Assembly: GCF_947500075.1 (NCBI RefSeq)
Contig: NZ_CANMQS010000008.1
Span: 1-64,000 of the forward strand
Length of the DNA: 64,000 nt
Direction of reading: 5' to 3'
From: an uncultured Sulfitobacter sp.
GTDB lineage: Bacteria > Pseudomonadota > Alphaproteobacteria > Rhodobacterales > Rhodobacteraceae
Part shown: piece after piece, positions 1 through 64,000 of the stretch
How the letters are laid out: each line of letters opens with the position of its first letter
How positions within the stretch are numbered: the stretch's first letter is position 1
Program-made: the position numbers and the translations under genes
Notes under the pieces: model-generated
Seen by the model: the letters and a program-made list of their open reading frames with translations, nothing else
Database searches by the model: none
Told to the model about the DNA's origin: nothing

Positions 1-21
1 CTTTGGTCGCTTGTTGGCCAT
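1..21 (-). CDS. Start of a minus-strand gene running off the window, probable transposase OrfA
   Basis: Only seven codons are present (MANKRPK). They follow a strong ribosome binding site, GGAGGA, at 27-32 on the minus strand, six bases before the ATG. Many IS3-family OrfA proteins begin with a similar short basic stretch, and an IS-like end lies just upstream, so a transposase is the best guess. Seven residues cannot identify a family. The sequence left of the window would settle it. Confidence 0.45.
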
Positions 22-77
22 GTGTCTCCTCCGTTTTCCTAAACATAGCGGAGGACCAATTCAGTGGGGGAGGATCA
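1..77 (-). mobile_element. Possible insertion-sequence terminus (IS3-like)
   Basis: Read on the minus strand, the stretch begins TGATCCTCCCCCACTGA at position 77, continues through a GC-rich leader and reaches a ribosome binding site and ATG at 21. A TG start, a leader of about 50 bases and a small basic first protein are the usual layout of an IS3-type left end. The partner inverted repeat is outside the window, so this is inference. The remaining bases up to 283 show no gene or clear signal. Confidence 0.35.
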
Positions 78-283
78 CCCCACCATCAGTACTGGACATC
101 GTGATACTGGGCTTTGGCTCCAGACATCGAAAAAATCGTAGATACCGTAAGCGAGACGTCGTGGAATTCTTAGCTTTCCGGGAATTACAAAGACTGCACC
201 CTGACCCAACACAACGATCAAACATTGAGGGTAATCCGTTACAACCAACTCACTGGCGACAACGGGAGATGCGGATCGCTGAG

Positions 284-1897
284 CTAGTTTGGTTGCGCAC
301 TTTTGAAGTAGGAAGGGAAGTTCGTCATTTCCTTAGAAAGACCGGGTAGCATCGCTTCGCTCTTCCCATAGATATCTGCGGAACCACCGGATGACCGCCC
401 GGTGATGTAGAGCTTTGCGGCATCCGACATGCCCGACCCAGTTGCTCGATCTTCAAAGAGGTGTCTCCAGCCGTGAGTTGGGCGAAGGAGAGGGCGATCA
501 AGACCTAGGGGACCTCTAACCCAATCACTGACATTATTGGCGGCACGTTTCGAGAAAAGCCTACGTTCAGATTCCTCGGCCTCTGAGACTGCAAATGACA
601 GAAACCCTTCGTGAATGAGGTCGTCATGGATCGGAACTGTTCTCTCGCTGAAGCGGTTTTTGAGTTTTCGCCCACCCATAGTGGTGAGACGCATGAACCA
701 AATACCCGAAACCTGAAAGAACGAGGATGGTGACAGTTGAGCTATCTCGTTCACTCTTGCGCCTGAGTATGCACAGACCCACGAAATCCAACGCAAATCT
801 GCCTTCTCTTCCCTACGTGCCGCCTTAAGGACCAACTCAGCCTCGGACAGCTTGAAGGCCCTTTCACCTTCTGGAACGGGCTCGGCTTCGGGAACTTCTA
901 CGAGCGCAAGCGGATTTGATACTGGAAACAGGTCTCCGAGCTCTTGCCTTCGCGCCCAAGAGATAACCGTTCGCACGTTTTGTATGCGCTGGCCAATTGT
1001 GTTTGCTGCCAACTTACCCTCAGCGAGCATCTTTCGTTTCCATGCGTCGGCTTCCCGTGCAGTAACCGTTGATATTAGGTCACTTCCTCGGTGGGTTGAA
1101 AACTCTCTCACTGCTTTCTCGAACTTTTCAATCGTGCCAACGCGCGTCTCAGCAACGTGGGGAACTCCACGTCTTTCATCCACTTGCCGTCGAATGACCT
1201 CCCCAAAGGTAAGTTCTGAGATGCTGTTCTTCGATTTTGCTTCCGCCCGCTCCACACTGGCCCCTCGATAGGGTGGGTATTTGCTGGACTGACCAGTGTC
1301 GGAGTAGTCGCCACGAGCCTTCATTAGGTTGATCTCTGCCATGTTCGACATAGCATCTGCGACATGACTAAGAAGCTTGGTCCGCGACGCGGCGTCGACA
1401 TTTCGATGCTCTGCCGTAAGGAACGCATCAACGACAGGCCCATACCGTTCTTCCAAAGCGTGTGCTCTGATTCTTTCGTCTGGGACACTCAGGGGAGACT
1501 TGCCCCCGTGAACGGCCTGCTTGTCCAGTTGCTGCACCCGCGTCCATCTATCGACTGGACCCGGATTGTTATCAAAGGCTTCAACCCAACGCGCACGTAT
1601 TTCTCCTGCGATTGCCAGCGAGGTCTTGTGATCCAGCGGCTTTGGACCAGTACGCACAGCCTCATAGTGTTGTTGAAGGGCAGCGAGGACCGCGATCAAT
1701 CTAGCCTTGGCCTCAACCGCATCTTTCGTCTGTAAAGATGTCTCGAAATGATCACGAAGAGTAACGGTTTTTTTCCGTGTCCCAATTGGAACGGACAACG
1801 AAGTTCCTCTCAGCCGCTCAACTAGATCGGCGGGAACACGCACACGGACATGAAAAGTACTCCCGCGCTTGACTGGCTTCGGCATTGATAACCCCAT
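284..1897 (-). CDS. Site-specific tyrosine recombinase (integrase) of a tRNA-Val-associated element
   Basis: This 537-residue protein is a phage/island integrase that would recombine an element into the neighbouring tRNA gene. The N-terminus (KRGSTFHVRVRVPADL) resembles the DUF6538-type arm seen in integrases of this group. It is followed by a SAM-like core-binding segment (about residues 225-320) and a C-terminal catalytic domain. Visible catalytic positions are the Arg in SGARVNEIAQL, the HxxR box in HGWRH, and a Tyr in ADIYGK near the end. The second His box reads TGRSSG rather than LGH, which is unusual. The start MGLSMPKP is supported by GAGG nine bases upstream. The gene lies 80 bp beyond the tRNA 3' end on the same strand, the standard island layout. 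Base composition looks AT-richer than the flanking chromosome, which suggests transfer. Confidence 0.88.
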   Translation of the reverse strand: MGLSMPKPVKRGSTFHVRVRVPADLVERLRGTSLSVPIGTRKKTVTLRDHFETSLQTKDAVEAKARLIAVLAALQQHYEAVRTGPKPLDHKTSLAIAGEIRARWVEAFDNNPGPVDRWTRVQQLDKQAVHGGKSPLSVPDERIRAHALEERYGPVVDAFLTAEHRNVDAASRTKLLSHVADAMSNMAEINLMKARGDYSDTGQSSKYPPYRGASVERAEAKSKNSISELTFGEVIRRQVDERRGVPHVAETRVGTIEKFEKAVREFSTHRGSDLISTVTAREADAWKRKMLAEGKLAANTIGQRIQNVRTVISWARRQELGDLFPVSNPLALVEVPEAEPVPEGERAFKLSEAELVLKAARREEKADLRWISWVCAYSGARVNEIAQLSPSSFFQVSGIWFMRLTTMGGRKLKNRFSERTVPIHDDLIHEGFLSFAVSEAEESERRLFSKRAANNVSDWVRGPLGLDRPLLRPTHGWRHLFEDRATGSGMSDAAKLYITGRSSGGSADIYGKSEAMLPGLSKEMTNFPSYFKSAQPN

Positions 1898-1977
1898 TGT
1901 GTAGCACCTCTGTGTAACAGTTGGTGCGCTACGTACTCTATAAATTACAAGAGCTTACCTATACCAATGAGATAGTA

Positions 1978-2010
1978 TGGTGGGTGATAAGAGATTTGAA
2001 CTCCTGACAT
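1978..2010 (-). other. Putative attachment site (att) overlapping the tRNA-Val 3' end
   Basis: Tyrosine integrases encoded next to a tRNA usually recombine at the T arm and acceptor 3' end, and the element copy restores the tRNA. The integrase at 284-1897 lies directly downstream, so this segment probably is one att half. The second direct repeat should lie left of the window and cannot be seen, so the exact core is unknown. Confidence 0.4.
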
Positions 2011-2052
2011 CTTCGATGTGAACGAAGCGCTCTACCACTGAGCTAATCACCC
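1978..2052 (-). tRNA. tRNA-Val (anticodon CAC)
   Basis: The minus strand folds into a full cloverleaf. The acceptor stem GGGTGAT/ATCACCC is perfect, the D arm is GCTC..GAGC, and the anticodon stem CTTCG/CGAAG encloses TTCACAT, giving anticodon CAC. The T arm is AGGAG/CTCTT with loop TTCAAAT. The discriminator is A and the CCA end is encoded. It reads GUG valine codons. Its 3' end faces the integrase gene. Confidence 0.95.
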
Positions 2053-2131
2053 GTGCCGTTCGATTTAGCCAATAGGCGCCATACCTGCAAGAGGGCGGCG
2101 GCAAAAAAGCGTGGCCTGCCGGACATGGTCC

Positions 2132-2566
2132 TCAATGCGCCTTGGACTGCCTGATCTTGGCTGTAAAAACACGCGCGTTGGGCATGTCCTTCTCGCGCCG
2201 CACCTTGAGTTTGCCCAGCGGCGGCAGAACCAACTCGCGCTTTTCCGCAAGCGCGTCGCCGAGTGCCGCGAGCGTCGCTTCGACAACGGGTTTTGCATCC
2301 TTTTTCTTGATGCCCGACCGCGCGACAACGTCGTCGATCAGTTCTTTCTTGCGCAGTTCGGGCCCAAGGATCACTGACTTGGGCGCGTCGACCACGGCGG
2401 GCTGTGCCGACGGGGCGGGTTTTGGGGCACTGCCTGTTACCGGGCTGACTGGCGCAATCTTGGGCGCGGGTTTGGCGGCGACGGTCTTTGCTTTGGGTGC
2501 GCTGGACCGGGGCGCTGCCTTTGGGGCCGCGGCCGCTTTTGGTTTTTTGCTGGCGGTGGTGCTCAT
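2132..2566 (-). CDS. HU-family DNA-binding protein with an Ala/Lys/Pro-rich N-terminal tail
   Basis: A nucleoid-associated protein of about 144 residues. Residues 1-65 are a low-complexity basic tail rich in Ala, Lys and Pro, similar in composition to histone H1 tails. From about residue 70 the HU/IHF fold is recognisable (LRKKELIDDVVARSGIKKKD, then LPPLGKLKVRR). The ORF track begins four codons earlier at MRVK, but GAGGG lies five bases before MSTT, so that start is preferred. It is transcribed alone and separated from lon by a terminator. Its targets cannot be told from the sequence. Confidence 0.85.
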   Translation of the reverse strand: MSTTASKKPKAAAAPKAAPRSSAPKAKTVAAKPAPKIAPVSPVTGSAPKPAPSAQPAVVDAPKSVILGPELRKKELIDDVVARSGIKKKDAKPVVEATLAALGDALAEKRELVLPPLGKLKVRREKDMPNARVFTAKIRQSKAH

Positions 2567-2705
2567 CTTAACCCTCACTGGTTTTTGTTATGGTTTTGCC
2601 AAACCCTACCGCAGAACCGGGTAAAACGCCAGTTCAGGGAGTGGCATTTCACAGATCACACCGACGCAACAGCATCGGTTTGACCACAACCTGTTGTGGG
2701 TACAT

Positions 2706-2736
2706 AAAAAAAGCCCCCGACATACCGGGGGCTTTT
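2706..2736 (-). terminator. Intrinsic terminator after lon
   Basis: The stem AAAAGCCCCCG/CGGGGGCTTTT with a six-base loop lies 23 bp past the lon stop. It is flanked by A and T runs on both sides, so it should work for lon on the minus strand. Confidence 0.85.
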
Positions 2737-2758
2737 CCATTTTAGACCTCTGGGCAGA

Positions 2759-5170
2759 TCAATGCGCTGTTGCGGCGTCCCCTGCCCCGGATTTCGCGGC
2801 AAGTGTGGCTGCCGCCGCTGCATCTTCCGCTTCCTGATCCCATTCGATGGCTTCGGGAACTGCGGTCAATGCCTGCTCCAGCACTTCGGACACATGGCTG
2901 ACGGGGATGATGGTCAGCCCCTCTTTCACGTTGTCCGGAATCTCCGGCAGGTCTTTTTCGTTGTCCTGCGGGATCAGCACCGTGGTGATGCCACCGCGCA
3001 GAGCGGCGAGCAGCTTTTCCTTCAAGCCACCGATGGGCATGGCGTTGCCGCGCAGGCTGACTTCACCGGTCATCGCGATGTCCTTGCGCACCGGGATCTG
3101 TGTCAACACTGACACGATAGAAGTCACCATCGCCAGACCAGCGGAGGGGCCATCCTTGGGCGTTGCGCCATCGGGCACGTGCACGTGGATGTCCAGCGCA
3201 TCGAACTTCGGCGGCTTCACCCCGATCTTGGGCGAGATGGAGCGCACATAGGAGCTGGCCGCGTCGATGCTTTCCTTCATCACATCGCCGAGCTTGCCGG
3301 TGGTCTTCATCCGGCCTTTGCCCGGCAGGCGCAGCGCTTCGATCTGAAGCAGCTCCCCCCCGACGGAAGTATAGGCAAGGCCCGTGACCACGCCGATCTG
3401 ATCTTCTTTTTCGGCCAGACCGTAGCGGTGTTTGCGCACGCCCAGGAAATCATCAAGGTTGTCACCGTCAACGGTCACGCTGTCGGCTTCTTTCTTAATG
3501 ATCTTGGTCAGCGACTTCCGCGCCACTTTGGCGATCTCACGCTCCAGGTTCCGCACGCCCGCCTCACGGGTGTAGTACCGGATCATGCCGGTAAGCGCGC
3601 TGTCCTCGATCTCGAACTCCTTGGCCTTGAGGCCATGGTTCTTGATCTGCTTGGGCACCAGGTGCTGCTTGGCGATCTCGCGCTTTTCATCCTCGGTATA
3701 GCCCGCCAGCGGAATGATCTCCATCCGGTCGAGCAATGGCCCCGGCATGTTGTAGCTGTTGGACGTGGTCAGGAACATCACGTTCGACAGGTCGTATTCG
3801 ACCTCCAGATAGTGATCCACGAAAGTGGAGTTCTGTTCCGGATCAAGCACTTCGAGCATGGCAGACGCCGGATCGCCCCGGAAATCCTGCCCCATCTTGT
3901 CAATCTCATCCAACAAAATCAGCGGATTTGTTGTCTTCGCCTTTTTCAGCGCCTGAATGATCTTGCCGGGCATGGAGCCGATGTAGGTCCGGCGGTGGCC
4001 GCGGATCTCAGATTCGTCACGCACGCCGCCAAGGGAGATGCGGATGAATTCACGCCCCGTTGCCTTGGCCACGGATTTGCCAAGCGAGGTTTTACCCACG
4101 CCGGGAGGGCCCACAAGACACATGATCGGGCCTTTGAGCTTGGAGGAGCGTTGTTGCACCGCGAGGTATTCGACGATGCGTTCTTTCACCTTTTCAAGAC
4201 CGTAGTGGTCGTTATCAAGGATCTCCTGCGCCTTGCCGAGGTTCTTTTTCACGCGGGATTTCTTGCCCCACGGGATCGACAGCATCCAGTCAAGATAGTT
4301 GCGCACCACGGTTGCTTCGGCGGACATCGGGCTCATGTTCTTGAGCTTTTTCAGTTCCGCATCCGCCTTTTCGCGGGCTTCCTTGCTCAGCTTGGTTTCG
4401 GCGATTTTCTCTTCAAGTTCAGCAACTTCGTTCTTGCCGTCCTCGCCATCGCCCAGCTCCTGCTGGATCGCTTTCATCTGTTCGTTGAGGTAATACTCGC
4501 GCTGGGTCCGCTCCATCTGGGACTTCACGCGGGTTTTGATCTTTTTCTCAACCTGCAAGACAGACATTTCGCCCTGCATCAGGCCGTAGACTTTTTCCAG
4601 CCGCTCAGACACGGACAGCGTTTCCAGAAGGTCCTGCTTCTGGTCCACTTCAATGCCAAGGTGACCGGCAACGAGGTCCGCCAGACGCGCGGGCTCAGAG
4701 GTTTCACCCACGGCTGCAAGCGCCTCATCCGGCACGTTTTTCTTGACTTTGGCATAGCGTTCGAACTCATCCGCGACGGAGCGCAGCAGCGCTTCGGTCG
4801 TGGCGGCGTCACCGGGCATTTCGGTGAGATACTCCGCGCGCGCTTCAAAGAAATTGTCGTTCTCAAGATAGTCGGTGATGCGCACCCGCGCCTGCCCTTC
4901 GACAAGGACTTTTACAGTGCCATCGGGCAGTTTCAGCAGTTGCAGCACATTGGCCAGCACGCCGGCCTTGAAGATGCCATCGGAAGTGGGATCGTCTTCA
5001 CCGGGGTCGACCTGGCTGGACAACAGGATCTGTTTGTCATCCGCCATCACCTCTTCCAAGGCGCGGACCGACTTTTCGCGTCCCACAAACAGCGGCACAA
5101 TCATATGGGGGAAGACCACGATATCGCGCAGAGGCAATACAGGGTAGGACGCGTTCAAAGGCTCTAACAT
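2759..5170 (-). CDS. lon: ATP-dependent protease Lon
   Basis: Lon is a cytosolic hexameric AAA+ serine protease that removes misfolded and regulatory proteins. The protein is 803 residues, normal for LonA. An N-terminal substrate-binding domain opens with YPVLPLRDIVVFPHMIVPL and a charged coiled-coil segment follows. The AAA+ domain has Walker A GPPGVGKTS and Walker B ILLDEIDK. The C-terminal protease domain has the serine box PKDGPSAGLAM and the lysine box GGLKEKLLAA. The track ORF begins 37 codons earlier, but family alignment places the start at MLEPLNASYPV, preceded by AAGGA. The tail beyond LTAVPEAIEWD is Ala-rich. Confidence 0.97.
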   Translation of the reverse strand: MLEPLNASYPVLPLRDIVVFPHMIVPLFVGREKSVRALEEVMADDKQILLSSQVDPGEDDPTSDGIFKAGVLANVLQLLKLPDGTVKVLVEGQARVRITDYLENDNFFEARAEYLTEMPGDAATTEALLRSVADEFERYAKVKKNVPDEALAAVGETSEPARLADLVAGHLGIEVDQKQDLLETLSVSERLEKVYGLMQGEMSVLQVEKKIKTRVKSQMERTQREYYLNEQMKAIQQELGDGEDGKNEVAELEEKIAETKLSKEAREKADAELKKLKNMSPMSAEATVVRNYLDWMLSIPWGKKSRVKKNLGKAQEILDNDHYGLEKVKERIVEYLAVQQRSSKLKGPIMCLVGPPGVGKTSLGKSVAKATGREFIRISLGGVRDESEIRGHRRTYIGSMPGKIIQALKKAKTTNPLILLDEIDKMGQDFRGDPASAMLEVLDPEQNSTFVDHYLEVEYDLSNVMFLTTSNSYNMPGPLLDRMEIIPLAGYTEDEKREIAKQHLVPKQIKNHGLKAKEFEIEDSALTGMIRYYTREAGVRNLEREIAKVARKSLTKIIKKEADSVTVDGDNLDDFLGVRKHRYGLAEKEDQIGVVTGLAYTSVGGELLQIEALRLPGKGRMKTTGKLGDVMKESIDAASSYVRSISPKIGVKPPKFDALDIHVHVPDGATPKDGPSAGLAMVTSIVSVLTQIPVRKDIAMTGEVSLRGNAMPIGGLKEKLLAALRGGITTVLIPQDNEKDLPEIPDNVKEGLTIIPVSHVSEVLEQALTAVPEAIEWDQEAEDAAAAATLAAKSGAGDAATAH

Positions 5171-5406
5171 GCTCTTTTCCTTATATTTAGCAAGACGATG
5201 GGGCCCCTTGAGCAGGCAACCGCCGACGTCTCCTGTTTGGGGGATATGGCACCCACCCCCGCCTGTTTCAATGCCCTTCACGGGCTGTTGTGCGCATCAT
5301 CGGCTAAGGTCGGGCCGCTTGCAACCCATCGTCTTGTCTAGGTTTATGCGAAATTGACGCAGCTTTGAGGGCCAGACAGATACTCCGGAAGTCTACGTCT
5401 GGCCAC

Positions 5407-6534
5407 CTAAAGCGGATCAATATCGCCCTGCGCGCGGGTGGCGTGGAAATCGGCCTGCCAGGCAGCAAAGGTGCCTGCGGCGATTGCATCACGCATACCC
5501 GCCATAATGTCCTGATAGTATTGAAGGTTATGCCATGTCAGCAGCATCGAGCTGATGATCTCCTGACTTCGGAACACATGGTGCAGATAGGCGCGGGAAT
5601 AGTTGCGACAGGCGGGACAGGTACAGTTTTCATCCAGCGGGCGCGGGTCATCCATGTGCCGCGCGTTTTTGATGTTCAGAACGCCTAAACGTGTAAACAC
5701 CTGCCCCGTCCGGCCAGAGCGGGACGGCAGCACGCAATCCATCATGTCGATGCCCCGCGCCACGGCGCCCACGATGTCATCCGGTTTGCCCACGCCCATC
5801 AGGTAGCGCGGCTTGTCTGTGGGCAGTTGCTCTGGCGCGTAATCCAGACAGCCGAACATTGCCGCCTGCCCTTCGCCCACGGCGAGGCCCCCCACCGCAT
5901 AGCCGTCAAACTCGATCTCCCGCAGCGCCTCCGCCGATGCCCGGCGCAGGTCTTCCTCCAGCCCGCCTTGCTGAATGCCGAAAAGTGCATGGCCGGGGCG
6001 GTCGCCAAACGCCTGTTTGGAACGCGCAGCCCACCGCATGGACAATTCCATGCTGTTGGCAATCCGGTCCCGGTCCGCAGGCAGCGCGGGGCATTCGTCG
6101 AAACACATCACGATGTCAGAGCCCAGAAGCGCCTGAATTTCCATGGATCTTTCGGGGGTGATTTCGTGTTTGGACCCATCAATGTGGCTTTTGAAGGTGA
6201 CCCCCCGCTCGGTCAGCTTGCGCAGATCGGCAAGGCTCATCACCTGAAAGCCGCCTGAATCCGTGAGGATCGGCTTGTCCCAGTTCATGAATTTGTGCAG
6301 CCCCCCCAGCCAGTCGATCCGTTCGGCCGTGGGGCGCAGCATCAGATGATAGGTGTTGCCCAGTAGGATGTCCGCACCGGTGGAAGCCACACTATCCGGC
6401 ATCATCGCCTTGACCGTCGCCGCGGTGCCCACAGGCATGAAAGCAGGCGTGCGGATGTCGCCACGGGTCGTGTGGATCACCCCGGCGCGGGCGCGGCCAT
6501 CGGTGGCGTTCAGATCAAAGGAAATGCGGGTCAT
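5407..6534 (-). CDS. tgt: Queuine tRNA-ribosyltransferase
   Basis: Tgt exchanges guanine-34 for a queuine precursor in GUN-anticodon tRNAs (Asp, Asn, His, Tyr). The 375-residue protein has the TIM-barrel motifs expected: [10 protein letters not shown] with the general base Asp, the nucleophile region [15 protein letters not shown], and the zinc site [16 protein letters not shown]. Fourteen codons of the track ORF were trimmed because MTRISFDL is the usual start. The 236-bp gap to lon (5171-5406) shows no gene. The gene diverges from the SPFH gene. Confidence 0.96.
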
Positions 6535-6601
6535 ACCGTGCTCTTTCTTGGTTGGATGCGGGCCTAGCCCATGCACTCAGAACTTGCAATTGGGCAGTTT
6601 T

Positions 6602-6647
6602 CTCACCAAATGGGAGGGCAAAGCCTCACCAAATGGGAGGGCAAAGC
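6602..6647. repeat. Perfect 23-bp tandem duplication between tgt and the SPFH gene
   Basis: CTCACCAAATGGGAGGGCAAAGC occurs twice head to tail with no mismatch, at 6602-6624 and 6625-6647. It sits in the divergent promoter region, 25 bp before the SPFH start codon. The CCAAATGGG core matches the dispersed repeat at 9322, 12536 and 35050. Confidence 0.9.
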
Positions 6648-6671
6648 GCCAATAGATTTAGGGACTTATTT

Positions 6672-7565
6672 GTGAGCATCGAAGAACTTATCCTCGGCAT
6701 CCTGCAAGACAACGTCGCCTTTCTGCTGTTGGCGGCTCTCGTTGTGGTGGTCATTGTCAAAGCGGTAAAAATCGTGCCGCAATCCGAACAACACGTGATT
6801 GAGCGGTTTGGCCGCCTGCGGTCGGTGCTTGGGCCGGGGATCAACATGATCGTGCCGTTCATCGACCGGGTGGCGCATAAGATCTCCATCCTGGAGCGCC
6901 AGCTGCCCACCGCCAGTCAGGACGCGATCACCCGCGACAACGTGTTGGTGCAGGTCGACACCTCCGTCTTCTACCGCATCACGGAGCCGGAAAAGACCGT
7001 CTACCGCATCCGCGATGTGGATTCAGCGATTGCCACCACAGTCGCCGGCATCGTGCGGGCGGAAATCGGCAAGATGGATCTGGATGAGGTACAGGCGAAC
7101 CGGTCTTCCCTGATCATGACCATCAAGACCACGGTTGAGGATGCCGTGGATAGTTGGGGCATCGAAGTAACCCGCGCGGAAATCCTCGATGTGAACCTTG
7201 ATGCCGCAACCCGTGCGGCGATGATGCAGCAGCTCAACGCCGAACGCGCACGCCGCGCGCAGGTGACGGAGGCCGAAGGCTCCAAACGCGCGGTCGAACT
7301 TGCGGCGGATGCGGAACTTTATGCGTCAGAGCAAGCCGCCAAGGCGCGCCGGGTGCTGGCCGAAGCCGAAGCCTATGCCACGCAGGTCGTCGCGGTCGCC
7401 ATCGACGAAAACGGGCTGGAAGCGGCGCAATACCAGATCGCCCTGAAACAGGTCGAGGCGCTGAGCGCGATGGGTGCAGGCAACGGCAATCAGACCGTTG
7501 TGGTGCCCGCGCAGGTGCTTGATGCTTTTGGCGATGCCTTCAAGCTGCTGCGGGGACGTGAGTGA
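6672..7565 (+). CDS. SPFH/Band 7 membrane protein, QmcA-type
   Basis: A stomatin/prohibitin-family protein that anchors to the inner membrane and oligomerises, probably organising membrane microdomains or modulating proteases such as FtsH. One membrane segment (FLLLAALVVVVIVKAVKIV) is followed by the Band 7 domain (SEQHVIERFGRLRSVLGPG) and a long Ala/Glu coiled coil. I place the start at GTG 6672 (VSIEEL), seven bases after AGGGA. The track ATG lies 40 codons upstream, reads through the tandem repeat, and would hide the membrane anchor. The stop overlaps the NfeD start (TGATG), the conserved qmcA-nfeD pairing. Confidence 0.88.
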   Translation: MSIEELILGILQDNVAFLLLAALVVVVIVKAVKIVPQSEQHVIERFGRLRSVLGPGINMIVPFIDRVAHKISILERQLPTASQDAITRDNVLVQVDTSVFYRITEPEKTVYRIRDVDSAIATTVAGIVRAEIGKMDLDEVQANRSSLIMTIKTTVEDAVDSWGIEVTRAEILDVNLDAATRAAMMQQLNAERARRAQVTEAEGSKRAVELAADAELYASEQAAKARRVLAEAEAYATQVVAVAIDENGLEAAQYQIALKQVEALSAMGAGNGNQTVVVPAQVLDAFGDAFKLLRGRE

Positions 7566-7840
7566 TGGCGGATTATCTTTCCCTTTGGTGGATGTGGATC
7601 TGCATCGCGCTGGTGGTTGGCTTGATTGAATTGCTTGCGCCCGGTTTCATCTTCCTCGGGTTCGCCCTGGGTGCGCTGGTCATGGCTGCGGTGGTTTTTG
7701 TTGTGCCGGGTCTGTCGGTGCCGGTCATGCTGGCGCTTTTTGCGATCCTGTCGCTGATTGCATGGATTGTGCTGCGGCAGGTGTTCAGACGTCAGTCGTC
7801 CGGCGCGCGTATCGTCACCCGCGACATCAACGAAAACTGA
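7565..7840 (+). CDS. Short NfeD-like membrane protein, partner of the SPFH protein
   Basis: A 91-residue protein with an N-terminal Trp-rich segment and two to three membrane helices (IALVVGLIELLAPGFIFLG and VPVMLALFAILSLIAWIVL). NfeD proteins pair with SPFH proteins, as in the E. coli qmcA-ybbK pair. Usual relatives are about 150 residues with a soluble OB-fold at the C-terminus. This one stops after the last helix plus about 15 residues, so the OB domain is missing. The ATG overlaps the upstream stop by one base, showing translational coupling. Confidence 0.8.
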   Translation: MADYLSLWWMWICIALVVGLIELLAPGFIFLGFALGALVMAAVVFVVPGLSVPVMLALFAILSLIAWIVLRQVFRRQSSGARIVTRDINEN

Positions 7841-7910
7841 CGCCCGACCCATTGCTTGAGGTCACCTGCCCCGCCTGCTACCCCAAGGTCCTGAACAACG
7901 GGAGCAGGCC

Positions 7911-9290
7911 ATGGAAGAACTGACATTCGGATGGGAAGAATGGATTGCCCTGCCCGACCTGGGGCTGCCTGCACTCAAAGCCAAGGTGGACACAGGTGCC
8001 CGCACCTCTGCCCTGCATGCACATGACATCGAAATCTTCGGCCCCGCCGCCAAACCCAAGGTGCGCTTCAACGTGCATCCGATTGCGGGCCGCGAAGACA
8101 TTTCCATCACCTGCTCGGCGCCGCTGGTGGACCGGCGCGAGGTCACCTCGTCCAACGGTGAAAGCGAACAACGTTTTGTGATTTCCACCCTGCTGGACGT
8201 GGGCGGGCAAAGCTGGCCCATCGAAGTCACCCTCACCAACCGCGCAGGCATGAACAGCCGGATGCTGCTGGGCCGTCAGGCGCTGGGGGATCACATCACC
8301 ATCTCCGCCACTGAACGCAAAATGCAGCCTGAACTGAGCTATGACGTCTACCACACGGCTTCCCTGCGCCGCGCTGCCCCACAGCGCGCCCTGCGCATCG
8401 CCGTGCTCAGCCGCGAAGACAACTATTCTACCCGCCGCCTTGTCGAAGTGGGCGAAGACCGTGGCCACACCGTCGAAGTCATCGACACCACCCGCTGCTA
8501 CATGGCAATCAACACCATGGCCCCCGAAGTGCACTACGACGGCAAACGCCTGCCCCGCTATGACGCGGTGATCCCCCGCATCGGCGCGTCGGTCACGCCC
8601 TACGGCTGTGCGGTGATCCGCCAGTTTGAAACCATCGGCACCTATTGCGTGAACGGCTCTGCCGGTATCCTCGCCAGCCGCGACAAACTGCACGCCCATC
8701 AGGTGCTGGCGGGCAAGCGCATCGGCATGCCCACCACGGCCTTTGCAGCCTCCCCCAAAGACACGTCAAACCTGATGGCGCTTGTGGGCACCGCCCCGCT
8801 GATTGTGAAACTGCTGGAATCCACCCAAGGCAAAGGCGTGGTGCTGGCCGAAACCAAAAAGGCCGCCGAATCCGTGATCGACGCCTTCCGGGGCCTCAAA
8901 GCAAACTTTCTGGTGCAGGATTTCGTCAAGGAAGCCGCAGGCGAAGACATCCGCTGTCTGGTGGTCGCAGGCAAGGTTGTCGCCGCGATGAAACGCACCG
9001 GGGCCGATGGTGATTTCCGCTCCAACCTGCACCGGGGCGGGTCGGCCAAAGTCGTGCGCATCACCAAAGAGGAACGCGACACCGCCGTCCGCGCCGCCCG
9101 CGCCTTTGGCTTGGGCAAGGCTGGCGTGGATTTGCTGCGTTCGGAAACCGGCCCCAAAGTGCTCGAGGTCAACTCCTCTCCCGGTTTCGAGGGCATCGAA
9201 ACCGCCACAGGCAAGGATATCGTCGGCAAGATCTATGATCAGATCGAAGCGCGGGTAAAACCCCAGCCCCTGCGCAAACGCAAAAGCTGA
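7911..9290 (+). CDS. RimB-RimK fusion: retropepsin-like protease domain plus ATP-grasp glutamate ligase
   Basis: The first roughly 150 residues match the family once called ATP-dependent zinc protease (RimB-like), with the aspartic-protease motif [12 protein letters not shown]. Residues 160 to the end are a RimK-type ATP-grasp ligase ([46 protein letters not shown]). RimK adds glutamates to the C-terminus of ribosomal protein S6 and RimB trims the tail in Pseudomonas. Having both in one chain suggests writer and eraser are physically coupled. The start is supported by GGGAG before ATG 7911. It stands alone, without a rimA homologue nearby. The exact target here is inferred. Confidence 0.87.
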
Positions 9291-9321
9291 CCCCTCCCCT
9301 CAACCTTGCCCTCCCACCCGT

Positions 9322-9360
9322 CTTCCAAATGGGTCAAAAAACCTGGGGCGTTTGAGGGGG
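9322..9360 (+). repeat. Dispersed intergenic repeat, copy A
   Basis: The stretch begins CTTCCAAATGGGTCAAAAAA, continues CCTGGGGCGTTTGAGGGG, and lies between two convergent genes. It matches copy B (12536) almost base for base and copy C (35050) in part. Confidence 0.75.
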
Positions 9361-9455
9361 CCAACAGTGATGCGCCATTGGTTCAAGCACAAGGGCGGCG
9401 CCCCTCATTCAAAAATAAAATCGCGTCGCGCTTCAGCGCGTCCTCCAGATCAACC

Positions 9456-10280
9456 TCAACCGGGCCGCCCATAGGGACACGATAGGCCCAACGTCTCCTC
9501 CAGCTTCGCCCAGGTCGCCTCCTCAAACGCCTCCGGCCAGACCACCTCGCGACGCGCAGCCAAAACCCGCGCCCGTGGCAGATACGCCGCCGCATAAGCC
9601 AGATGCCCGGCAATCATCGCCTCCCGCTCCGCCACGGGTGGCGGCATCGACACCATCAGCGCCTTCTGTTCCGCCGTGATCAACCGGTTGAGATGCAACA
9701 CACCGCCCCGATGCGGTGCCGCCGTTTCCTCAATCAGCAGATCCACCAGCAGGTTGCGCAGATGAAAGACCCCCAGCACGCCGTTGATATACTCCTCCCG
9801 GCCCACGGCCAGATGCAGCAGACCCAGAATTCTGATGAACTCTTCAATCTGGTAGCGCAGCTTGCGGGGCGCCGGCCCGGCGGCGGCAGCCTGCGCAGTC
9901 AATCCCTGATAGAGCCCATCGGGGTCAAACACCGGTTTCAACCCGGCCTGCGTCTGCGCACCCATCTGATCCGGCTTGAGGATCACCACATCTGTCCGCG
10001 TCCAGTCCCGCGTGATGGCATTGATCAACACGGGCACCGTAGTCCGGTCCCACCACAGAACGATCTCTCCGGTCTGCGCCACTGCCTTGCGCCAGACCTC
10101 CGCCACCGCATCCGTCGCGCCCGCATCCGCCACCAGCACAAAATCAATGTCGCTATAGGCATCTGCCAGACCCGTGCCATAGCTCCCGCTCAGAAACAGC
10201 GCGCGGATCCCCGGCACATCCTTCACCGCCGCTGCAATCGTCTCAATCACCTGCCCGTGGTCCATTGGTCCGCCCTTCAT
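9456..10280 (-). CDS. Nucleotidyltransferase-domain protein (aminoglycoside adenylyltransferase-like)
   Basis: A 274-residue protein with the DNA polymerase beta-type nucleotidyltransferase signature SGSYGTGLADAYSDIDFVLV near residue 30: the GS box followed by a DxD metal site. A third acidic residue would be expected near residue 90. The rest is helical, as in ANT(4')/AadA-like enzymes. The reaction is probably AMP transfer to a small molecule or protein, but the substrate cannot be told and resistance should not be assumed. Two starts are possible: MKGG (GGGGG upstream, used here) and MDHGQ five codons later. Confidence 0.75.
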   Translation of the reverse strand: MKGGPMDHGQVIETIAAAVKDVPGIRALFLSGSYGTGLADAYSDIDFVLVADAGATDAVAEVWRKAVAQTGEIVLWWDRTTVPVLINAITRDWTRTDVVILKPDQMGAQTQAGLKPVFDPDGLYQGLTAQAAAAGPAPRKLRYQIEEFIRILGLLHLAVGREEYINGVLGVFHLRNLLVDLLIEETAAPHRGGVLHLNRLITAEQKALMVSMPPPVAEREAMIAGHLAYAAAYLPRARVLAARREVVWPEAFEEATWAKLEETLGLSCPYGRPG

Positions 10281-10401
10281 CCGTTCCCCCTTTCAGGTAG
10301 TCTCCCGAACGCCCATCCGCAAACCCCGGCACAGGATCCACGTTGATTTCACCTGACCCTTTGCTACACTTCGCCGACCCCCACCCAGCAGGAGACGCCT
10401 C

Positions 10402-11250
10402 ATGCACCGCTTCATCCTTTGTCTGACCGCCACTCTGGCACTGCCTACCGGAGCCTTCGCCAAATGCGCCACAGAGGCTGAAATCGCCGCCTTCGTGGCC
10501 GCAGCCAGCACCAACACCCCGGCCAAAGCACTGGCGGCAGGCGGCAGCATGGACGATGCCCTCTGCACCCAGGACAAACTGGTCGCCGCCATGGCCCCGA
10601 CGATGGGCCGGGTGATCGGCTACAAGGCAGGCCTGACCAGCAAACCCGCGCAGGACCGCTTTGGGGTGAGCGAACCGGTGCAGGGCGTGCTCTATGAAAA
10701 CATGATGGTGGAGGACGGCGCAACCGTGCCCGTCGCTTTCGGCGCCATCCCGATGGTGGAATCCGATCTGGTGCTGAAAGTCGGCAGCACCGACATCAAC
10801 AGCGCCCAGACGCCGCTGGATGTGCTCTCGGCCATCAGCAGCGTGCATCCCTTCATCGAGCTTCCCGACATGACCCTTGCCAAAGGGGAGCCCATCAACG
10901 CCGTCACCCTCACAGCCATTGGCGTGGCCCCGAAACTGGGTGTGCTGGGCGCTGGCATCCCGGTCACCGATGCCGCTGCGATGACCGACGCCCTGAGCAG
11001 CATGTCCGTGACCCTGACCAATGGCGCGGGCGAGGACGTAACCACCGCCCCGGGCAAGGCAGTGCTGGGTCATCCGGCCAATGCGGTGCTCTGGCTTGTC
11101 AGCAAAGGCATCGCCCTTCAGGAAGGCGATCTGGTCTCCGTCGGCTCCTTCGGCCCCCTGACCCCTGCGGCAAAGATGAAAGGCGGCGCCAGCGTGACCT
11201 ATCAGGGCCTGCCCGGTGACCCCACAGTTTCAGTAACATTCAGCGACTGA
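10402..11250 (+). CDS. Apparently exported FAH/MhpD-like hydratase
   Basis: The 282-residue protein begins with a clear Sec signal peptide (MHRFILCLTATLALPTGAFA, then KC). The mature part resembles the 2-keto-4-pentenoate hydratase/fumarylacetoacetate hydrolase fold (MGRVIGYKAGLTSKPAQDRF, MVESDLVLKV). These enzymes are normally cytosolic and act on aromatic meta-cleavage products with a divalent metal. Export is therefore unusual, and the protein may have a non-catalytic or cell-envelope role. No meta-cleavage genes lie nearby. It diverges from the nucleotidyltransferase gene and has its own AGGAG site. Confidence 0.75.
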   Translation: MHRFILCLTATLALPTGAFAKCATEAEIAAFVAAASTNTPAKALAAGGSMDDALCTQDKLVAAMAPTMGRVIGYKAGLTSKPAQDRFGVSEPVQGVLYENMMVEDGATVPVAFGAIPMVESDLVLKVGSTDINSAQTPLDVLSAISSVHPFIELPDMTLAKGEPINAVTLTAIGVAPKLGVLGAGIPVTDAAAMTDALSSMSVTLTNGAGEDVTTAPGKAVLGHPANAVLWLVSKGIALQEGDLVSVGSFGPLTPAAKMKGGASVTYQGLPGDPTVSVTFSD

Positions 11251-11345
11251 CGCACCCAGAACAGATCGGGGGTTCTTGAGCATGCCCTATGGACGCTGCC
11301 GCCACAAATCCTATATAAACAGTCAGGAACCAGAACGAGAATGGC

Positions 11346-11708
11346 ATGACCCAGCAAACACCCCCGATGGAAGGCGCGCCGCTGATCGCCCCTTCCTCCA
11401 CCGATCATCCGCTTTACGAGCAGATCGTAGAGGCCTGCCGGTCTGTCTATGACCCTGAAATCCCTGTAAATATCTATGAACTGGGCCTGATCTACACGAT
11501 CGACATCAACGCCGAGAACGCGGTCGACATCAAAATGTCCCTCACCGCCCCCGGCTGCCCGGTCGCAGGTGAAATGCCCGGCTGGGTCGCGGATGCGGTG
11601 GAACCGCTTCCGGGCGTCAAACAGGTCAACGTCGAACTGGTGTGGGAGCCGCCCTGGGGCATGGACATGATGTCCGACGAGGCCCGGCTTGAATTGGGGT
11701 TCATGTAA
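11346..11708 (+). CDS. SufT-like MIP18/DUF59 iron-sulfur assembly protein
   Basis: A 120-residue MIP18-family protein. The family signature is visible (VYDPEIPVNIYELGLIYTI, SLTAPGCPVAGEMPGWV, VELVWEPPWGMDMM) with the conserved Cys in the APGCP loop. Homologues (SufT, and PaaD in a different context) help mature Fe-S proteins. A gene for an A-type carrier lies 130 bp downstream, which supports an Fe-S role. The suf operon itself is not in the window. Confidence 0.88.
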   Translation: MTQQTPPMEGAPLIAPSSTDHPLYEQIVEACRSVYDPEIPVNIYELGLIYTIDINAENAVDIKMSLTAPGCPVAGEMPGWVADAVEPLPGVKQVNVELVWEPPWGMDMMSDEARLELGFM

Positions 11709-11840
11709 GCCCCCTCGCCGCGTCGCCCCAACGGCTCCAGGACAGCAGATCACACAGCGGCCTTTTCGATTTTGCCGCAGCTGAGGTTCTTGAGAAAATC
11801 CAGCCGACACACTATCTTGGCCGCAACAGGAGAACGCACC

Positions 11841-12203
11841 ATGTTTGGCATTCCCGGCAAGCAAGCCGTCACGATCACCCCCAAAGCCGCCGCACAGATC
11901 AGCAAGCTGATGACGCAGGCGGGCCACGCAGGGCTGCGCATCGGCGTCAAGAAAGGCGGCTGCGCGGGCATGGAATACACCATGGATTACGTGGACGAAG
12001 CGGACCCCAACGACGAAACCGTCGAACAGGACGGCGCGCGGGTGATGATTGCCCCGATGGCGCAGATGTTCCTCTTCGGCACGGAAATCGACTATGAAAC
12101 CTCCCTGCTGGAATCCGGCTTCCGCTTCAACAACCCCAATGTGACCGAAGCCTGCGGCTGCGGGGAATCGATCAAATTTGACGAGAGCCTCGCCGCCAAG
12201 TGA
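11841..12203 (+). CDS. A-type iron-sulfur carrier protein (HesB/IscA/SufA family)
   Basis: A 120-residue A-type carrier that receives clusters from a scaffold and passes them to apoproteins. The three conserved cysteines are present: one in KKGGCAGMEY and two in EACGCGES. The start at ATG 11841 (MFGIPGKQ) is chosen because AGGAG lies eight bases before it. The track start 23 codons earlier lacks such a site. It overlaps the next gene by four bases (GTGA). SufA, IscA and ErpA are hard to separate by sequence alone. Confidence 0.92.
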   Translation: MFGIPGKQAVTITPKAAAQISKLMTQAGHAGLRIGVKKGGCAGMEYTMDYVDEADPNDETVEQDGARVMIAPMAQMFLFGTEIDYETSLLESGFRFNNPNVTEACGCGESIKFDESLAAK

Positions 12204-12529
12204 GCCTCGCCGCTGAAGACATCGCCTTTGCCCGCGATCTTTTCAGCGCCCTCCCGGATCTCAGCACCCGAAAGATGTTCGGCGGCCTCGGCCTCTATTC
12301 CGAAGGCGTGATTTTTGCTGTCATGCGCTCGGACGGGCAAATCCTGATCAAGGCGCAGCAAGGCCCCTTTGCCGATCACATGGCATCCATTGGCGCCGAA
12401 ATCTGGTCCTACACCCGCAAAAACGGCACCCAAAGCGCGATGCCCTACTGGACCCTGCCCGACAGCGCGCTCGACGATCCTGAGGAAGCCCGCGATCTGG
12501 CGCGACAGGCCTTGAACGCACTGCGCTGA
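12200..12529 (+). CDS. TfoX/Sxy N-terminal domain protein
   Basis: The 109-residue protein matches the TfoX N-domain (ARDLFSALPDLSTRKMFGGLGLY, then FADHMASIGAEIWSY). Full Sxy/TfoX of gammaproteobacteria, a competence co-activator, also has a C-terminal domain, which is absent here. The function in alphaproteobacteria is unknown. Translation starts at a GTG that overlaps the stop of the A-type carrier gene, so it is co-translated with it. It ends just before the dispersed repeat. Confidence 0.8.
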   Translation: MSLAAEDIAFARDLFSALPDLSTRKMFGGLGLYSEGVIFAVMRSDGQILIKAQQGPFADHMASIGAEIWSYTRKNGTQSAMPYWTLPDSALDDPEEARDLARQALNALR

Positions 12530-12535
12530 CCGCCC

Positions 12536-12572
12536 CTTCCAAATGGGTCTAAAAACCTTGGGAGTATGAGGG
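12536..12572 (+). repeat. Dispersed intergenic repeat, copy B
   Basis: The stretch begins CTTCCAAATGGGTCTAAAAA, then CCTTGGGAGTATGAGGG. It differs from copy A at a few positions only and again lies between convergent genes, running into a hairpin. Confidence 0.75.
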
Positions 12573-12609
12573 CAAACAGCCCTCATCCCGCCGCCCTGCG
12601 TGGCGGCGG
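12566..12609. terminator. Double hairpin between convergent tfoX-like and dctM genes
   Basis: Two perfect hairpins lie in series: ATGAGGGC/GCCCTCAT with a five-base loop, then CCGCCGCC/GGCGGCGG with a six-base loop. There is no long T run, so termination would be through strong structure. The position between two converging genes fits a bidirectional stop. Confidence 0.6.
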
Positions 12610-12629
12610 AACCTCTCAACACGAAAACC

Positions 12630-14003
12630 CTACTTCGTTATGATCTCCGGCCCCATCATCATCGTCGGCAACCATGTGCTGAGGAAGGGAATATAGGTCA
12701 CCATAATCAGGAAGACGAAGAGCACCGCCAGAAACGGCAGCGCCGCGCGGACCACATTCATCATCGGCATATTCGCCACGCCCGACGTCACAAAGAGGTT
12801 CAGCCCCACCGGCGGGGTGATCATCCCGATCTCCATGTTCACCACCATGATGATGCCCAGATGAATGGGATCAATGCCCAGCTCAATCGCAATCGGGAAC
12901 ACCAGCGGTGCCACGATCACCAGCAAGCCGGACGGCTCCATGAACTGCCCGCCGATCAGCAGGATCACATTCACAATCACCAGGAACATGATCGGTCCAA
13001 AGCCCGCATCCAGCATCGCGGCAGAGATCTGCTGCGGGATCTGCTCGTCTGTCAGCACGTGTTTGAGGATCAGCGCATTGGCGATGATGAACATCAAGGT
13101 CACCGTCAGCTTGCCCGCTTCAAACAGCGTATCGCGCGTGTCGCGGTGGAAGAACACGGTCACAAGCGCCTTGGGTTTCTCCCACAGTGACAGATTGCGC
13201 CCCTCCGCCACATGCAGCGGTCCCATGTCGCGGTAGACAAAGGTGGCAATGAAAAAGGCATAGACAGCCGCCACCGCAGCGGCTTCCGTGGGCGTAAAGA
13301 TACCGCCATAGATGCCGCCCAGAATGATCACGATCAGGAACAACCCCCAGCCCGCTTCGATGCCCGAGCGACGCACCTCGCCCCAGCCCAGCCAATCGCC
13401 CTTGGGCAGGTCACGCACCCGCGCGATGATATAGATCGTCACCATCAGCATGAGCCCCGCCAGCAGGCCCGGAATGACGCCCGCAAGGAACATCCGCCCC
13501 ACTGACACATCCGTGGCAGAAGCATAGACCACCATCACAATCGACGGCGGGATCAGGATGCCCAAGGTGCCCGCCACAGCGATCACACCCGCCGCAAAAT
13601 CCTTGGTATAGCCCACTTCCCGCATGCCCACGATCACGATGGACCCAATGGCCACCACCGTCGCGGGCGATGAGCCGCTCAACGCGGCGAAGAGCATACA
13701 GGCAAAGACCCCCGCAATCGCCAATCCGCCGGGCAAATGCCCGACAAGGGCGATGGAAAACCGGATGATCCTGCGCGCCACACCGCCCGTGGACATGAAA
13801 CTCGACGCCAGAATGAAAAACGGGATCGCCAGCAGCGTATAATGCCCGGCCATCGCCTGAAAGAATGTCTGCGCGATCGACGCCAGCGAGGTATCCGACA
13901 GTGCCAGCAGAAAGATGATCGACGACAGGCCAAGGGAGATCGCAATCGGCACCCCGATCAGCATCAACCCCACCACCATGGAGAAAAGAACAACAACTTC
14001 CAT
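12630..14003 (-). CDS. dctM: TRAP transporter large permease (DctM)
   Basis: A 457-residue integral membrane protein with about twelve hydrophobic segments, the channel subunit of a tripartite ATP-independent periplasmic transporter driven by sodium or proton gradients. DctM hallmarks include ALSGSSPATVVAIGSI and GILIPPSIVMVVYA near the first half and GLNLFVTSGVANM near the end. A loop around residues 260-290 is longer than usual. It follows dctQ by three bases in the same operon. Confidence 0.94.
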   Translation of the reverse strand: MEVVVLFSMVVGLMLIGVPIAISLGLSSIIFLLALSDTSLASIAQTFFQAMAGHYTLLAIPFFILASSFMSTGGVARRIIRFSIALVGHLPGGLAIAGVFACMLFAALSGSSPATVVAIGSIVIVGMREVGYTKDFAAGVIAVAGTLGILIPPSIVMVVYASATDVSVGRMFLAGVIPGLLAGLMLMVTIYIIARVRDLPKGDWLGWGEVRRSGIEAGWGLFLIVIILGGIYGGIFTPTEAAAVAAVYAFFIATFVYRDMGPLHVAEGRNLSLWEKPKALVTVFFHRDTRDTLFEAGKLTVTLMFIIANALILKHVLTDEQIPQQISAAMLDAGFGPIMFLVIVNVILLIGGQFMEPSGLLVIVAPLVFPIAIELGIDPIHLGIIMVVNMEIGMITPPVGLNLFVTSGVANMPMMNVVRAALPFLAVLFVFLIMVTYIPFLSTWLPTMMMGPEIITK

Positions 14004-14006
14004 GGC

Positions 14007-14687
14007 TTAGTTCCCCGCGTTCATATGTTTGACGTCTTCCACGGCATCTTCTGCCTCGTGGCTGACAATCAGGGTCTTCTGCCGCCCCTGCGCGACCTTC
14101 ACAAAGGCCTGCACAAACCGCAGCAACAACAGCGCCGCGCCGAAGGGCAGCATCGCATAGGGAATGAAGCGCGGCAGTTTTTCATAGGCTTCCCCCTGGT
14201 TCATGATCGGCTCAATGAACCGCAGCCACTCGGGGATCGGCGTGTCGATCACCTCATACCAGGCCTGATCACGCGAATTTTCGAACCCCGTCGGGAACCA
14301 GCGGCCAGACGTCGCATCAAGTGCCGCAAACGGCGCCCAGTAATCCCATGCGCCCTTCAGGATCAGCAGCGCGTAGATCACGCAGACCGCACCGGCCAGC
14401 AGCGCCAGAACCTTACGCGGCCCTTCGGAAAACAGGTTGATCACTGCGTCCACCCCCAGATGCGCCGTCACCTTCACCGCATAGCTCATGCCGAACAGCA
14501 CCAGCCAGGCGAACAGGAACGTCGTCATCTCCAGCCCCCAGATGATTCCGGTGTTGAACCCGTAGCGCAGCACCACGTTGATGAACGTGATGATCGTCAT
14601 CAGACCCAGGATCAGGGCAATGGCCGTCTCCTCGATCTCGCTGACGATGCGGCCGATGCCGCTTTGGTGCTCCTCGTGGTGTGCCAT
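14007..14687 (-). CDS. dctQ: TRAP transporter small permease (DctQ)
   Basis: A 226-residue small membrane subunit with four helices that supports DctM. The family pattern is visible (FINVVLRYGFNTGIIWGLEMTTFLFAWLVL). An insert of about 60 residues between helices 3 and 4 (YWAPFAALDATSGRWFPTG..) makes it longer than the usual 160-180 residues, as in some DctQ proteins of larger-solute TRAP systems. The start MAHHEEHQ has GGGGGAGG a few bases upstream. The track start 21 codons earlier would run through the intercistronic hairpin. Confidence 0.9.
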   Translation of the reverse strand: MAHHEEHQSGIGRIVSEIEETAIALILGLMTIITFINVVLRYGFNTGIIWGLEMTTFLFAWLVLFGMSYAVKVTAHLGVDAVINLFSEGPRKVLALLAGAVCVIYALLILKGAWDYWAPFAALDATSGRWFPTGFENSRDQAWYEVIDTPIPEWLRFIEPIMNQGEAYEKLPRFIPYAMLPFGAALLLLRFVQAFVKVAQGRQKTLIVSHEAEDAVEDVKHMNAGN

Positions 14688-14710
14688 GCGCGCCTCCCCC
14701 GACGTCAAAA

Positions 14711-14742
14711 GAAACCCCCGCCCCATTGTTGGGGCGAGGGCT
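14711..14742 (-). terminator. Intercistronic hairpin between dctP and dctQ
   Basis: The minus strand reads CCCTCGCCCC, a six-base loop, then GGGGCGGGGG followed by TTTCTTTT. This stem, with G-T pairs and a short T tract, sits directly after dctP. Such partial terminators let the abundant binding protein be made in excess over the membrane subunits. Confidence 0.7.
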
Positions 14743-14758
14743 GTTTTCATCAGCTACA

Positions 14759-15757
14759 TCATGAAGATGAGTTGTTGATCGCCTGTGCGGCGTCGATGTT
14801 GTCCTGACCCACATCATCCAGGAACTGGTCCCAGACGGGTTTCATGACATCGACCCATTCCTGACGCTGCTCTGCTGTCAGTTGACGGACCACGCCGCCG
14901 GCATCGATGATTGCCTGTTTGGCCTCCGCGTTCACCTTGGTGGATTCGGAGTTCCGCGCCTCTGTCACCTCAGCCACGATTGTCAACAACTGGTCACGCA
15001 CATCCGCGTCCAGCCCGTCCAGCCAGTCGGTGGAGGTCACCAGCATGTAATCGATGATGCCGTGGTTGGTTTCAGTCACGCCGTCCTGCACTTCAAAGAA
15101 CTTGCGGCCATAGATGTTGGACCAAGTGTTCTCCTGCCCATCGACAACGCCGGTTTGCAACGCGCCGTACACCTCAGAGAACGCCATCGGCTGCGGAGAG
15201 CCGCCCATCGCGGCCATCTGCGCTTTCAGCACGTCAGAGTTCTGCACGCGGAACTTCAGGCCCGATGCGTCAGAGGGCGAGATCAGCGGCACATTGGCCG
15301 ACATCTGCTTCATGCCATTGTGCCAGAATGCCAGACCCAGCAGGCCCCGGCGGGTCATGCTTTCCTTCATCGCCTGACCGGTTTCAGAGCTTTGGAAGGC
15401 ATCCACAGCGTCGATGTCCTTGAACATGAACGGCAGATCGAAGATGCGGAACTGCTTGGTGAACTGCTCAAACTTCGACAGCGACGGGGCGGCCAGCTGC
15501 ACGTCGCCCTGAAGCAAGGCTTCCAGCACCTGATCGTCGTTATAAAGCGTGGAGTTCGGGAACACTTCCATGCAGGCCTTGCCGTTCATCTCTTCGTTGA
15601 CGCGGGTTTCCAACAGCGTCGCGGCAATGCCTTTGGGGTGTTTATCGGTGTTGGTCACATGGCTGAACTTGATGACAACTTCGCCGTCGTCACAAGCCGC
15701 AGCAACAGCGCCAGCGGATACGGTCAGGGCCAATGCGGCCGCAGTCAGAAATTTCAT
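14759..15757 (-). CDS. dctP: TRAP transporter solute-binding protein (DctP)
   Basis: A 332-residue periplasmic binding protein. It has a signal peptide (MKFLTAAALALTVSAGAVAA) and the DctP fold with VIKFSHVTNTDKHPKG. The ligand-arginine segment GLKFRVQNSDVLKAQ and the hallmark GVVDGQENTWSNIYG are present. The ligand is probably an organic acid, which the sequence does not identify. The start at 15757 has GGGAGGAG upstream and replaces a track start 29 codons earlier. It is first in the dctPQM operon and diverges from the LuxR-type gene. Confidence 0.94.
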   Translation of the reverse strand: MKFLTAAALALTVSAGAVAAACDDGEVVIKFSHVTNTDKHPKGIAATLLETRVNEEMNGKACMEVFPNSTLYNDDQVLEALLQGDVQLAAPSLSKFEQFTKQFRIFDLPFMFKDIDAVDAFQSSETGQAMKESMTRRGLLGLAFWHNGMKQMSANVPLISPSDASGLKFRVQNSDVLKAQMAAMGGSPQPMAFSEVYGALQTGVVDGQENTWSNIYGRKFFEVQDGVTETNHGIIDYMLVTSTDWLDGLDADVRDQLLTIVAEVTEARNSESTKVNAEAKQAIIDAGGVVRQLTAEQRQEWVDVMKPVWDQFLDDVGQDNIDAAQAINNSSS

Positions 15758-15916
15758 GAGGTCTCCTCCCAGAGATATGGAATCGTTGGCGGCATCACCC
15801 AAGATGCCTTGCACGCTATCAAACAGAAGCGGCGGCACTGTCACAAGAAGATGGAAGGATGAGAGCGCGCGAAGGATTTATGTGAATAGAAACAGATACG
15901 TACTGCCCAAAGCTCA

Positions 15917-15996
15917 TGTGCGAAGATCCATGCCGTCCCCCTCACTGTGCGAAATTCCGCACAAGCCCCGCAGACGAATGTGCGAAATTCCGCACA
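15917..15996. promoter_or_regulatory. Operator array: two identical 18-bp palindromes plus a half-site
   Basis: TGTGCGAAATTCCGCACA occurs at 15946-15963 and again, identical, at 15979-15996. A left half (TGTGCGAAGATCC) begins at 15917. Start-to-start spacing is 29 and 33 bp, close to three helical turns, so the bound proteins would face the same side. The 339-bp space (15758-16096) holds no gene and separates dctP from the LuxR-type regulator. The binding protein could be that regulator or an IclR/GntR-type repressor. Confidence 0.75.
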
Positions 15997-16096
15997 AGAC
16001 CTTCAGTCACCCAGCCGCGCAGATCAGCGCAGGCCCCGCGCGCAATCCGGCGCCATCCATCTTGAATTACCCTGCACCAGCCCCTCTACTGTGGAC

Positions 16097-17584
16097 ATGC
16101 AGAAACCTGACGTATCACACGCGCGGGAGGAGCTTATCCGTGGCGGAGGGTCGCTTTACCCGTTTCGCCATGGCTACGCCCGGCTTGCGCAACTGCTCGA
16201 CACCCTGCCCCCTGATGCCTGGCGGCAGGACGAGGCAGTGCTGGGCGGGCTGGTTATGCACCTCCTCAAGCGCGGACAGGCATCGCGGGCGAAATCCTAC
16301 CTCCAGGCCGTAAATCTGGCGTTTGAGAAGACCTACCAGTTTGAATTGCTCGACCTGCTGCTTGCCCTGCATCTGGGAGAACCGGTCAGTGACGAGAAAC
16401 TCGGCTCCTGGCGGCGATTGGAACGGGAGTTGCCGATCTCGAACGCTCTGCTGCAAGGGCTGTATTACAACGCCATGATGGCGATGTTCGTGCGCCTGTT
16501 GCGGCTGGAGGATGCCCGCGTGGCCGGGCAACAGGCGATTTCCTGCTACCGCGAAGACGGTCATGCCTATCTGGAGCATTTCATCCACATCCATCTGGCC
16601 GATCTTGATGTCGTGGACGGGCGGCTCCGGCGCGCGGCACGCGGGTTGCGCACGGCGGAACGCTGCCTTGACGTGTCAGGCGCGCGATATGGAAACGAGG
16701 CGGAAGTGATCGAGGTCATCCGCCTTGCCATTGAGTATGAGCGCGGCAATCTCGAACGGGTCCGCCAGCGCGCGCCGCATCTGCGCAACAGCCTGCTGAC
16801 CGGCGACAGTTGGTCTGAACTGTTCTACCAACTGGCCCGCATCGGTGTGATGAGCACCTATTTTCTGGAAGGACGACAAGCCGCGCAGAATGAGCTTGAG
16901 ACCTATCAGGCCGATTATGCCCGCCGCCACAGCGGCGCGCCGCTGACCATCGATGTGCTGGAGGCGCAGGTGTCCCATCTTGAGTGGCACCCCAATGAGG
17001 CAGAACGGCAGTTGGAGGCGCTGAGCAATGCGCCGATCCAAAGTTCCGTGGGGCAGATCATCCGCGCGGAATTGCAGGCCGCATTGCGCCTGAACGAACC
17101 ACCCCCGCCGACAACACCGCGCGGAGCCATTGTCGCGGCACTTCAGGATGCGCAGCGCGCGCGCGGCAAACTGCGACGTCAGTACATCGAACGCGCGATG
17201 CGGCTGGCGCTGGAAGAAAGGCAGATCGCGCCCTTTTACGAACACCGCGATGTGTTTCTGGGCGCAAGCGGGCATTTGACATCCGCCCAGTTCCTGCGCG
17301 GCAATGCTGCCCTGTCGCGTCTGGCCAAACAGATCGTGCGGTCGGTCGAGCAAAGCTATGTGGTGCCGGAGAAACTTCAGGCACTTGGCTTCAACAGCCG
17401 CCAGTACCGAGTCGCTGCCGCACTTCAATCGGGCTCATCCAATAAGCAAATCGCCCGACAACTGGGCACTTCGGAGGCAACGGTGAAGTATCACCTGACC
17501 TCTGTGTACCGATTGGCGGGCGTCACAAAGCGCAGCCATCTGATTGATTTAATGTCGAATATCGACCTATTTGCGATTTCCTAG
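16097..17584 (+). CDS. LuxR-family transcriptional regulator with MalT-like TPR region
   Basis: A 495-residue regulator. The C-terminal 65 residues are a LuxR-type helix-turn-helix (SRQYRVAAALQSGSSNKQIA, then TSEATVKYHLTSVYRLAGV). Residues 1-400 are helical with TPR-like pairs similar to the sensory part of MalT, but no MalT ATPase (Walker) motif is visible. It may bind a small molecule through the repeats. The track ORF is 50 codons longer, but that extension reads through the palindromic operators, so ATG 16097 is preferred. It lies 80 bp before the ABC operon on the same strand and diverges from dctPQM, so it could control either. Confidence 0.82.
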   Translation: MQKPDVSHAREELIRGGGSLYPFRHGYARLAQLLDTLPPDAWRQDEAVLGGLVMHLLKRGQASRAKSYLQAVNLAFEKTYQFELLDLLLALHLGEPVSDEKLGSWRRLERELPISNALLQGLYYNAMMAMFVRLLRLEDARVAGQQAISCYREDGHAYLEHFIHIHLADLDVVDGRLRRAARGLRTAERCLDVSGARYGNEAEVIEVIRLAIEYERGNLERVRQRAPHLRNSLLTGDSWSELFYQLARIGVMSTYFLEGRQAAQNELETYQADYARRHSGAPLTIDVLEAQVSHLEWHPNEAERQLEALSNAPIQSSVGQIIRAELQAALRLNEPPPPTTPRGAIVAALQDAQRARGKLRRQYIERAMRLALEERQIAPFYEHRDVFLGASGHLTSAQFLRGNAALSRLAKQIVRSVEQSYVVPEKLQALGFNSRQYRVAAALQSGSSNKQIARQLGTSEATVKYHLTSVYRLAGVTKRSHLIDLMSNIDLFAIS

Positions 17585-17664
17585 ACCTTTTACATTGATA
17601 TTCGACCGATTTGAGGATGCCCGTCTCTGCATCCCTCGTCCAAGGTTCCTCTGGGGAAATCTTG

Positions 17665-18687
17665 ATGTTCACATATCTTTTTAAACGCGCGTTTACGCTC
17701 CTTTTTGTCCTTTTGGGGCTGGCCGTTCTGATCTTCGTGATCGCACGGATCGTGCCCGGTGATCCGGCACGGATCGCGCTGGGGCCTTTGGCAACAGCAG
17801 AGCAGGTTACGAAGCTGCAAAACGAGATGGGGCTCAACGATCCCTATCCGGTGCAGCTCTGGACCTATCTGAGCGGGCTGGTGCAAGGCGATCTGGGCAA
17901 GTCACTTTTGACCTCGCGCCCGGTCATGGATGACATCATGGGCGCCCTGCCCGCCACGTTCGAACTGGTGCTGTTCACGGTGGTTCTGCAAATTCTGATC
18001 TCGATCCCGCTTGGCGTGATCGCGGCCATCTACCGCAATACCTGGATTGATAGCGTGCTGCGGGTGATTTCCCTTCTGGGTGTGGTGACGCCCGGCTTTG
18101 TTCTGGCGATTATCCTGCAACTGATCGCGGCACATTACCTCGGCTTTTTCCCCGTCACCGGCCGGATCGACCCCGGCATCGGCTTTTCCGCAGAAATCAC
18201 GGGCCTGTTGACCATCGACGGGCTGATTGCGGGGCGGTTCGATGTGGTGATCGACGCGCTCAGGCATCTGTTTCTTCCGGCCATTGCCCTGGCCGCGGCG
18301 GGAATTGGACAGGTGATGCGCATCACCCGCACTGCGATGATTGAGGTTTCCTCCCGCGATTTTGTCGAAGCCTCCCGCGCCTATGGCATACCGGAGCGTG
18401 TGGTGACCTTCCGCTATATGTTGCGCGTCGCCTCTGTGGCGCCGCTGACCATTCTCGGGCTGGAATTCGCGTCGCTGATCGGCAACGCCTTTATTGTCGA
18501 ATTCGTCTTCTCCTGGCCCGGCATTGCCAGCTATGGCGTGCGGACGATCCTGCAAAAGGACCTCAACGCGGTGATCGGGGTCGTTCTCGTCTCCGGTGTG
18601 TTCTTCGTCGTCGCAAATCTGGCCATCGACCTCTTGCTCGGCATCCTCGACCCTCGGCACCGGATCCGCGCGGGACGCGGGTCATGA
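17665..18687 (+). CDS. ABC transporter permease, DppB/OppB type
   Basis: A 340-residue inner-membrane permease of the peptide/nickel/opine ABC family. The N-terminal pattern YLFKRAFTLLFVLLGLAVLI and IVPGDPARIALG is typical of DppB. The EAA loop is visible (VEASRAYGIPERVVTFRYML). The start is ATG 17665 with GGGGAA upstream. It is first in a run of tightly overlapping genes. Confidence 0.93.
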   Translation: MFTYLFKRAFTLLFVLLGLAVLIFVIARIVPGDPARIALGPLATAEQVTKLQNEMGLNDPYPVQLWTYLSGLVQGDLGKSLLTSRPVMDDIMGALPATFELVLFTVVLQILISIPLGVIAAIYRNTWIDSVLRVISLLGVVTPGFVLAIILQLIAAHYLGFFPVTGRIDPGIGFSAEITGLLTIDGLIAGRFDVVIDALRHLFLPAIALAAAGIGQVMRITRTAMIEVSSRDFVEASRAYGIPERVVTFRYMLRVASVAPLTILGLEFASLIGNAFIVEFVFSWPGIASYGVRTILQKDLNAVIGVVLVSGVFFVVANLAIDLLLGILDPRHRIRAGRGS

Positions 18688-19565
18688 GCGTGATGGACGA
18701 TCCTGCCGCCCCCGCCCATGGGCTGAGCGCGCGCCAGATGGCGCTTTACCGGTTCCGCCGCAACCCGCTGGCGGTGATCGGCGCGCTGATCGTGATCAGC
18801 GTGATCCTTGCGGCGATATTCGCGCCATGGATCGCCCCATCGCCCGAAAGCGCGGGGTCCTTTGTTGATTTCCGCAACCGCCACAGCCCGCCCAACTGGC
18901 AGAACCTGATGGGCACCGACAATGTCGGGCGTGACGTATTCAGCCGCGTGATCTTTGGCTACCGGGTCTCGCTCGGGCTGGTTGTGTGGGTGCTGGGTGT
19001 CGCCGTGCCCTTCGGGATCGTGCTGGGCCTATGTGCGGGCTACTTTGGCGGGTGGACGGAAACCATCATCATGCGGTTCACCGACATCATGCTGGCGCTG
19101 CCGCCGCTGGCCATGGCGCTGGCGATCACTGCCGTTCTGTCCCCGAACCTGATCAACGCGATGATTGCGATCACCCTGCTGTGGTGGACATGGCACACCC
19201 GGCTGATCTACCGGATCGTGAAAGGCCAGATGAACGAGGATTATGTCGAAGCCGCCCGCGTGGCCGGGGCGTCGCACATGCACATCCTGTTTCGCGAATT
19301 GCTGCCCAACTGCTTTTCTGCCGTGGCGGTCAAAATCTCCCTTGATGCGGGGTTTGTGATCCTGTTCGGCGCGTCATTGTCATTCCTCGGACTGGGTGTG
19401 CAGCCCCCCACGCCGGACCTTGGCACCATGGTTGCCACCGGATCGGAATACCTGCCGGAGATGTGGTGGCAGGCGGTGATGCCGGGTCTTGCCATCCTCT
19501 ACGCCATCCTTGGTTTCAACCTGCTGGGCGACGGGTTGCGCGACATGCTGGATGTCGAGCTGTGA
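18684..19565 (+). CDS. ABC transporter permease, DppC/OppC type
   Basis: A 293-residue second permease with the DppC N-terminal motif YRFRRNPLAVIGALIV, the motif HWxGTD-like NLMGTDNVGRDVFSRVIFG, and the EAA loop (YVEAARVAGASHMHILFREL). The ATG overlaps the dppB-type stop by four bases (ATGA). It pairs with the preceding permease to form the channel. Confidence 0.94.
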   Translation: MSVMDDPAAPAHGLSARQMALYRFRRNPLAVIGALIVISVILAAIFAPWIAPSPESAGSFVDFRNRHSPPNWQNLMGTDNVGRDVFSRVIFGYRVSLGLVVWVLGVAVPFGIVLGLCAGYFGGWTETIIMRFTDIMLALPPLAMALAITAVLSPNLINAMIAITLLWWTWHTRLIYRIVKGQMNEDYVEAARVAGASHMHILFRELLPNCFSAVAVKISLDAGFVILFGASLSFLGLGVQPPTPDLGTMVATGSEYLPEMWWQAVMPGLAILYAILGFNLLGDGLRDMLDVEL

Positions 19566-21262
19566 GCCGGCTTTTGGATATCCGCGACCTGTGCATCGGG
19601 TTTGACGCCTACGGGCAACACCGGCGCGTGCTGCACAACGTCGACCTGCACGTCAACGAGGGGGAACGTGTCTCCCTAATCGGGCAGTCAGGGTCCGGCA
19701 AGACGGTGACCATGCGCACGATCATCGGCACGCTGCCCATGCCCCCCGGCAAGGTCGAACAGGGCAGTATCCATTACAATGGCCAGTCCCTGCTTGATCT
19801 GAACAAGCAGGACCGCAACCGGCTGAAGGGCACGGGCATCTCGATTGTGCTGCAAGACCCGATGCTGTCCTTCAACCCGGTGCTGACCATCGGGCGGCAG
19901 ATGGACGATGTGATCCGCTACGGTGACATGCGTTTGGGGATCTCACGCGCACGTACAGAGCGTCGGGCCCATATGATCGAAACTCTGAAGAAGGTGCAGC
20001 TTACCGACGGTAACCGCGTTCTGGACAGCTACCCGATGATGCTGTCGGGCGGCATGCGCCAGCGCGTGTTGATCGGCATGGCCTTGCTGAACAAGCCCCG
20101 CCTGCTGATCGCGGATGAACCGGGCACGGCGCTTGATGTCACAACGCAGGACGAAATCCTCGCCCTGCTGAACCGTCTGGTTGCAGAGGAAGGGCTGTCG
20201 CTGCTGCTGATCACCCACAACCTGGGGGTTGTGCGTGAAATGGCTGACCGCGTCTATGTGATGGAGCGTGGCCATATCGTTGAAACCGGGACCCGCGATG
20301 AGATTTTTGACGCCCCCAAACACGCCTATACTCGTCAGTTGATGGCCGCCGTGCCGCCGCTCTATGGCGCTGGCGTCAAGACCACCCGGCATGAAGGCAC
20401 GCATCCGATCATCAACGTCAATGCCGTCACCAAGACCTTCGAGACGCGCAGCGGCTGGCTCAACCGTGTGACCGGCAACTTCCGGGCGGTGTCGAACGTG
20501 TCGCTGACGGTGCAACAGGGTGACATCTTTGGCATCGCCGGCGAAAGCGGGTCCGGCAAGACAACACTGGCCAAGATCATCATGGGGCTGACAAAGCCCT
20601 CCCTGGGCGCCGTGCAGATCGACGGACGGCTTCTGGACGGGTTCGCGGGCACGCAGGATTTCCGCAAGCTGATCCAGATCGTCTACCAGAACCCCGGATC
20701 ATCGCTGAACCCACGGCGGACGGTGGGCGATCAACTGGCCGTGCCGCTCAAGTTCACGGGGTTTGACAAGACCGCAACCAAGCGCCGCATCTCCGAACTG
20801 CTTGATCTGGTGGAACTGCCGCAGAACTACGCCGCCATGTATCCGCATGAGCTGTCAGGCGGGCAAAAGCAGCGCGTCGCCATTGCGCGTGCGCTGTCGG
20901 TGAACCCCAAGATCCTCGTGCTGGATGAACCGACCTCAGCCCTGGATGTGCTGGTGCAATCCACGGTGATCGACCTTCTGCATGACCTGCGCCGCGAGTT
21001 TGACCTCACCTATGTGTTCATCAGCCATGACCTCAGCCTGATGCGCAACTTCTGCAACCGCGTTGCGGTCATGCTGCGTGGCGAAGTCGTGGAAACCGGC
21101 CCCGTGGCCGAGATTTTCGACACACCCCAGCACCCCTATACCCGCGCCCTGCTGTCGGCGATCCCCGTGATCTCTCCCGAAGAAGACGCGCGCAAACCCA
21201 AAGTAAGCAAGGAGGAGCGGGCCGCCGTGCTCGCCACCTCAACAGAATTGGAGGACACCTAG
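19562..21262 (+). CDS. ABC transporter ATP-binding protein with two fused nucleotide-binding domains
   Basis: A 566-residue protein equal to DppD and DppF joined. NBD1 has Walker A GQSGSGKT, signature LSGGMRQRV and Walker B LLIADEP. NBD2 has GESGSGKT, LSGGQKQRV and ILVLDEPTSALD. Each ends with an oligopeptide-type C-terminal extension (HAYTRQLMAAVP, HPYTRALLSAIP). NBD1's D loop reads GTALDVTT, a slight change. The start is GTG 19562 overlapping the previous stop (GTGA). The track ORF extends 33 codons upstream into dppC and is not credible. It powers the adjacent permeases. Confidence 0.94.
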   Translation: MSRLLDIRDLCIGFDAYGQHRRVLHNVDLHVNEGERVSLIGQSGSGKTVTMRTIIGTLPMPPGKVEQGSIHYNGQSLLDLNKQDRNRLKGTGISIVLQDPMLSFNPVLTIGRQMDDVIRYGDMRLGISRARTERRAHMIETLKKVQLTDGNRVLDSYPMMLSGGMRQRVLIGMALLNKPRLLIADEPGTALDVTTQDEILALLNRLVAEEGLSLLLITHNLGVVREMADRVYVMERGHIVETGTRDEIFDAPKHAYTRQLMAAVPPLYGAGVKTTRHEGTHPIINVNAVTKTFETRSGWLNRVTGNFRAVSNVSLTVQQGDIFGIAGESGSGKTTLAKIIMGLTKPSLGAVQIDGRLLDGFAGTQDFRKLIQIVYQNPGSSLNPRRTVGDQLAVPLKFTGFDKTATKRRISELLDLVELPQNYAAMYPHELSGGQKQRVAIARALSVNPKILVLDEPTSALDVLVQSTVIDLLHDLRREFDLTYVFISHDLSLMRNFCNRVAVMLRGEVVETGPVAEIFDTPQHPYTRALLSAIPVISPEEDARKPKVSKEERAAVLATSTELEDT

Positions 21263-22807
21263 ATGTTTCGAATTGGCGTCGATGTAGGCGGTACGAATAC
21301 GGATGCCGTCGTGATGCACGGGGGCAAGATCCTCTCCGGTGTCAAATCCCCAACAACCGAGGATGTGATGAGCGGTGTGGTGGACGCGGTCGAACGCGCA
21401 ATCAGTGATGCCGGGATTGAGAAGTCCGGGGTCACGGCGGTGATGATCGGCACGACCCATTTCACCAATGCGGTGGTCGAACGCCGTCATATCGCCCGCA
21501 CCGCCGCCGTCCGCCTGTGCCTGCCTGCGGCGCAATGTCTGCCGCCGATGGTCGACTGGCCGGATGACATGCGCGACGCCGTGGGCGGCCATTCGTGGAT
21601 GGCGAAAGGCGGCAACGAATTCGACGGGCGCGTGATTTCAAACCTCGACATGGCTGAGTTGGACACCATTGCCGCAGAGATCGGTGACGCCGGGATCGAC
21701 ACAATTGCCATCACTTCCGTCTTCTCCCCCGTCAGTGATGAGATGGAACGCGCTGCCATGGCGCAGCTTGCCAAACGCCTGCCCGACGCGAGTTTCACCC
21801 TGTCGAGCGAAATTGGCCGTCTGGGCATCCTTGAGCGTGAGAATGCCGCGATCATGAACGCCTCGCTCAGAGCGCTGTCCGAACGCACAGTCGATGCCTT
21901 TGGGCGCGCGCTGGAGAAAGTCGGCGTGACCTGTCCCTACTTCATCACCCAGAACGACGGCACGTTGATGAACCGCGACTTTGTGCAGTCCTACCCGGTG
22001 CTGACCTTCGCCTCCGGCCCGACCAATTCCATGCGCGGGGCGGCGTTTCTGTCGGGCAAGACGGACGCGATTGTGGTGGATGTGGGTGGCACCACGACGG
22101 ATGTCGGCGCGCTGGTCAAAGGATTTCCGCGCCCGGCCAGCACAACGGTTGATGTCGGCGGGGTACGCACGAATTTCCGGATGCCGGATGTCTTCGCCAT
22201 CGGTCTTGGCGGCGGCACGATTGTGAGTGGTGAAGGAGCGGACCTGAAGGTGGGGCCGCAGTCTGTCGGCTACAAGCTGACGCAGGAGGCACTTATCTTT
22301 GGCGGTAACACGCTGACCACCTCGGATATCGCTGTGGGGCTTGATCTTGCGGAATTCGGTGACCCATCGAAGCTCTCCGGTCTCTCACCCGACCACATGC
22401 AAGCCGTGAAGGCACATACCGATACCATGCTGCTGAATGCGGTCGAACGGATGCGCGTCTTTCCCGATCCGATCCCGGTGCTGGCAGTTGGCGGCGGGTC
22501 GATCCTTGTGCCGGAGCAAGTCGGCGATTTGCCTGTGATCCGGCCCGAACACTTCTCAGTGGCCAATGCGGTGGGGGCGGCCATCGGTCAGATTTCCGGT
22601 GAGGTGGACCGCATCTTCTCTCTTGAAGCCAAATCGCGCGAAGAGGCGTTGCAGGAAGCCCGAAAGGAAGCAACCGACAAGGCCATCGCCGCCGGTGCCA
22701 GGCCTGAGAGCATTGAGCTGCTGGATCAGGAGGACGTGCCGCTGGCCTATCTGCCCGGCAATGCAACACGCATCCGTCTCAAGGTCGTGGGTGACATGAA
22801 TGACTGA
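21263..22807 (+). CDS. HyuA-like hydantoinase/oxoprolinase family protein
   Basis: A 514-residue ASKHA-fold protein similar to the A subunit of hydantoinase/5-oxoprolinase/acetone carboxylase enzymes, which use ATP to open or activate cyclic amides. Two phosphate loops are visible (GVDVGGTNTDAVV and VVDVGGTTTDVGAL), plus the GTTHFTNAVVERR segment. It is shorter than full HyuA (about 680-700) and lacks the C-terminal domain. No HyuB gene is present; two DUF917 genes follow instead. Its ATG directly abuts the ABC ATPase stop, with GGAGG upstream. Confidence 0.88.
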   Translation: MFRIGVDVGGTNTDAVVMHGGKILSGVKSPTTEDVMSGVVDAVERAISDAGIEKSGVTAVMIGTTHFTNAVVERRHIARTAAVRLCLPAAQCLPPMVDWPDDMRDAVGGHSWMAKGGNEFDGRVISNLDMAELDTIAAEIGDAGIDTIAITSVFSPVSDEMERAAMAQLAKRLPDASFTLSSEIGRLGILERENAAIMNASLRALSERTVDAFGRALEKVGVTCPYFITQNDGTLMNRDFVQSYPVLTFASGPTNSMRGAAFLSGKTDAIVVDVGGTTTDVGALVKGFPRPASTTVDVGGVRTNFRMPDVFAIGLGGGTIVSGEGADLKVGPQSVGYKLTQEALIFGGNTLTTSDIAVGLDLAEFGDPSKLSGLSPDHMQAVKAHTDTMLLNAVERMRVFPDPIPVLAVGGGSILVPEQVGDLPVIRPEHFSVANAVGAAIGQISGEVDRIFSLEAKSREEALQEARKEATDKAIAAGARPESIELLDQEDVPLAYLPGNATRIRLKVVGDMND

Positions 22808-23891
22808 GCCGTTGAGAGAAGTCACAGATGCAGATCTGGACGCGATAGAGATCGGGGCCGCCATCCTTGGCACGGGCGGCGGCGGCAATCCGTACATCGG
22901 CAAGCTGCGCTGCCGTGAGGAACTCAAAAAAGGCAACCGCATCCCGGTCATCCCGCTGGATGAACTGCCTGATGATGCGCTGGTTGTGTCGCTGGGCGGC
23001 ATTGGCGCGCCGGTGGTCGGTGTCGAAAAGATCGAGGAAGGCGAAGAATGCCTGCGGGCCCTGCGCGCGGTGGAACGTGAAGTGGGCAAACCCATCGACG
23101 CCCTGATCTCGGTCGAGATTGGCGGGGCCAATTCGATGGAGCCGATGCTGACCGCGGCACAGGCCGGATTGCCCGTTGTTGACGGGGATGGCATGGGCCG
23201 GGCCTTCCCCGAGATGCAGATGTGCACCTGGTCGATCTATGGCCATCGCGAGGCGCCGGCGGCCATGGCGGATGAAAAAGGCTCCATCGTGGTGATCCGC
23301 GACACGCCGGACGACATCTGGCTGGAACGCATTGCGCGGTCGGTTGTGGTGACCATGGGGGCCGCCGCAGGTCTCGCCACTCAGCCGATGCGCGGTGATT
23401 TTGTGAAACGCGCGGCCATTCCGGGCACCATCACACAGGCCCTGAACCTTGGCCGTGCGGTGCTGAACGCGCATCAGACCAACGCCGATCCGGTGCAGAC
23501 CGTGATCAATCAGGAACGCGGCAAACTGCTGATGACCGCCAAGATCGTCGATCTGGAGCGGCATCTCAAAGGCGGGTTTGCCGTGGGGCATCTGGCGCTG
23601 GAAGGGTTTGGCGATTTTGCGGGGGATACCGGAAAGATCGACTTGCAGAACGAGTTTCTGGTCTTTCGCCGCAACGGCGCTGTTGAGGTCTGCACACCCG
23701 ATCTGGTTGTCGTGCTCGACAGTGACACAGGCCTGCCGATCACGACCGAAATGCTGCGCTATGGCCAACGGATCGCGGTGCTGGGCCTGCCCGCCCATGC
23801 GCTCATGCGCTCCCCCGAGGCGCTCGCGGTCGTGGGCCCTGCGGCCTTTGGATACCACGACATCACTTTCACCCCGATGGAGACGTCATGA
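22800..23891 (+). CDS. DUF917 family protein, paralogue 1 (possible thiohydantoin-hydrolase-like)
   Basis: A 363-residue cytosolic protein of the DUF917 family. Pfam now, as I recall, names this family after S-methyl-thiohydantoin desulfurase. Conserved blocks are LGTGGGGNPYIGKL near residue 25, VVDGDGMGRAFPEMQM near 130, an AMADEKG block, and LQNEFLV with a C-terminal TPDLVVVLDSDTGLPITTE. The start overlaps the hyuA-like stop by eight bases. It shares these blocks with the next gene and likely works with it. The reaction here is not proven. Confidence 0.85.
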   Translation: MTEPLREVTDADLDAIEIGAAILGTGGGGNPYIGKLRCREELKKGNRIPVIPLDELPDDALVVSLGGIGAPVVGVEKIEEGEECLRALRAVEREVGKPIDALISVEIGGANSMEPMLTAAQAGLPVVDGDGMGRAFPEMQMCTWSIYGHREAPAAMADEKGSIVVIRDTPDDIWLERIARSVVVTMGAAAGLATQPMRGDFVKRAAIPGTITQALNLGRAVLNAHQTNADPVQTVINQERGKLLMTAKIVDLERHLKGGFAVGHLALEGFGDFAGDTGKIDLQNEFLVFRRNGAVEVCTPDLVVVLDSDTGLPITTEMLRYGQRIAVLGLPAHALMRSPEALAVVGPAAFGYHDITFTPMETS

Positions 23892-24985
23892 TGGAAAAGA
23901 TCAAGGAGATCACGCGCGCAGATATGGCTGATGTTGCCCTTGGCGGTGCCTTCCTTGGCACCGGGGGCGGCGGTGACCCCTATATCGGCAAGCTGATGGC
24001 CGAACAGGCCATTGACGAAAACGGCCCTGTTGCGGTGGTCGACGTGGATGCGCTGGATGATGACGCGCTGATCGTACCCGTCGCCATGATGGGCGCGCCC
24101 ACAGTCATGCTGGAAAAGCTCCCCCGTGGGGATGAGGCGATATCGGCGCTGCGCTCTCTCGAAGCGGTGCTGGGCCGCAAGGCGGATGCCATTTTCTGCA
24201 TCGAAGCGGGTGGGTTGAATTCGACCATCCCCATTGCAGTTGCCGCATCAGCGCGCCTGCCCATCGTGGACGGGGACGGCATGGGACGCGCCTTTCCCGA
24301 GTTGCAAATGGTGTCGATGACCATGTTTGACGTCCATGCCTGCCCCATGGCCATGGCGGACGAAAAGGGCAATGCGCTGGTCCTGAACACGGTCGACAAC
24401 CTGTCGACCGAGAAATTCGCCCGCGTCATCACCGTTGAAATGGGCGGTGCCGGGCTGATTGCGCTCTACCCGATGACCGGCGCGCAGGCGAAACGCGCGA
24501 TATTGCGCGATTCCCTGTCGCTGATCACCAACATCGGGCGGATCATCACCGCAGAGCAGACCGCCAACCGCAACCCTGCCGACAGGCTGGCTGCTGACTT
24601 GGGCGGCATGCGCCTGTTCGAAGGGCGCGTCACGGATGTGGACAGGCGCACCGAAGGTGGCTTTGCGCGGGGGCAGGCGATCATCGAAGGGCTGGAGGCC
24701 TATCAGGGCCGCAGCCTGACACTGAAATTCCAGAACGAGTTCCTGCTGGCAGAGGAAAACGGCACCCCCGCCGCGATCACGCCTGATCTGATCTGCCTGC
24801 TTGATCTGGAAACCGGGCAACCGATCACCACAGAACAGATGGCCTATGGCTACCGCGTGATTGTGTTTGGCCTGCCCAGCGATCCGAAATGGCGTTCGGA
24901 TCACGGGCTGGAATTGGTCGGACCAAAGTACTTTGGCTACGACATTCCCTATCATCCCATCGAAGAAATCAACGCAAAAAACTGA
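23888..24985 (+). CDS. DUF917 family protein, paralogue 2
   Basis: A 365-residue paralogue of the preceding protein, with the same blocks in the same order (LGTGGGGDPYIGKL, IVDGDGMGRAFPELQM, AMADEKG, TPDLICLLDLETGQPITTE). The rest is clearly diverged, so it is not a recent duplicate. Overlap with paralogue 1 (ATGATG across its stop) points to coupled translation and perhaps a hetero-oligomer. Start could be at either of two adjacent ATGs. Confidence 0.85.
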   Translation: MMEKIKEITRADMADVALGGAFLGTGGGGDPYIGKLMAEQAIDENGPVAVVDVDALDDDALIVPVAMMGAPTVMLEKLPRGDEAISALRSLEAVLGRKADAIFCIEAGGLNSTIPIAVAASARLPIVDGDGMGRAFPELQMVSMTMFDVHACPMAMADEKGNALVLNTVDNLSTEKFARVITVEMGGAGLIALYPMTGAQAKRAILRDSLSLITNIGRIITAEQTANRNPADRLAADLGGMRLFEGRVTDVDRRTEGGFARGQAIIEGLEAYQGRSLTLKFQNEFLLAEENGTPAAITPDLICLLDLETGQPITTEQMAYGYRVIVFGLPSDPKWRSDHGLELVGPKYFGYDIPYHPIEEINAKN

Positions 24986-25004
24986 CAGAATGGAGGACCT
25001 TACA

Positions 25005-26576
25005 ATGCAATCCTTGAAATCCAAAGTCCTGGGCGCGGTGGCCGCATCGGCCCTGCTGCTGGGTGCGGGCGCGGCTTCGGCCGACAATGTCATCACGGTG
25101 AATGCCACACAGATCTTCGGCACCGTCGATCCGGCAAAGATCAACGATTACACCGAGTACATGGCCGGCGTGAACCTCTATGAGGCGCTGACAACGCTGG
25201 ATGGCAGCGGTGCGATCCAGCCGCTGCTGGCCGAAAGCTGGACCGCGTCCGACGACGGTCTGACATGGACCTTCACTCTGAAAGAAGGGGCCACCTTCCA
25301 GGATGGAAGCGCCATTGAAGCCAAGGACGTCGTGTGGACCGTCGACCGTCTGCTGTCGATCAACGAAGGCCCGGCTTACCTCTTTGAAGGCATCCTCAGC
25401 GTGGGGTCGGTCACCGAAGTGGATGCGCGCACGGTGCAGTTCCAGCTTGAGAAAACCTATGCGCCATTCCTGACCACAACGCCGATCCTGTTCGTGGTGA
25501 ACGCTGACCTTGCGTCCGAGAATGCGACCGATGATGACCCCTGGGCGCAGGATTATATCGCCAACAATTCCATTGGGGCGGGTGCCTATATGCTCGACAA
25601 TTGGGAGCGTGGTGCGGGGATGACCATCAAGGCCTATGAGGGCTATCATCTGGGCTGGAATGATCAAAGCATCGACGAGGTCCGTTTTGTCATCACCAAC
25701 GAAGAGGCGACCGTAAAGGCGCTTGCCGCTGCCGGCACCCTGTCGATGTCCGCAGACAGTCAGGCGCAGGAGACCTTTGACAGCATCGGCGCGCTCGAAG
25801 ACTACCGGATCGAGGAATATGCGACGGCGGTGAACTTCTACTTCAAGCTCAACAACAACCGCGCCCCGACGGATGATCTGAACATCCGCAAGGCCATCGC
25901 CTATGCCACCGACTATGAAACCATTCGCGAGCTGATCCTGCCGGGGGAGCCGCTGTCGGGTCCGATGGCGCCGATCTTTGCCGATGCCTTTGCCGATGAC
26001 ATCCCCATGCCTGTCTTCGACCTTGAAAAGGCGAAAGAATACGTTGACGCCTCCAAGTATGCGGGCCAAGGGCCGATTGATGTGGAGATCATGTATGTCG
26101 CCGGCCTCGCCTTTGAGGAAGAAATCGGTTTGCTGATGAAGTCCATCCTCGACACGATCGGTTTCAACACCATCCTGAAACCTGAACCATGGAACCGGAT
26201 GACGGAACTTGCCGGCGACGTGGCAACAACGCCCGCCATCAACCAGGTGTTCTATGGTGCGACCTATCCATCGCCCGACACGTTCTTTTTCCCCCAGTAT
26301 CACAGCCGTGCGGCAGGGACCTGGGCGTCAATGGAATGGGTGCTGAGCGACGAAGTGGATGCGATGATCGATGCCGCCCGTGCCACGGCAGATGTGACAG
26401 AGCAAAACGCGATCTACAAGGACCTGCAACGCAAGCTGGTTGAAGATCAGGTGGGTGTCTTTCTGCTGACGCAGCGCAGCAAACAGGCGTTCCACAACTG
26501 TCTTCAGGGGTTCACATGGGTGCCCATGCAGAGCTTTGAGTACAACTTCCACACCATGAAATGGGTTTGCGAGTAA
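25005..26576 (+). CDS. ABC transporter solute-binding protein, family 5 (oligopeptide type)
   Basis: A 523-residue periplasmic binding protein of the DppA/OppA family. It has a signal peptide (KSKVLGAVAASALLLGAGAA, cut near ASA/DN) and the pattern VDPAKINDYTEYMAGVNLYE followed by LAESWTASDDGLTWTFTLKEG. The start at ATG 25005 has GGAGG upstream; the track start lies 48 codons earlier inside the DUF917 gene. It is last in the operon and followed by a strong hairpin. Family 5 proteins also bind non-peptide ligands, so a small cyclic amide is possible. Confidence 0.93.
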   Translation: MQSLKSKVLGAVAASALLLGAGAASADNVITVNATQIFGTVDPAKINDYTEYMAGVNLYEALTTLDGSGAIQPLLAESWTASDDGLTWTFTLKEGATFQDGSAIEAKDVVWTVDRLLSINEGPAYLFEGILSVGSVTEVDARTVQFQLEKTYAPFLTTTPILFVVNADLASENATDDDPWAQDYIANNSIGAGAYMLDNWERGAGMTIKAYEGYHLGWNDQSIDEVRFVITNEEATVKALAAAGTLSMSADSQAQETFDSIGALEDYRIEEYATAVNFYFKLNNNRAPTDDLNIRKAIAYATDYETIRELILPGEPLSGPMAPIFADAFADDIPMPVFDLEKAKEYVDASKYAGQGPIDVEIMYVAGLAFEEEIGLLMKSILDTIGFNTILKPEPWNRMTELAGDVATTPAINQVFYGATYPSPDTFFFPQYHSRAAGTWASMEWVLSDEVDAMIDAARATADVTEQNAIYKDLQRKLVEDQVGVFLLTQRSKQAFHNCLQGFTWVPMQSFEYNFHTMKWVCE

Positions 26577-26587
26577 CACTGACCCTT

Positions 26588-26621
26588 CATTCAGGCGCTT
26601 TCGACGTGAAGCGCCTGAATG
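26588..26621. terminator. Bidirectional hairpin between the ABC operon and dctD
   Basis: CATTCAGGCGCTT and AAGCGCCTGAATG form a perfect 13-bp stem with an eight-base loop, midway between two convergent genes. No T run follows on either strand, but the position fits shared termination. Confidence 0.7.
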
Positions 26622-26665
26622 GCCTGCACAGGCTGGCAGACAATTGGCTCCGCCTGCCCCGCAGG

Positions 26666-27895
26666 CTACTGCCGAAAATCCTCCGGTCTGATCCCGTAGC
26701 GCGTCAGCTTGTCGTACAGCGTCTTGCGCGGCAGTTTCAGCGCCTCAGCCGCAGCGGAGGCTTGCCCGCCTGCACGCCGCAGTGCCGCTTCGAGCAGGGA
26801 TTGCTCCACCTGCCCCATCTGTTCGGCCAGGCCCAGCCCTGTGTCCGGCGTCATATCCTCCGGCATCCCCATCACGAACCGCATCGCCACTGACATCAGC
26901 GCCCGCGCATTGCCCGGCCAGTCACGCGCCATCAGGCCCGCGATGGTCTGCGGTGTCACGTCAGGCGGCGTCAGCCCGGCCTGTTCTGCCGCCTGATCGA
27001 CATAGCGGCGGAACATCACGGGGATGTCTTCGGGGCGTTCGGACAGCGACGGTATGCGTACCGTCAGCACGTCGAGCCGGTAATAGAGGTCCGCGTGAAA
27101 CCGCCCCTCCTCCACCTCCTGCGCCAGCTTGCGGGTGCTGCCGGCAATCAGCCGCGTCGGCGTGTTCTGCTCCACCGCTTCGGCAAGCGTCAGTTGCAGC
27201 TGTGGTGACAACTGCGTCACCTCATCAATGAACAGGCTGCCGCCCTCCCCCTCATGCAGCGCGTCCTGCAAGCCCTGCGCGGTCAGCCCGGCGGCTGCGC
27301 GTTTCACAAAAGGTGCCTTGGACCGGGCGGAGCTGAGATGCACCACTTCCGCCACTTTGGAGATCCCCGTGCCCGGTGCGCCCGTCACCAACGCAGCCCC
27401 CTCGGCCTGCGCCACCAACCGCACCCGCTTGCGCAGCGCTTCGGCCAGATCGGACGAGCCAAAGAGCATCCGCGCCGCCGGATCGCCCGTCTCCACCAGA
27501 TGCCGCAGCCGCCGGTTCTCCAGCACCATCGCCCGCGTCTTCAGCGCCCGCTCCAGCAGGGAGATGAGATCCCCCGGCGCGCAGGGTTTTTCCAGAAACC
27601 CAAAAGCACCCTGCCCCATCGCCTTGACCGCCATCGGGATGTCGCCCTCACCGGTCAGCAGGATCACCGGCAGATCCGCATCCTGTTGTTGCGCGTATTC
27701 CAGCAAGTGAAACCCATCACGCCCCGGCATCCGGATGTCAGACAGCACAACCCCTTCAAAATCCGGCGTGATGTGATCCTTGGCCACCACAAATGACCCA
27801 GCGGCCACGGCTGAGATATCCGCAAGTTCTAGCGTCTGTGACAGCGCTTCGCGCACGGCCGCGTCGTCATCCACCAACAGCACCCGGTTGCTCAT
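26666..27895 (-). CDS. DctD-like response regulator with a degenerate AAA+ domain
   Basis: A 409-residue regulator: receiver domain (LLVDDDAAVREAL, phospho-Asp in VVLSDIRMPGRDGF, Lys in FLEKP), AAA+ region, and a Fis-type helix-turn-helix (SAAAEALKLPRKTLYDKL). The AAA+ part is degenerate. The Walker A reads GAPGTGIS, without the catalytic lysine, and no GAFTGA loop exists between KAPFVKRAA and SLFIDEV. GAFTGA contacts sigma-54, so a normal sigma-54 activator role is unlikely. Walker B (SLFIDEV) and the YYRLDVLTVRIP region remain. It overlaps the kinase gene by four bases. Confidence 0.88.
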   Translation of the reverse strand: MSNRVLLVDDDAAVREALSQTLELADISAVAAGSFVVAKDHITPDFEGVVLSDIRMPGRDGFHLLEYAQQQDADLPVILLTGEGDIPMAVKAMGQGAFGFLEKPCAPGDLISLLERALKTRAMVLENRRLRHLVETGDPAARMLFGSSDLAEALRKRVRLVAQAEGAALVTGAPGTGISKVAEVVHLSSARSKAPFVKRAAAGLTAQGLQDALHEGEGGSLFIDEVTQLSPQLQLTLAEAVEQNTPTRLIAGSTRKLAQEVEEGRFHADLYYRLDVLTVRIPSLSERPEDIPVMFRRYVDQAAEQAGLTPPDVTPQTIAGLMARDWPGNARALMSVAMRFVMGMPEDMTPDTGLGLAEQMGQVEQSLLEAALRRAGGQASAAAEALKLPRKTLYDKLTRYGIRPEDFRQ

Positions 27896-29586
27896 GCTGC
27901 TTCCTCCACCTCTGCCACCGCCCGTTCGAGCGTCACGGTAAACTGCGCGCCGCCCTGCGGCAGATTGCTGCCTTTGATCTGACCGCCAAAGCTCTGCACG
28001 ATGCCATAGCTGATCGACAGACCCAATCCCATGCCGCCCGTCTCTCCCACGGTTTTTGTCGTGTAGAAGGGGTCAAACACCTTGTCCGGCATCTCAATAC
28101 CCGGCCCGGTGTCTTCGATCCGCACCGCGACGCTGTCGGTCTCCTCAACCGTGACAGACAGGTGTTTGTGGGTGCTGGAGGCCATCGCATCAACCGCGTT
28201 GGTGATCAGGTTCACAAACACCTGCCCCAGCCGCACTTCGCCGCCCTGTACCCAGACGTCATGGCCGGGTGGCACATAGCGCAGCGTCACCCCTGCCTCT
28301 GCCATGCGTCCCTTGGTCAGATCGAATGTCGCAGCCAGCACTGCCCCCAATTCGACCCGTTCCTGCGGCCCGGTTTCCTGCCGCGCAAAGGCCCGCAGGT
28401 TCTGGATGATCCGCCCCATCCGCCGCGCCATGTCAGAAATGCGCGTCAGGTTTTCTTCCGCCCGCTCCGGTTTGCCCCGCGCCATGAATTCAACTGCGTT
28501 TTCCGCAAAGGACCGGATGGCCATCAACGGCTGGTTCAACTCATGGCTGATGCCCGCAGACATCTGCCCCAGCGCGCTCAGCTTGCCGGCCTGCACCAGA
28601 TCATCCTGCGCCCGTCTGAGTGCGGCGGTCCGTTCTGCCACCCGCGCTTCCAACTGCTGGTTCGCCTCCGCCAGCGCGCGCCGCCTTTCGGACGCCAGAA
28701 ACAACAGCGACCCGAATGCCAGACACAGGGCCGCCACCGCCGCCGCCTGCGCCCAGGCAAAAGCGCGCGCCTGCGTGACATCCAGCAACACCTCACCCAT
28801 CATGCCAATCACCGGCAGATCCTGCGTCAGATGCAGCCCCTCGCGTGGCAGATAAGGCCCCCACCCGACGGTCCAGATCTCATGACCCCCGATGCGTGTG
28901 ATCCTGAAGGACGGTTCCTGCCCATCAGGCGGACGCAGCCCCGGATCCCCGACCGGGCGCTGCCACAACAGGATCTCCGACCGGTTGGAGATATAGACCA
29001 CACCGTTGAGATCAGTGAAGAACGCCGGCGGATTGGTGCCGCGCCAATTGTAGTCAATGCCATTCAGGTCCGTGACCACCACAACCGCACCCTGCACCCG
29101 GCCATCAGGTCCAAACATCGGGGCGGCGTGGTAAAATGCGCGCTCTGTCAATGGCATGGCAGGCCCGTGTCCCCAGCCAAGCGCACCACGCAGCGCCCGC
29201 CTGACATGCGGTTGCGCGCTCAGATCCCGAGGCGGCGCATCCTGTGCCGCCGCACGTATCCGGCCTGCACTGTCCAGCACCAGCACATCCAGCGTTGCGG
29301 ATTTATCCGCCACTTCCAGCAACAGATCGCGCGTGTCCTCAGCCGAAGCACCATGAAGAGCCGCAACAACACCGGGATGATCGGCCATGGTGACGGCCAG
29401 ATCCCGGTAGCGTTGCAATTGCCCCACCAGCCGGTCGCCTGCCAGCGCCAGATCCGCCTCTCCCCGCGCCTCCAGCTGGTCGAGCGCCTGATTGAAGCCA
29501 TAGCGCCAGACCCCGCCCGACAGGGCCAGGACCACGGCAAGAAACGCCGTCACCACGGCAAGTCGCTGAACCAATCCACCTCTCAT
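27892..29586 (-). CDS. DctB-like sensor histidine kinase
   Basis: A 564-residue membrane kinase. The first membrane helix (LAVVTAFLAVVLALSGGVW), a large periplasmic sensor region and the second helix near residue 290 resemble DctB C4-dicarboxylate sensors. A coiled coil precedes the H box ISHELNQPLMAIRSF; the N box (NLITNAVDAM) and the G boxes (DTGPGIE, GGMGLGLSIS) follow. It is the partner of the downstream regulator. Start is uncertain: MRGGLVQR (29586) is chosen because the track start overlaps the divergent P450 gene. A ligand of the C4-dicarboxylate kind is inference. Confidence 0.88.
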   Translation of the reverse strand: MRGGLVQRLAVVTAFLAVVLALSGGVWRYGFNQALDQLEARGEADLALAGDRLVGQLQRYRDLAVTMADHPGVVAALHGASAEDTRDLLLEVADKSATLDVLVLDSAGRIRAAAQDAPPRDLSAQPHVRRALRGALGWGHGPAMPLTERAFYHAAPMFGPDGRVQGAVVVVTDLNGIDYNWRGTNPPAFFTDLNGVVYISNRSEILLWQRPVGDPGLRPPDGQEPSFRITRIGGHEIWTVGWGPYLPREGLHLTQDLPVIGMMGEVLLDVTQARAFAWAQAAAVAALCLAFGSLLFLASERRRALAEANQQLEARVAERTAALRRAQDDLVQAGKLSALGQMSAGISHELNQPLMAIRSFAENAVEFMARGKPERAEENLTRISDMARRMGRIIQNLRAFARQETGPQERVELGAVLAATFDLTKGRMAEAGVTLRYVPPGHDVWVQGGEVRLGQVFVNLITNAVDAMASSTHKHLSVTVEETDSVAVRIEDTGPGIEMPDKVFDPFYTTKTVGETGGMGLGLSISYGIVQSFGGQIKGSNLPQGGAQFTVTLERAVAEVEEAA

Positions 29587-29644
29587 CGTGCCAAACTGCA
29601 CGACCCCTCTTGCAAAGGCCAGCGCCAGTTGATCCTGTTGGCCC

Positions 29645-30826
29645 ATGGAAACGCTGCATCTTTCGCCCCAGGACCCCGATTTCGTCCAGAACCCCTATCC
29701 CGCCTATGACGCGGCCCGCGCCCGTGGTCCCGTGCTGTTCTGGGCGGACTGTGGCATGGCCGCCGCCTTTGACGCAGCCACGGTGAATGCACTGCTGCGG
29801 GACCGGCGGCTGGGCCGGGAGAAGCCTGCGGCCCTGCAAACCCCGTACCCCGCCCATCTGTCCGATTGGGCCCTGGCCGAAACCCACTCCATGCTGGATA
29901 TGGAACCGCCCCGCCACACCCGCCTGCGCGGCCTTGTCCTGCGGGCTTTCACGTCGCGCCGCATTGCGGGCCTGTCGGGTGACATTACCGAGGTCTGTGC
30001 CGATCTGCTGGACACTCGGCGCGATGGCCCCTTCGACCTGATCCCCGCCTATTGCACCCAGGTCCCCGTGCGCATCATCGCCCGCCTGTTGGGCGTGCCC
30101 GAAGAGATGTCAGGGGACCTGCTGCGCTGGTCCCGCGATATGGTGGCAATGTATCAAGCAGGCCGGGACCGCACCACTGAGGACCGCGCCAACACCGCCG
30201 CTGCCGAATTCATCGCCTTCCTGCGCAGCTACATCGACAAACGCCGCTCTGATCCCCGCGACGATCTGATCACCCAGCTGATCGCCGCAGAGGAAGAGGG
30301 CGAAAAGCTCACCCCTGATGAGCTGATCGGCACCTGCATCCTGCTGCTGAATGCAGGACATGAAGCGACAGTGCACAGCATCGGCAACGGCGTGAAATGC
30401 CTGCTGGAACAGGGCACAGCGCTCAGCGCCCTTGCACCGGAACGGATCGCTGGCACCGTTGAGGAAATCCTGCGCTACGACGCGCCCCTGCACATGTTCA
30501 CACGCATTGCCTATGAGGACATCAACATCGGGCCGCACAGCCTTGAAAAAGGGCAGGAAATCGCCCTGATCCTCGGCGCGGCCAACCGCGACCCCGCGCT
30601 GTTCGAAGACCCGAACACCTTCAACCCGAACCGCGCGATCAAACCCAACACCACCTTCGGCGCAGGCCTGCATTTCTGCGTCGGGGCGCCCTTGGCCCGG
30701 CTGGAATTGCAAATCGCCCTGCCCGCCTTGTTTGCAGCATATCCCGACCTGCACCTGACGGAACCGCCGCGTTACGCCAACAGCTACCATTTCCACAAAC
30801 TCGACCGCCTGATGGTCACACCGTGA
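29645..30826 (+). CDS. Cytochrome P450
   Basis: A 393-residue soluble bacterial P450. The I-helix motif LLNAGHEAT, the ExxR pair in EEILRYDAP and the heme-cysteine loop FGAGLHFCVGAPLAR are all intact. It should hydroxylate a small organic molecule using electrons from a ferredoxin/reductase pair. No ferredoxin gene lies beside it; the only nearby reductase is fpr at 36.3 kb. The start METLHLSP is near the divergent dctB start, so the two genes may share a promoter region. The CYP family and substrate are not known. Confidence 0.93.
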   Translation: METLHLSPQDPDFVQNPYPAYDAARARGPVLFWADCGMAAAFDAATVNALLRDRRLGREKPAALQTPYPAHLSDWALAETHSMLDMEPPRHTRLRGLVLRAFTSRRIAGLSGDITEVCADLLDTRRDGPFDLIPAYCTQVPVRIIARLLGVPEEMSGDLLRWSRDMVAMYQAGRDRTTEDRANTAAAEFIAFLRSYIDKRRSDPRDDLITQLIAAEEEGEKLTPDELIGTCILLLNAGHEATVHSIGNGVKCLLEQGTALSALAPERIAGTVEEILRYDAPLHMFTRIAYEDINIGPHSLEKGQEIALILGAANRDPALFEDPNTFNPNRAIKPNTTFGAGLHFCVGAPLARLELQIALPALFAAYPDLHLTEPPRYANSYHFHKLDRLMVTP

Positions 30827-30897
30827 GTCTTGGCCGTGTCAAGGATCGCAAAGCGACCGGGCTTGCCCGGCTTGTCCTTTACACGGTCACGACTCAC
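30823..30897 (+). other. Long imperfect inverted repeat with inner hairpins after the P450
   Basis: GTGAGTC (30823) pairs with GACTCAC (30891-30897), then CCGTGTCAAGGA pairs with TCCTTTACACGG with one mismatch. Inside sit CGCAAAGCG and CCGGGCTTGCCCGG hairpins. The outer stem overlaps the P450 stop codon. No T run follows. It could be a transcript end, an RNA-stabilising structure or a small mobile remnant. Confidence 0.65.
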
Positions 30898-30906
30898 ATC
30901 ACCCTC

Positions 30907-30941
30907 GGACAGGCGCATTCAGGGCAAACCTGTCCCTGAAT
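30907..30941. other. Overlapping alternative hairpins before the Lrp-type gene
   Basis: GGACAGG pairs with CCTGTCC, and ATTCAGGG pairs with CCCTGAAT; the two stems share two bases, so they exclude each other or form a pseudoknot-like fold. It lies in the 233-bp space (30827-31059) between convergent P450 and Lrp genes, where no ORF is convincing. Confidence 0.45.
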
Positions 30942-31059
30942 CGCTTCTCAGCACGGGCATTCGCCCTCAGCACACACAGACCTTCCGCCGCGAAGGGCTC
31001 ACGCAAGCCACAAACGCCAAACATGTCATCGCGCCCTCAGGCGCGGCCTTCGGATCACG

Positions 31060-31521
31060 TCAAAGCGGCAGCGCCACGGTCGACTTGATCTCCTCCATCG
31101 ACAGCAGGGCTGTCACATTATGCACCCGCACCTCTGAAATCAGCGCCTGATAGAAGGCATCATAGGCCCGTGCATTCTGCACCCGCACTTTGAGGATGTA
31201 GTCAATATCCCCTGCCAGCCGGTGCGCCTCCTGCACCTCGGGCCTGTCCTTCAAGGCTTTCAAGAACGCCTGCTGCCAGGCCGCTTCATGGGACGACGTG
31301 CGGATCAACACGAAGAAACATGCTTCAAATCCAAGCGCTTCGGCGTCCAGCACCACGGTCTGCTGACCAATCACCCCGCCTTCGCGCAGCTTGCGAATCC
31401 GGTTCCACACCGGCGTCTTGGAAGACCCCACCGCGCGGGCAATATCGTCCAGAGACTGGCTGGCATCGCGCTGGAGCTCTCTCAGGATTTTCCGATCTGT
31501 TTCATCTATCCGGACTGACAT
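31060..31521 (-). CDS. Lrp/AsnC-family transcriptional regulator
   Basis: A 153-residue regulator with an N-terminal helix-turn-helix (DETDRKILRELQRDASQSLD and GSSKTPVWNRIRKLREGGV) and a C-terminal RAM ligand domain (DIDYILKVRVQNARAYDAF). It is divergent from the cysG-led sulfite reduction operon and so probably controls it in response to an amino acid such as cysteine; that ligand is inference. The start MSVRID has AGAGGA nine bases upstream; the track adds 19 unsupported codons. Confidence 0.92.
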   Translation of the reverse strand: MSVRIDETDRKILRELQRDASQSLDDIARAVGSSKTPVWNRIRKLREGGVIGQQTVVLDAEALGFEACFFVLIRTSSHEAAWQQAFLKALKDRPEVQEAHRLAGDIDYILKVRVQNARAYDAFYQALISEVRVHNVTALLSMEEIKSTVALPL

Positions 31522-31665
31522 TCCAATATTCCTCTCAAGGGCGAATACCCGTTCCACTTTACCGCCGCATTGGAACACATGTCCTTATTGGCCAGCAGGT
31601 ATGGCGCTTAAATGGGAAAATTTCCTATATTGCAAGTCACGTTATGCGCAACCAAAGGCAGACCC

Positions 31666-33063
31666 ATGGATCATTTTCCCATCTTCCTGGCCACGGAAGG
31701 CCGCCGCATCGTCCTGTCGGGCGGTGGCGACGCTGCCCTGGCCAAGCTGCGCCTGCTGCTAAAAACCCGCGCACGGATCACCGTCTTTGCCGCTGACCCC
31801 GACGCCCAGATCATCACCTGGGCCGCCGAGGGGCGCCTGACCCTGCACAAACGCGCCATGGAGCCCGGCGACATCCTCTGCGCGGCCCTGTTCTATGCCG
31901 CGGACGAAGACACCGCCGAAGACAAACGCACCGCTGCCATCGCCCGTCGCGAAGGCGCCCTTGTCAATGTGGTCGACAACCTTGGCGACAGTGAATTCAT
32001 CACCCCCGCCATTGTCGACCGTGACCCCGTCACCGTGGCCATCGGCACCGAAGGCGCGGCCCCCGTGTTGGCCCGCGCCCTCAAAGCCGATCTGGAAGAA
32101 CGCCTGCCCACCACACTGGGCACTCTCGCCCGCATCGGCAAAGGCTTCCGCAAGATGGCCGAAGCCCTGCCCTTCGGCCGTCCCCGCCGCGACTTCTGGC
32201 GTGACTATTATTTCAACGCCGGCCCCAAGGCGATGAGCGCAGGCGAAGAGACAATCCCGGAAACGCTCAACGCCTTGCTGGACGATCACCTCACCCGCAA
32301 AGCCCGCGACGGTCACGTGGCTTTTGTCGGCGGCGGTCCCGGTGATCCGGAACTGTTGACCCTCAAGGCCCGCAAGGCGCTGGATGAAGCCGACGTGGTG
32401 ATCTATGACCGCCTGATCACCCCCGAAATCCTCGAACTCGCCCGCCGCGAAGCGCTGATGATCGATGTCGGCAAGGAAGGCTTCGGCCCCTCCACGCCCC
32501 AAGAGCATATCAACGCCCTTCTGGTCGAACACGCGGCATCCGGCGCGCAGGTCGTCCGCCTCAAATCCGGCGACGCCACTGTATTCGGCCGCCTCGACGA
32601 AGAAATCGACGCCGTGGACGCCCACCAGATCGGCTGGCACATCGTGCCCGGCATCACCTCCGCCTCCGCCGCCGTCGCCACCATCGGCCAAAGTCTCACC
32701 CGCCGGGGCCGCAACGCCTCCGTGCGCTTCCTGACAGGTCACGACATGAAAGGCTTCGCCGATCACGACTGGTCGGCGCTGGCCCGCCCCAATGAGGTCG
32801 CCGCGATCTATATGGGCAAGAAGTCCGCGCGTTTCGTGCAAGGTCGCCTGCTGATGCACGGTGCGGATCGCAGCACACCTGTCACGATCATCGAAAACGC
32901 CTCCCGCGCGGATCAGCGCATCCTTTCCACCAGTCTTGCGCGCCTGCCGGACGATCTGGCTGCCGCCGCCCTCTCCGGCCCGGCCCTGACCTTCCTCGGC
33001 CTCGCCCCGCGCGCCGCCCTCGCCGCCGCCCCTGAACTGCCATCCCTGAAGGAGGCCCTGTGA
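31666..33063 (+). CDS. cysG: Siroheme synthase (CysG)
   Basis: A 465-residue multifunctional enzyme that makes siroheme, the cofactor of sulfite reductase. The N-terminal half is the precorrin-2 dehydrogenase/ferrochelatase (Rossmann loop LSGGGDAALAKLRLLL). The C-terminal half is the uroporphyrinogen-III methyltransferase (VAFVGGGPGDPELLTLKA, VRLKSGDATVFGR, VPGITSASAA). ATG 31666 (MDHFPIFL) is the family start; the track extends 18 codons. The next gene overlaps its stop (TGATG). Confidence 0.94.
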   Translation: MDHFPIFLATEGRRIVLSGGGDAALAKLRLLLKTRARITVFAADPDAQIITWAAEGRLTLHKRAMEPGDILCAALFYAADEDTAEDKRTAAIARREGALVNVVDNLGDSEFITPAIVDRDPVTVAIGTEGAAPVLARALKADLEERLPTTLGTLARIGKGFRKMAEALPFGRPRRDFWRDYYFNAGPKAMSAGEETIPETLNALLDDHLTRKARDGHVAFVGGGPGDPELLTLKARKALDEADVVIYDRLITPEILELARREALMIDVGKEGFGPSTPQEHINALLVEHAASGAQVVRLKSGDATVFGRLDEEIDAVDAHQIGWHIVPGITSASAAVATIGQSLTRRGRNASVRFLTGHDMKGFADHDWSALARPNEVAAIYMGKKSARFVQGRLLMHGADRSTPVTIIENASRADQRILSTSLARLPDDLAAAALSGPALTFLGLAPRAALAAAPELPSLKEAL

Positions 33064-33374
33064 TGTCCAAACCGTTCTCACCCAAAGTTGTCACCGCCAA
33101 CGCATTGCTCGAAGGCGACGTGATCTACCTCACCGAAGCAGGCTGGTCCCGCGATCTGAAAGACGCCGAAGTCCTCACCGATGAAGCCCACGCCGACCTG
33201 CGCCTAATCGAAGCCTCCGCCCAGACCGGCCATGTCGTGGGGGTCTACCTCGCCGATGTCGACATCGAAGACGGCACCCCGGTCCCCACCCATTTCCGTG
33301 AGGATTTCCGCGCAACCGGCCCCTCCAACTACGCCCACGGCAAACAAGAACGCGCCAAGCAGGAGCAATTCTGA
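33063..33374 (+). CDS. DUF2849 protein of the sulfite reduction operon
   Basis: A 103-residue protein (PKVVTANALLEGDVIYLTEAG) matching DUF2849, a family found almost only between cysG and cysI in alphaproteobacteria. No catalytic motif is evident. Tight coupling (TGATG at both ends) suggests a role in sulfite reductase assembly or electron delivery, which is a guess. The ATG at 33063 overlaps the cysG stop. Confidence 0.85.
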   Translation: MSKPFSPKVVTANALLEGDVIYLTEAGWSRDLKDAEVLTDEAHADLRLIEASAQTGHVVGVYLADVDIEDGTPVPTHFREDFRATGPSNYAHGKQERAKQEQF

Positions 33375-35038
33375 TGTACCATTACACCGATTTCGACGCC
33401 GCCTTCCTGAAAGAACGCAACGCCCAATTCCGCGCGCAGGTCGAACGCCGCATCGACGGATCGCTCACCGAGGACGAATTCAAACCCCTCCGCCTGATGA
33501 ACGGCCTCTATCTGCAACTGCACGCCTACATGCTGCGCGTGGCCATCCCCTACGGCACGCTCAACAGCGCCCAGATGGAGCAATTGGCGATGATCGCGGA
33601 CAAATGGGACAAGGGCTATGGCCATTTCACAACGCGCCAGAACATCCAGTACAACTGGCCCGAGTTGCGCGACGTGCCCGACATGCTGGACGCGCTGGCA
33701 GAGGTGAACATGCACGCCATCCAGACTTCCGGCAACACGATCCGCAACGTCACAGCCGACCATTTCGCCGGAGCCGCGGCGGACGAAATCGCCGATCCAC
33801 GCCCCGTGGCCGAACTCATCCGCCAATGGTCCACCGACCACCCGGAATTCCAGTTCCTGCCGCGCAAGTTCAAGGTCGCTGTCAGCGGATCGCCCCACGA
33901 CCGTGCGGTGATCAAAGCCCACGACATCGGCCTGCAAATCGTCGAACAGGACGGCACACGCGGCTACCGCGTGATCGTTGGCGGTGGTTTGGGCCGCACG
34001 CCGATGATCGGCAAGACCCTCTATGATTTTGTCGCCGACGCAGACCTGATGCCCACGCTGGAAGCCATCGTCTCTGTCTACAACCTGCTGGGCCGCCGTG
34101 ACAACAAATACAAGGCGCGCATCAAGATCACCGTGCATGAAAACGGCATCGAGGATATCCGCGCCCGCGTTGACGCCCGTTACAAGCTCATCCGCCCCCA
34201 CTTCGGCGGCGTGGATCAGCAGATGCTGGCCCGCATCACGTCGGACTTCGCCAAACCCCAGTTCAAAACCGCCCCGGAAACCGCCTACCACCAGGCGCGT
34301 CAGCACGACCCTGCGTTCCGCAGCTGGTCAGACACGAACCTCGCGGAACATGCCGCGCCCGGTTACGCCATTGTCTCGATTTCCCTGAAAGCACACGGCA
34401 AGACACCGGGCGACGCCTCTTCACGCCAGATGCGGATCATGGCAGGCCTCGCCAAACGCTACGGCCATGATGAGCTGCGCATCAGCCATGAGCAAAACGT
34501 GATCCTGCCCCATGTCCACAAAGAGGACCTCCCCTCCATCTACGCAGCCCTCAAAGCCGCAGGCCTCGGCACGGCCAACATCGGGTTGATCTCAGACATC
34601 ATCGCCTGCCCCGGCATGGATTACTGCGCGCTGGCCACCGCCCGCTCCATCCCCATCGCACAGGAGATCGCCACCCATTTCGACGCGCTCAAGCTGGAAC
34701 ACGACATCGGCCCGCTGAAGATCAAGATATCCGGCTGCATCAACGCATGTGGCCATCATCACGTGGGCCACATCGGCATCCTCGGCCTCGACCGCGCAGG
34801 CGTGGAAAACTACCAGATCACCCTGGGAGGCGACGGAACCGAAGACGCGACCATCGGCGAACGCGCAGGCCCCGGTTTCGCCGCAGACGACATCATTCCG
34901 GCCGTCGAACGCCTTGTCATGGCCTATCTCGACCTGCGCAATGACCCCGGAGAGACCTTCCTGCAAACCTACCGCCGCCTCGGTCTCGCCCCTTTCAAAT
35001 CCGCCCTCTACCCCGAAGCGCAAGCCAATGCTGCCTGA
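33374..35038 (+). CDS. cysI: Sulfite reductase hemoprotein (nitrite/sulfite reductase family)
   Basis: A 554-residue siroheme and [4Fe-4S] enzyme reducing sulfite to sulfide with six electrons. The C-terminal half shows the cluster/siroheme ligands CPGMDYC and GCINACGHHH. The N-terminal ferredoxin-like half includes GHFTTRQNIQYNW. Its length and lack of a CysJ flavoprotein nearby suggest that electrons come from ferredoxin or from Fpr, encoded downstream. Context (cysG, cysH) favours sulfite over nitrite. Confidence 0.93.
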   Translation: MYHYTDFDAAFLKERNAQFRAQVERRIDGSLTEDEFKPLRLMNGLYLQLHAYMLRVAIPYGTLNSAQMEQLAMIADKWDKGYGHFTTRQNIQYNWPELRDVPDMLDALAEVNMHAIQTSGNTIRNVTADHFAGAAADEIADPRPVAELIRQWSTDHPEFQFLPRKFKVAVSGSPHDRAVIKAHDIGLQIVEQDGTRGYRVIVGGGLGRTPMIGKTLYDFVADADLMPTLEAIVSVYNLLGRRDNKYKARIKITVHENGIEDIRARVDARYKLIRPHFGGVDQQMLARITSDFAKPQFKTAPETAYHQARQHDPAFRSWSDTNLAEHAAPGYAIVSISLKAHGKTPGDASSRQMRIMAGLAKRYGHDELRISHEQNVILPHVHKEDLPSIYAALKAAGLGTANIGLISDIIACPGMDYCALATARSIPIAQEIATHFDALKLEHDIGPLKIKISGCINACGHHHVGHIGILGLDRAGVENYQITLGGDGTEDATIGERAGPGFAADDIIPAVERLVMAYLDLRNDPGETFLQTYRRLGLAPFKSALYPEAQANAA

Positions 35039-35822
35039 ACGCCACACGCCCCTTCCAAATGGTTCAAAAGACCTCCCCGAAGGGCCGGTCAGCCATCAGG
35101 CGCTGTCCCGTCAGGTCACAAAGCTGAACACGGAGCTGCGCCACCACGCCGCCACCGATGTGCTCCGTGCCGCCCTCACAACCGTCCCACGCCTCACGCT
35201 GGTCTCCAGCTTTGGCGCGGAATCGGTGGTGTTGCTGCATCTGACGTCGATGGTGGACAAAGACCTGCCGGTCCTCTTTATCGACACCGAACTGCTGTTT
35301 GCCGAAACCCTCGTCTACCAACAGGAACTGACCGAACGACTGGGCCTGCGCAACGTAACCATCCTGCGCAGCGGCAACATCGCGCAAACGGACCCGGACA
35401 CCACACTCCACCAACGCGACCCCGACGCCTGTTGCGCCTTGCGCAAGACCCAGCCTCTGCAAACAGCGCTCCATGGCTTTGACGGCTGGATCACCGGGCG
35501 CAAGCGCTTTCAATCCGGCAGCCGGGCCGCGCTTGCGCACTTTGAAACCGAAGAGCGCGGCGATGAGGCGCGCCCCCGGATCAAGGTCAACCCGCTTGCC
35601 TATTGGAGCGCGCAGGACGTGCAGGACTACATGGCCGAAAACCGCCTGCCACGGCATCCGCTGGTGGGCAAAGGCTATCCCTCCATCGGCTGCATGCCCT
35701 GCACCTCCCCGGTCAAACCGGGTGAAGATCCCCGTGCAGGCCGTTGGCGCAACACCAAAAAAGACGAATGCGGCATCCATTTCGAGAATGGAAAAATGAT
35801 CCGTTCAGGAGCACTGACATGA
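35028..35822 (+). CDS. cysH: Phosphoadenylyl/adenylyl-sulfate reductase (APS-type)
   Basis: A 264-residue thioredoxin-dependent reductase that releases sulfite from activated sulfate. The catalytic ECGIH is near the C-terminus. Two cysteine pairs (DACCALRK and IGCMPC) mark the [4Fe-4S] APS reductase subtype. VSSFGAESVVLLHL is the substrate loop. ATG 35028 overlaps cysI by 11 bases. The first 20 codons run through a dispersed-repeat-like sequence (NGSKDLPEGP), so the start could instead be further in. No in-frame ATG is near, so confidence in the start is moderate. Confidence 0.9.
   Translation: MLPERHTPLPNGSKDLPEGPVSHQALSRQVTKLNTELRHHAATDVLRAALTTVPRLTLVSSFGAESVVLLHLTSMVDKDLPVLFIDTELLFAETLVYQQELTERLGLRNVTILRSGNIAQTDPDTTLHQRDPDACCALRKTQPLQTALHGFDGWITGRKRFQSGSRAALAHFETEERGDEARPRIKVNPLAYWSAQDVQDYMAENRLPRHPLVGKGYPSIGCMPCTSPVKPGEDPRAGRWRNTKKDECGIHFENGKMIRSGALT
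35050..35078 (+). repeat. Dispersed repeat, copy C, inside the 5' end of cysH
   Basis: CCCTTCCAAATGGTTCAAAA then GACCTCCCC resembles copies A and B, but is more diverged and lies in the predicted coding region of cysH, after the cysI stop. It may have been captured into the reading frame. Confidence 0.55.
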
Positions 35823-36229
35823 CACAACTCATCACCGACACAGGCTTTGTCGCCGACGACTGGACCCACGGCTATTGCGAGGCGGGTGCCGCGAACGACT
35901 GCCGCGCGCTCGACCTGCCCTCGGACACCCAGCCCGAGGACATCAAGCTCAGCGAGGGGCTGGAAATGATCCGCATTGACTTTCCGACCTCCGCGGATGG
36001 GCGCGGTTTCACCATCGCCCGCGCCCTGCGCCTGCGGGGCTATGCAGGCCGCCTGCGCGCCAAGGGCCATGTGCTGGCCGATCAATATGCGATGGCGCGC
36101 CGTGCCGGGTTTGATGAGGTGGAGGTCAATGACGACATCGCCGCCCGCCAGCCCGCCGCGCAATGGCAGTTCCGCGCCAACTGGCAGGACCATGACTACC
36201 AAAACAGGTTGCGCGGCACGGTGGGCTGA
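35819..36229 (+). CDS. DUF934 protein of the sulfur assimilation operon
   Basis: A 136-residue protein of the DUF934 family, which nearly always lies with cysI/cysH in alpha- and betaproteobacteria. A typical block is IRIDFPTSADGRGFTIARAL, followed by RGYAGRLRAKGHVLADQYAM. No known catalytic motif. The ATG overlaps the cysH stop (ATGA), so the track start 25 codons earlier is rejected. Probable accessory role in sulfite reduction. Confidence 0.88.
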   Translation: MTQLITDTGFVADDWTHGYCEAGAANDCRALDLPSDTQPEDIKLSEGLEMIRIDFPTSADGRGFTIARALRLRGYAGRLRAKGHVLADQYAMARRAGFDEVEVNDDIAARQPAAQWQFRANWQDHDYQNRLRGTVG

Positions 36230-36289
36230 TCCCACCCGCTGCGACGCCAGCACAGATTGATTTTCCCTGAAACTTGACGTAAGGCTGAA

Positions 36290-36308
36290 ACACAAGGATC
36301 GCTTGTGT
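36290..36308. promoter_or_regulatory. Palindrome in the fpr leader
   Basis: ACACAAG-GATCG-CTTGTGT is a perfect seven-base inverted repeat nine bases before the fpr ATG, overlapping its likely ribosome binding site. A TTGACG box lies 11 bp upstream. It could be an operator or a translation-control hairpin. Confidence 0.5.
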
Positions 36309-36317
36309 ACAAACGAT

Positions 36318-37160
36318 ATGACTGAGCTTACACCCGTGAACAAAACCGCCGCTACCCCCGCTTTGCCAGATGCGCAAATCGTGACATCCGTCAAACACTG
36401 GACGGATCGCCTGTTCTCCTTCCGTGTCACCCGCCCGGCCTCCCTGCGTTTCCGTTCCGGCGAATTCGTGATGATCGGCCTGATGGGCGACCCCCATCCT
36501 GAGACAGGCAAGCAAAAACCACTCCTGCGCGCCTATTCCATCGCCTCCCCCGCCTGGGATGAGGAACTGGAATTCTATTCCATCAAGGTGCAGGACGGCC
36601 CGCTGACCTCCAAACTCCAGCACATCGAGGTGGGGGATGAAATCATCCTGCGCCCCAAACCCGTAGGCACCCTGGTGCATGACGCGCTGCTGCCCGGCAA
36701 ACGGATCTGGTTTTTCGCCACAGGCACCGGCTTTGCGCCCTTCGCGTCGCTGTTGCGGGAGCCAGAAACCTATGAAAACTACGACGAAATCATCATGACC
36801 CACACCTGCCGTGATGTGGCGGAACTGGAATACGGTCGGCGGCTCATCGAAGACTTGAAAAAGGATGAGATGATGCTGGAACTGCTGGGGCAGGAAAACC
36901 TCGACAAGATCCGCTATTACCCCACCACCACCCGCGAAGAGAGCCCGAAGATGGGTCGTATCACCACACTGCTGGAGGACGGCACGCTGTTCAAGGATCT
37001 GGGCATTGACGGCATCAGCGCGGACACCGACCGCGCGATGATCTGCGGCTCGCTGGGGCTGAACACCGACCTCAAGCGGATCCTTGAATCCCACGGGCTT
37101 GAGGAAGGGGCAAATTCAGATCCCAAACACTTCGTCGTTGAGAAAGCCTTTGTCGGCTGA
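36318..37160 (+). CDS. fpr: Ferredoxin/flavodoxin-NADP reductase
   Basis: A 280-residue FAD enzyme that moves electrons between NADPH and ferredoxin. The FAD motif RAYSIASPAWDE, the NADP loop GTGFAPFASLLREPE and the C-terminal HFVVEKAFVG match bacterial Fpr. It probably supplies the sulfite reductase encoded upstream. The track start is a TTG at 36303 (AGGA five bases before), while ATG 36318 is the usual family start; either is possible. A palindrome overlaps this region, and a terminator follows the gene. Confidence 0.93.
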   Translation: MTELTPVNKTAATPALPDAQIVTSVKHWTDRLFSFRVTRPASLRFRSGEFVMIGLMGDPHPETGKQKPLLRAYSIASPAWDEELEFYSIKVQDGPLTSKLQHIEVGDEIILRPKPVGTLVHDALLPGKRIWFFATGTGFAPFASLLREPETYENYDEIIMTHTCRDVAELEYGRRLIEDLKKDEMMLELLGQENLDKIRYYPTTTREESPKMGRITTLLEDGTLFKDLGIDGISADTDRAMICGSLGLNTDLKRILESHGLEEGANSDPKHFVVEKAFVG

Positions 37161-37185
37161 CCTGGAAGACCTCCGGCACCACAAT

Positions 37186-37220
37186 AAAAAGGCCGCGCCC
37201 CCTGTGGGACGCGGCCTTTT
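37186..37220. terminator. Intrinsic terminator after fpr (bidirectional)
   Basis: AAAAAGGCCGCG pairs with CGCGGCCTTTT around a 12-base loop. It lies between fpr and the convergent repeat-protein gene and has A and T runs on both sides. Confidence 0.85.
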
Positions 37221-37249
37221 CATTCTGTCTTCATGGTCATCCTTGCGGA

Positions 37250-38137
37250 TCAGAGACCCATTGCCTCACGCACCGCATCCAGCGCCGCTTTCAGCAGGTC
37301 CGGGTTGTCCTGCGCGGCCTTGATGCCTTGGGTCAGCGTGGTTTTCTGCAATGCACCAAGCTCTGAGCCCTCGATCATCTCGCTGACTTTGTCGAGGTTG
37401 AAGCCATCAACCGTCAGCAACTCGGACAGCGCCGTGTCGCCTGTCTCTGCCGATGCGGCGGCGACCTCTTCGGTGCCTTCTGCTGCGGCCTCTGCGGCAT
37501 CATCAACCGCTTCGGTTGCAGCCTCGGTCGTGTCGGTTGCGGTGTCTGCGGCATCTGTCGCTGCGTCAACGGCACTCTCTGCGGCTTCTGTCGCAGTATC
37601 CGCCGCGTCGGTTGCCGCTTCTGCGGTGTCCGTTGCTGCGTCAACAGCGCTTTCAGCGGCTTCTGTCGCGGTATCCACCGCGTCCGTTGCGGCCTCTGCC
37701 GCAGCCTCAGCGGTGTCCGTTGCTGCGTCAACAGCGCTTTCGGCGGCCTGTGTTGCGGTGTCTGTCGCTGCATCGACAGCCTCGGCAGCCGTATCCGCTG
37801 CGTCATCCACCGCGCCCTCAACGGCATCGGCTGCACTTTCAGCAGCTTCGGTCACCGCGTCGGCTGCATCTTCTGCGGCTTCAGTTGCGGTATCGACCGC
37901 ATCCTGTGCCACTTCCGCAGCCTCCGTCACTGTATCCGTCGCCGCTTCAACCGCTTCTTCAGCCGCCTCTGTCACGGCCGTGGCCGCGTCACTTGCCGCT
38001 TCAGTAGTCGCATCCGCTGCACTGTCAGCAGCCTGTGTTGCATCCGTCGCCAGTTCGGTTGGGGATTTGCCGGTGAACAGCATGTATCCGCCAACCGCCA
38101 CCACCGCGGCCACAATGATCCAAATCAGATTCTTCAT
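37250..38137 (-). CDS. Membrane-anchored Ala/Thr/Asp/Glu repeat protein, LEA-like
   Basis: A 295-residue protein. One N-terminal membrane helix (LIWIIVAAVVAVGGYMLF) is followed by about 200 residues of low-complexity sequence with an 11-residue period (units such as DTATEAAESAV), typical of LEA or apolipoprotein-like amphipathic helices. The final 60 residues are a non-repetitive helical domain (LTVDGFNLDKVSEMIEGSEL). A desiccation/osmotic-stress or envelope-spacing role is a guess. The start MKNLIW has AAGGGGAAGACG upstream; the track ORF runs 268 codons further upstream through infC and is wrong. Confidence 0.82.
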   Translation of the reverse strand: MKNLIWIIVAAVVAVGGYMLFTGKSPTELATDATQAADSAADATTEAASDAATAVTEAAEEAVEAATDTVTEAAEVAQDAVDTATEAAEDAADAVTEAAESAADAVEGAVDDAADTAAEAVDAATDTATQAAESAVDAATDTAEAAAEAATDAVDTATEAAESAVDAATDTAEAATDAADTATEAAESAVDAATDAADTATDTTEAATEAVDDAAEAAAEGTEEVAAASAETGDTALSELLTVDGFNLDKVSEMIEGSELGALQKTTLTQGIKAAQDNPDLLKAALDAVREAMGL

Positions 38138-38353
38138 CGTCTTCCCCTTATTCCCAGTCGTGTGGGTTTGCGGCCCTGCTGAACGCCGTTTGGCGCAAGG
38201 GCCTTTGTGGTGCTGCAAATGCGCTCCCAGGGGGCGTTCTTCAAGGGGAATTTCCGCTGATAAGCGGCATACAGCCGTATTTAGCCGCTTGAAGAAACAG
38301 GCTTTGGAGGGTATTTTGAAACTTCCTGTTTTCGAAACCATCAAAGGACGACC

Positions 38354-38905
38354 ATCATCGCTCGCAGACCTCACAACGCGCCGCCAACCCGGGATACCGG
38401 CCCGCGCGTCAATAGTGCTATCCGTTCCAACGAAATCCGCCTGATCGGCGCCGAAGGCGAAAACGTCGGCGTTGTCACCCCCGCCCGTGCCATGGACATG
38501 GCAGAGGACGCCGGGCTGGACCTGGTTGAAATCTCGCCCAATGCCAATCCGCCCGTGTGCAAGATCATGGATTTCGGCAAGTTCAAATACGAGACCCAGA
38601 AGCGCGAGGCCGAAGCGCGCAAAAAGCAAAAGATCATTGAGATCAAAGAGGTCAAGTTCCGGCCCAACACCGATACCAATGACTATGATGTCAAGATGCG
38701 CAACGTCTTCAAGTTTCTGGAGAACGGCGACAAGGTGAAGGTTACCCTGCGTTTCCGGGGCCGTGAGATGGCCCACCAGAACCTGGGCCGCGAATTGCTG
38801 GAGCGTGTGGCGGAAGACACCAAGGAGCATGGCAAGGTTGAGAACTTCCCGAAGATGGAAGGCCGCCAGATGGTCATGCTGATCGGCCCCCTGCCCAACA
38901 AATAG
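38354..38905 (+). CDS. infC: Translation initiation factor IF-3, starting on AUC
   Basis: IF-3 checks start-codon/initiator-tRNA pairing on the 30S subunit. The track shows only the last 137 residues because the true start is not ATG, GTG or TTG. In the same frame the sequence runs back through [17 protein letters not shown] and RRPHNAPP to ATC 38354, preceded by AAAGGA. A rare start codon is the known autoregulatory feature of infC. Two adjacent ATC codons exist; the first gives MIARRP, as in relatives. Length 183 residues is normal ([11 protein letters not shown] is the signature). A leader hairpin (GAAACAGG/CCTGTTTTC) lies 20 bp upstream. Confidence 0.92.
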
Positions 38906-38927
38906 CGCGGACGATCCGTCACAACAA

Positions 38928-38956
38928 AAAAGCCCCCGCACAGCGTCGGGGGCTTT
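38928..38956. terminator. Intrinsic terminator after infC (bidirectional)
   Basis: AAAGCCCCCG pairs with CGGGGGCTTT around an eight-base loop, with flanking A and T runs. It serves infC and the convergent OmpA-type gene. Confidence 0.85.
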
Positions 38957-38979
38957 CTCGCTTCATCCCTTTAAAAGTC

Positions 38980-40863
38980 CTACCGCAGCAGGCCCGTGAT
39001 GTTGCGCACCACGGCGCGCCGGTTGGCGGGCTCATCCGCGTCTGTGATCACTTTCAACGCACTTTCGCCGTAGCCCTGGGTCACCATGTTCTCCGCAGGC
39101 ACCCGGAAATACTCCGCCAGCGCCAGCGCCACGGTTTCGGCACGGCGATCCGACAGCGCGAGATTGTAGGTCGCACTGCCCACAGCATCCGTGTGCCCTT
39201 CGACAAGGATCACGGTGCTGGGGTCTTCCTGCACCAGATCACGCAGCGTGGTCCCGATCCGGGCAAGCGCACGGGCCTGTTCGGGCCGGATGGCAGCCGA
39301 ACCGGTTTCAAATCGCACAGCATCCAGTTCCAGCTCCGGCACCAGAGACCGGACCTCACGAATCTCACGCACCTGACGCAGAGAGAAAGTCCGGTCCCGC
39401 TCTGCATTCAGTTCCGCCTGAAGGGCCGCGCGCAGAGCCGCTTCATCTGCGTCCCCCACAACCGCGCTGCGCATCTCAACCGGCGGCAGTTCGGAGACAA
39501 CAACCGCTTCTTCTTCAACCAGATCGTCAAAGAGGACGTATTCATTGCCCTGCGGATCGATGTTGATCCGCCGCAGGACCGATCCATCGCGGCCCCGGAT
39601 GGTCACCACCCGCGACCCATCGGGCCGGGTTACAAAGCTGCGGCTTGACCCGTCCGAGAACGTCTCCGTGCGCACTTCGTCGCCAGCACGGCGGATCAAT
39701 GCGTCCTCGTCCTTGAGCACCCGAAGCGCGCCATCGGGGTCTTCGACCACGATCCGGTCACCGGAATTGCTGACCACCCGATCGCCATTCTTCAACACGG
39801 ACCCCACAACCACTGCGCCAAGCCCCAGCAGCAGCGCCTTTTCCAGCTTGCTCAGTCCGTCGTCCTTTTGGGGTGCGGCCTCGGCCGTGGCTGGTGCGGC
39901 ATCCTGCCCGGTGACGGTTGTCTCAAATTCCTCGTCAGAGGACCGGACTTCGTCCGCCGTCACTTCTTCTGTCACGACATCCGACTGCGCCTCTCCGCTG
40001 GCCACTTCGGCGGCAGCGGCGGCAATGGCTTCGCGTTCTGCCTTGCGGGCGGCGCGGCGCTCTGCGCGGCGTTCTTCCTGCCGCGCGGCTTTGCGCTCTG
40101 CCTTGCGGGCCGCCTTGCGCTCAGCGCGCTCCGCTTCCTGCTCTGCCGCTTTCTGCGCGGCTGCTGCATCTTCAGCCGCCTGCGCTTCTGCCGCGGCCTG
40201 TTCTGCCGCTGCTGCTTCTGCGGCGGCGGTTTCTTCCGTGGTTTCAGCGGTTGGCTGCTCGGTTGCCGCTTGCTCTGTTACGCTTTCGTCAGTTGGCGTG
40301 GCGTCAGCAGTTGCGGGAGCCTCCTCCGCTTGAGGTGCCGCTTCCGCGTCTTCGGTTGGGGCCTCCTCGGCCTGCTCCGCCGCTGCCGCTTCCTCGGCCG
40401 CCTGCGCTTCCGCCGCAGCCTGCTCCGCCGCTGCCGCTTCCTCTGCCGCCTGCGCTTCTGCCGCAGCCTGCTCCGCCGCTGCCGCTTCCTCGGCCGCCTG
40501 CGCTTCCGCCGCAGCTTGCTCCGCCGCCGCTGCTTCCTCAGCCGCTTGCGCTTCTGCCGCAGCCTGCTCCGCCGCTGCCGCTTCCTCAGCCGCTTGCGCT
40601 TCTGCCGCAGCCTGCTCCGCCGCTGCCGCTTCCTCAGCCGCTTGCGCTTGCGCCTCTGCTGCGGCCTCATCCGTCAAGGCATCCTGCAACAAGGCAAGCC
40701 CTTCCGCGCTTTCTACCGTTTCGCCATTCAGCACGCAGGGAAACACAGCTTCCTCTCCCGGTGCAGCGCAGCCGGGAACCTCGGTTTGAGCCATAATCGG
40801 GCCAGGCATCGCAAGGGCAATGCTGACGCCCAGTGCCGTGGTGGAATGCAGAACCTTTTTCAT
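38980..40863 (-). CDS. OmpA-family protein with long Ala/Glu/Gln tandem repeats
   Basis: A 627-residue envelope protein. It has a signal peptide (HSTTALGVSIALAMPGPIMA), then six copies of a 16-residue unit (AAEEAAAAEQAAAEAQ), and then a Lys/Arg-rich stretch (ERKAARKAERKAARQEER). A short membrane-like segment (ALLLGLGAVVVGSVL) and a C-terminal OmpA peptidoglycan-binding domain (VEGHTDAVGSATYNLALSDR) follow. The repeats probably form a long helix that spans the periplasm. The start MKKVLHS has AGGA seven bases upstream. Confidence 0.87.
   Translation of the reverse strand: MKKVLHSTTALGVSIALAMPGPIMAQTEVPGCAAPGEEAVFPCVLNGETVESAEGLALLQDALTDEAAAEAQAQAAEEAAAAEQAAAEAQAAEEAAAAEQAAAEAQAAEEAAAAEQAAAEAQAAEEAAAAEQAAAEAQAAEEAAAAEQAAAEAQAAEEAAAAEQAEEAPTEDAEAAPQAEEAPATADATPTDESVTEQAATEQPTAETTEETAAAEAAAAEQAAAEAQAAEDAAAAQKAAEQEAERAERKAARKAERKAARQEERRAERRAARKAEREAIAAAAAEVASGEAQSDVVTEEVTADEVRSSDEEFETTVTGQDAAPATAEAAPQKDDGLSKLEKALLLGLGAVVVGSVLKNGDRVVSNSGDRIVVEDPDGALRVLKDEDALIRRAGDEVRTETFSDGSSRSFVTRPDGSRVVTIRGRDGSVLRRINIDPQGNEYVLFDDLVEEEAVVVSELPPVEMRSAVVGDADEAALRAALQAELNAERDRTFSLRQVREIREVRSLVPELELDAVRFETGSAAIRPEQARALARIGTTLRDLVQEDPSTVILVEGHTDAVGSATYNLALSDRRAETVALALAEYFRVPAENMVTQGYGESALKVITDADEPANRRAVVRNITGLLR
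40370..40660 (-). repeat. Tandem 48-bp repeats coding for AAEEAAAAEQ units
   Basis: About six near-identical 48-bp units (each with CTGCTCCGCCGCTGCCGCTT on the plus strand) lie in the OmpA-type gene. They vary at synonymous third positions. Slipped-strand changes in copy number are likely between strains. It is a coding repeat, not a CRISPR array. Confidence 0.85.
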
Positions 40864-41023
40864 CGATACGTCCTTTATCTTAGCCACACGCCAACTGGCG
40901 CGGGTACACAGTTGAACGCATCTGGGTGGAACAGGTTCCGTTATTCAATAACAGCCCGCTTCCGCTTGCCGAAACGCCCCCTCATCTGGCAGCTTTCCGC
41001 CGACCCTGCAAAGCCCCGCCCCT

Positions 41024-42007
41024 TCACCGTGGTCGACGGGGTTGCGGCCGCGTCGGGATCTCCTTGAGCAACCCGCCCACGCCCATCCCGGCAATATCAC
41101 CGGCACTTACCGGTAAACCGCATAGAATGCGCGACAACACCCAATCGGCCCCGTTCAACGCGGGCGCACGGGCGCAGCCCGGCAGGCCAATCACGGGCAC
41201 CCCATTGAGATCCGCCAGAAACAGCAGATTGCCGGGATCAACCGGCATCCCGAACCGGTGGACCACGCCGCCCGCCGCGCGCACTGCCGAAGGCGCGACA
41301 TCATCAATGTCGGAGGTCGCCGACCCGGTCAGGATCAGCACCAGATCGGTACCTGCCGCCCGCAACGCTGCATCCAGAGCGCCAGCCTCATGGGGCACGA
41401 CCACGGTCTTTTCCAGCGTCGCGTTCAACGCCTCCAGCCGCGCCGCGATGGCCATCCGGCCCTTGTCACCAGGGCCCTTGGGGATGTCTGTTACAATCAG
41501 CGTCGCGGTTTTGAGTTGCGGCGCTGCCAGCCGGATCGCGCCTTGTCCGGCGGCCGTGCAGGCTGCCTCCAGATGCGCCCCCGCCACTGCGTAGGAAATC
41601 ATCTTGATCGTTGCGACCATCCCGCCATCGCGCATCTGCTGATAGGGCGGAACCGTCGCAATGGTGATCATCGGATCAATCGCGTTCACCGCTTCCAGCG
41701 CCGCCACATCCAACACGCTGACACCCGGCCCTTCGGCCAGCAGATTGACCCGGCCCGTAAACGCCGTGCTCAGCCGCAGTCCCGGCCCCGCAACCGCTTC
41801 CGCCAGCCGTTGGGCGGCGGTGTTCTCATCCACGTCTCCCGGTTCCAGTCGCGCGACGATCACCACATCCAATGCCGCTTCCTGCAAGGCAGCAATGTCC
41901 TGCGTGGTCAGGACGCGGCCCTTGCGCAACCGACCGCTGGCGACAGCCACCGAATGGGCCAGAACCGCGCCTTCCGCTTCCGCCAAGGGCACCGGACCGA
42001 ACTTCAT
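41024..42007 (-). CDS. Molybdopterin-binding domain protein (MoCF/MoeA-like)
   Basis: A 327-residue protein of the molybdopterin-binding superfamily (LTGSATSDIDDVAPSAVRAA and DPGNLLFLADLNGVPVIGLP match the MoeA/MogA core). Relatives in this group often carry an additional NTP-transferase (MocA-type) domain that is missing here. It overlaps the xdhC gene by four bases, so it most likely helps in cofactor insertion or modification for a xanthine-dehydrogenase-type enzyme. No such enzyme gene is in the window. Confidence 0.82.
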   Translation of the reverse strand: MKFGPVPLAEAEGAVLAHSVAVASGRLRKGRVLTTQDIAALQEAALDVVIVARLEPGDVDENTAAQRLAEAVAGPGLRLSTAFTGRVNLLAEGPGVSVLDVAALEAVNAIDPMITIATVPPYQQMRDGGMVATIKMISYAVAGAHLEAACTAAGQGAIRLAAPQLKTATLIVTDIPKGPGDKGRMAIAARLEALNATLEKTVVVPHEAGALDAALRAAGTDLVLILTGSATSDIDDVAPSAVRAAGGVVHRFGMPVDPGNLLFLADLNGVPVIGLPGCARAPALNGADWVLSRILCGLPVSAGDIAGMGVGGLLKEIPTRPQPRRPR

Positions 42008-42972
42008 GGTTTGCGCAATGTCTGGATCATCTGGGCAAGGATCGACACGGCGATCTCTGCCGGACCTGCCGCCCCGATATCAAGGCCAACCGGGCCATGG
42101 ATGCGCGCGATCTGCGCTTCGGAGAATCCCGCCCCTGTCAAACGCTCAACACGGGCTGCATGAGTACGCTTGCTGCCAAGCGCCCCGATATAAAAGACGT
42201 CCGAGCGCAAGGCGATCTCAAGCGCGGGATCATCCAGCTTGGGGTCATGGGTCAGCAGGACCAAAGCCGTCCGCGCATCAATGCCCACTTCGTTGATGGC
42301 GTCATCAGGCCAGTCGTTGATCACGCGGGCCTGCGGGAAGCGGGCCGCTGCGCCAAAGGCTTCGCGCGGGTCAATCACCAGCGGATCAAAGCCCGCACCC
42401 TGCGCCATGCTGACCAGATGCTGCGCGATGTGCACACCGCCAACGACAACCAACCGCAAGGGCGGGTTGTGAATGGCCACGAAGGTCGCGCCGTCTTCGG
42501 TCACGCCGGAACGGTCCATGCGAAACCGGTCCGCGTGGCCCTCACGCACCAATGCCCGCGCGCTGCCGTCCAGCGCCACTTCATAAGCGATCTGCGTGCG
42601 GGCGGCGCGGGCCGCGACCAGTTCCCGCAACATCTCTACCGGCATGCCGCCATCGCCGATGGGTTCGACCAACACGCGGATGGTACCACCACAGGCCAGA
42701 CCAACCGCAAAAGCATCCCCGTCACTTACCCCGTATTCCAGCACCCGTGTGCCGCCGTTTTCGATCACATCCCGCGCCTCCAGCACCACCGCGCCCTCGA
42801 CACAGCCGCCAGAGACGGAGCCCTCCATCGCGCCGTCGCCCGCCACAACCAGTTGCGCGCCAACCCGGCGCGGCGCAGACCCCCAGGTTTCAATCACCGT
42901 CGCCAGCGCTGCACCCTGCCCGGCATCAGCCCAAGCCAATGCCTGTTCCGGTGCCTGATCAATCTGTTGCAT
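42004..42972 (-). CDS. xdhC: XdhC-family molybdenum cofactor maturation protein
   Basis: A 322-residue XdhC protein, which binds Mo cofactor, promotes its sulfuration and inserts it into molybdenum hydroxylases. Signature GSAPRRVGAQLVVAGDG then GSVSGGCVEGAV is followed by a C-terminal Rossmann domain (LVVVGGVHIAQHL, FYIGALGSKRTHAARVERL). The start MQQIDQAP has GGGAGGAAACGC upstream; the track start is 26 codons earlier. It is co-transcribed with the molybdopterin-binding gene. Confidence 0.9.
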   Translation of the reverse strand: MQQIDQAPEQALAWADAGQGAALATVIETWGSAPRRVGAQLVVAGDGAMEGSVSGGCVEGAVVLEARDVIENGGTRVLEYGVSDGDAFAVGLACGGTIRVLVEPIGDGGMPVEMLRELVAARAARTQIAYEVALDGSARALVREGHADRFRMDRSGVTEDGATFVAIHNPPLRLVVVGGVHIAQHLVSMAQGAGFDPLVIDPREAFGAAARFPQARVINDWPDDAINEVGIDARTALVLLTHDPKLDDPALEIALRSDVFYIGALGSKRTHAARVERLTGAGFSEAQIARIHGPVGLDIGAAGPAEIAVSILAQMIQTLRKP

Positions 42973-43127
42973 GCGTTTCCTCCCACTGGCCCGCCTGCGC
43001 ACAGCGTAGAGTGCGCAGCACCAAGCCTCAACATCAAAGCCCGCAGACAATGCGCCGCTATCGCTTGCACAGACCTGCCAGCCCCACTACATCTGAGCCA
43101 AAGCAACACAACCAAGCGGAGCCCGCC

Positions 43128-43364
43128 ATGCCCATGCAAGCCAGCGAGATCGAAGAGCTGATCCGCGTCGCCTTTCCGGAGGCTGAAATCACCGTCGAAG
43201 GCAACGATGGCGTGCACATGGCTGCCATGGTTGTCGATGCCTCCTTCAAAGGCATGAACCGGGTGCAGCAACAACGCGCCGTCTATGCCGCGCTCAAAGG
43301 CAAGATGGACGGCAGCAATGGCGAGTTGCACGCGCTGGCCCTGACCACCCGCGCGCCGGAATAG
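43128..43364 (+). CDS. BolA/IbaG-family protein
   Basis: A 78-residue BolA-fold protein (IEELIRVAFPEAEITVEG, VDASFKGMNRVQQQRAVYAA, HALALTTRAPE). BolA proteins bind monothiol glutaredoxins through a shared [2Fe-2S] cluster. The grxD-like gene lies two genes downstream in the same run, which fits a BolA-Grx pair in iron-sulfur or iron signalling. It was hidden in a longer ORF of the track (42552..43364). Confidence 0.9.
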   Translation: MPMQASEIEELIRVAFPEAEITVEGNDGVHMAAMVVDASFKGMNRVQQQRAVYAALKGKMDGSNGELHALALTTRAPE

Positions 43365-43368
43365 GCCC

Positions 43369-43713
43369 ATGTTCTGGGGCTGGATCATCGGCATTGCGCT
43401 TGTCGCTGTAGTGGGTATCTCCATTGCCCAGTACCGCGCGCAGGCAGGCACCTACCGGTCGCTGTCTTCCCGCCAGCCTGAACGCATGCAGGCTGGCCCG
43501 CGCCCCCTGGGCACAGAGGCGCTGGACCTTGAAGCCGTGCAACGCACGCAACGCCGCAACGAAAGTCTTGAGCGGGCACACACGAGCCTGACCCGTGGAC
43601 GGGGCATTTCCAGCCTGGAAAGCGCCGGCACCGATGTTCAGCCGCTGGCTGATGACGAAACCTATGCCCGGCGTTTCCATGCCGCATTCCAACGCAACAA
43701 GGACAAAACATGA
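43369..43713 (+). CDS. Single-pass membrane protein of unknown function
   Basis: A 114-residue protein: one N-terminal membrane helix ([18 protein letters not shown]), then a basic, polar region without a recognised domain. It lies four bases after the bolA-type gene and overlaps the glutaredoxin gene by four bases, so it belongs to that operon. I do not recognise the family. Confidence 0.75.
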
Positions 43714-44072
43714 CCGACGCAACAACCCAGATCAAAGAACAGATTACCGCCAATGATGTGGTGCTTTTCATGAAAGGCACCAAGGAAATGCCGCAATGCG
43801 GGTTCTCCTCCCGCGTGGCTGGGGTGCTCAACTACATGGGCGTGGATTTTTCCGATGTGAATGTGCTGGCCGATGAAACCATCCGACAGGGGATCAAGGA
43901 ATTCTCCGACTGGCCGACCATTCCGCAGCTCTATGTGAAGGGCGAATTTGTCGGCGGCTGCGACATCATCACGGAAATGACCATCTCGGGTGAGCTTGAC
44001 ACGCTGCTGGAAGAGAACGGCGTGACCTTCGACAAGGACGCCGCGGACAAGATCCGCGAAGCCAACGCCTGA
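43710..44072 (+). CDS. grxD: Monothiol glutaredoxin, Grx4 type
   Basis: A 120-residue monothiol glutaredoxin with the CGFS active site ([14 protein letters not shown]), the [18 protein letters not shown] glutathione/cluster-binding region and Grx4 length. It binds a [2Fe-2S] cluster with glutathione and passes it on, often with BolA. Overlapped start (ATGA) with the previous gene. A terminator follows. Confidence 0.95.
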
Positions 44073-44118
44073 TCTGATTGGACAGCCGCACTGGCATTGG
44101 CCAGCGCGATAGACAACG

Positions 44119-44151
44119 GAAATGCCGGGATGCGATGCACCCGGCATTTTG
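44119..44151 (+). terminator. Intrinsic terminator after grxD
   Basis: AAATGCCGGG pairs with CCCGGCATTTT around a ten-base loop, 47 bp past the grxD stop. It may also stop the convergent response-regulator transcript. Confidence 0.75.
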
Positions 44152-44168
44152 CATGGCGCGGCCCGCTG

Positions 44169-44600
44169 TCAGGTAGAGGTCGCGCGTTCGTCCAGCAGCG
44201 TGGCAAGATGGGTGATATGCTCAAGGCACAGGGGTTTGTGCAAAAACTCCCGTACCGCGTCATACTTCATCGCCCGGTCATAGTCCCGCGGGTTGAGCGA
44301 CGTGGTCAGCATCACCACCACTGGCGCGAAATCCGGCCCAACCGCGTCCGAGGCCGCTTGCAGGAATTCAAACCCATCCATGCGCGGCATGTTCACATCC
44401 AGCAGGATCAGATCAACTGGCGGAGAGGCAGGGTCCATCAGATATTCCAACGCCTCTGACGCCCAGAGGAAGCCGACAACTTCGTCCACCATGCCCGATC
44501 GTTTGATCACCCTGCGGTACATCATCTGATCAATCTCATTGTCATCGATCATCATCAGGCGCTTGATCCGCGTCTTGGGTGGCTGTGCGCGCATGTTCAT
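44169..44600 (-). CDS. Single-domain response regulator
   Basis: A 143-residue receiver domain without output domain. Acidic pocket MIDDNEID, phospho-Asp in LILLDVNMPRMDGF, Thr in MLTTS, and Lys in FLHKPL are present. The DDNEIDQMMYRRVIKRSG pattern resembles Rcp1-like regulators. It overlaps the small upstream gene by four bases. No histidine kinase lies nearby, so it may take phosphate from a distant kinase. Confidence 0.9.
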   Translation of the reverse strand: MNMRAQPPKTRIKRLMMIDDNEIDQMMYRRVIKRSGMVDEVVGFLWASEALEYLMDPASPPVDLILLDVNMPRMDGFEFLQAASDAVGPDFAPVVVMLTTSLNPRDYDRAMKYDAVREFLHKPLCLEHITHLATLLDERATST

Positions 44601-44782
44601 GAGAAAGGACCGTCTTGTCCCGCTGATCGCTGCACGTCAGAACCGCGCCGTGCCGCCGTCGTCTGACGCAACGGGATGAGATCATCGGGCACCGTGGCCC
44701 CTTCGATCAGATCCACGAGCCGCTTGAATTGCGCCAACACGCTGTCGCCCAACGCGACCAAAAACCTCAATACCTGCACCAT
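44597..44782 (-). CDS. Small protein translationally coupled to the response regulator
   Basis: A 61-residue protein (MVQVLRFLVALGDSVLAQFK at the start, polar C-terminus). A GGAGGG site eight bases before the ATG and a four-base overlap with the response regulator gene make it credible. The N-terminal 30 residues form a possible amphipathic helix. I recognise no family; a regulator-binding peptide or remnant of a kinase is possible. Confidence 0.6.
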   Translation of the reverse strand: MVQVLRFLVALGDSVLAQFKRLVDLIEGATVPDDLIPLRQTTAARRGSDVQRSAGQDGPFS

Positions 44783-44870
44783 ATGACTGACCCTCCCGGC
44801 TACGCCCAGTTATGAGCCGTCCGGCAAGGACCATAGGTGCAACAGCTTAAGAAACGTCTAAACGCTGGGA

Positions 44871-45272
44871 TCAGCCTGCATCACCGTCCGCGTTTTCCTC
44901 GACCTGCGCGGCCAAAGCCTCGGCCCGTGCCGCCAGTTCTGCCAGGGTGTCCTTGACCTCCTGCGGCACAACCGGCACTTCGACCCGCTCCGCTTCGGGG
45001 CCCGCATTGCGCAGCCCTGCAAGCTCCGCCTCCCGCTCCGCAAGCTGGGAGCGCACTTCGTTTATGCGATCCTCGACAGAGGCTGCCTTGTCGGCCAACA
45101 GAAGGCCTGCCATCAGCAGCATCCGCGCTTCGGGCATGCGACCAACCTGATCCGAGAGCACCTGCGCTTCGTCATCCAGCATCTTCGCGGCTGAGTGCAG
45201 ATACCCTTCCTCGCCATCCTGACAGGCCACTTCGAACTGGCGGCCACCGATTGTAATCCGAACCTCGGGCAT
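44871..45272 (-). CDS. zapA: Cell division protein ZapA
   Basis: A 133-residue ZapA: the N-terminal FtsZ-binding fold (EVRITIGGRQFEVACQDGEE) and a C-terminal coiled coil starting near LLADKAASVEDRINEV. It bundles FtsZ filaments at the division site. A C-terminal extension after residue 100 is longer than the E. coli protein (109). The start overlaps the preceding coiled-coil gene (TGATG). Confidence 0.88.
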   Translation of the reverse strand: MPEVRITIGGRQFEVACQDGEEGYLHSAAKMLDDEAQVLSDQVGRMPEARMLLMAGLLLADKAASVEDRINEVRSQLAEREAELAGLRNAGPEAERVEVPVVPQEVKDTLAELAARAEALAAQVEENADGDAG

Positions 45273-45775
45273 CAGTCGCTCTCCTTCGCGGGGGTGGGTT
45301 CAGAGGGCGCATCTGCCGCTTCTTTCACCAGCGGTTCCAGGGCGGCAAGAATGGCGTCCGCTTCTGCAATATCGCTGGCGCGGGCGGCCCGCAGCCCTTC
45401 AAGCTCCGCGAGCATGGCGGTGTTGATCAGATGCGGCTCCCCCACACCTTCCTGATTGGCTTCGCGCAGGGCAGCACAAGCATCGGTCAGCTCCTGATTT
45501 GCCTTGCGCAGGCGTTGCAACTCCAGATCCAGCGCAGCAATACGGCCGCCTGTATCCTCAACCTGCGTGCGCAGGCTCGCCAGTTCCTCATCCGCCTTGG
45601 TTTTGAGCGCGTAGACCCGTTCGCGCAGCTGCGCATTGGCCGTGCGTTCATCCTCCAGCGCGCGCACCGTTTCGGGATCCGGCGCGGGCGGTTTGTCCCG
45701 CGCGGCATCCACGCCTTTGGCGATACGGTCCATCGCAGCCGTGATGCGGCTTTGTAATTCGTCGATGTCACTCAT
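45272..45775 (-). CDS. Coiled-coil protein coupled to zapA
   Basis: A 167-residue protein, mostly coiled coil (ALEDERTANAQLRERVYALK, then LASLRTQVEDTGGRIAALDL), with flanking disordered tails. It precedes zapA with a one-base overlap. Its role may be like ZapB, linking ZapA to the divisome, but there is no sequence proof. Starts at ATG 45775 (weak site) or GTG 45811 are both possible. Confidence 0.75.
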   Translation of the reverse strand: MSDIDELQSRITAAMDRIAKGVDAARDKPPAPDPETVRALEDERTANAQLRERVYALKTKADEELASLRTQVEDTGGRIAALDLELQRLRKANQELTDACAALREANQEGVGEPHLINTAMLAELEGLRAARASDIAEADAILAALEPLVKEAADAPSEPTPAKESD

Positions 45776-46024
45776 AACCCGGTCCGATACTCCTGCACGC
45801 AGCTTTGACACGGATCGCCCCGCACGAATCGCGTGGCGTCCGCCGTGTACTTTATCCTAAACAAGCCGCGCGACAAATGCGCCCCTTTTAGATCAGCAGG
45901 TTGGACGGCGAAGTTGATCCAGCAAGACATCGCCGATGCCGCCTTCGGCTTGCACTTTGTCCAATCGCTGGTATGGACGGGGAAATCGCCTATCCCGCAA
46001 AGCTCTCCGCAAAGGATGTGACCC

Positions 46025-48040
46025 TTGGATCTGAACGAACTGCGCAAAAACCACCCCGACCACTGGGCCAAGGCCACGGCCATCCGCACGCTGACACTGG
46101 ATGCGGTTGCAGCCGCCAATTCCGGCCACTCCGGCATGCCGATGGGCATGGCCGATGTGGCGACGGTCCTGTTTGAACGGCACCTGAAATTCGACGCGGC
46201 CAACCCGCTGTGGCCAGACCGGGACCGGTTCATCCTGTCAGCCGGTCACGGCTCGATGCTGATCTATGCGCTGTTGCATCTGGTGGGCGACACCCAGTTC
46301 CCATTGGAAGAGATCAAGAATTTCCGCCAGATGGGCGCCCGCACAGCTGGCCATCCGGAAAACTTCCTTGCCGATGCGATTGAAACGACAACCGGACCGC
46401 TGGGCCAGGGCATCGCCAATTCTGTCGGTTTCGCCATGGCGGAGGAAATCCAGCGCGCGGCTTACGGCAAGAAGATTGTCGACCACCACACCTATGTCAT
46501 CGCGGGCGACGGCTGCCTGATGGAAGGCGTCAGCCAGGAGGCCATCACGCTGGCAGGTCGGCACCAGTTGAGCAAACTGATCGTGCTGTGGGACAACAAC
46601 AACATCACCATCGACGGCCCCCTCACCCTGTCTGACCGCACCGATCAGGTTGGGCGTTTTGCCGCCGCAGGCTGGCACACGATTGAAATTGACGGCCACA
46701 ACCCCGACGAAATTGACGCAGCCCTGACCGAAGCGAAAGGGTCCGACCTGCCGACGATGATCGCCTGCAAGACCCACATTGCCCTGGGTCACGCAGCACA
46801 GGACACCTCCAAAGGCCACGGCGCGCTGACCGATCCTGACCAGTTGCAGGCCGCCAAAGAAGCGTATGGCGTCAAGACCGGCCCGTTCGAGATCCCGTCA
46901 GATGTCAAAACAGCCTGGGAAGAGATCGGCAAGCGTGGCACCGCCGAGCGGCGCGCCTGGGAAGAACGGTTTGACAAGATGTCCCGCAACAAGCGTGAGA
47001 CCTTCAACCGTGCCTTGGCGGGCGATCCCCCCAAGAAACTCAGCGCGACGGTCAAGGCTTTCAAGAAACAGATGTCGGAAGCAGCCCCAAAGCTGGCCAC
47101 CCGCGCCAGTTCCGAAAAGGCGCTTGAAGTCCTGAATCCGATCCTGCCCGAAACCGTTGGCGGCTCTGCCGATCTGACGGGATCCAACAACACCAAGACG
47201 TCTGATCTGGGCGTCTTTGACGTGGACAACCGCGGTGGTCGCTATGTCTATTGGGGCATTCGGGAGCACGGCATGGCCGCTGCGATGAACGGCATGGCGC
47301 TGCATGGCGGCGTGCGGCCCTATGGCGGCACCTTCATGTGTTTCACCGACTACGCCCGGCCCTCCATGCGGTTGGCCGCGTTGATGAAAATCCCGACGGT
47401 CTTCGTGATGACCCACGATTCCATCGGCTTGGGCGAAGACGGCCCGACCCACCAGCCTGTCGAACATCTGGCGATCAGCCGTGCAACACCGAACACGCTT
47501 GTCTTCCGCCCTGCCGACACCATCGAGACGGCGGAAAGCTGGGAACTGGCGTTCTCTTCCAAGGAGACCCCATCGGTGCTGTCCCTGACCCGTCAGGGCC
47601 TGCCGACCGTGCGGACAGAGCACAAGAACACCAACCTCTCTGCCAAGGGCGCGTATGTGCTGGCTGATGCCGACGGCAAACGTCAGGTGATCCTGATCGC
47701 CACCGGTTCAGAAGTTCATCTGGCGATGGAAGCCCGCGACATCCTGCAAGCCGATGGCATCGGCGTGCGCGTCGTGTCCATGCCATGCATGGAGCTGTTT
47801 GCCGCGCAGGATGATGCCTACCGCAAGCGGATCCTGCCCGGAGGTGCCGTGCGTGTCGGGGTTGAAGCCGGTGTCCGGCAAGGCTGGGACCGCTGGCTGC
47901 TGGGGGAACGCGGCAAGTACGGCAAGGCGGATTTCGTCGGCATGGAAAGCTTTGGTGCCTCAGCCCCCGCAGGCGAATTGTTCGAAAAATACGGCATCAC
48001 TGCCCAGAACATCGCAGACAAGGCCCGCGCCCTGCTCTGA
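46025..48040 (+). CDS. tkt: Transketolase
   Basis: A 671-residue thiamine-diphosphate enzyme of the pentose phosphate pathway. Thiamine site [14 protein letters not shown]...DNNN, the substrate histidines ([20 protein letters not shown]) and the pyrimidine-binding half ([20 protein letters not shown]) are present. Translation starts at TTG 46025 (LDLNEL), eight bases after AAGGA; no ATG in frame is near. It is separate from the zapA cluster (divergent, 249 bp with no visible gene). Confidence 0.96.
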
Positions 48041-48057
48041 TCCGGTTAACGCCCTGT

Positions 48058-48100
48058 AAACGTCCCGTCTTTGCAAAAAGGGCGGGACTTTTTCGTTTTT
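48058..48100 (+). terminator. Intrinsic terminator after tkt
   Basis: GTCCCG pairs with CGGGAC around a loop containing TTTGCAAAAAGG, followed by TTTTT. It lies 20 bp after the tkt stop. Confidence 0.75.
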
Positions 48101-48295
48101 GGAAACGAAAGGGCCATTTTGTTTCCAGTTTGACCTGCCGATCAGCGAAGTCTTGCGAAATTTAACGAAAATTAATTCGAACCTCATATTCTCTCTGGAA
48201 ATGTCGAAGTGACACCCTATGGTTGAGCGATGCAGTTGCTCTCCCGATAGGTGAGAAGACCAAAAGGGTCCCACGCGGGAAAGAAGGAGGTAGAT

Positions 48296-48484
48296 ATGTC
48301 AATCGGATATCTTTTTGTCGGCATGATCAGCGCATTGCTTTGCGCGACATTGAGCCTTGCAATGGGCGGGTCAGCCCCTGTGGCTTTTGCCGTTTATGTC
48401 ATCACCGGCCAGCTTGTGTTGCTTGCGCTGTTGTCGATGGCCGTTGTCCACACCACCCGAGAGCGTGATCACGCGCCTTTGTGA
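48296..48484 (+). CDS. Small two-helix membrane protein
   Basis: A 62-residue protein of two membrane helices (YLFVGMISALLCATLSLAMG and AVYVITGQLVLLALLSMAVV) with a charged tail. A near-perfect Shine-Dalgarno (AAGGAGGT) precedes ATG 48296, so the track start 15 codons earlier is rejected. It resembles small hydrophobic proteins common in Rhodobacterales, with no known function. Its last 16 bases overlap the end of the convergent DUF808 gene. Confidence 0.75.
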   Translation: MSIGYLFVGMISALLCATLSLAMGGSAPVAFAVYVITGQLVLLALLSMAVVHTTRERDHAPL

Positions 48485-49440
48485 AAAACCGCGCGCCAGA
48501 TCGGCGTTATGACTTTTTCACCTACCGGGATCAGCAACAGGCCGATGCCCAGACCAAGCACACCATCCATCACGGCTTTGGAGAACCATTCAACTGCGCC
48601 TTCCAGCGCAGGTGACACCGCATGCCCCACCGCATAGGCCCCGTCATGGATCAGATGGCCCAATGTGCCAAAGCCCATTTCCTCAAGCCCATGCACAATG
48701 ATCGACCCGCCCACCCAAAGCATCGCTGCGGTGCCGATAATCGTCAGCAGCTTTAGAAAGCCGGGCATCCCGCGCACGATCGCACGCCCCGCCGCGCGGG
48801 TCAGGCCAAGACGGCCGTTGTTGGCCAGCGCCAGCCCGACATCATCCATCTTCACGATCAGCGCCACAGACCCGTAGACCACAACAGTGATCATCACGGC
48901 CACGGTCGCCAGCGTGGCGGCCTCCATCCAGAAATTGCTCGGCGGGATCGCCGCCAGAGAGATTGTCATGATCTCCGCCGACAGGATGAAATCGGTTTTG
49001 ATTGCACCCGCGGCTTTCTGTTCTTCAAGATGGGCCGGATCGTCAATGGTCTCTGCCTTGCCGGGGTGGTCTTCGTGGCCGTGCGACATGCCAAGCACAT
49101 GCGCGACCTTCTCCGCCCCTTCAAAACACAGGTATGCACCGCCCAGCATCAACAGCGGTGCGATGGCCCAGGGCGCGAAATTGGCCAGCAGCAGCCCTAT
49201 CGGCAAAAGGAAGACCAGTTTGTTGCGCAACGACCCCTTGGTGATCTTCCAGATCACCGGCAGTTCGCGACTGGCCTCGAAACCCTGAACATATTTCGGG
49301 GTCACAGCAGCATCATCAATCACCGCACCCGCGGCCTTGGAGCCCGCCTTCGCCGCCTGCCCGATCACATCATCAACTGACGCCGCCGCAACCTTGGCAA
49401 TCGCTGCAACATCATCCAGCAACGCAATCAAGCCACTCAT
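48469..49440 (-). CDS. DUF808 family membrane protein (YedI-like)
   Basis: A 323-residue integral membrane protein of DUF808. N-terminal ALLDDVAAIAKVAAASVDDV, the DDAAVTPKYVQGFEASRELP block and several membrane helices (about five) are typical. A cytosolic or periplasmic loop has HGHEDHPGK. Function unknown; E. coli YedI is the relative. It diverges from gap1. Confidence 0.88.
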   Translation of the reverse strand: MSGLIALLDDVAAIAKVAAASVDDVIGQAAKAGSKAAGAVIDDAAVTPKYVQGFEASRELPVIWKITKGSLRNKLVFLLPIGLLLANFAPWAIAPLLMLGGAYLCFEGAEKVAHVLGMSHGHEDHPGKAETIDDPAHLEEQKAAGAIKTDFILSAEIMTISLAAIPPSNFWMEAATLATVAVMITVVVYGSVALIVKMDDVGLALANNGRLGLTRAAGRAIVRGMPGFLKLLTIIGTAAMLWVGGSIIVHGLEEMGFGTLGHLIHDGAYAVGHAVSPALEGAVEWFSKAVMDGVLGLGIGLLLIPVGEKVITPIWRAVFHKGA

Positions 49441-49518
49441 ACCCAGTCCTTTTTGGTCCTCGTTACCCCGCTGCTAGCATATCCAACCGATACCGCAAGC
49501 CAACCTGTTCATTGGACC

Positions 49519-49550
49519 TTTACCGCTAACAGGAAGGTTTATCGCTAACA
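49519..49550. promoter_or_regulatory. Two LacI-type operator candidates upstream of gap1
   Basis: TTTACCGCTAACA (49519) and TTTATCGCTAACA (49538) are a direct repeat; each has the near-palindromic core TTAxCGxTAA with a central CG, as in LacI-family operators. They lie about 115 bp before gap1 in the 223-bp divergent region (49441-49663). In Rhodobacter the LacI-type CceR controls gluconeogenic genes, so a CceR-like protein is a candidate binder. Confidence 0.5.
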
Positions 49551-49663
49551 TCCCGATTTTACGCAGTTTTCCCCCTTATCCTTCCACATGCCCCCCGCTA
49601 TAGAGCGGCAAGACTGCCCGGCCCCGGCCCGCTGGCCCCGGCTGCAACCCCATAGGACATCCC

Positions 49664-50665
49664 ATGACGATCAAAGTTGGTATCAATGGTTTCGGCCGCA
49701 TCGGCCGCTGCACGCTCAGCCATATCGCCGCCTCCGGGCGTGATGACATCGAGGTTGTGAAACTGAACGCGACCGGCCCGATTGAAACAGCCGCGCATCT
49801 GCTGAAATACGACAGCGTGCATGGCCGCTTCCCCGGTGAGATCACGCTGGATGATGGTTATATGAACCTCGGCCAGAACGACATCGAAGTCATGTCGACC
49901 TACAATCTGGAAGAGCTCGACTGGACCGGCTGCGACGTGGTGCTGGAATGTACCGGCAAGTTCAACGACGGCAACAAGGCAGGCGTGCATATCGAACAGG
50001 GCGCCAAACGTGTGCTGCTGTCCGCCCCCGGCAAGAACATCGACCGCACCATCGTTTACGGCGTGAACCACGACACGTTGCAGGCCTCTGACACGATGAT
50101 CTCCAACGGCTCCTGCACCACCAATTGCCTCGCCCCATTGGCCAAGGTCATGCACGAGGCCGTGGGCATCGAAAGCGGTCTGATGACCACGATCCACAGC
50201 TACACCGGCGACCAGCCCACGCTGGACCGCCGCCACAACGACCTCTACCGCGCGCGCGCCGCCGCCATGGCGCTGATCCCCACGTCAACCGGCGCCGCCA
50301 AGGCATTGGGCGAAGTGCTGCCCGCGCTCAAGGGCAAGCTCGACGGGACCGCGATGCGGGTGCCCACGCCCAACGTCTCTGCCGTGGATCTGACCTTTCA
50401 GGCGTGCCGCAAGGTCACCGTGGAGGAGATCAACGCCGCCGCCAAAGCCGCCGCTGAGGGTGAGATGAAGCGCGTGTTGGGCTACGATCCTGAGCAAAAG
50501 GTCAGCATCGACTTCAACCACACCGAAGAAAGCTGCATCTTTGCGCCGGATCAGACCATTGTTGTCTCCGACCGCACCGTGCGCGTGCTGGGCTGGTACG
50601 ACAATGAATGGGCATTCTCTGTCCGGATGGCCGATGTCGCTGTGGCCATGGGCCAGCTCGGCTGA
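49664..50665 (+). CDS. gap: Glyceraldehyde-3-phosphate dehydrogenase, GapB-like (paralogue 1)
   Basis: A 333-residue enzyme of the GapA/GapB family. NAD(P) loop INGFGRIGR and catalytic Cys in NGSCTTNCLAP are present. After strand beta-2 the sequence reads KLNATGPIETAAHLLKYDS: the Asp that favours NAD in glycolytic GapA is replaced by Ala, as in the NADP-preferring gluconeogenic GapB of Bacillus. So a gluconeogenic or dual role is likely. It lies 317 bp before a second gap gene, with a small membrane protein gene between. Possible LacI-type operators are upstream. Confidence 0.93.
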   Translation: MTIKVGINGFGRIGRCTLSHIAASGRDDIEVVKLNATGPIETAAHLLKYDSVHGRFPGEITLDDGYMNLGQNDIEVMSTYNLEELDWTGCDVVLECTGKFNDGNKAGVHIEQGAKRVLLSAPGKNIDRTIVYGVNHDTLQASDTMISNGSCTTNCLAPLAKVMHEAVGIESGLMTTIHSYTGDQPTLDRRHNDLYRARAAAMALIPTSTGAAKALGEVLPALKGKLDGTAMRVPTPNVSAVDLTFQACRKVTVEEINAAAKAAAEGEMKRVLGYDPEQKVSIDFNHTEESCIFAPDQTIVVSDRTVRVLGWYDNEWAFSVRMADVAVAMGQLG

Positions 50666-50727
50666 GCCTTGCACCCCCCGCACGGCCCTGTCATATCGGG
50701 GCAGTCCCTATCAATGGTGCCTGCCCC

Positions 50728-50871
50728 GTGACCAACCGCATTGCCTTTACCCTGATTGTGCTGATCTGCGCGATACTGGTGGTGGATGTGATGATCTACG
50801 GCTCTGACCATCTGATGTTCCTCTTCCGCAAGATGCTGGAACTGCTGGAATGGCTCGCCTTCTGGCGGTGA
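50728..50871 (+). CDS. Small membrane protein between the gap genes
   Basis: A 47-residue protein starting at GTG 50728 (VTNRIAFTLIVLICAILVVD) with one membrane helix and a conserved-looking end (FRKMLELLEWLAFWR). I recall similar small ORFs after gap in Rhodobacterales, but its function is unknown. The ribosome binding site is weak. Confidence 0.6.
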   Translation: MTNRIAFTLIVLICAILVVDVMIYGSDHLMFLFRKMLELLEWLAFWR

Positions 50872-50981
50872 GCTTTCTGCCCTAAAACATTGTATTGATA
50901 CTATATTCTGGCATCGCCCCCGTTGACAGACCGATGTGATGGGCGTTCTTTGGATCATAATTTGATCAAAAGGTGGGTGAC

Positions 50982-51989
50982 ATGACCCTCAGATTGGGCA
51001 TCAACGGATTTGGCCGCATCGGACGCATGGTCGTTCGGGCACTGGTGGAACGCAACCTGCAAGGGGTTGAGATCGTCGCGATCAATGACCTCGCCACGCC
51101 AGAGACGATGGCCCATATGCTGGCGTTCGACAGTGTCCACGGACGTTTTGCGGCCCCCGTCACGGTGGAGGGCAGCACCCTTGATGTCGGGCGTGGCCCG
51201 ATCCGGCTCAGCGCAACGCAGGATCCCGCGAAACTGGCATGGGACGATGTGGACATCGCGCTGGAATGCACCGGGCATTTCACCAGGCCCACCGATGCCG
51301 CCCAGCACCTCGAAAACGGATCGGGCAAGGTTCTGATCTCCGGCCCCGGCAAAGGGGACGTGAAAACAATTGTCTACGGGGTGAACCACAGGTTGATCAC
51401 ACCTGCGGATACCGTGATCAGCAACGCCTCCTGCACCACCAATTGTCTGGCCCCAGTGGCGCATGTCCTGCATGAAAACTTCGGGATCAAGCGCGGGCAT
51501 ATGACCACCGTGCACAGCTACACCGGCACCCAGCCGACCCATGATCGCGCGCAAGACGACCTCTACCGCGCGCGGGCGGCGGCTTTGTCGATGGTGCCAA
51601 CCTCCACCAGTGCGGCCAGCGCGCTCGATAAGGTACTCCCGCATCTGGAAGGGGTGATCACCAGCACCTCGATCCGGGTGCCTGCGCCCAATGTGTCCTG
51701 CATTGATCTGGTGGTGGAAACGGCAAAAGACGCGACGGAAGACGAAGTGAACGCCGCAATGGCCCGCGCCGCTGCCGGGCCGCTGAACGGCGTGCTGCAA
51801 GTGATCGACCGCCCCCTGGTGTCAACAGACCTGAACCACGATCCCCACAGCGCGAGCCTTGCGCTGGACCAGACGGCGGTTCAGCAGGGCAACCTGATCC
51901 GCGTGCTGGCGTGGTATGACAATGAATGGGGGTTTGCGAACCGCATGCTGGATACGGCGCAGGTCATGGCAGGGGCGGACAGCGGGTGA
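50982..51989 (+). CDS. gap: Glyceraldehyde-3-phosphate dehydrogenase, GapA-like (paralogue 2)
   Basis: A 335-residue second GAPDH. It keeps the NAD-selecting Asp (AINDLATPETMAHMLAFDS) and the catalytic Cys (NASCTTNCLAP), so it is probably the glycolytic, NAD-dependent form. HSYTGTQPTHDRAQDDLYRARA matches paralogue 1. ATG 50982 has AGGTGGG upstream. A perfect TTTGATCAAA palindrome (50961-50970) overlaps the leader. The gene ends before a REP-like hairpin. Confidence 0.93.
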   Translation: MTLRLGINGFGRIGRMVVRALVERNLQGVEIVAINDLATPETMAHMLAFDSVHGRFAAPVTVEGSTLDVGRGPIRLSATQDPAKLAWDDVDIALECTGHFTRPTDAAQHLENGSGKVLISGPGKGDVKTIVYGVNHRLITPADTVISNASCTTNCLAPVAHVLHENFGIKRGHMTTVHSYTGTQPTHDRAQDDLYRARAAALSMVPTSTSAASALDKVLPHLEGVITSTSIRVPAPNVSCIDLVVETAKDATEDEVNAAMARAAAGPLNGVLQVIDRPLVSTDLNHDPHSASLALDQTAVQQGNLIRVLAWYDNEWGFANRMLDTAQVMAGADSG

Positions 51990-52008
51990 GGGGTCCGAGC
52001 GCCCGTAG

Positions 52009-52028
52009 GATGGGTGCTTGCACCCATC
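52009..52028. terminator. REP-like hairpin between gap2 and coaD
   Basis: GATGGGTGC pairs with GCACCCATC over a two-base centre, between convergent genes. The CCCGTAGGATGGGTGC form resembles a short palindromic repeat seen at many gene ends in other bacteria. It can serve both transcripts. Confidence 0.6.
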
Positions 52029-52049
52029 TCAGGCCTACCCCCAAATGCC

Positions 52050-52541
52050 TCAATCAAACCGCGCACGGACCTCTGTGTTGACGCGCGGTGTGACAAACTT
52101 CGACACATCACCGCCCAACCGCGCGATCTCCTTGACCAGCTTGCTGGCGATCGCCTGATGCTGTGCCTCCGCCATCAGGAACACCGTTTCAATTGAATCG
52201 TCCAGCTGGCGGTTCATCCCAACCATCTGATATTCATACTCAAAATCCGCAACGGCCCGCAGGCCACGGATGATCATATGCGCCCCCACATCATGGGCAC
52301 AGTTGATCAGCAGGTTCTCGAACGGATGGGCGACAATCTCCACCCCGGTCTGGGCGCTGAGCGCGGTACATTCATCCTCGATCATGCCGACACGCTCCTC
52401 CAGACTGAAGAGCGGGCCCTTGTCGCGGTTGATGGCAACGCCGATCACCAGCTTGTCCACCAGCCGCGTCGCGCGCCGGATGATATCCATATGTCCCAGT
52501 GTGATGGGGTCAAAGGTGCCTGGGTAAAGTCCAACGCGCAT
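52050..52541 (-). CDS. coaD: Phosphopantetheine adenylyltransferase
   Basis: A 163-residue enzyme that adenylates 4'-phosphopantetheine in coenzyme A synthesis. The nucleotidyltransferase motif YPGTFDPITLGHMDII and the RGLRAVADFEYEYQM block are present. The start MRVGLYPG has AGGA seven bases upstream; the track adds 14 codons. It is probably monocistronic with respect to the CBS gene 79 bp upstream. Confidence 0.96.
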   Translation of the reverse strand: MRVGLYPGTFDPITLGHMDIIRRATRLVDKLVIGVAINRDKGPLFSLEERVGMIEDECTALSAQTGVEIVAHPFENLLINCAHDVGAHMIIRGLRAVADFEYEYQMVGMNRQLDDSIETVFLMAEAQHQAIASKLVKEIARLGGDVSKFVTPRVNTEVRARFD

Positions 52542-52619
52542 GGGGCTGTCCTGAATCTGGTTCCGTATGTGCCGGGCAAGCAATCATGCCATGCCCCAAG
52601 GCGCAAGCAGCCAAAGGGC

Positions 52620-53054
52620 CTAGTGGCCCATGATCATGCCTTCAAGCGCGTCTTTTTCCATCGACAGCTCTGCCAGCCGCGCCTTGACCACATCCCCGAG
52701 CGAGATCAGCCCGACCAAGGCACCGTCCCTGAGCACCGGCATGTGCCGAAACCGGCCATCGGTCATCTTTTGCAACACCGCATCAGCCCGATCCTCTTCG
52801 GAACAGGTCACCAGCTTGGTCGTCATCAGCTTTTCCACCGTGTCGGTCAGGCACCCTGCCCCCCGCGCGCCCAGTTCCCGCACGATGTCGCGCTCTGACA
52901 GGATGCCATCGGGGCTCTTGCCGTCACGGGAAATAACCAGCGTCCCGATCCGTTTCTCAGACAGGATGTTGGCCGCTTCCGAGATCAACATCGTTGGTTG
53001 CGATGTATAAACCTGATCGGACGCTTTTGATTTGAGAATTTGCGACACCAGCAT
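52620..53054 (-). CDS. Two-CBS-domain protein
   Basis: A 144-residue protein made of a CBS pair (NILSEKRIGTLVISRDGK and ILSERDIVRELGARG; then RADAVLQKMTDGRFRHMPVL). CBS pairs bind adenine nucleotides and regulate partner proteins; as a stand-alone protein its partner is unknown. The start MLVSQILK has AAAGGA upstream; the track is 40 codons longer. Confidence 0.9.
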   Translation of the reverse strand: MLVSQILKSKASDQVYTSQPTMLISEAANILSEKRIGTLVISRDGKSPDGILSERDIVRELGARGAGCLTDTVEKLMTTKLVTCSEEDRADAVLQKMTDGRFRHMPVLRDGALVGLISLGDVVKARLAELSMEKDALEGMIMGH

Positions 53055-53112
53055 GGCCAGTCCTTTCTTTCCACCCCACCTTGTATCAGCGTCGGCGCAA
53101 GGGTGAGTTCTG

Positions 53113-54006
53113 TCAAGTCTTTGCTTCCAAACGCGCAACTTCAGCCCGGATCGCCGCCGACAGGATTTCTGCAAAGCGGCGCAGGCGCAGGTTCTGCTGA
53201 TCGCCCTGATGGCGGATCAAATAGAACGCCCGGCTGAGGCAGACCTCCTGCGGCAATACCCGCTGGACACCGGGAATGAAGGGCAGCGAAAAGTCATGCA
53301 CCACGCCGATCCCCGCCCCCTGCCGCAGCATCTGCGCCTGCACCGCCACTGAGTTCGAGCTGAGCGCCACGCGCCCCAGACCAAGATCCGACAGATAATC
53401 CAGTTCCCGGTCAAAGATCATGTCAGGGATGTATCCGACCAGCCGATGCCCTTCGAGGTCCTGCGTGGTGGAAATCGGTGCATGTCGGGCAAGATAGGCG
53501 TCAGATGCCGCAAGATGCAGATGATACTCCGTTATCTTCTGCACCAGCAGTTGCCCCGCCGTCGGCGCAGATACCGCAACCGCCATGTCCGCTTCGCGCC
53601 GGGACAGGTTGAACACCCGTGGCAGGGCAACGACCTGTATCTCCAGATCGGGGTGCGCCGCGCCAATCTGGGCACAGACCTGCGGCAGCAGGAAGTTGGC
53701 GCAGCCATCCGGCGCACCGATCCGGATCAAACCGCTGAGCGTATCGGACGGCGCAGCAACCCCCGACACCGCCAGCCGCATCGCCTGTTCAGCCGCTTCC
53801 GCCCGCTCCAGCAGTTGCGCACCGGCGTCGGTCAGCGCGTAGCCTTGCGGGGATTTCACAAACAAAACCGTTTCCAGCCCCGCCTCCAGCCGGGCCACCC
53901 TCCGGCTCAACGTGGCCGGATCAAGCTTGAGCACCTTGCCCGCACCCGACAGGCTTTGTTCGCGCGCGACGGCCAGAAACAGCCTCAGATCATCCCAATT
54001 CTGCAT
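53113..54006 (-). CDS. LysR-family transcriptional regulator of the mmsA region
   Basis: A 297-residue LysR-type regulator: N-terminal winged helix-turn-helix (WDDLRLFLAVAREQSLSGAG) and a C-terminal ligand domain. It diverges from mmsA across 117 bp that contain a palindrome, so it probably controls valine breakdown genes. A ligand such as a valine-derived semialdehyde is only a guess. ATG 54006 is the usual start (16 track codons removed). Confidence 0.92.
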   Translation of the reverse strand: MQNWDDLRLFLAVAREQSLSGAGKVLKLDPATLSRRVARLEAGLETVLFVKSPQGYALTDAGAQLLERAEAAEQAMRLAVSGVAAPSDTLSGLIRIGAPDGCANFLLPQVCAQIGAAHPDLEIQVVALPRVFNLSRREADMAVAVSAPTAGQLLVQKITEYHLHLAASDAYLARHAPISTTQDLEGHRLVGYIPDMIFDRELDYLSDLGLGRVALSSNSVAVQAQMLRQGAGIGVVHDFSLPFIPGVQRVLPQEVCLSRAFYLIRHQGDQQNLRLRRFAEILSAAIRAEVARLEAKT

Positions 54007-54033
54007 GGCATCCCCGTACAATACCTTTGATGC

Positions 54034-54049
54034 TTTGCAAAAATGCAAA
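54034..54049. promoter_or_regulatory. Candidate LysR operator between lysR and mmsA
   Basis: TTTGCAAAAATGCAAA is a perfect inverted repeat (TTTGCA/TGCAAA) with four bases between. It lies midway between the divergent genes, where a LysR-type protein would bind. A related TTTTTGCAAGG half-site follows at about 54083. Confidence 0.5.
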
Positions 54050-54123
54050 ACCATTTTGACTTCTTGCCCCTACCTGCGGGGTTTTTGCAAGGCTATCGTG
54101 CGCCAAATCATAGGGAGAGAGTG

Positions 54124-55623
54124 ATGCAAGAACTGACCCACTACATGAACGGCGCACACGTCAAAGGGACCTCCGGCCGCTTTGCCGATGTGATGAATCC
54201 GGCCACCGGCGAAGTGCAGGCCAAATGCCCGCTGGCTTCAGTTGACGAGGTCAAACAGGCCGTCGCCTACGCCCAGGCCGCGCAACCTGCATGGGCTGCG
54301 ACCAACCCGCAGCGCCGCGCGCGGGTGATGATGAAATTCGTCGGTCTGCTGAACGACAACATGGACAAACTGGCCGAAGCCTTGAGCCGTGAGCATGGCA
54401 AGACCCTGCCGGATGCCGCAGGCGACGTGCAGCGCGGGCTGGAAGTGGTCGAATACTGCATCGGCGCGCCCGAACTGCTGAAAGGCGACTACACCGACAG
54501 CGCAGGCCCCGGCATCGACATGTACTCCATGCGCCAGGCGCTGGGTGTCACCGCAGGCATCACGCCCTTCAACTTCCCTGCCATGATCCCGATGTGGATG
54601 TTTGCCCCCGCCATTGCCTGTGGCAACGCCTTCATCCTCAAACCAAGCGAGCGTGACCCTTCCGTGCCCCTGATGCTGGCTGAACTGATGGAAGAAGCCG
54701 GTCTGCCCCCCGGCATCCTGCAAGTCGTGAACGGCGACAAGGAAGCGGTGGATGCGATCCTCTATGATGAGGTGATCCAATCCATCGGTTTTGTCGGCTC
54801 CACCCCGATCGCCGAATACATCTACGGCACAGGCTGTGCGCAGGGCAAACGGGTCCAGTGTTTCGGCGGTGCCAAGAACCACATGATCATCATGCCCGAC
54901 GCTGATATGGCGCAGGCGGCGGATGCGCTGGTGGGTGCGGGATATGGCGCGGCAGGGGAACGCTGCATGGCGATCTCCGTTGCGGTGCCCGTGGGTGACG
55001 AGACAGCCGACCGGCTGATCAAGGAACTGGTTCCGCGCATCGAAAGCCTGAAAGTCGGCCCCTATACCTCCGGCAATGACGTGGATTACGGCCCTGTTGT
55101 AACCGCAGCGGCCAAGGCCAACATCGAACGTCTGGTGCAGACCGGGGTCGATCAGGGTGCGGAACTGGTCGTTGATGGCCGTGATTTCAAACTGCAAGGC
55201 TATGAGGACGGCTATTTCGTCGGCCCGCATCTGTTTGACCGCGCCACCAAGGACATGGACATCTACAAGCACGAGATCTTTGGCCCCGTCCTGACCTGCG
55301 TGCGCGCGCAAAGCTACGAGGAGGCGATTGGCCTTGCCATGGACCACGAATATGGCAACGGCACCGCGATCTTCACCCGTGACGGCGACGCCGCCCGTGA
55401 TTTCGCCAACCGGATCAACATCGGCATGGTCGGCATCAATGTGCCGATCCCGGTGCCGCTGGCCTATCACACCTTCGGCGGCTGGAAGAAATCCGTCTTT
55501 GGCGACCTGAACCAGCACGGGCCGGATGCGTTCAAGTTCTACACACGCACCAAGACCGTGACCGCACGCTGGCCGTCAGGCATCAAGGAAGGTGGCGAAT
55601 TCTCCATCCCTGTGATGGAGTAA
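54124..55623 (+). CDS. mmsA: CoA-acylating methylmalonate-semialdehyde dehydrogenase
   Basis: A 499-residue aldehyde dehydrogenase that turns methylmalonate semialdehyde into propionyl-CoA (last step of valine and thymine breakdown). NAD loop GFVGSTPIAEYIY, the catalytic Cys in GAAGERCMAIS, and the GWKKSVFGDLNQHGPDAF block are the family's. ATG 54124 follows GGGAGAGAG. Other valine genes (acd, hibch, mmsB) lie 1 kb downstream, after a separate VPLPA-CTERM gene. Confidence 0.95.
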   Translation: MQELTHYMNGAHVKGTSGRFADVMNPATGEVQAKCPLASVDEVKQAVAYAQAAQPAWAATNPQRRARVMMKFVGLLNDNMDKLAEALSREHGKTLPDAAGDVQRGLEVVEYCIGAPELLKGDYTDSAGPGIDMYSMRQALGVTAGITPFNFPAMIPMWMFAPAIACGNAFILKPSERDPSVPLMLAELMEEAGLPPGILQVVNGDKEAVDAILYDEVIQSIGFVGSTPIAEYIYGTGCAQGKRVQCFGGAKNHMIIMPDADMAQAADALVGAGYGAAGERCMAISVAVPVGDETADRLIKELVPRIESLKVGPYTSGNDVDYGPVVTAAAKANIERLVQTGVDQGAELVVDGRDFKLQGYEDGYFVGPHLFDRATKDMDIYKHEIFGPVLTCVRAQSYEEAIGLAMDHEYGNGTAIFTRDGDAARDFANRINIGMVGINVPIPVPLAYHTFGGWKKSVFGDLNQHGPDAFKFYTRTKTVTARWPSGIKEGGEFSIPVME

Positions 55624-55652
55624 CTGCCCACCCCGACCAGTGCGCCACACAA

Positions 55653-55684
55653 CAAAAAAGGCAGCCCTCAGGGGCTGCCTTTTC
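55653..55684. terminator. Intrinsic terminator after mmsA (bidirectional)
   Basis: AAAAGGCAGCC and GGCTGCCTTTT form a strong stem between mmsA and the convergent VPLPA-CTERM gene, flanked by A and T runs. Confidence 0.88.
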
Positions 55685-55704
55685 CGATTTCGATCATGCT
55701 GAAA

Positions 55705-56415
55705 TCAGGTGCGGCGGCGACGGGCGGCGACAAGACCACCCAGACCCGCAATCAACAGCCAACCCGCTGCGGGCAACGGCACCGCAGCCACCTGACGCGC
55801 AACACCGAAATCGTCCAACCGGTTGTTGCCCGTGGCCAGCGCGGAAAACTCGATCTTCGTGACGTTGTCAAATCCAGCGCCAAGGCCGACGCTGTAGCCA
55901 TATTGCTTGCAGATCCCGTTGTTCCGGCAATCGCTGGAGTTGCCGGGCGTTGGGGCTTCCCCTTCCACATGGATCACGGTCGCGCCGTCCTCTGAAAGGA
56001 TCTCTGCGAAGGTGCGGCCAAAGAAGAAGTCAATCGTCTGCCCTTTCACATAGGTGCCGGGACCGCCGGTAAAGGCCGTCACACTGACGTAATTGTCACC
56101 GCTGTTGCCATTGCCCTGGGACGAAAACCAGAAGCTGTCGAAATTGAACACTTCGTTCATCGTCCGTCTCAGCGTCAGCAGGACACCCTGACCGGATTCA
56201 TGCGTACAATCGCCCGCACGGCAGTTGCCGCTGCCTATGTTCAGATCTTCAAGGATATAGCCGTCCACTGTCGCGGTTGAACCCGCGGCCCTTGGATAGA
56301 CGCTTGCGCCGCCTTCGAAATCAAGCGTTGTCGGCTCCAACACTGTTGAAGCAAAAGCGGATGTAGCGGAGAGGGCAAGTGCCCCGAGGATTGCACCGAA
56401 AACAGAGTGTCTCAT
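55705..56415 (-). CDS. VPLPA-CTERM sorting-domain protein
   Basis: A 236-residue exported protein: signal peptide (MRHSVFGAILGALALSATSA), a beta-rich middle resembling carbohydrate-binding-like PEP-CTERM proteins (FNFDSFWFSSQGNGNSGDN), and the C-terminal tripartite signal VPLPAAGWLLIAGLGGLVAA plus RRRR. VPLPA-CTERM proteins are sorted by exosortase D-type enzymes in Rhodobacterales; no exosortase gene is in the window. The start is M 56415; an earlier ATG 11 codons upstream is possible. Confidence 0.85.
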   Translation of the reverse strand: MRHSVFGAILGALALSATSAFASTVLEPTTLDFEGGASVYPRAAGSTATVDGYILEDLNIGSGNCRAGDCTHESGQGVLLTLRRTMNEVFNFDSFWFSSQGNGNSGDNYVSVTAFTGGPGTYVKGQTIDFFFGRTFAEILSEDGATVIHVEGEAPTPGNSSDCRNNGICKQYGYSVGLGAGFDNVTKIEFSALATGNNRLDDFGVARQVAAVPLPAAGWLLIAGLGGLVAARRRRT

Positions 56416-56728
56416 ATTCAAAATTCCAAATTGACTTGCGTTATTCATGACAGCAGCAAACATCATGGCACAAAAATCATTCAAATTGCGATCTTTTGCC
56501 ACTTTTTTGTCATATTCGCGCATTCCGCGAAAAAGTTAACGCTATCGGCTGTGCTAATCTCCCTTAACGTGTGTCTGCGGAGAGAACTCTCCCGGAGTCG
56601 CTCTGCCGTTGCCTTACGAATCGCTCGATCCCGCGCGGCACAAACTGTGCCTATCTTGATGCAGGAACTTGCATTGGCGCGGCAATCCTGCAATTAAACA
56701 AGCGTTCAATAACTACGGGTTCGACGGC
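56416..56728. other. 313-bp divergent intergenic region
   Basis: This AT-richer stretch separates the VPLPA-CTERM gene from the valine operon. It contains an inverted repeat TTCGCG-cattc-CGCGAA at 56515-56531, which may be an operator, and no credible ORF. Promoters for both flanking genes should be here, but no clear -35/-10 pair is evident. Confidence 0.5.
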
Positions 56729-57871
56729 ATGGATTTTGCACTCAGCGAAGAACAAACCGCCATTTTCGACATGGCATATGCCTTCGGGCAGGAACACATC
56801 GCCCCCCATGCACAGACCTGGGAACGCGATGGGACGATCCCCAAGGAACTCTGGCCGCGTATCGCCGAACTTGGCTTTGGTGGCCTCTATGTTTCCGAAG
56901 ACGGGGGCGGGTCCGGCCTGACGCGGCTTGATGCGACGCTGGTGTTTGAAGCGCTGTCGATGGCCTGCCCGTCGGTTGCGGCCTTCCTGTCGATCCACAA
57001 CATGTGCGCCAAGATGCTCGACACCTTTGCCTCCGATGACATGAAAGCGCGGATCATGGGCGATGTGTTGTCAATGAACACGGTGCTGTCCTACTGCCTG
57101 ACTGAGCCCGGTTCCGGGTCCGACGCCGCCGCCCTCAAGACCCGCGCGGAACGGACAAACGAAGGCTACAGGCTCAACGGCACCAAGGCATTCATCTCCG
57201 GTGGGGGCTATTCTGACGCTTACGTTTGCATGGTGCGCACCGCGGATGAAGGGGCCGCCGGTGTTTCCACCGTCTATGTCGAAGACGGCACCAAGGGCCT
57301 TTCCTTCGGCGGTCTGGAGGATAAAATGGGCTGGCGCAGCCAACCCACGGCGCAAGTGCAGTTCGACAATTGCAACATTCCGAGCACGAATTTGATCGGT
57401 GAGGAAGGCAAAGGTTTCAAATATGCGATGATGGGGCTGGATGGCGGCCGTTTGAACATCGCCGCCTGTTCGCTGGGGGCCGCACAGACCGCGCTGACTG
57501 CTACACTGAACTACATGGGTGAACGGCAGGCCTTCGGCAAACCCATTGACCAGTTTCAGGGCCTGCAATTCCGCCTCGCCGATATGGAGATCGAGCTGCA
57601 AGCCGCCCGCACCTTCCTGCGGCAAGCGGCGTGGAAGCTCGACAACGGCGCGCCCGATGCGACGAAATTCTGCGCCATGGCAAAGAAGTTCGTGACAGAG
57701 GCGGGCAGCAAGGTTGTGGACCAATGCCTGCAACTGCACGGCGGCTACGGTTATCTGGCGGATTACGGCATCGAAAAGCTGGTCCGCGATTTGCGGGTGC
57801 ACCAGATCCTTGAAGGCACCAATGAAATCATGCGCGTGATCGTCGCCCGCGACATGCTGGCCCAGAGATGA
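56729..57871 (+). CDS. Isobutyryl-CoA dehydrogenase (acyl-CoA dehydrogenase)
   Basis: A 380-residue FAD flavoenzyme. The motifs YCLTEPGSGSDAAAL and FISGGGYSDAYVCMV and the end QILEGTNEIMRVIVARDML are close in pattern to human ACAD8 (isobutyryl-CoA dehydrogenase). Together with hibch, mmsB and mmsA genes, it fits valine breakdown. The start is ATG 56729 (MDFALSEEQ). The track start 20 codons earlier is unlikely. Overlaps the next gene by four bases. Confidence 0.9.
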   Translation: MDFALSEEQTAIFDMAYAFGQEHIAPHAQTWERDGTIPKELWPRIAELGFGGLYVSEDGGGSGLTRLDATLVFEALSMACPSVAAFLSIHNMCAKMLDTFASDDMKARIMGDVLSMNTVLSYCLTEPGSGSDAAALKTRAERTNEGYRLNGTKAFISGGGYSDAYVCMVRTADEGAAGVSTVYVEDGTKGLSFGGLEDKMGWRSQPTAQVQFDNCNIPSTNLIGEEGKGFKYAMMGLDGGRLNIAACSLGAAQTALTATLNYMGERQAFGKPIDQFQGLQFRLADMEIELQAARTFLRQAAWKLDNGAPDATKFCAMAKKFVTEAGSKVVDQCLQLHGGYGYLADYGIEKLVRDLRVHQILEGTNEIMRVIVARDMLAQR

Positions 57872-58893
57872 GCGATATCTCCATCCGCATCACGGGCCGC
57901 GCGGGGCGTATCACCCTCACCCGTGCCCACGCGCTGAACGCGATGACCTATGAGATGTGTCTGGCGATCGAGGCAGCGGTGGACGCCTGGCGGGAGGATG
58001 ACGCGGTCGCATTGGTGGTGATCGACGCGGAGGGCGACCGCGCCTTCTGCTCTGGCGGCGACATCGCGGAGTTGTATGAGACCGGTACCAACGGCGACTA
58101 TGCCTATGGGCAGAAATTCTGGGCCGATGAATACCGTTTGAACAACAAGATCTTCACCTATCCCAAGCCTGTTGTGTCCTTCCTGCAAGGGTTCACCATG
58201 GGTGGCGGTGTCGGGATCGGCTGTCACGGCAGTCACCGCATTGTGGGGGAAAGCAGCCAGATCGCCATGCCGGAATGCGGCATCGGGCTGGTGCCGGATG
58301 TCGGCGGGTCGCTTATGCTGGCGCTGGCACCGGGACGGCTGGGAGAATACCTTGGCCTGACAGGCACGCGGATGGGGCCAGATGACGCGATATTGGCGGG
58401 GTTTGCCGATACCTTTGTGCCCCAGACCGACTGGCCCGCGATGATCGATACGCTTGAATCAACAGGCGATGCAGAGACGGTCACCGGCCAGCCTGCGCCC
58501 GCGGGCGCGCTGCGCGCACAGCAGCCGGAAATCGACGCGCTCTTTGCCGGCGAAGCGCTTGGCGACATCCTCAACGATCTGCGCCATGCCAACACTGATT
58601 TTGCCAAGGACGCCCTGAAGAAACTCAGCCGCCCGTCCCCGCTGTCCATGGCCTGCACCGTTGAGATGCTGCACCGTCTGCGCGGACCTTCTCTGACGCT
58701 GGAAAAAGCGCTCGACCTGGAATACCGCTTCACCTATCGCGCAATGGAACATGCGGATTTCCTCGAAGGCATCCGCGCCGCTATCATCGACAAAGACCGC
58801 CAACCCAAATGGCGCTATGCAGATTGTGACGTGCCAGCCGTCGCTGTCGCGCAAATGCTGATGCCTTTGGGCAAGAACGCACTGAAACTCTGA
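57868..58893 (+). CDS. 3-hydroxyisobutyryl-CoA hydrolase (enoyl-CoA hydratase family)
   Basis: A 341-residue crotonase-fold protein. It matches HIBCH: CSGGDIAELYE, the oxyanion-hole GGGVGIGCHGSHRIVGES and the Glu region MPECGIGLVPDVGGS. It frees 3-hydroxyisobutyrate for MmsB. The ATG overlaps the dehydrogenase stop (ATGA). Confidence 0.9.
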   Translation: MSDISIRITGRAGRITLTRAHALNAMTYEMCLAIEAAVDAWREDDAVALVVIDAEGDRAFCSGGDIAELYETGTNGDYAYGQKFWADEYRLNNKIFTYPKPVVSFLQGFTMGGGVGIGCHGSHRIVGESSQIAMPECGIGLVPDVGGSLMLALAPGRLGEYLGLTGTRMGPDDAILAGFADTFVPQTDWPAMIDTLESTGDAETVTGQPAPAGALRAQQPEIDALFAGEALGDILNDLRHANTDFAKDALKKLSRPSPLSMACTVEMLHRLRGPSLTLEKALDLEYRFTYRAMEHADFLEGIRAAIIDKDRQPKWRYADCDVPAVAVAQMLMPLGKNALKL

Positions 58894-58903
58894 GGAGACC
58901 ACC

Positions 58904-59788
58904 ATGAGCAGCCTGAACATCGGCTTTATCGGACTGGGGAACATGGGCGCACCGATGGCGGCCAATCTGGCATCAGCTGGCCACAGCCTGCGGGGATATG
59001 ACGTCGCCGGCACGCAGGCCGACGGCGTCGCTGTCGCGGACAGTATCGCCAGCGCTGTCTCCGGCGCGGATGTGGTGATCACGATGCTGCCGAATGGCAC
59101 GATCCTGCGCGACGTTGCGGCAGAAGCGATTGGGCACATGCGCGCAGGTGCCGTGCTCATCGACTGCTCCACCGTGGATGTGGAAAGCGCGAGGAACACC
59201 GCAGAAGCCGCTGAAAAGGCGTCTCTTTTGTGGGTGGATGCCCCCGTTTCAGGCGGCATTGGCGGCGCGGCAGGCGGCACGCTGACCTTCATGGCCGGCG
59301 GATCAGAGGCCGCATTTGCCGCCGCCGCCCCGCTCTTTGACATCATGGGTCAGAAGGCCGTGCATTGCGGTGACGCCGGTGCCGGACAGGCGGCGAAGAT
59401 CTGCAACAACATGATCCTTGGCGCCACGATGATCGCCACCTGCGAAGCCTTTGCGCTTGCCGACAAGCTGGGTCTGGACCGGCAAAAGATGTTCGACGTG
59501 GTCAGCACTTCTTCGGGCTATTCATGGTCGATGAATGCCTATTGCCCTGCCCCCGGTGTCGGCCCGACCTCTCCTGCGGACAACGACTACCAGCCGGGGT
59601 TTGCAGCGGAACTGATGCTGAAGGACCTTGGCCTCAGCCAGCAAGCCGCCGCTTTGGTCAATGCAGACACGCCCATGGGGGCCGCCGCACTGGCGCTCTA
59701 CAAACAATTCGTCGAAGACGAGGACGGTCAGGGCAAGGATTTCAGCGCCATGCTGCCCCGGTTTGCCGCGCGTAGCCGCGAAGGCTGA
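58904..59788 (+). CDS. mmsB: 3-hydroxyisobutyrate dehydrogenase
   Basis: A 294-residue NAD-dependent dehydrogenase making methylmalonate semialdehyde, the MmsA substrate. Rossmann loop GFIGLGNMGAPMAANL, substrate-binding SGGIGGAAGGTLTFMAGG and catalytic Lys in GAGQAAKICNNM are intact. Ten bases separate it from the hydrolase gene (GAGGAG present). Confidence 0.95.
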   Translation: MSSLNIGFIGLGNMGAPMAANLASAGHSLRGYDVAGTQADGVAVADSIASAVSGADVVITMLPNGTILRDVAAEAIGHMRAGAVLIDCSTVDVESARNTAEAAEKASLLWVDAPVSGGIGGAAGGTLTFMAGGSEAAFAAAAPLFDIMGQKAVHCGDAGAGQAAKICNNMILGATMIATCEAFALADKLGLDRQKMFDVVSTSSGYSWSMNAYCPAPGVGPTSPADNDYQPGFAAELMLKDLGLSQQAAALVNADTPMGAAALALYKQFVEDEDGQGKDFSAMLPRFAARSREG

Positions 59789-59859
59789 GGTCGCAAACGG
59801 GCATTCCTGGCCGAAGTGCTGCCGTAAGGTGAGAGGAATCGCACCTCACGGAGGCACCC

Positions 59860-61197
59860 ATGCCTGTTCCATTCGAAACCTTTTCTGCTGAACTGACTTA
59901 TAGCGACCTGCCACCTGATCTGCTGTGGGTCCTGCGGCGGTCCTTTACGGACACGATGGGCGTCGCCGCCGTGGCCTCCCGCACGGATATGTCGGTGATT
60001 GCCCGGCGCGCGGCGATTGCCCTCTACGGCGTTGGGGACGCGGGGGCTGCGCGGATGCTGATGGATGGCCGACCGGTCAGCCCGGCGGGAGCAGCCATGG
60101 CCGGTGCCTTCACCATCGACGCCGTGGATGCCCATGACACCACGTCGCCCTGCAAGGGCCATGTCGGATCAGCAGTGTTTCCCGCCCTGCTCGCCATGGC
60201 GGATGCGGCTGAGAGCCCCCTGACGGGTCGCGACCTCGCCGCACATCTGGCGGTCGGGTATGAGATCAGCGGCCGCGCAGGGCTGGCCCAGCACGCGACC
60301 TGTGCGGACTACCACACGTCTGGCGCATGGACGGCTGTGGGCGTGGCCGCGATGGCCGCGCGGATGTTGGGGTGCGACGCAGGCGTCTTGCGCCATGCGG
60401 CAGGCATCGGTGAATACCACGGACCACGCAGCCAGATGATGCGCTGCATCGACCACCCCACCATGGTGCGCGATGGCGTCGGCTGGGGCGCGCCCTCCGG
60501 CATCACCGCTGCCTATCTGGCGCGTGAAGGGTTCACCGGCGCCCCTGCCCTGACCTGTGAAGCCGCCCCTGACTTCTGGAACGATCTGGGCAGCGTCTGG
60601 CGCACCGTGGAGGACACCAGTTACAAACCCTACCCCTGCTGCCGCTGGGCCCACCCCAGCATCGATGCGGTCGCCCATCTGACGGCCACCCACGATCTGA
60701 CACCACAAGACATTGAAACCGTGGAAATTCGCACCTTCCACAACGCCACCCGTCTTGCCGGTCATGCGCCGCAAACCTCCTGCGAATTTGCCTATGGGAT
60801 CGCCTTTCCGGTTGCCACAATGATCGTGCGCGGCCAGATCGGCGTGCCGGAGCTGGACGCCGCAACGCTGACCGACCCTGCCATTCAGGCCATCAGCAAC
60901 CGCATCACCCTGATCGACGACCCGCATCTGACAAAGATCTCACAAGGCAAACGCTGGGCGCAGGTGACGATTCTGACCAAGGACGGCCGCCGCTTGGCAG
61001 ATGATCCCCGAACACCGCGCGGCGATAATGACCTGCCGCTCTCCGACGCTGAAATCTCGCAGAAGTTCCATCTCTTCACAGACCCCATTCTGGGAGAGGC
61101 CCGCGCGACAGAACTGGAACAGCTGAGCGGTGCGTTTGATACGCTTGATGCGCAGGACACCGCGCGGTTGATCGATCTGTGCTGTAGCTCCGGATGA
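59860..61197 (+). CDS. MmgE/PrpD family protein
   Basis: A 445-residue protein of the 2-methylcitrate dehydratase/cis-aconitate decarboxylase superfamily (FTIDAVDAHDTTSPCKGHVG, GRAGLAQHATCADYHTSGAW, YKPYPCCRWAHPSIDAV). It lies 71 bp past mmsB, perhaps in the same operon. Valine breakdown yields propionyl-CoA, so a methylcitrate-cycle role is possible. However, many members act on other dicarboxylates, and no prpB/prpC is nearby. Confidence 0.85.
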   Translation: MPVPFETFSAELTYSDLPPDLLWVLRRSFTDTMGVAAVASRTDMSVIARRAAIALYGVGDAGAARMLMDGRPVSPAGAAMAGAFTIDAVDAHDTTSPCKGHVGSAVFPALLAMADAAESPLTGRDLAAHLAVGYEISGRAGLAQHATCADYHTSGAWTAVGVAAMAARMLGCDAGVLRHAAGIGEYHGPRSQMMRCIDHPTMVRDGVGWGAPSGITAAYLAREGFTGAPALTCEAAPDFWNDLGSVWRTVEDTSYKPYPCCRWAHPSIDAVAHLTATHDLTPQDIETVEIRTFHNATRLAGHAPQTSCEFAYGIAFPVATMIVRGQIGVPELDAATLTDPAIQAISNRITLIDDPHLTKISQGKRWAQVTILTKDGRRLADDPRTPRGDNDLPLSDAEISQKFHLFTDPILGEARATELEQLSGAFDTLDAQDTARLIDLCCSSG

Positions 61198-61209
61198 TCG
61201 GCTTCCGCG

Positions 61210-61452
61210 CTATTTCCCGACGGTAATGAGGATCAACAACACGAAAGCCGTCGGCACCAGCGCCAGCATGACGGTGATGAAGGCGACATAGCCGAAAGTT
61301 GCGATTGCAGCGCCCCAAGGCATCAACACCATGAGCAGGCCCGTCAGCACCTTGAACTCCAACGATTGGGTCACGGCGGTCACGCGCGCCTTGGATTTTT
61401 CCATCAGCGGGCTGGCAGGACGGACGGTGGTATTGGTCGAACAGGTTGTCAT
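61210..61452 (-). CDS. Small membrane protein of unknown function
   Basis: An 80-residue protein. The N-terminal 30 residues are polar, and two hydrophobic segments (LTGLLMVLMPWGAAIATF and FITVMLALVPTAFVLLILIT) follow. GAGGAGAGAG precedes the ATG. No family recognised. It converges with the MmgE/PrpD gene and lies between it and uvrA. Confidence 0.65.
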   Translation of the reverse strand: MTTCSTNTTVRPASPLMEKSKARVTAVTQSLEFKVLTGLLMVLMPWGAAIATFGYVAFITVMLALVPTAFVLLILITVGK

Positions 61453-61517
61453 CGCGCTCTCTCTCCTCGGTTCCAGGGAGAGAGGTAGGTTTTCTGCGGC
61501 GCAGCAGGATGTGACAT

Positions 61518-61536
61518 TCTGACCTAAAAGGTCAGA
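61518..61536. other. Short perfect hairpin between uvrA and the small membrane gene
   Basis: TCTGACCT and AGGTCAGA flank a three-base centre. It lies 24 bp after the uvrA stop and 66 bp before the small gene's start, on the same strand. It may stop uvrA transcripts or be an operator. Confidence 0.5.
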
Positions 61537-61559
61537 TCTACATCAAACAGCGCAGCACC

Positions 61560-64000
61560 CTACTCCGCCGCAACTTTCGTCTGCTTCGACAGCATCGGCT
61601 TAAGGTACTTGCCGGTATAGCTCTCCGCCACTTCCGCCACCTGCTCCGGCGTGCCCTCCGCCACGATCATACCGCCGCCATCGCCCCCTTCGGGACCAAT
61701 GTCGATGATGTGATCGGCGGTCTTGACCACATCAAGGTTGTGTTCGATGACAATCACCGAATTGCCCTGATCGACCAGTTCATGCAGCACTTCCAACAAC
61801 TTACGCACGTCTTCAAAATGCAGACCCGTCGTCGGTTCATCCAGAATATAGAGCGTCCGACCCGTCGATCGCTTGGACAGTTCCTTGGACAGTTTCACCC
61901 GCTGCGCTTCGCCCCCGGAAAGGGTGGTCGCCTGTTGGCCCACCTTGATATAGCCCAGCCCGACCCGCATCAGCGCGTCCATCTTTTCGCGAATGGATGG
62001 CACCGCCGCAAAAAACGCCTGCGCATCTTCCACTGTCATATCAAGGACATCGGCGATGCTCTTGCCCTTGAACTTGATCTCCAATGTCTCCCGGTTGTAG
62101 CGCGCGCCCTTGCAGGTTTCACATTCCACATAGACATCCGGCAGGAAGTGCATCTCGATCTTGATCACACCATCGCCCTGACAGGCCTCACAGCGGCCGC
62201 CCTTGACGTTGAAGCTGAACCGACCGGGCTTGTAGCCGCGCGCCTTGGCCTCCGGCAGCCCCGCGAACCAGTCACGGATCGGCGTGAAGGCCCCCGTGTA
62301 CGTCGCCGGATTGGAACGTGGCGTCCGTCCGATGGGGCGCTGGTCGATGTCGATCACCTTGTCCAGATGCTCCAGCCCCTTGATTGTCTCGCAGGGGGCC
62401 GGCGTCTGCCGCGCGCCGTTGAGGTTCATGGAGGCCGTCTTGAACAGCGTTTCAATCGTCAGCGTCGATTTCCCGCCACCCGACACCCCCGTAACGCAGA
62501 CAAACTTCGCCAGCGGAAACTCCGCCGTGACCCCGCGCAGGTTGTTGCCCGTCGCTTTGACCACCTTCAGCTTCTTGCGGTTCCCCTTGCGCCGGGTTGG
62601 CGGCACGGCAATCTCGCGCGTCCCTGTTAGGTACTGACCTGTAATGGAATTCTTGTCCGCCGCAATGACAGCTGGCACACCGTGGCTGACCACCTGTCCG
62701 CCGTGAATGCCCGCACCGGGGCCGATGTCAAAGACGTAATCCGCCTCGCGGATCGCTTCCTCGTCATGCTCCACCACGATCACCGTGTTGCCCTGATCGC
62801 GCAGGTTCTTGAGCGTCTGCAACAGCCGGTCGTTGTCCCGCTGGTGCAACCCGATGGAGGGTTCATCCAGCACATAGAGCACTCCGGTCAGGCCGGAGCC
62901 GATCTGGGACGCCAGCCGGATACGCTGGCTTTCCCCGCCCGACAACGTGCCCGCATTCCGGCTGAGCGTGAGATACTCAAGCCCCACATTGTTCAAAAAA
63001 CCCAACCTCTCGCGGATTTCCTTGAGGATCGCCCGCGCAATTTCATTGTTCTGCGCGCTCAGATAGCCCGGCACCTCTTCGCACCAGTCGAACGCTTCCT
63101 TGATCGACATCTGCACCACATGGCCCACATGCAGCAACTTCTCCGGCGGGCCGATCTTGACCGCCAGAGCCTCTGCCCGCAGACGGAACCCTTCGCAGGT
63201 CCCGCAGGGCCGGTTGTTCTGATAGCGCTCGAATTCCTCACGGATCCAGTTGCTGTCCGTCTCGCGGTAGCGGCGTTCCATGTTGGGGATCACCCCTTCA
63301 AAGACGCGCGTCACCTCATAGACACGACCGCCTTCGTCATAGCGGAACTTGATCTCTTCCGTGCCGGAGCCGCGCAGGAACACCTGTTGCACCTTCTCCG
63401 GCAGATCTTTCCACTTGGTCTGCTGGTTGAACTGGTAGTGCTTGGCAATGGCTTCGATGGTCTGCCGGAAATACGGGCTTTTGCCCTTGCGCCAGGGGGC
63501 CAGCGCGCCGTCATAGATTTTCAGGTTCTGATCCGGCACCACGAGGCGTTCGTCAAAGAACAACTCCATCCCCAGACCGTCACAATCCGGACAGGCCCCG
63601 AAGGGCGCGTTGAAGGAGAACAGGCGCGGCTCAATCTCCGGAATGGTGAAACCACTGACGGGGCAGGCAAATTTCTCGGAGAACGTATAGCGTTCCGGAT
63701 CGCCCTCGCTGGGGGCCGTCTCCAGAATAGCGATGCCATCGGCCAGATCGAGCGCGGTGCGCAAGGAATCGGCCAGCCGCGTCTCCAGCCCTTCGCGCAC
63801 CACGATCCTGTCCACCACCACGTCAATGTCGTGGCGGAATTTCTTGTCGAGCGTCGGGGGCGCGTCCAACTCGTAGAATTCCCCGTCCACTTTCACCCGC
63901 TGGAAACCCTGCTTGCGCAGTTCCAGAAACTCCTTGCGATACTCGCCCTTCCGGTCGCGGATGATCGGGGCGAGCAGGTAAGCGCGGGTCCCCTCCTCCA
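61560..64000 (-). CDS. uvrA: Excinuclease ABC subunit A (partial, C-terminal ~813 residues)
   Basis: UvrA finds bulky DNA damage and loads UvrB. The 5' part lies beyond the window. The frame is open to the edge ([20 protein letters not shown] at the top), so the track start MKVDGEF is not real. Visible parts: first zinc-finger region ([11 protein letters not shown]), NBD1 signature LSGGESQRI and Walker [13 protein letters not shown], then NBD2 Walker [10 protein letters not shown], zinc finger CEACQGDGV...CETCKG, and signature LSGGEAQRV. The normal total is about 950 residues. Confidence 0.97.

Follow-up and report, generated by a model that had tools for sequence, protein, structure and literature searches.

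A DctD clade of Rhodobacteraceae without the Walker A lysine and GAFTGA loop probably activates dctPQM independently of sigma-54

The window, i.e. the whole stretch of 64,000 nucleotides from an uncultured Sulfitobacter sp. analysed here, encodes on its minus strand (26666..27895) a response regulator that represents, within the Rhodobacteraceae, the orthologue of DctD, the regulator of C4-dicarboxylate uptake. The protein and its clade, which we label DctD*, have lost the Walker A lysine and the GAFTGA loop, and the sigma-54 promoter of the neighbouring dctPQM operon is absent. We consider it likely that DctD* is a phosphorylation-controlled, sigma-54-independent and probably non-hydrolysing activator of dctPQM that was converted from an ATP-driven sigma-54 activator.

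The dctD* gene and its product

The open reading frame starts with ATG, is free of frameshifts and encodes 409 amino acids that comprise a receiver, a degenerate AAA+ domain, a lid and a Fis-type helix-turn-helix (HTH). Pfam assigned Response_reg to residues 5-114 (3.6e-24), Sigma54_activ_2 to residues 145-284 (3.7e-20), AAA_lid_14 to residues 286-345 and HTH_8 to residues 361-400. The preliminary description of the sequence had called the receiver and Fis domains intact, and both are: the receiver (residues 4-118, 27542..27886, minus strand) keeps D10, D53, T81 and K103, and the Fis-type HTH (residues 361-403, 26687..26815, minus strand; LKLPRKTLYDKL) is predicted by Pfam and alignment to bind DNA. 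The adjoining gene (27892..29646, minus strand), which overlaps dctD* by 4 bp, codes for a DctB-like sensor histidine kinase with HisKA, HATPase_c and a weak dCache domain, so that the hallmark of DctD, a receiver, AAA+ and Fis HTH protein with an adjoining gene for the cognate DctB kinase, is present in the window.

The P-loop of the protein, VTGAPGTGISKVAEVVH, is altered to GAPGTGISK (residues 172-180, 27356..27382, minus strand), with Ile178 at the position of the canonical Walker A lysine and a near-invariant lysine at position 180. In comparison with ZraR, NtrC1 and NtrX, the segment holding the GAFTGA L1 loop is deleted (at about residues 204-219, 27239..27286, minus strand). Both losses had been described exactly beforehand.

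Conservation of DctD* in Rhodobacteraceae

A search of 298 Rhodobacteraceae genomes returned strong orthologues in about 127 of them, and 126 orthologues with at least 52% identity were aligned. An alignment across Rhodobacterales had been proposed as a check, and that of the family reveals that loss of the Walker A lysine is common to the clade: none of the 126 sequences carries K at position 178 (I66/T36/V15/N4/L3/M1/S1), while 124 of them have K and two have R at position 180. When the window protein is aligned with 62 sequences from a named set of public genomes (Sulfitobacter, Roseobacter, Ruegeria, Shimia, Leisingera and others), position 178 reads I54/V8/F1. The GAFTGA deletion extends throughout the clade, and further catalytic positions are degenerate: T/Y/S prevail in place of the sensor-I Asn (254), N/S/H in place of the first arginine finger (267) and R in place of the 'switch' Asn (199). 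The P-loop glycines are retained among the 126 orthologues, as are D224 (120/126) and E225 (108/126) of Walker B, the second finger position 273 (R102/K21) and the sensor-II R331 (124/126). Outside the Rhodobacteraceae, only distant matches of about 40% identity to canonical or sister-type DctDs were obtained from 142 sampled alphaproteobacterial genomes.

A sequencing error or a pseudogene was ruled out as the origin of the altered P-loop, as the same class of substitution recurs in 126 orthologues with a dN/dS of 0.05. An indel that moved the lysine was likewise ruled out, because the stretch from the P-loop glycines to His186 is free of indels in the window protein and equals in spacing that of lysine-containing relatives.

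The dN/dS values among Ruegeria sequences, for which dS is near saturation, amount to about 0.05 overall and 0.07 for the AAA+ domain and are indicative of purifying selection on DctD*. These values bear on whether DctD* might be a decaying regulator on its way to loss once sigma-54 was gone. In accordance with decay, sequence change is faster in the AAA+ domain than elsewhere in the protein (pairwise identity 0.51 versus 0.70), and the catalytic positions are variable. We nevertheless regard decay as highly improbable, since the protein is found family-wide and all but one of its 126 orthologues are devoid of an internal stop, the receiver, lid and HTH are strongly conserved together with the operators described below, and the gene is retained in genomes with rpoN (26) as well as without it (101). 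The AAA+ fold is also kept in an AlphaFold2 model built from a 63-sequence alignment (pLDDT 89), which matches FleQ, FlrC and NtrC1 with target-normalised TM scores of 0.74-0.76 at 2.1-2.3 Å; PspF was matched as well, and the matches overall lie at 2-3 Å.

The dctPQM operon and its operators

Neighbouring genes in 125 relatives, located by tblastn, follow the order dctB-dctD*-dctPQM, with dctB found in 124, dctP in 120, dctQ in 115 and dctM in 113. This synteny, together with conserved operators, substantiates the initial designation of the protein as DctD-like. In the window, dctPQM lies on the same contig and strand as dctD* and comprises the genes for the TRAP solute-binding protein DctP (14759..15757; 78% identical to DctP of a relative), the small permease DctQ (14007..14750) and the large permease DctM (12630..14003), all on the minus strand. 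About 10 kb of other genes (16.0-26.6 kb) separate the operon from dctD*. This insert consists of plus-strand genes for a LuxR-type regulator, a peptide ABC transporter, hydantoinase-like and related proteins and a periplasmic binding protein. The dctP operators stayed beside dctP despite the insert, and dctD* and dctPQM are adjacent in nearly all relatives.

At 188 of 204 loci, a set that includes some genomes represented twice and eight sister-type loci, the region upstream of dctP contains two or more copies of an 18-bp palindrome, TGTGCGGAAWTYCGCACA; in 180 loci the copies are 32-34 bp apart. On grounds of conservation, we assign two putative operators upstream of dctP in the window, UAS1 (15979..15996, minus strand; TGTGCGGAATTTCGCACA) and, 33 bp from it, UAS2 (15946..15963, minus strand; TGTGCGGAATTTCGCACA). 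The 4.86 Mb genome of the window contains only three exact copies of the palindrome, two of them at dctP. The third, a single copy at L284:2521-2538 (G000:C4:516520), precedes a second TRAP operon by about 260 bp. By synteny and operators, the C4-dicarboxylate transporter operon is hence the neighbour and the predicted target of DctD*. In a Rhodobacter sphaeroides network paper (PMC4344238), no known DctD regulon was found.

Sigma-54 and the dctP promoter

The preliminary description held that sigma-54 activation should be impossible, and three results bear this out. The protein is devoid of GAFTGA, the target operon has no -24/-12 element, and a search with the Pfam domains PF04552 and PF04963, positive for the controls E. 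coli, B. subtilis and Caulobacter, gave no match to RpoN in the 99.97% complete genome of the window; as far as these two domains can tell, a divergent gene supplying sigma-54 was thereby ruled out. Among the DctD* genomes sampled, rpoN is missing in 101 of 127 and found in 26, and it is missing in 17 of 20 named ones. Its presence in 26 genomes means that the altered protein is not confined to cells without RpoN. All other regulators with a sigma-54 activator domain found in the window's genome (a DctD paralogue, NtrX, NtrC, an HupR-like and an RtcR-like protein) likewise lack an intact GAFTGA but keep a P-loop lysine. The RtcR-like protein (L018, G000:C10:86357), GAFTGA-less in this RpoN-less genome, adjoins an apparent TROVE/Ro60-like gene.

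Inspection of target promoters for -24/-12 elements had also been suggested. A sigma-54 score of at least 13.5 out of 15.5 was reached by 2 of 196 upstream regions of dctP at DctD* loci versus 1.7 expected in shuffles, which places these loci at chance level. All eight loci at which a GAFTGA-bearing DctD adjoins dctP (L188, L328, L330, L332, L334, L335, L339 and L354) possess an element with a score of 13.5-15.5, and the contrast of 2/196 with 8/8 yields a Fisher p of 7e-13 at a threshold picked after the data had been seen. Recognisable versions of the DctD* palindrome are present at some GAFTGA-bearing loci (L330, L339).

A strict sigma-70-like box, TTGWGN-N17-TYNNNT, was detected in 68 of the 204 loci (2.1 expected) and weaker boxes elsewhere; in 63 of the 68 the strict box is placed 105-109 bp from the centre of UAS2. 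The pattern scan predicts in the window a -35 element TTGTGA (15841..15846, minus strand) and, 17 bp past it, a -10 element TTTGAT (15818..15823, minus strand). Judged by its sequence, the dctP promoter of DctD* loci has lost the sigma-54 element and may be of the ordinary sigma-70 type. That the strict pattern matches only one third of the loci counts against our preferred explanation. Homology-based naming as sigma-54-dependent DctD would mislabel the entire clade.

Activation, repression and published mutant data

In the mechanism that we favour, DctB would sense C4-dicarboxylates and phosphorylate D53, and phosphorylated DctD* would bind the two 18-bp palindromes, known from their conservation, whose centres lie about 105-140 bp upstream of the -35 element of dctP. 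Bound DctD* might then recruit or remodel the housekeeping sigma-70 RNA polymerase at a promoter of the TTGWGN-N17-TYNNNT type and thus activate dctPQM.

Published in vivo data on Ruegeria pomeroyi DSS-3 bear on the direction of control. The transporter encoded by dctMPQ (SPO2626-2628) takes up fumarate, malate and succinate, and a mutant in SPO2630 is impaired in growth on fumarate (listed value 96.9) and on succinate (81.8) in a manner comparable to the dctM mutant (99.1 and 92.6) and the dctP mutant (96.7 and 75.2) (PMC10130141). SPO2630 is annotated as a C4-dicarboxylate transport sensor (PMC4809877), and the arrangement of genes in a related R. pomeroyi strain (L267) would make SPO2629 dctD*. 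The phenotype of the SPO2630 mutant supports a positive pathway through the DctB-DctD* system, with the caveat that the mutation affects the sensor gene rather than dctD* and that the insertion may have had a polar effect on dctD.

Alternatively, DctD* could act as a repressor or anti-activator that represses dctPQM from the UAS and is relieved by DctB. Operators upstream of a sigma-70-like promoter would fit such a role, and Caulobacter NtrC represses some promoters (PMC10274813). We find this improbable, as loss of the sensor gene causes a growth defect on fumarate as expected for a positive pathway (PMC10130141), the UAS at 105-140 bp upstream of -35 are far off for simple repression, and the ancestral DctD is an activator.

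The AAA+ domain and nucleotides

For an activator of this kind, the AAA+ domain with its retained fold would probably serve as an oligomerisation or RNA polymerase contact module that does not hydrolyse ATP. The first reading had proposed that the domain has lost its ATPase role. The degenerate catalytic positions strongly suggest such a loss; since the P-loop segment is under strong constraint and its glycines are kept along with sensor II and the D/E of Walker B, nucleotide binding may persist.

Hence, a non-canonical nucleotide switch has to be weighed, in which Lys180, the P-loop glycines and Walker B would still bind a nucleotide, be it ATP, ADP or a different one, and activation would be driven by this binding instead of by hydrolysis, as reported for R. 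capsulatus NtrC. Besides the near invariance of K180, that of the P-loop glycines, E183 and H186 is in line with this idea, as are the dN/dS of the P-loop segment (0.014, versus 0.07 for the AAA+ domain), its pairwise identity (0.70 versus 0.51) and the retained Walker B D/E and sensor-II Arg. Yet general P-loop geometry makes it unlikely that a lysine two residues past the canonical one contacts the beta and gamma phosphates, three further residues (sensor-I Asn, first arginine finger, switch Asn) have been lost, and the conservation of the P-loop could be structural. We hold such a switch to be possible but clearly less probable than activation through a non-hydrolysing AAA+ domain. Still more doubtful appears the specific proposal that the relocated lysine (GxPGxG[IVT]SK) equips a sigma-70 activator with a novel type of switch that responds to a nucleotide or ligand; if it were true, the AAA+ motor would have been rebuilt into a non-hydrolysing sensor and not merely disabled.

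Comparison with characterized NtrC-family regulators

DctD of rhizobia, Pseudomonas and Vibrio, a sigma-54-dependent group I bEBP, resembles DctD* in domain order, DctB partner, C4-dicarboxylate transporter target and tandem upstream sites. Unlike these proteins, DctD* lacks GAFTGA, the Walker A Lys, the first arginine finger and the sensor-I Asn, its target is without a -24/-12 promoter, and its host cell often without RpoN.

The preliminary description had ranked the protein as a potential second case after R. capsulatus NtrC, a count overtaken by several NtrC-family proteins that lack GAFTGA and are linked to sigma-70: E. coli TyrR and DhaR and R. capsulatus HupR (PMC3162934), as well as R. 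capsulatus NtrC, Caulobacter NtrC and VpsR (PMC10274813). The parallel to R. capsulatus NtrC holds for the missing GAFTGA and, as predicted, for sigma-70 and fails for a lost nucleotide role, as ATP binding is reported necessary for this protein (PMC10274813). The NtrCs of R. capsulatus and Caulobacter, both alphaproteobacterial, share with DctD* the GAFTGA deletion and the retained receiver and HTH and act at sigma-70 promoters, as predicted for DctD*. They differ in controlling nitrogen instead of C4 metabolism; while the R. capsulatus type would call for an intact Walker A for ATP binding and Walker A K178 and Walker B D235 are reported necessary for Caulobacter NtrC (PMC10274813), position 178 of DctD* is mostly Ile, Thr or Val. 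VpsR of Vibrio cholerae, likewise an NtrC-family protein without GAFTGA acting at sigma-70 promoters, is reportedly independent of ATP (PMC10274813) and is among the fold matches of the DctD* model. Although VpsR binds c-di-GMP according to a PDB title, is not orthologous and has another target, it is by analogy the nearest functional precedent for ATP-independence. HupR, TyrR and DhaR, with defective GAFTGA and sigma-70 dependence (PMC3162934), differ from DctD* in ligands and targets. Judged from the searchable literature, three features are new: a clade spread across the family that is devoid of the Walker A lysine, a conserved lysine at a displaced position, and a retained operon whose sigma-54 promoter was lost in parallel. 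The system would control the uptake of C4 acids, a substrate class for roseobacters living with phytoplankton.

Order of the losses

In a quick tree with long branches at the outgroup, DctD* forms a single clade (SH-aLRT 99) nested among DctDs that lack the loop and contain the lysine (L182, L183, L184). Below these branches L188, which has both GAFTGA and the lysine and stems from a genome with rpoN. As the best reading, this topology suggests that the GAFTGA loop was lost first and the Walker A lysine second, and that meanwhile the operators and the target operon were retained and the -24/-12 promoter disappeared. One operon would thus offer a traceable series from GAFTGA, Walker A Lys and sigma-54 promoter through a loop-less, lysine-containing stage to the loss of both with related dctP operators kept, and existing proteins and promoters make it possible to test directly how an ATP-dependent enhancer-binding protein can be rewired to the housekeeping polymerase.

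Evolution followed a different route in a sister group (L185-L187, L189, L322 and L327), where Walker B is lost in the members read; at several of its loci, dctB-dctD is divergent from dctPQM and the UAS copies are 41-42 bp apart. A further DctD clade of Rhodobacteraceae (L309-L325) mostly has GAFPGA in place of GAFTGA, and at two GAFPGA loci outside the family (L352, L353) dctP is adjoining and the -24/-12 element absent.
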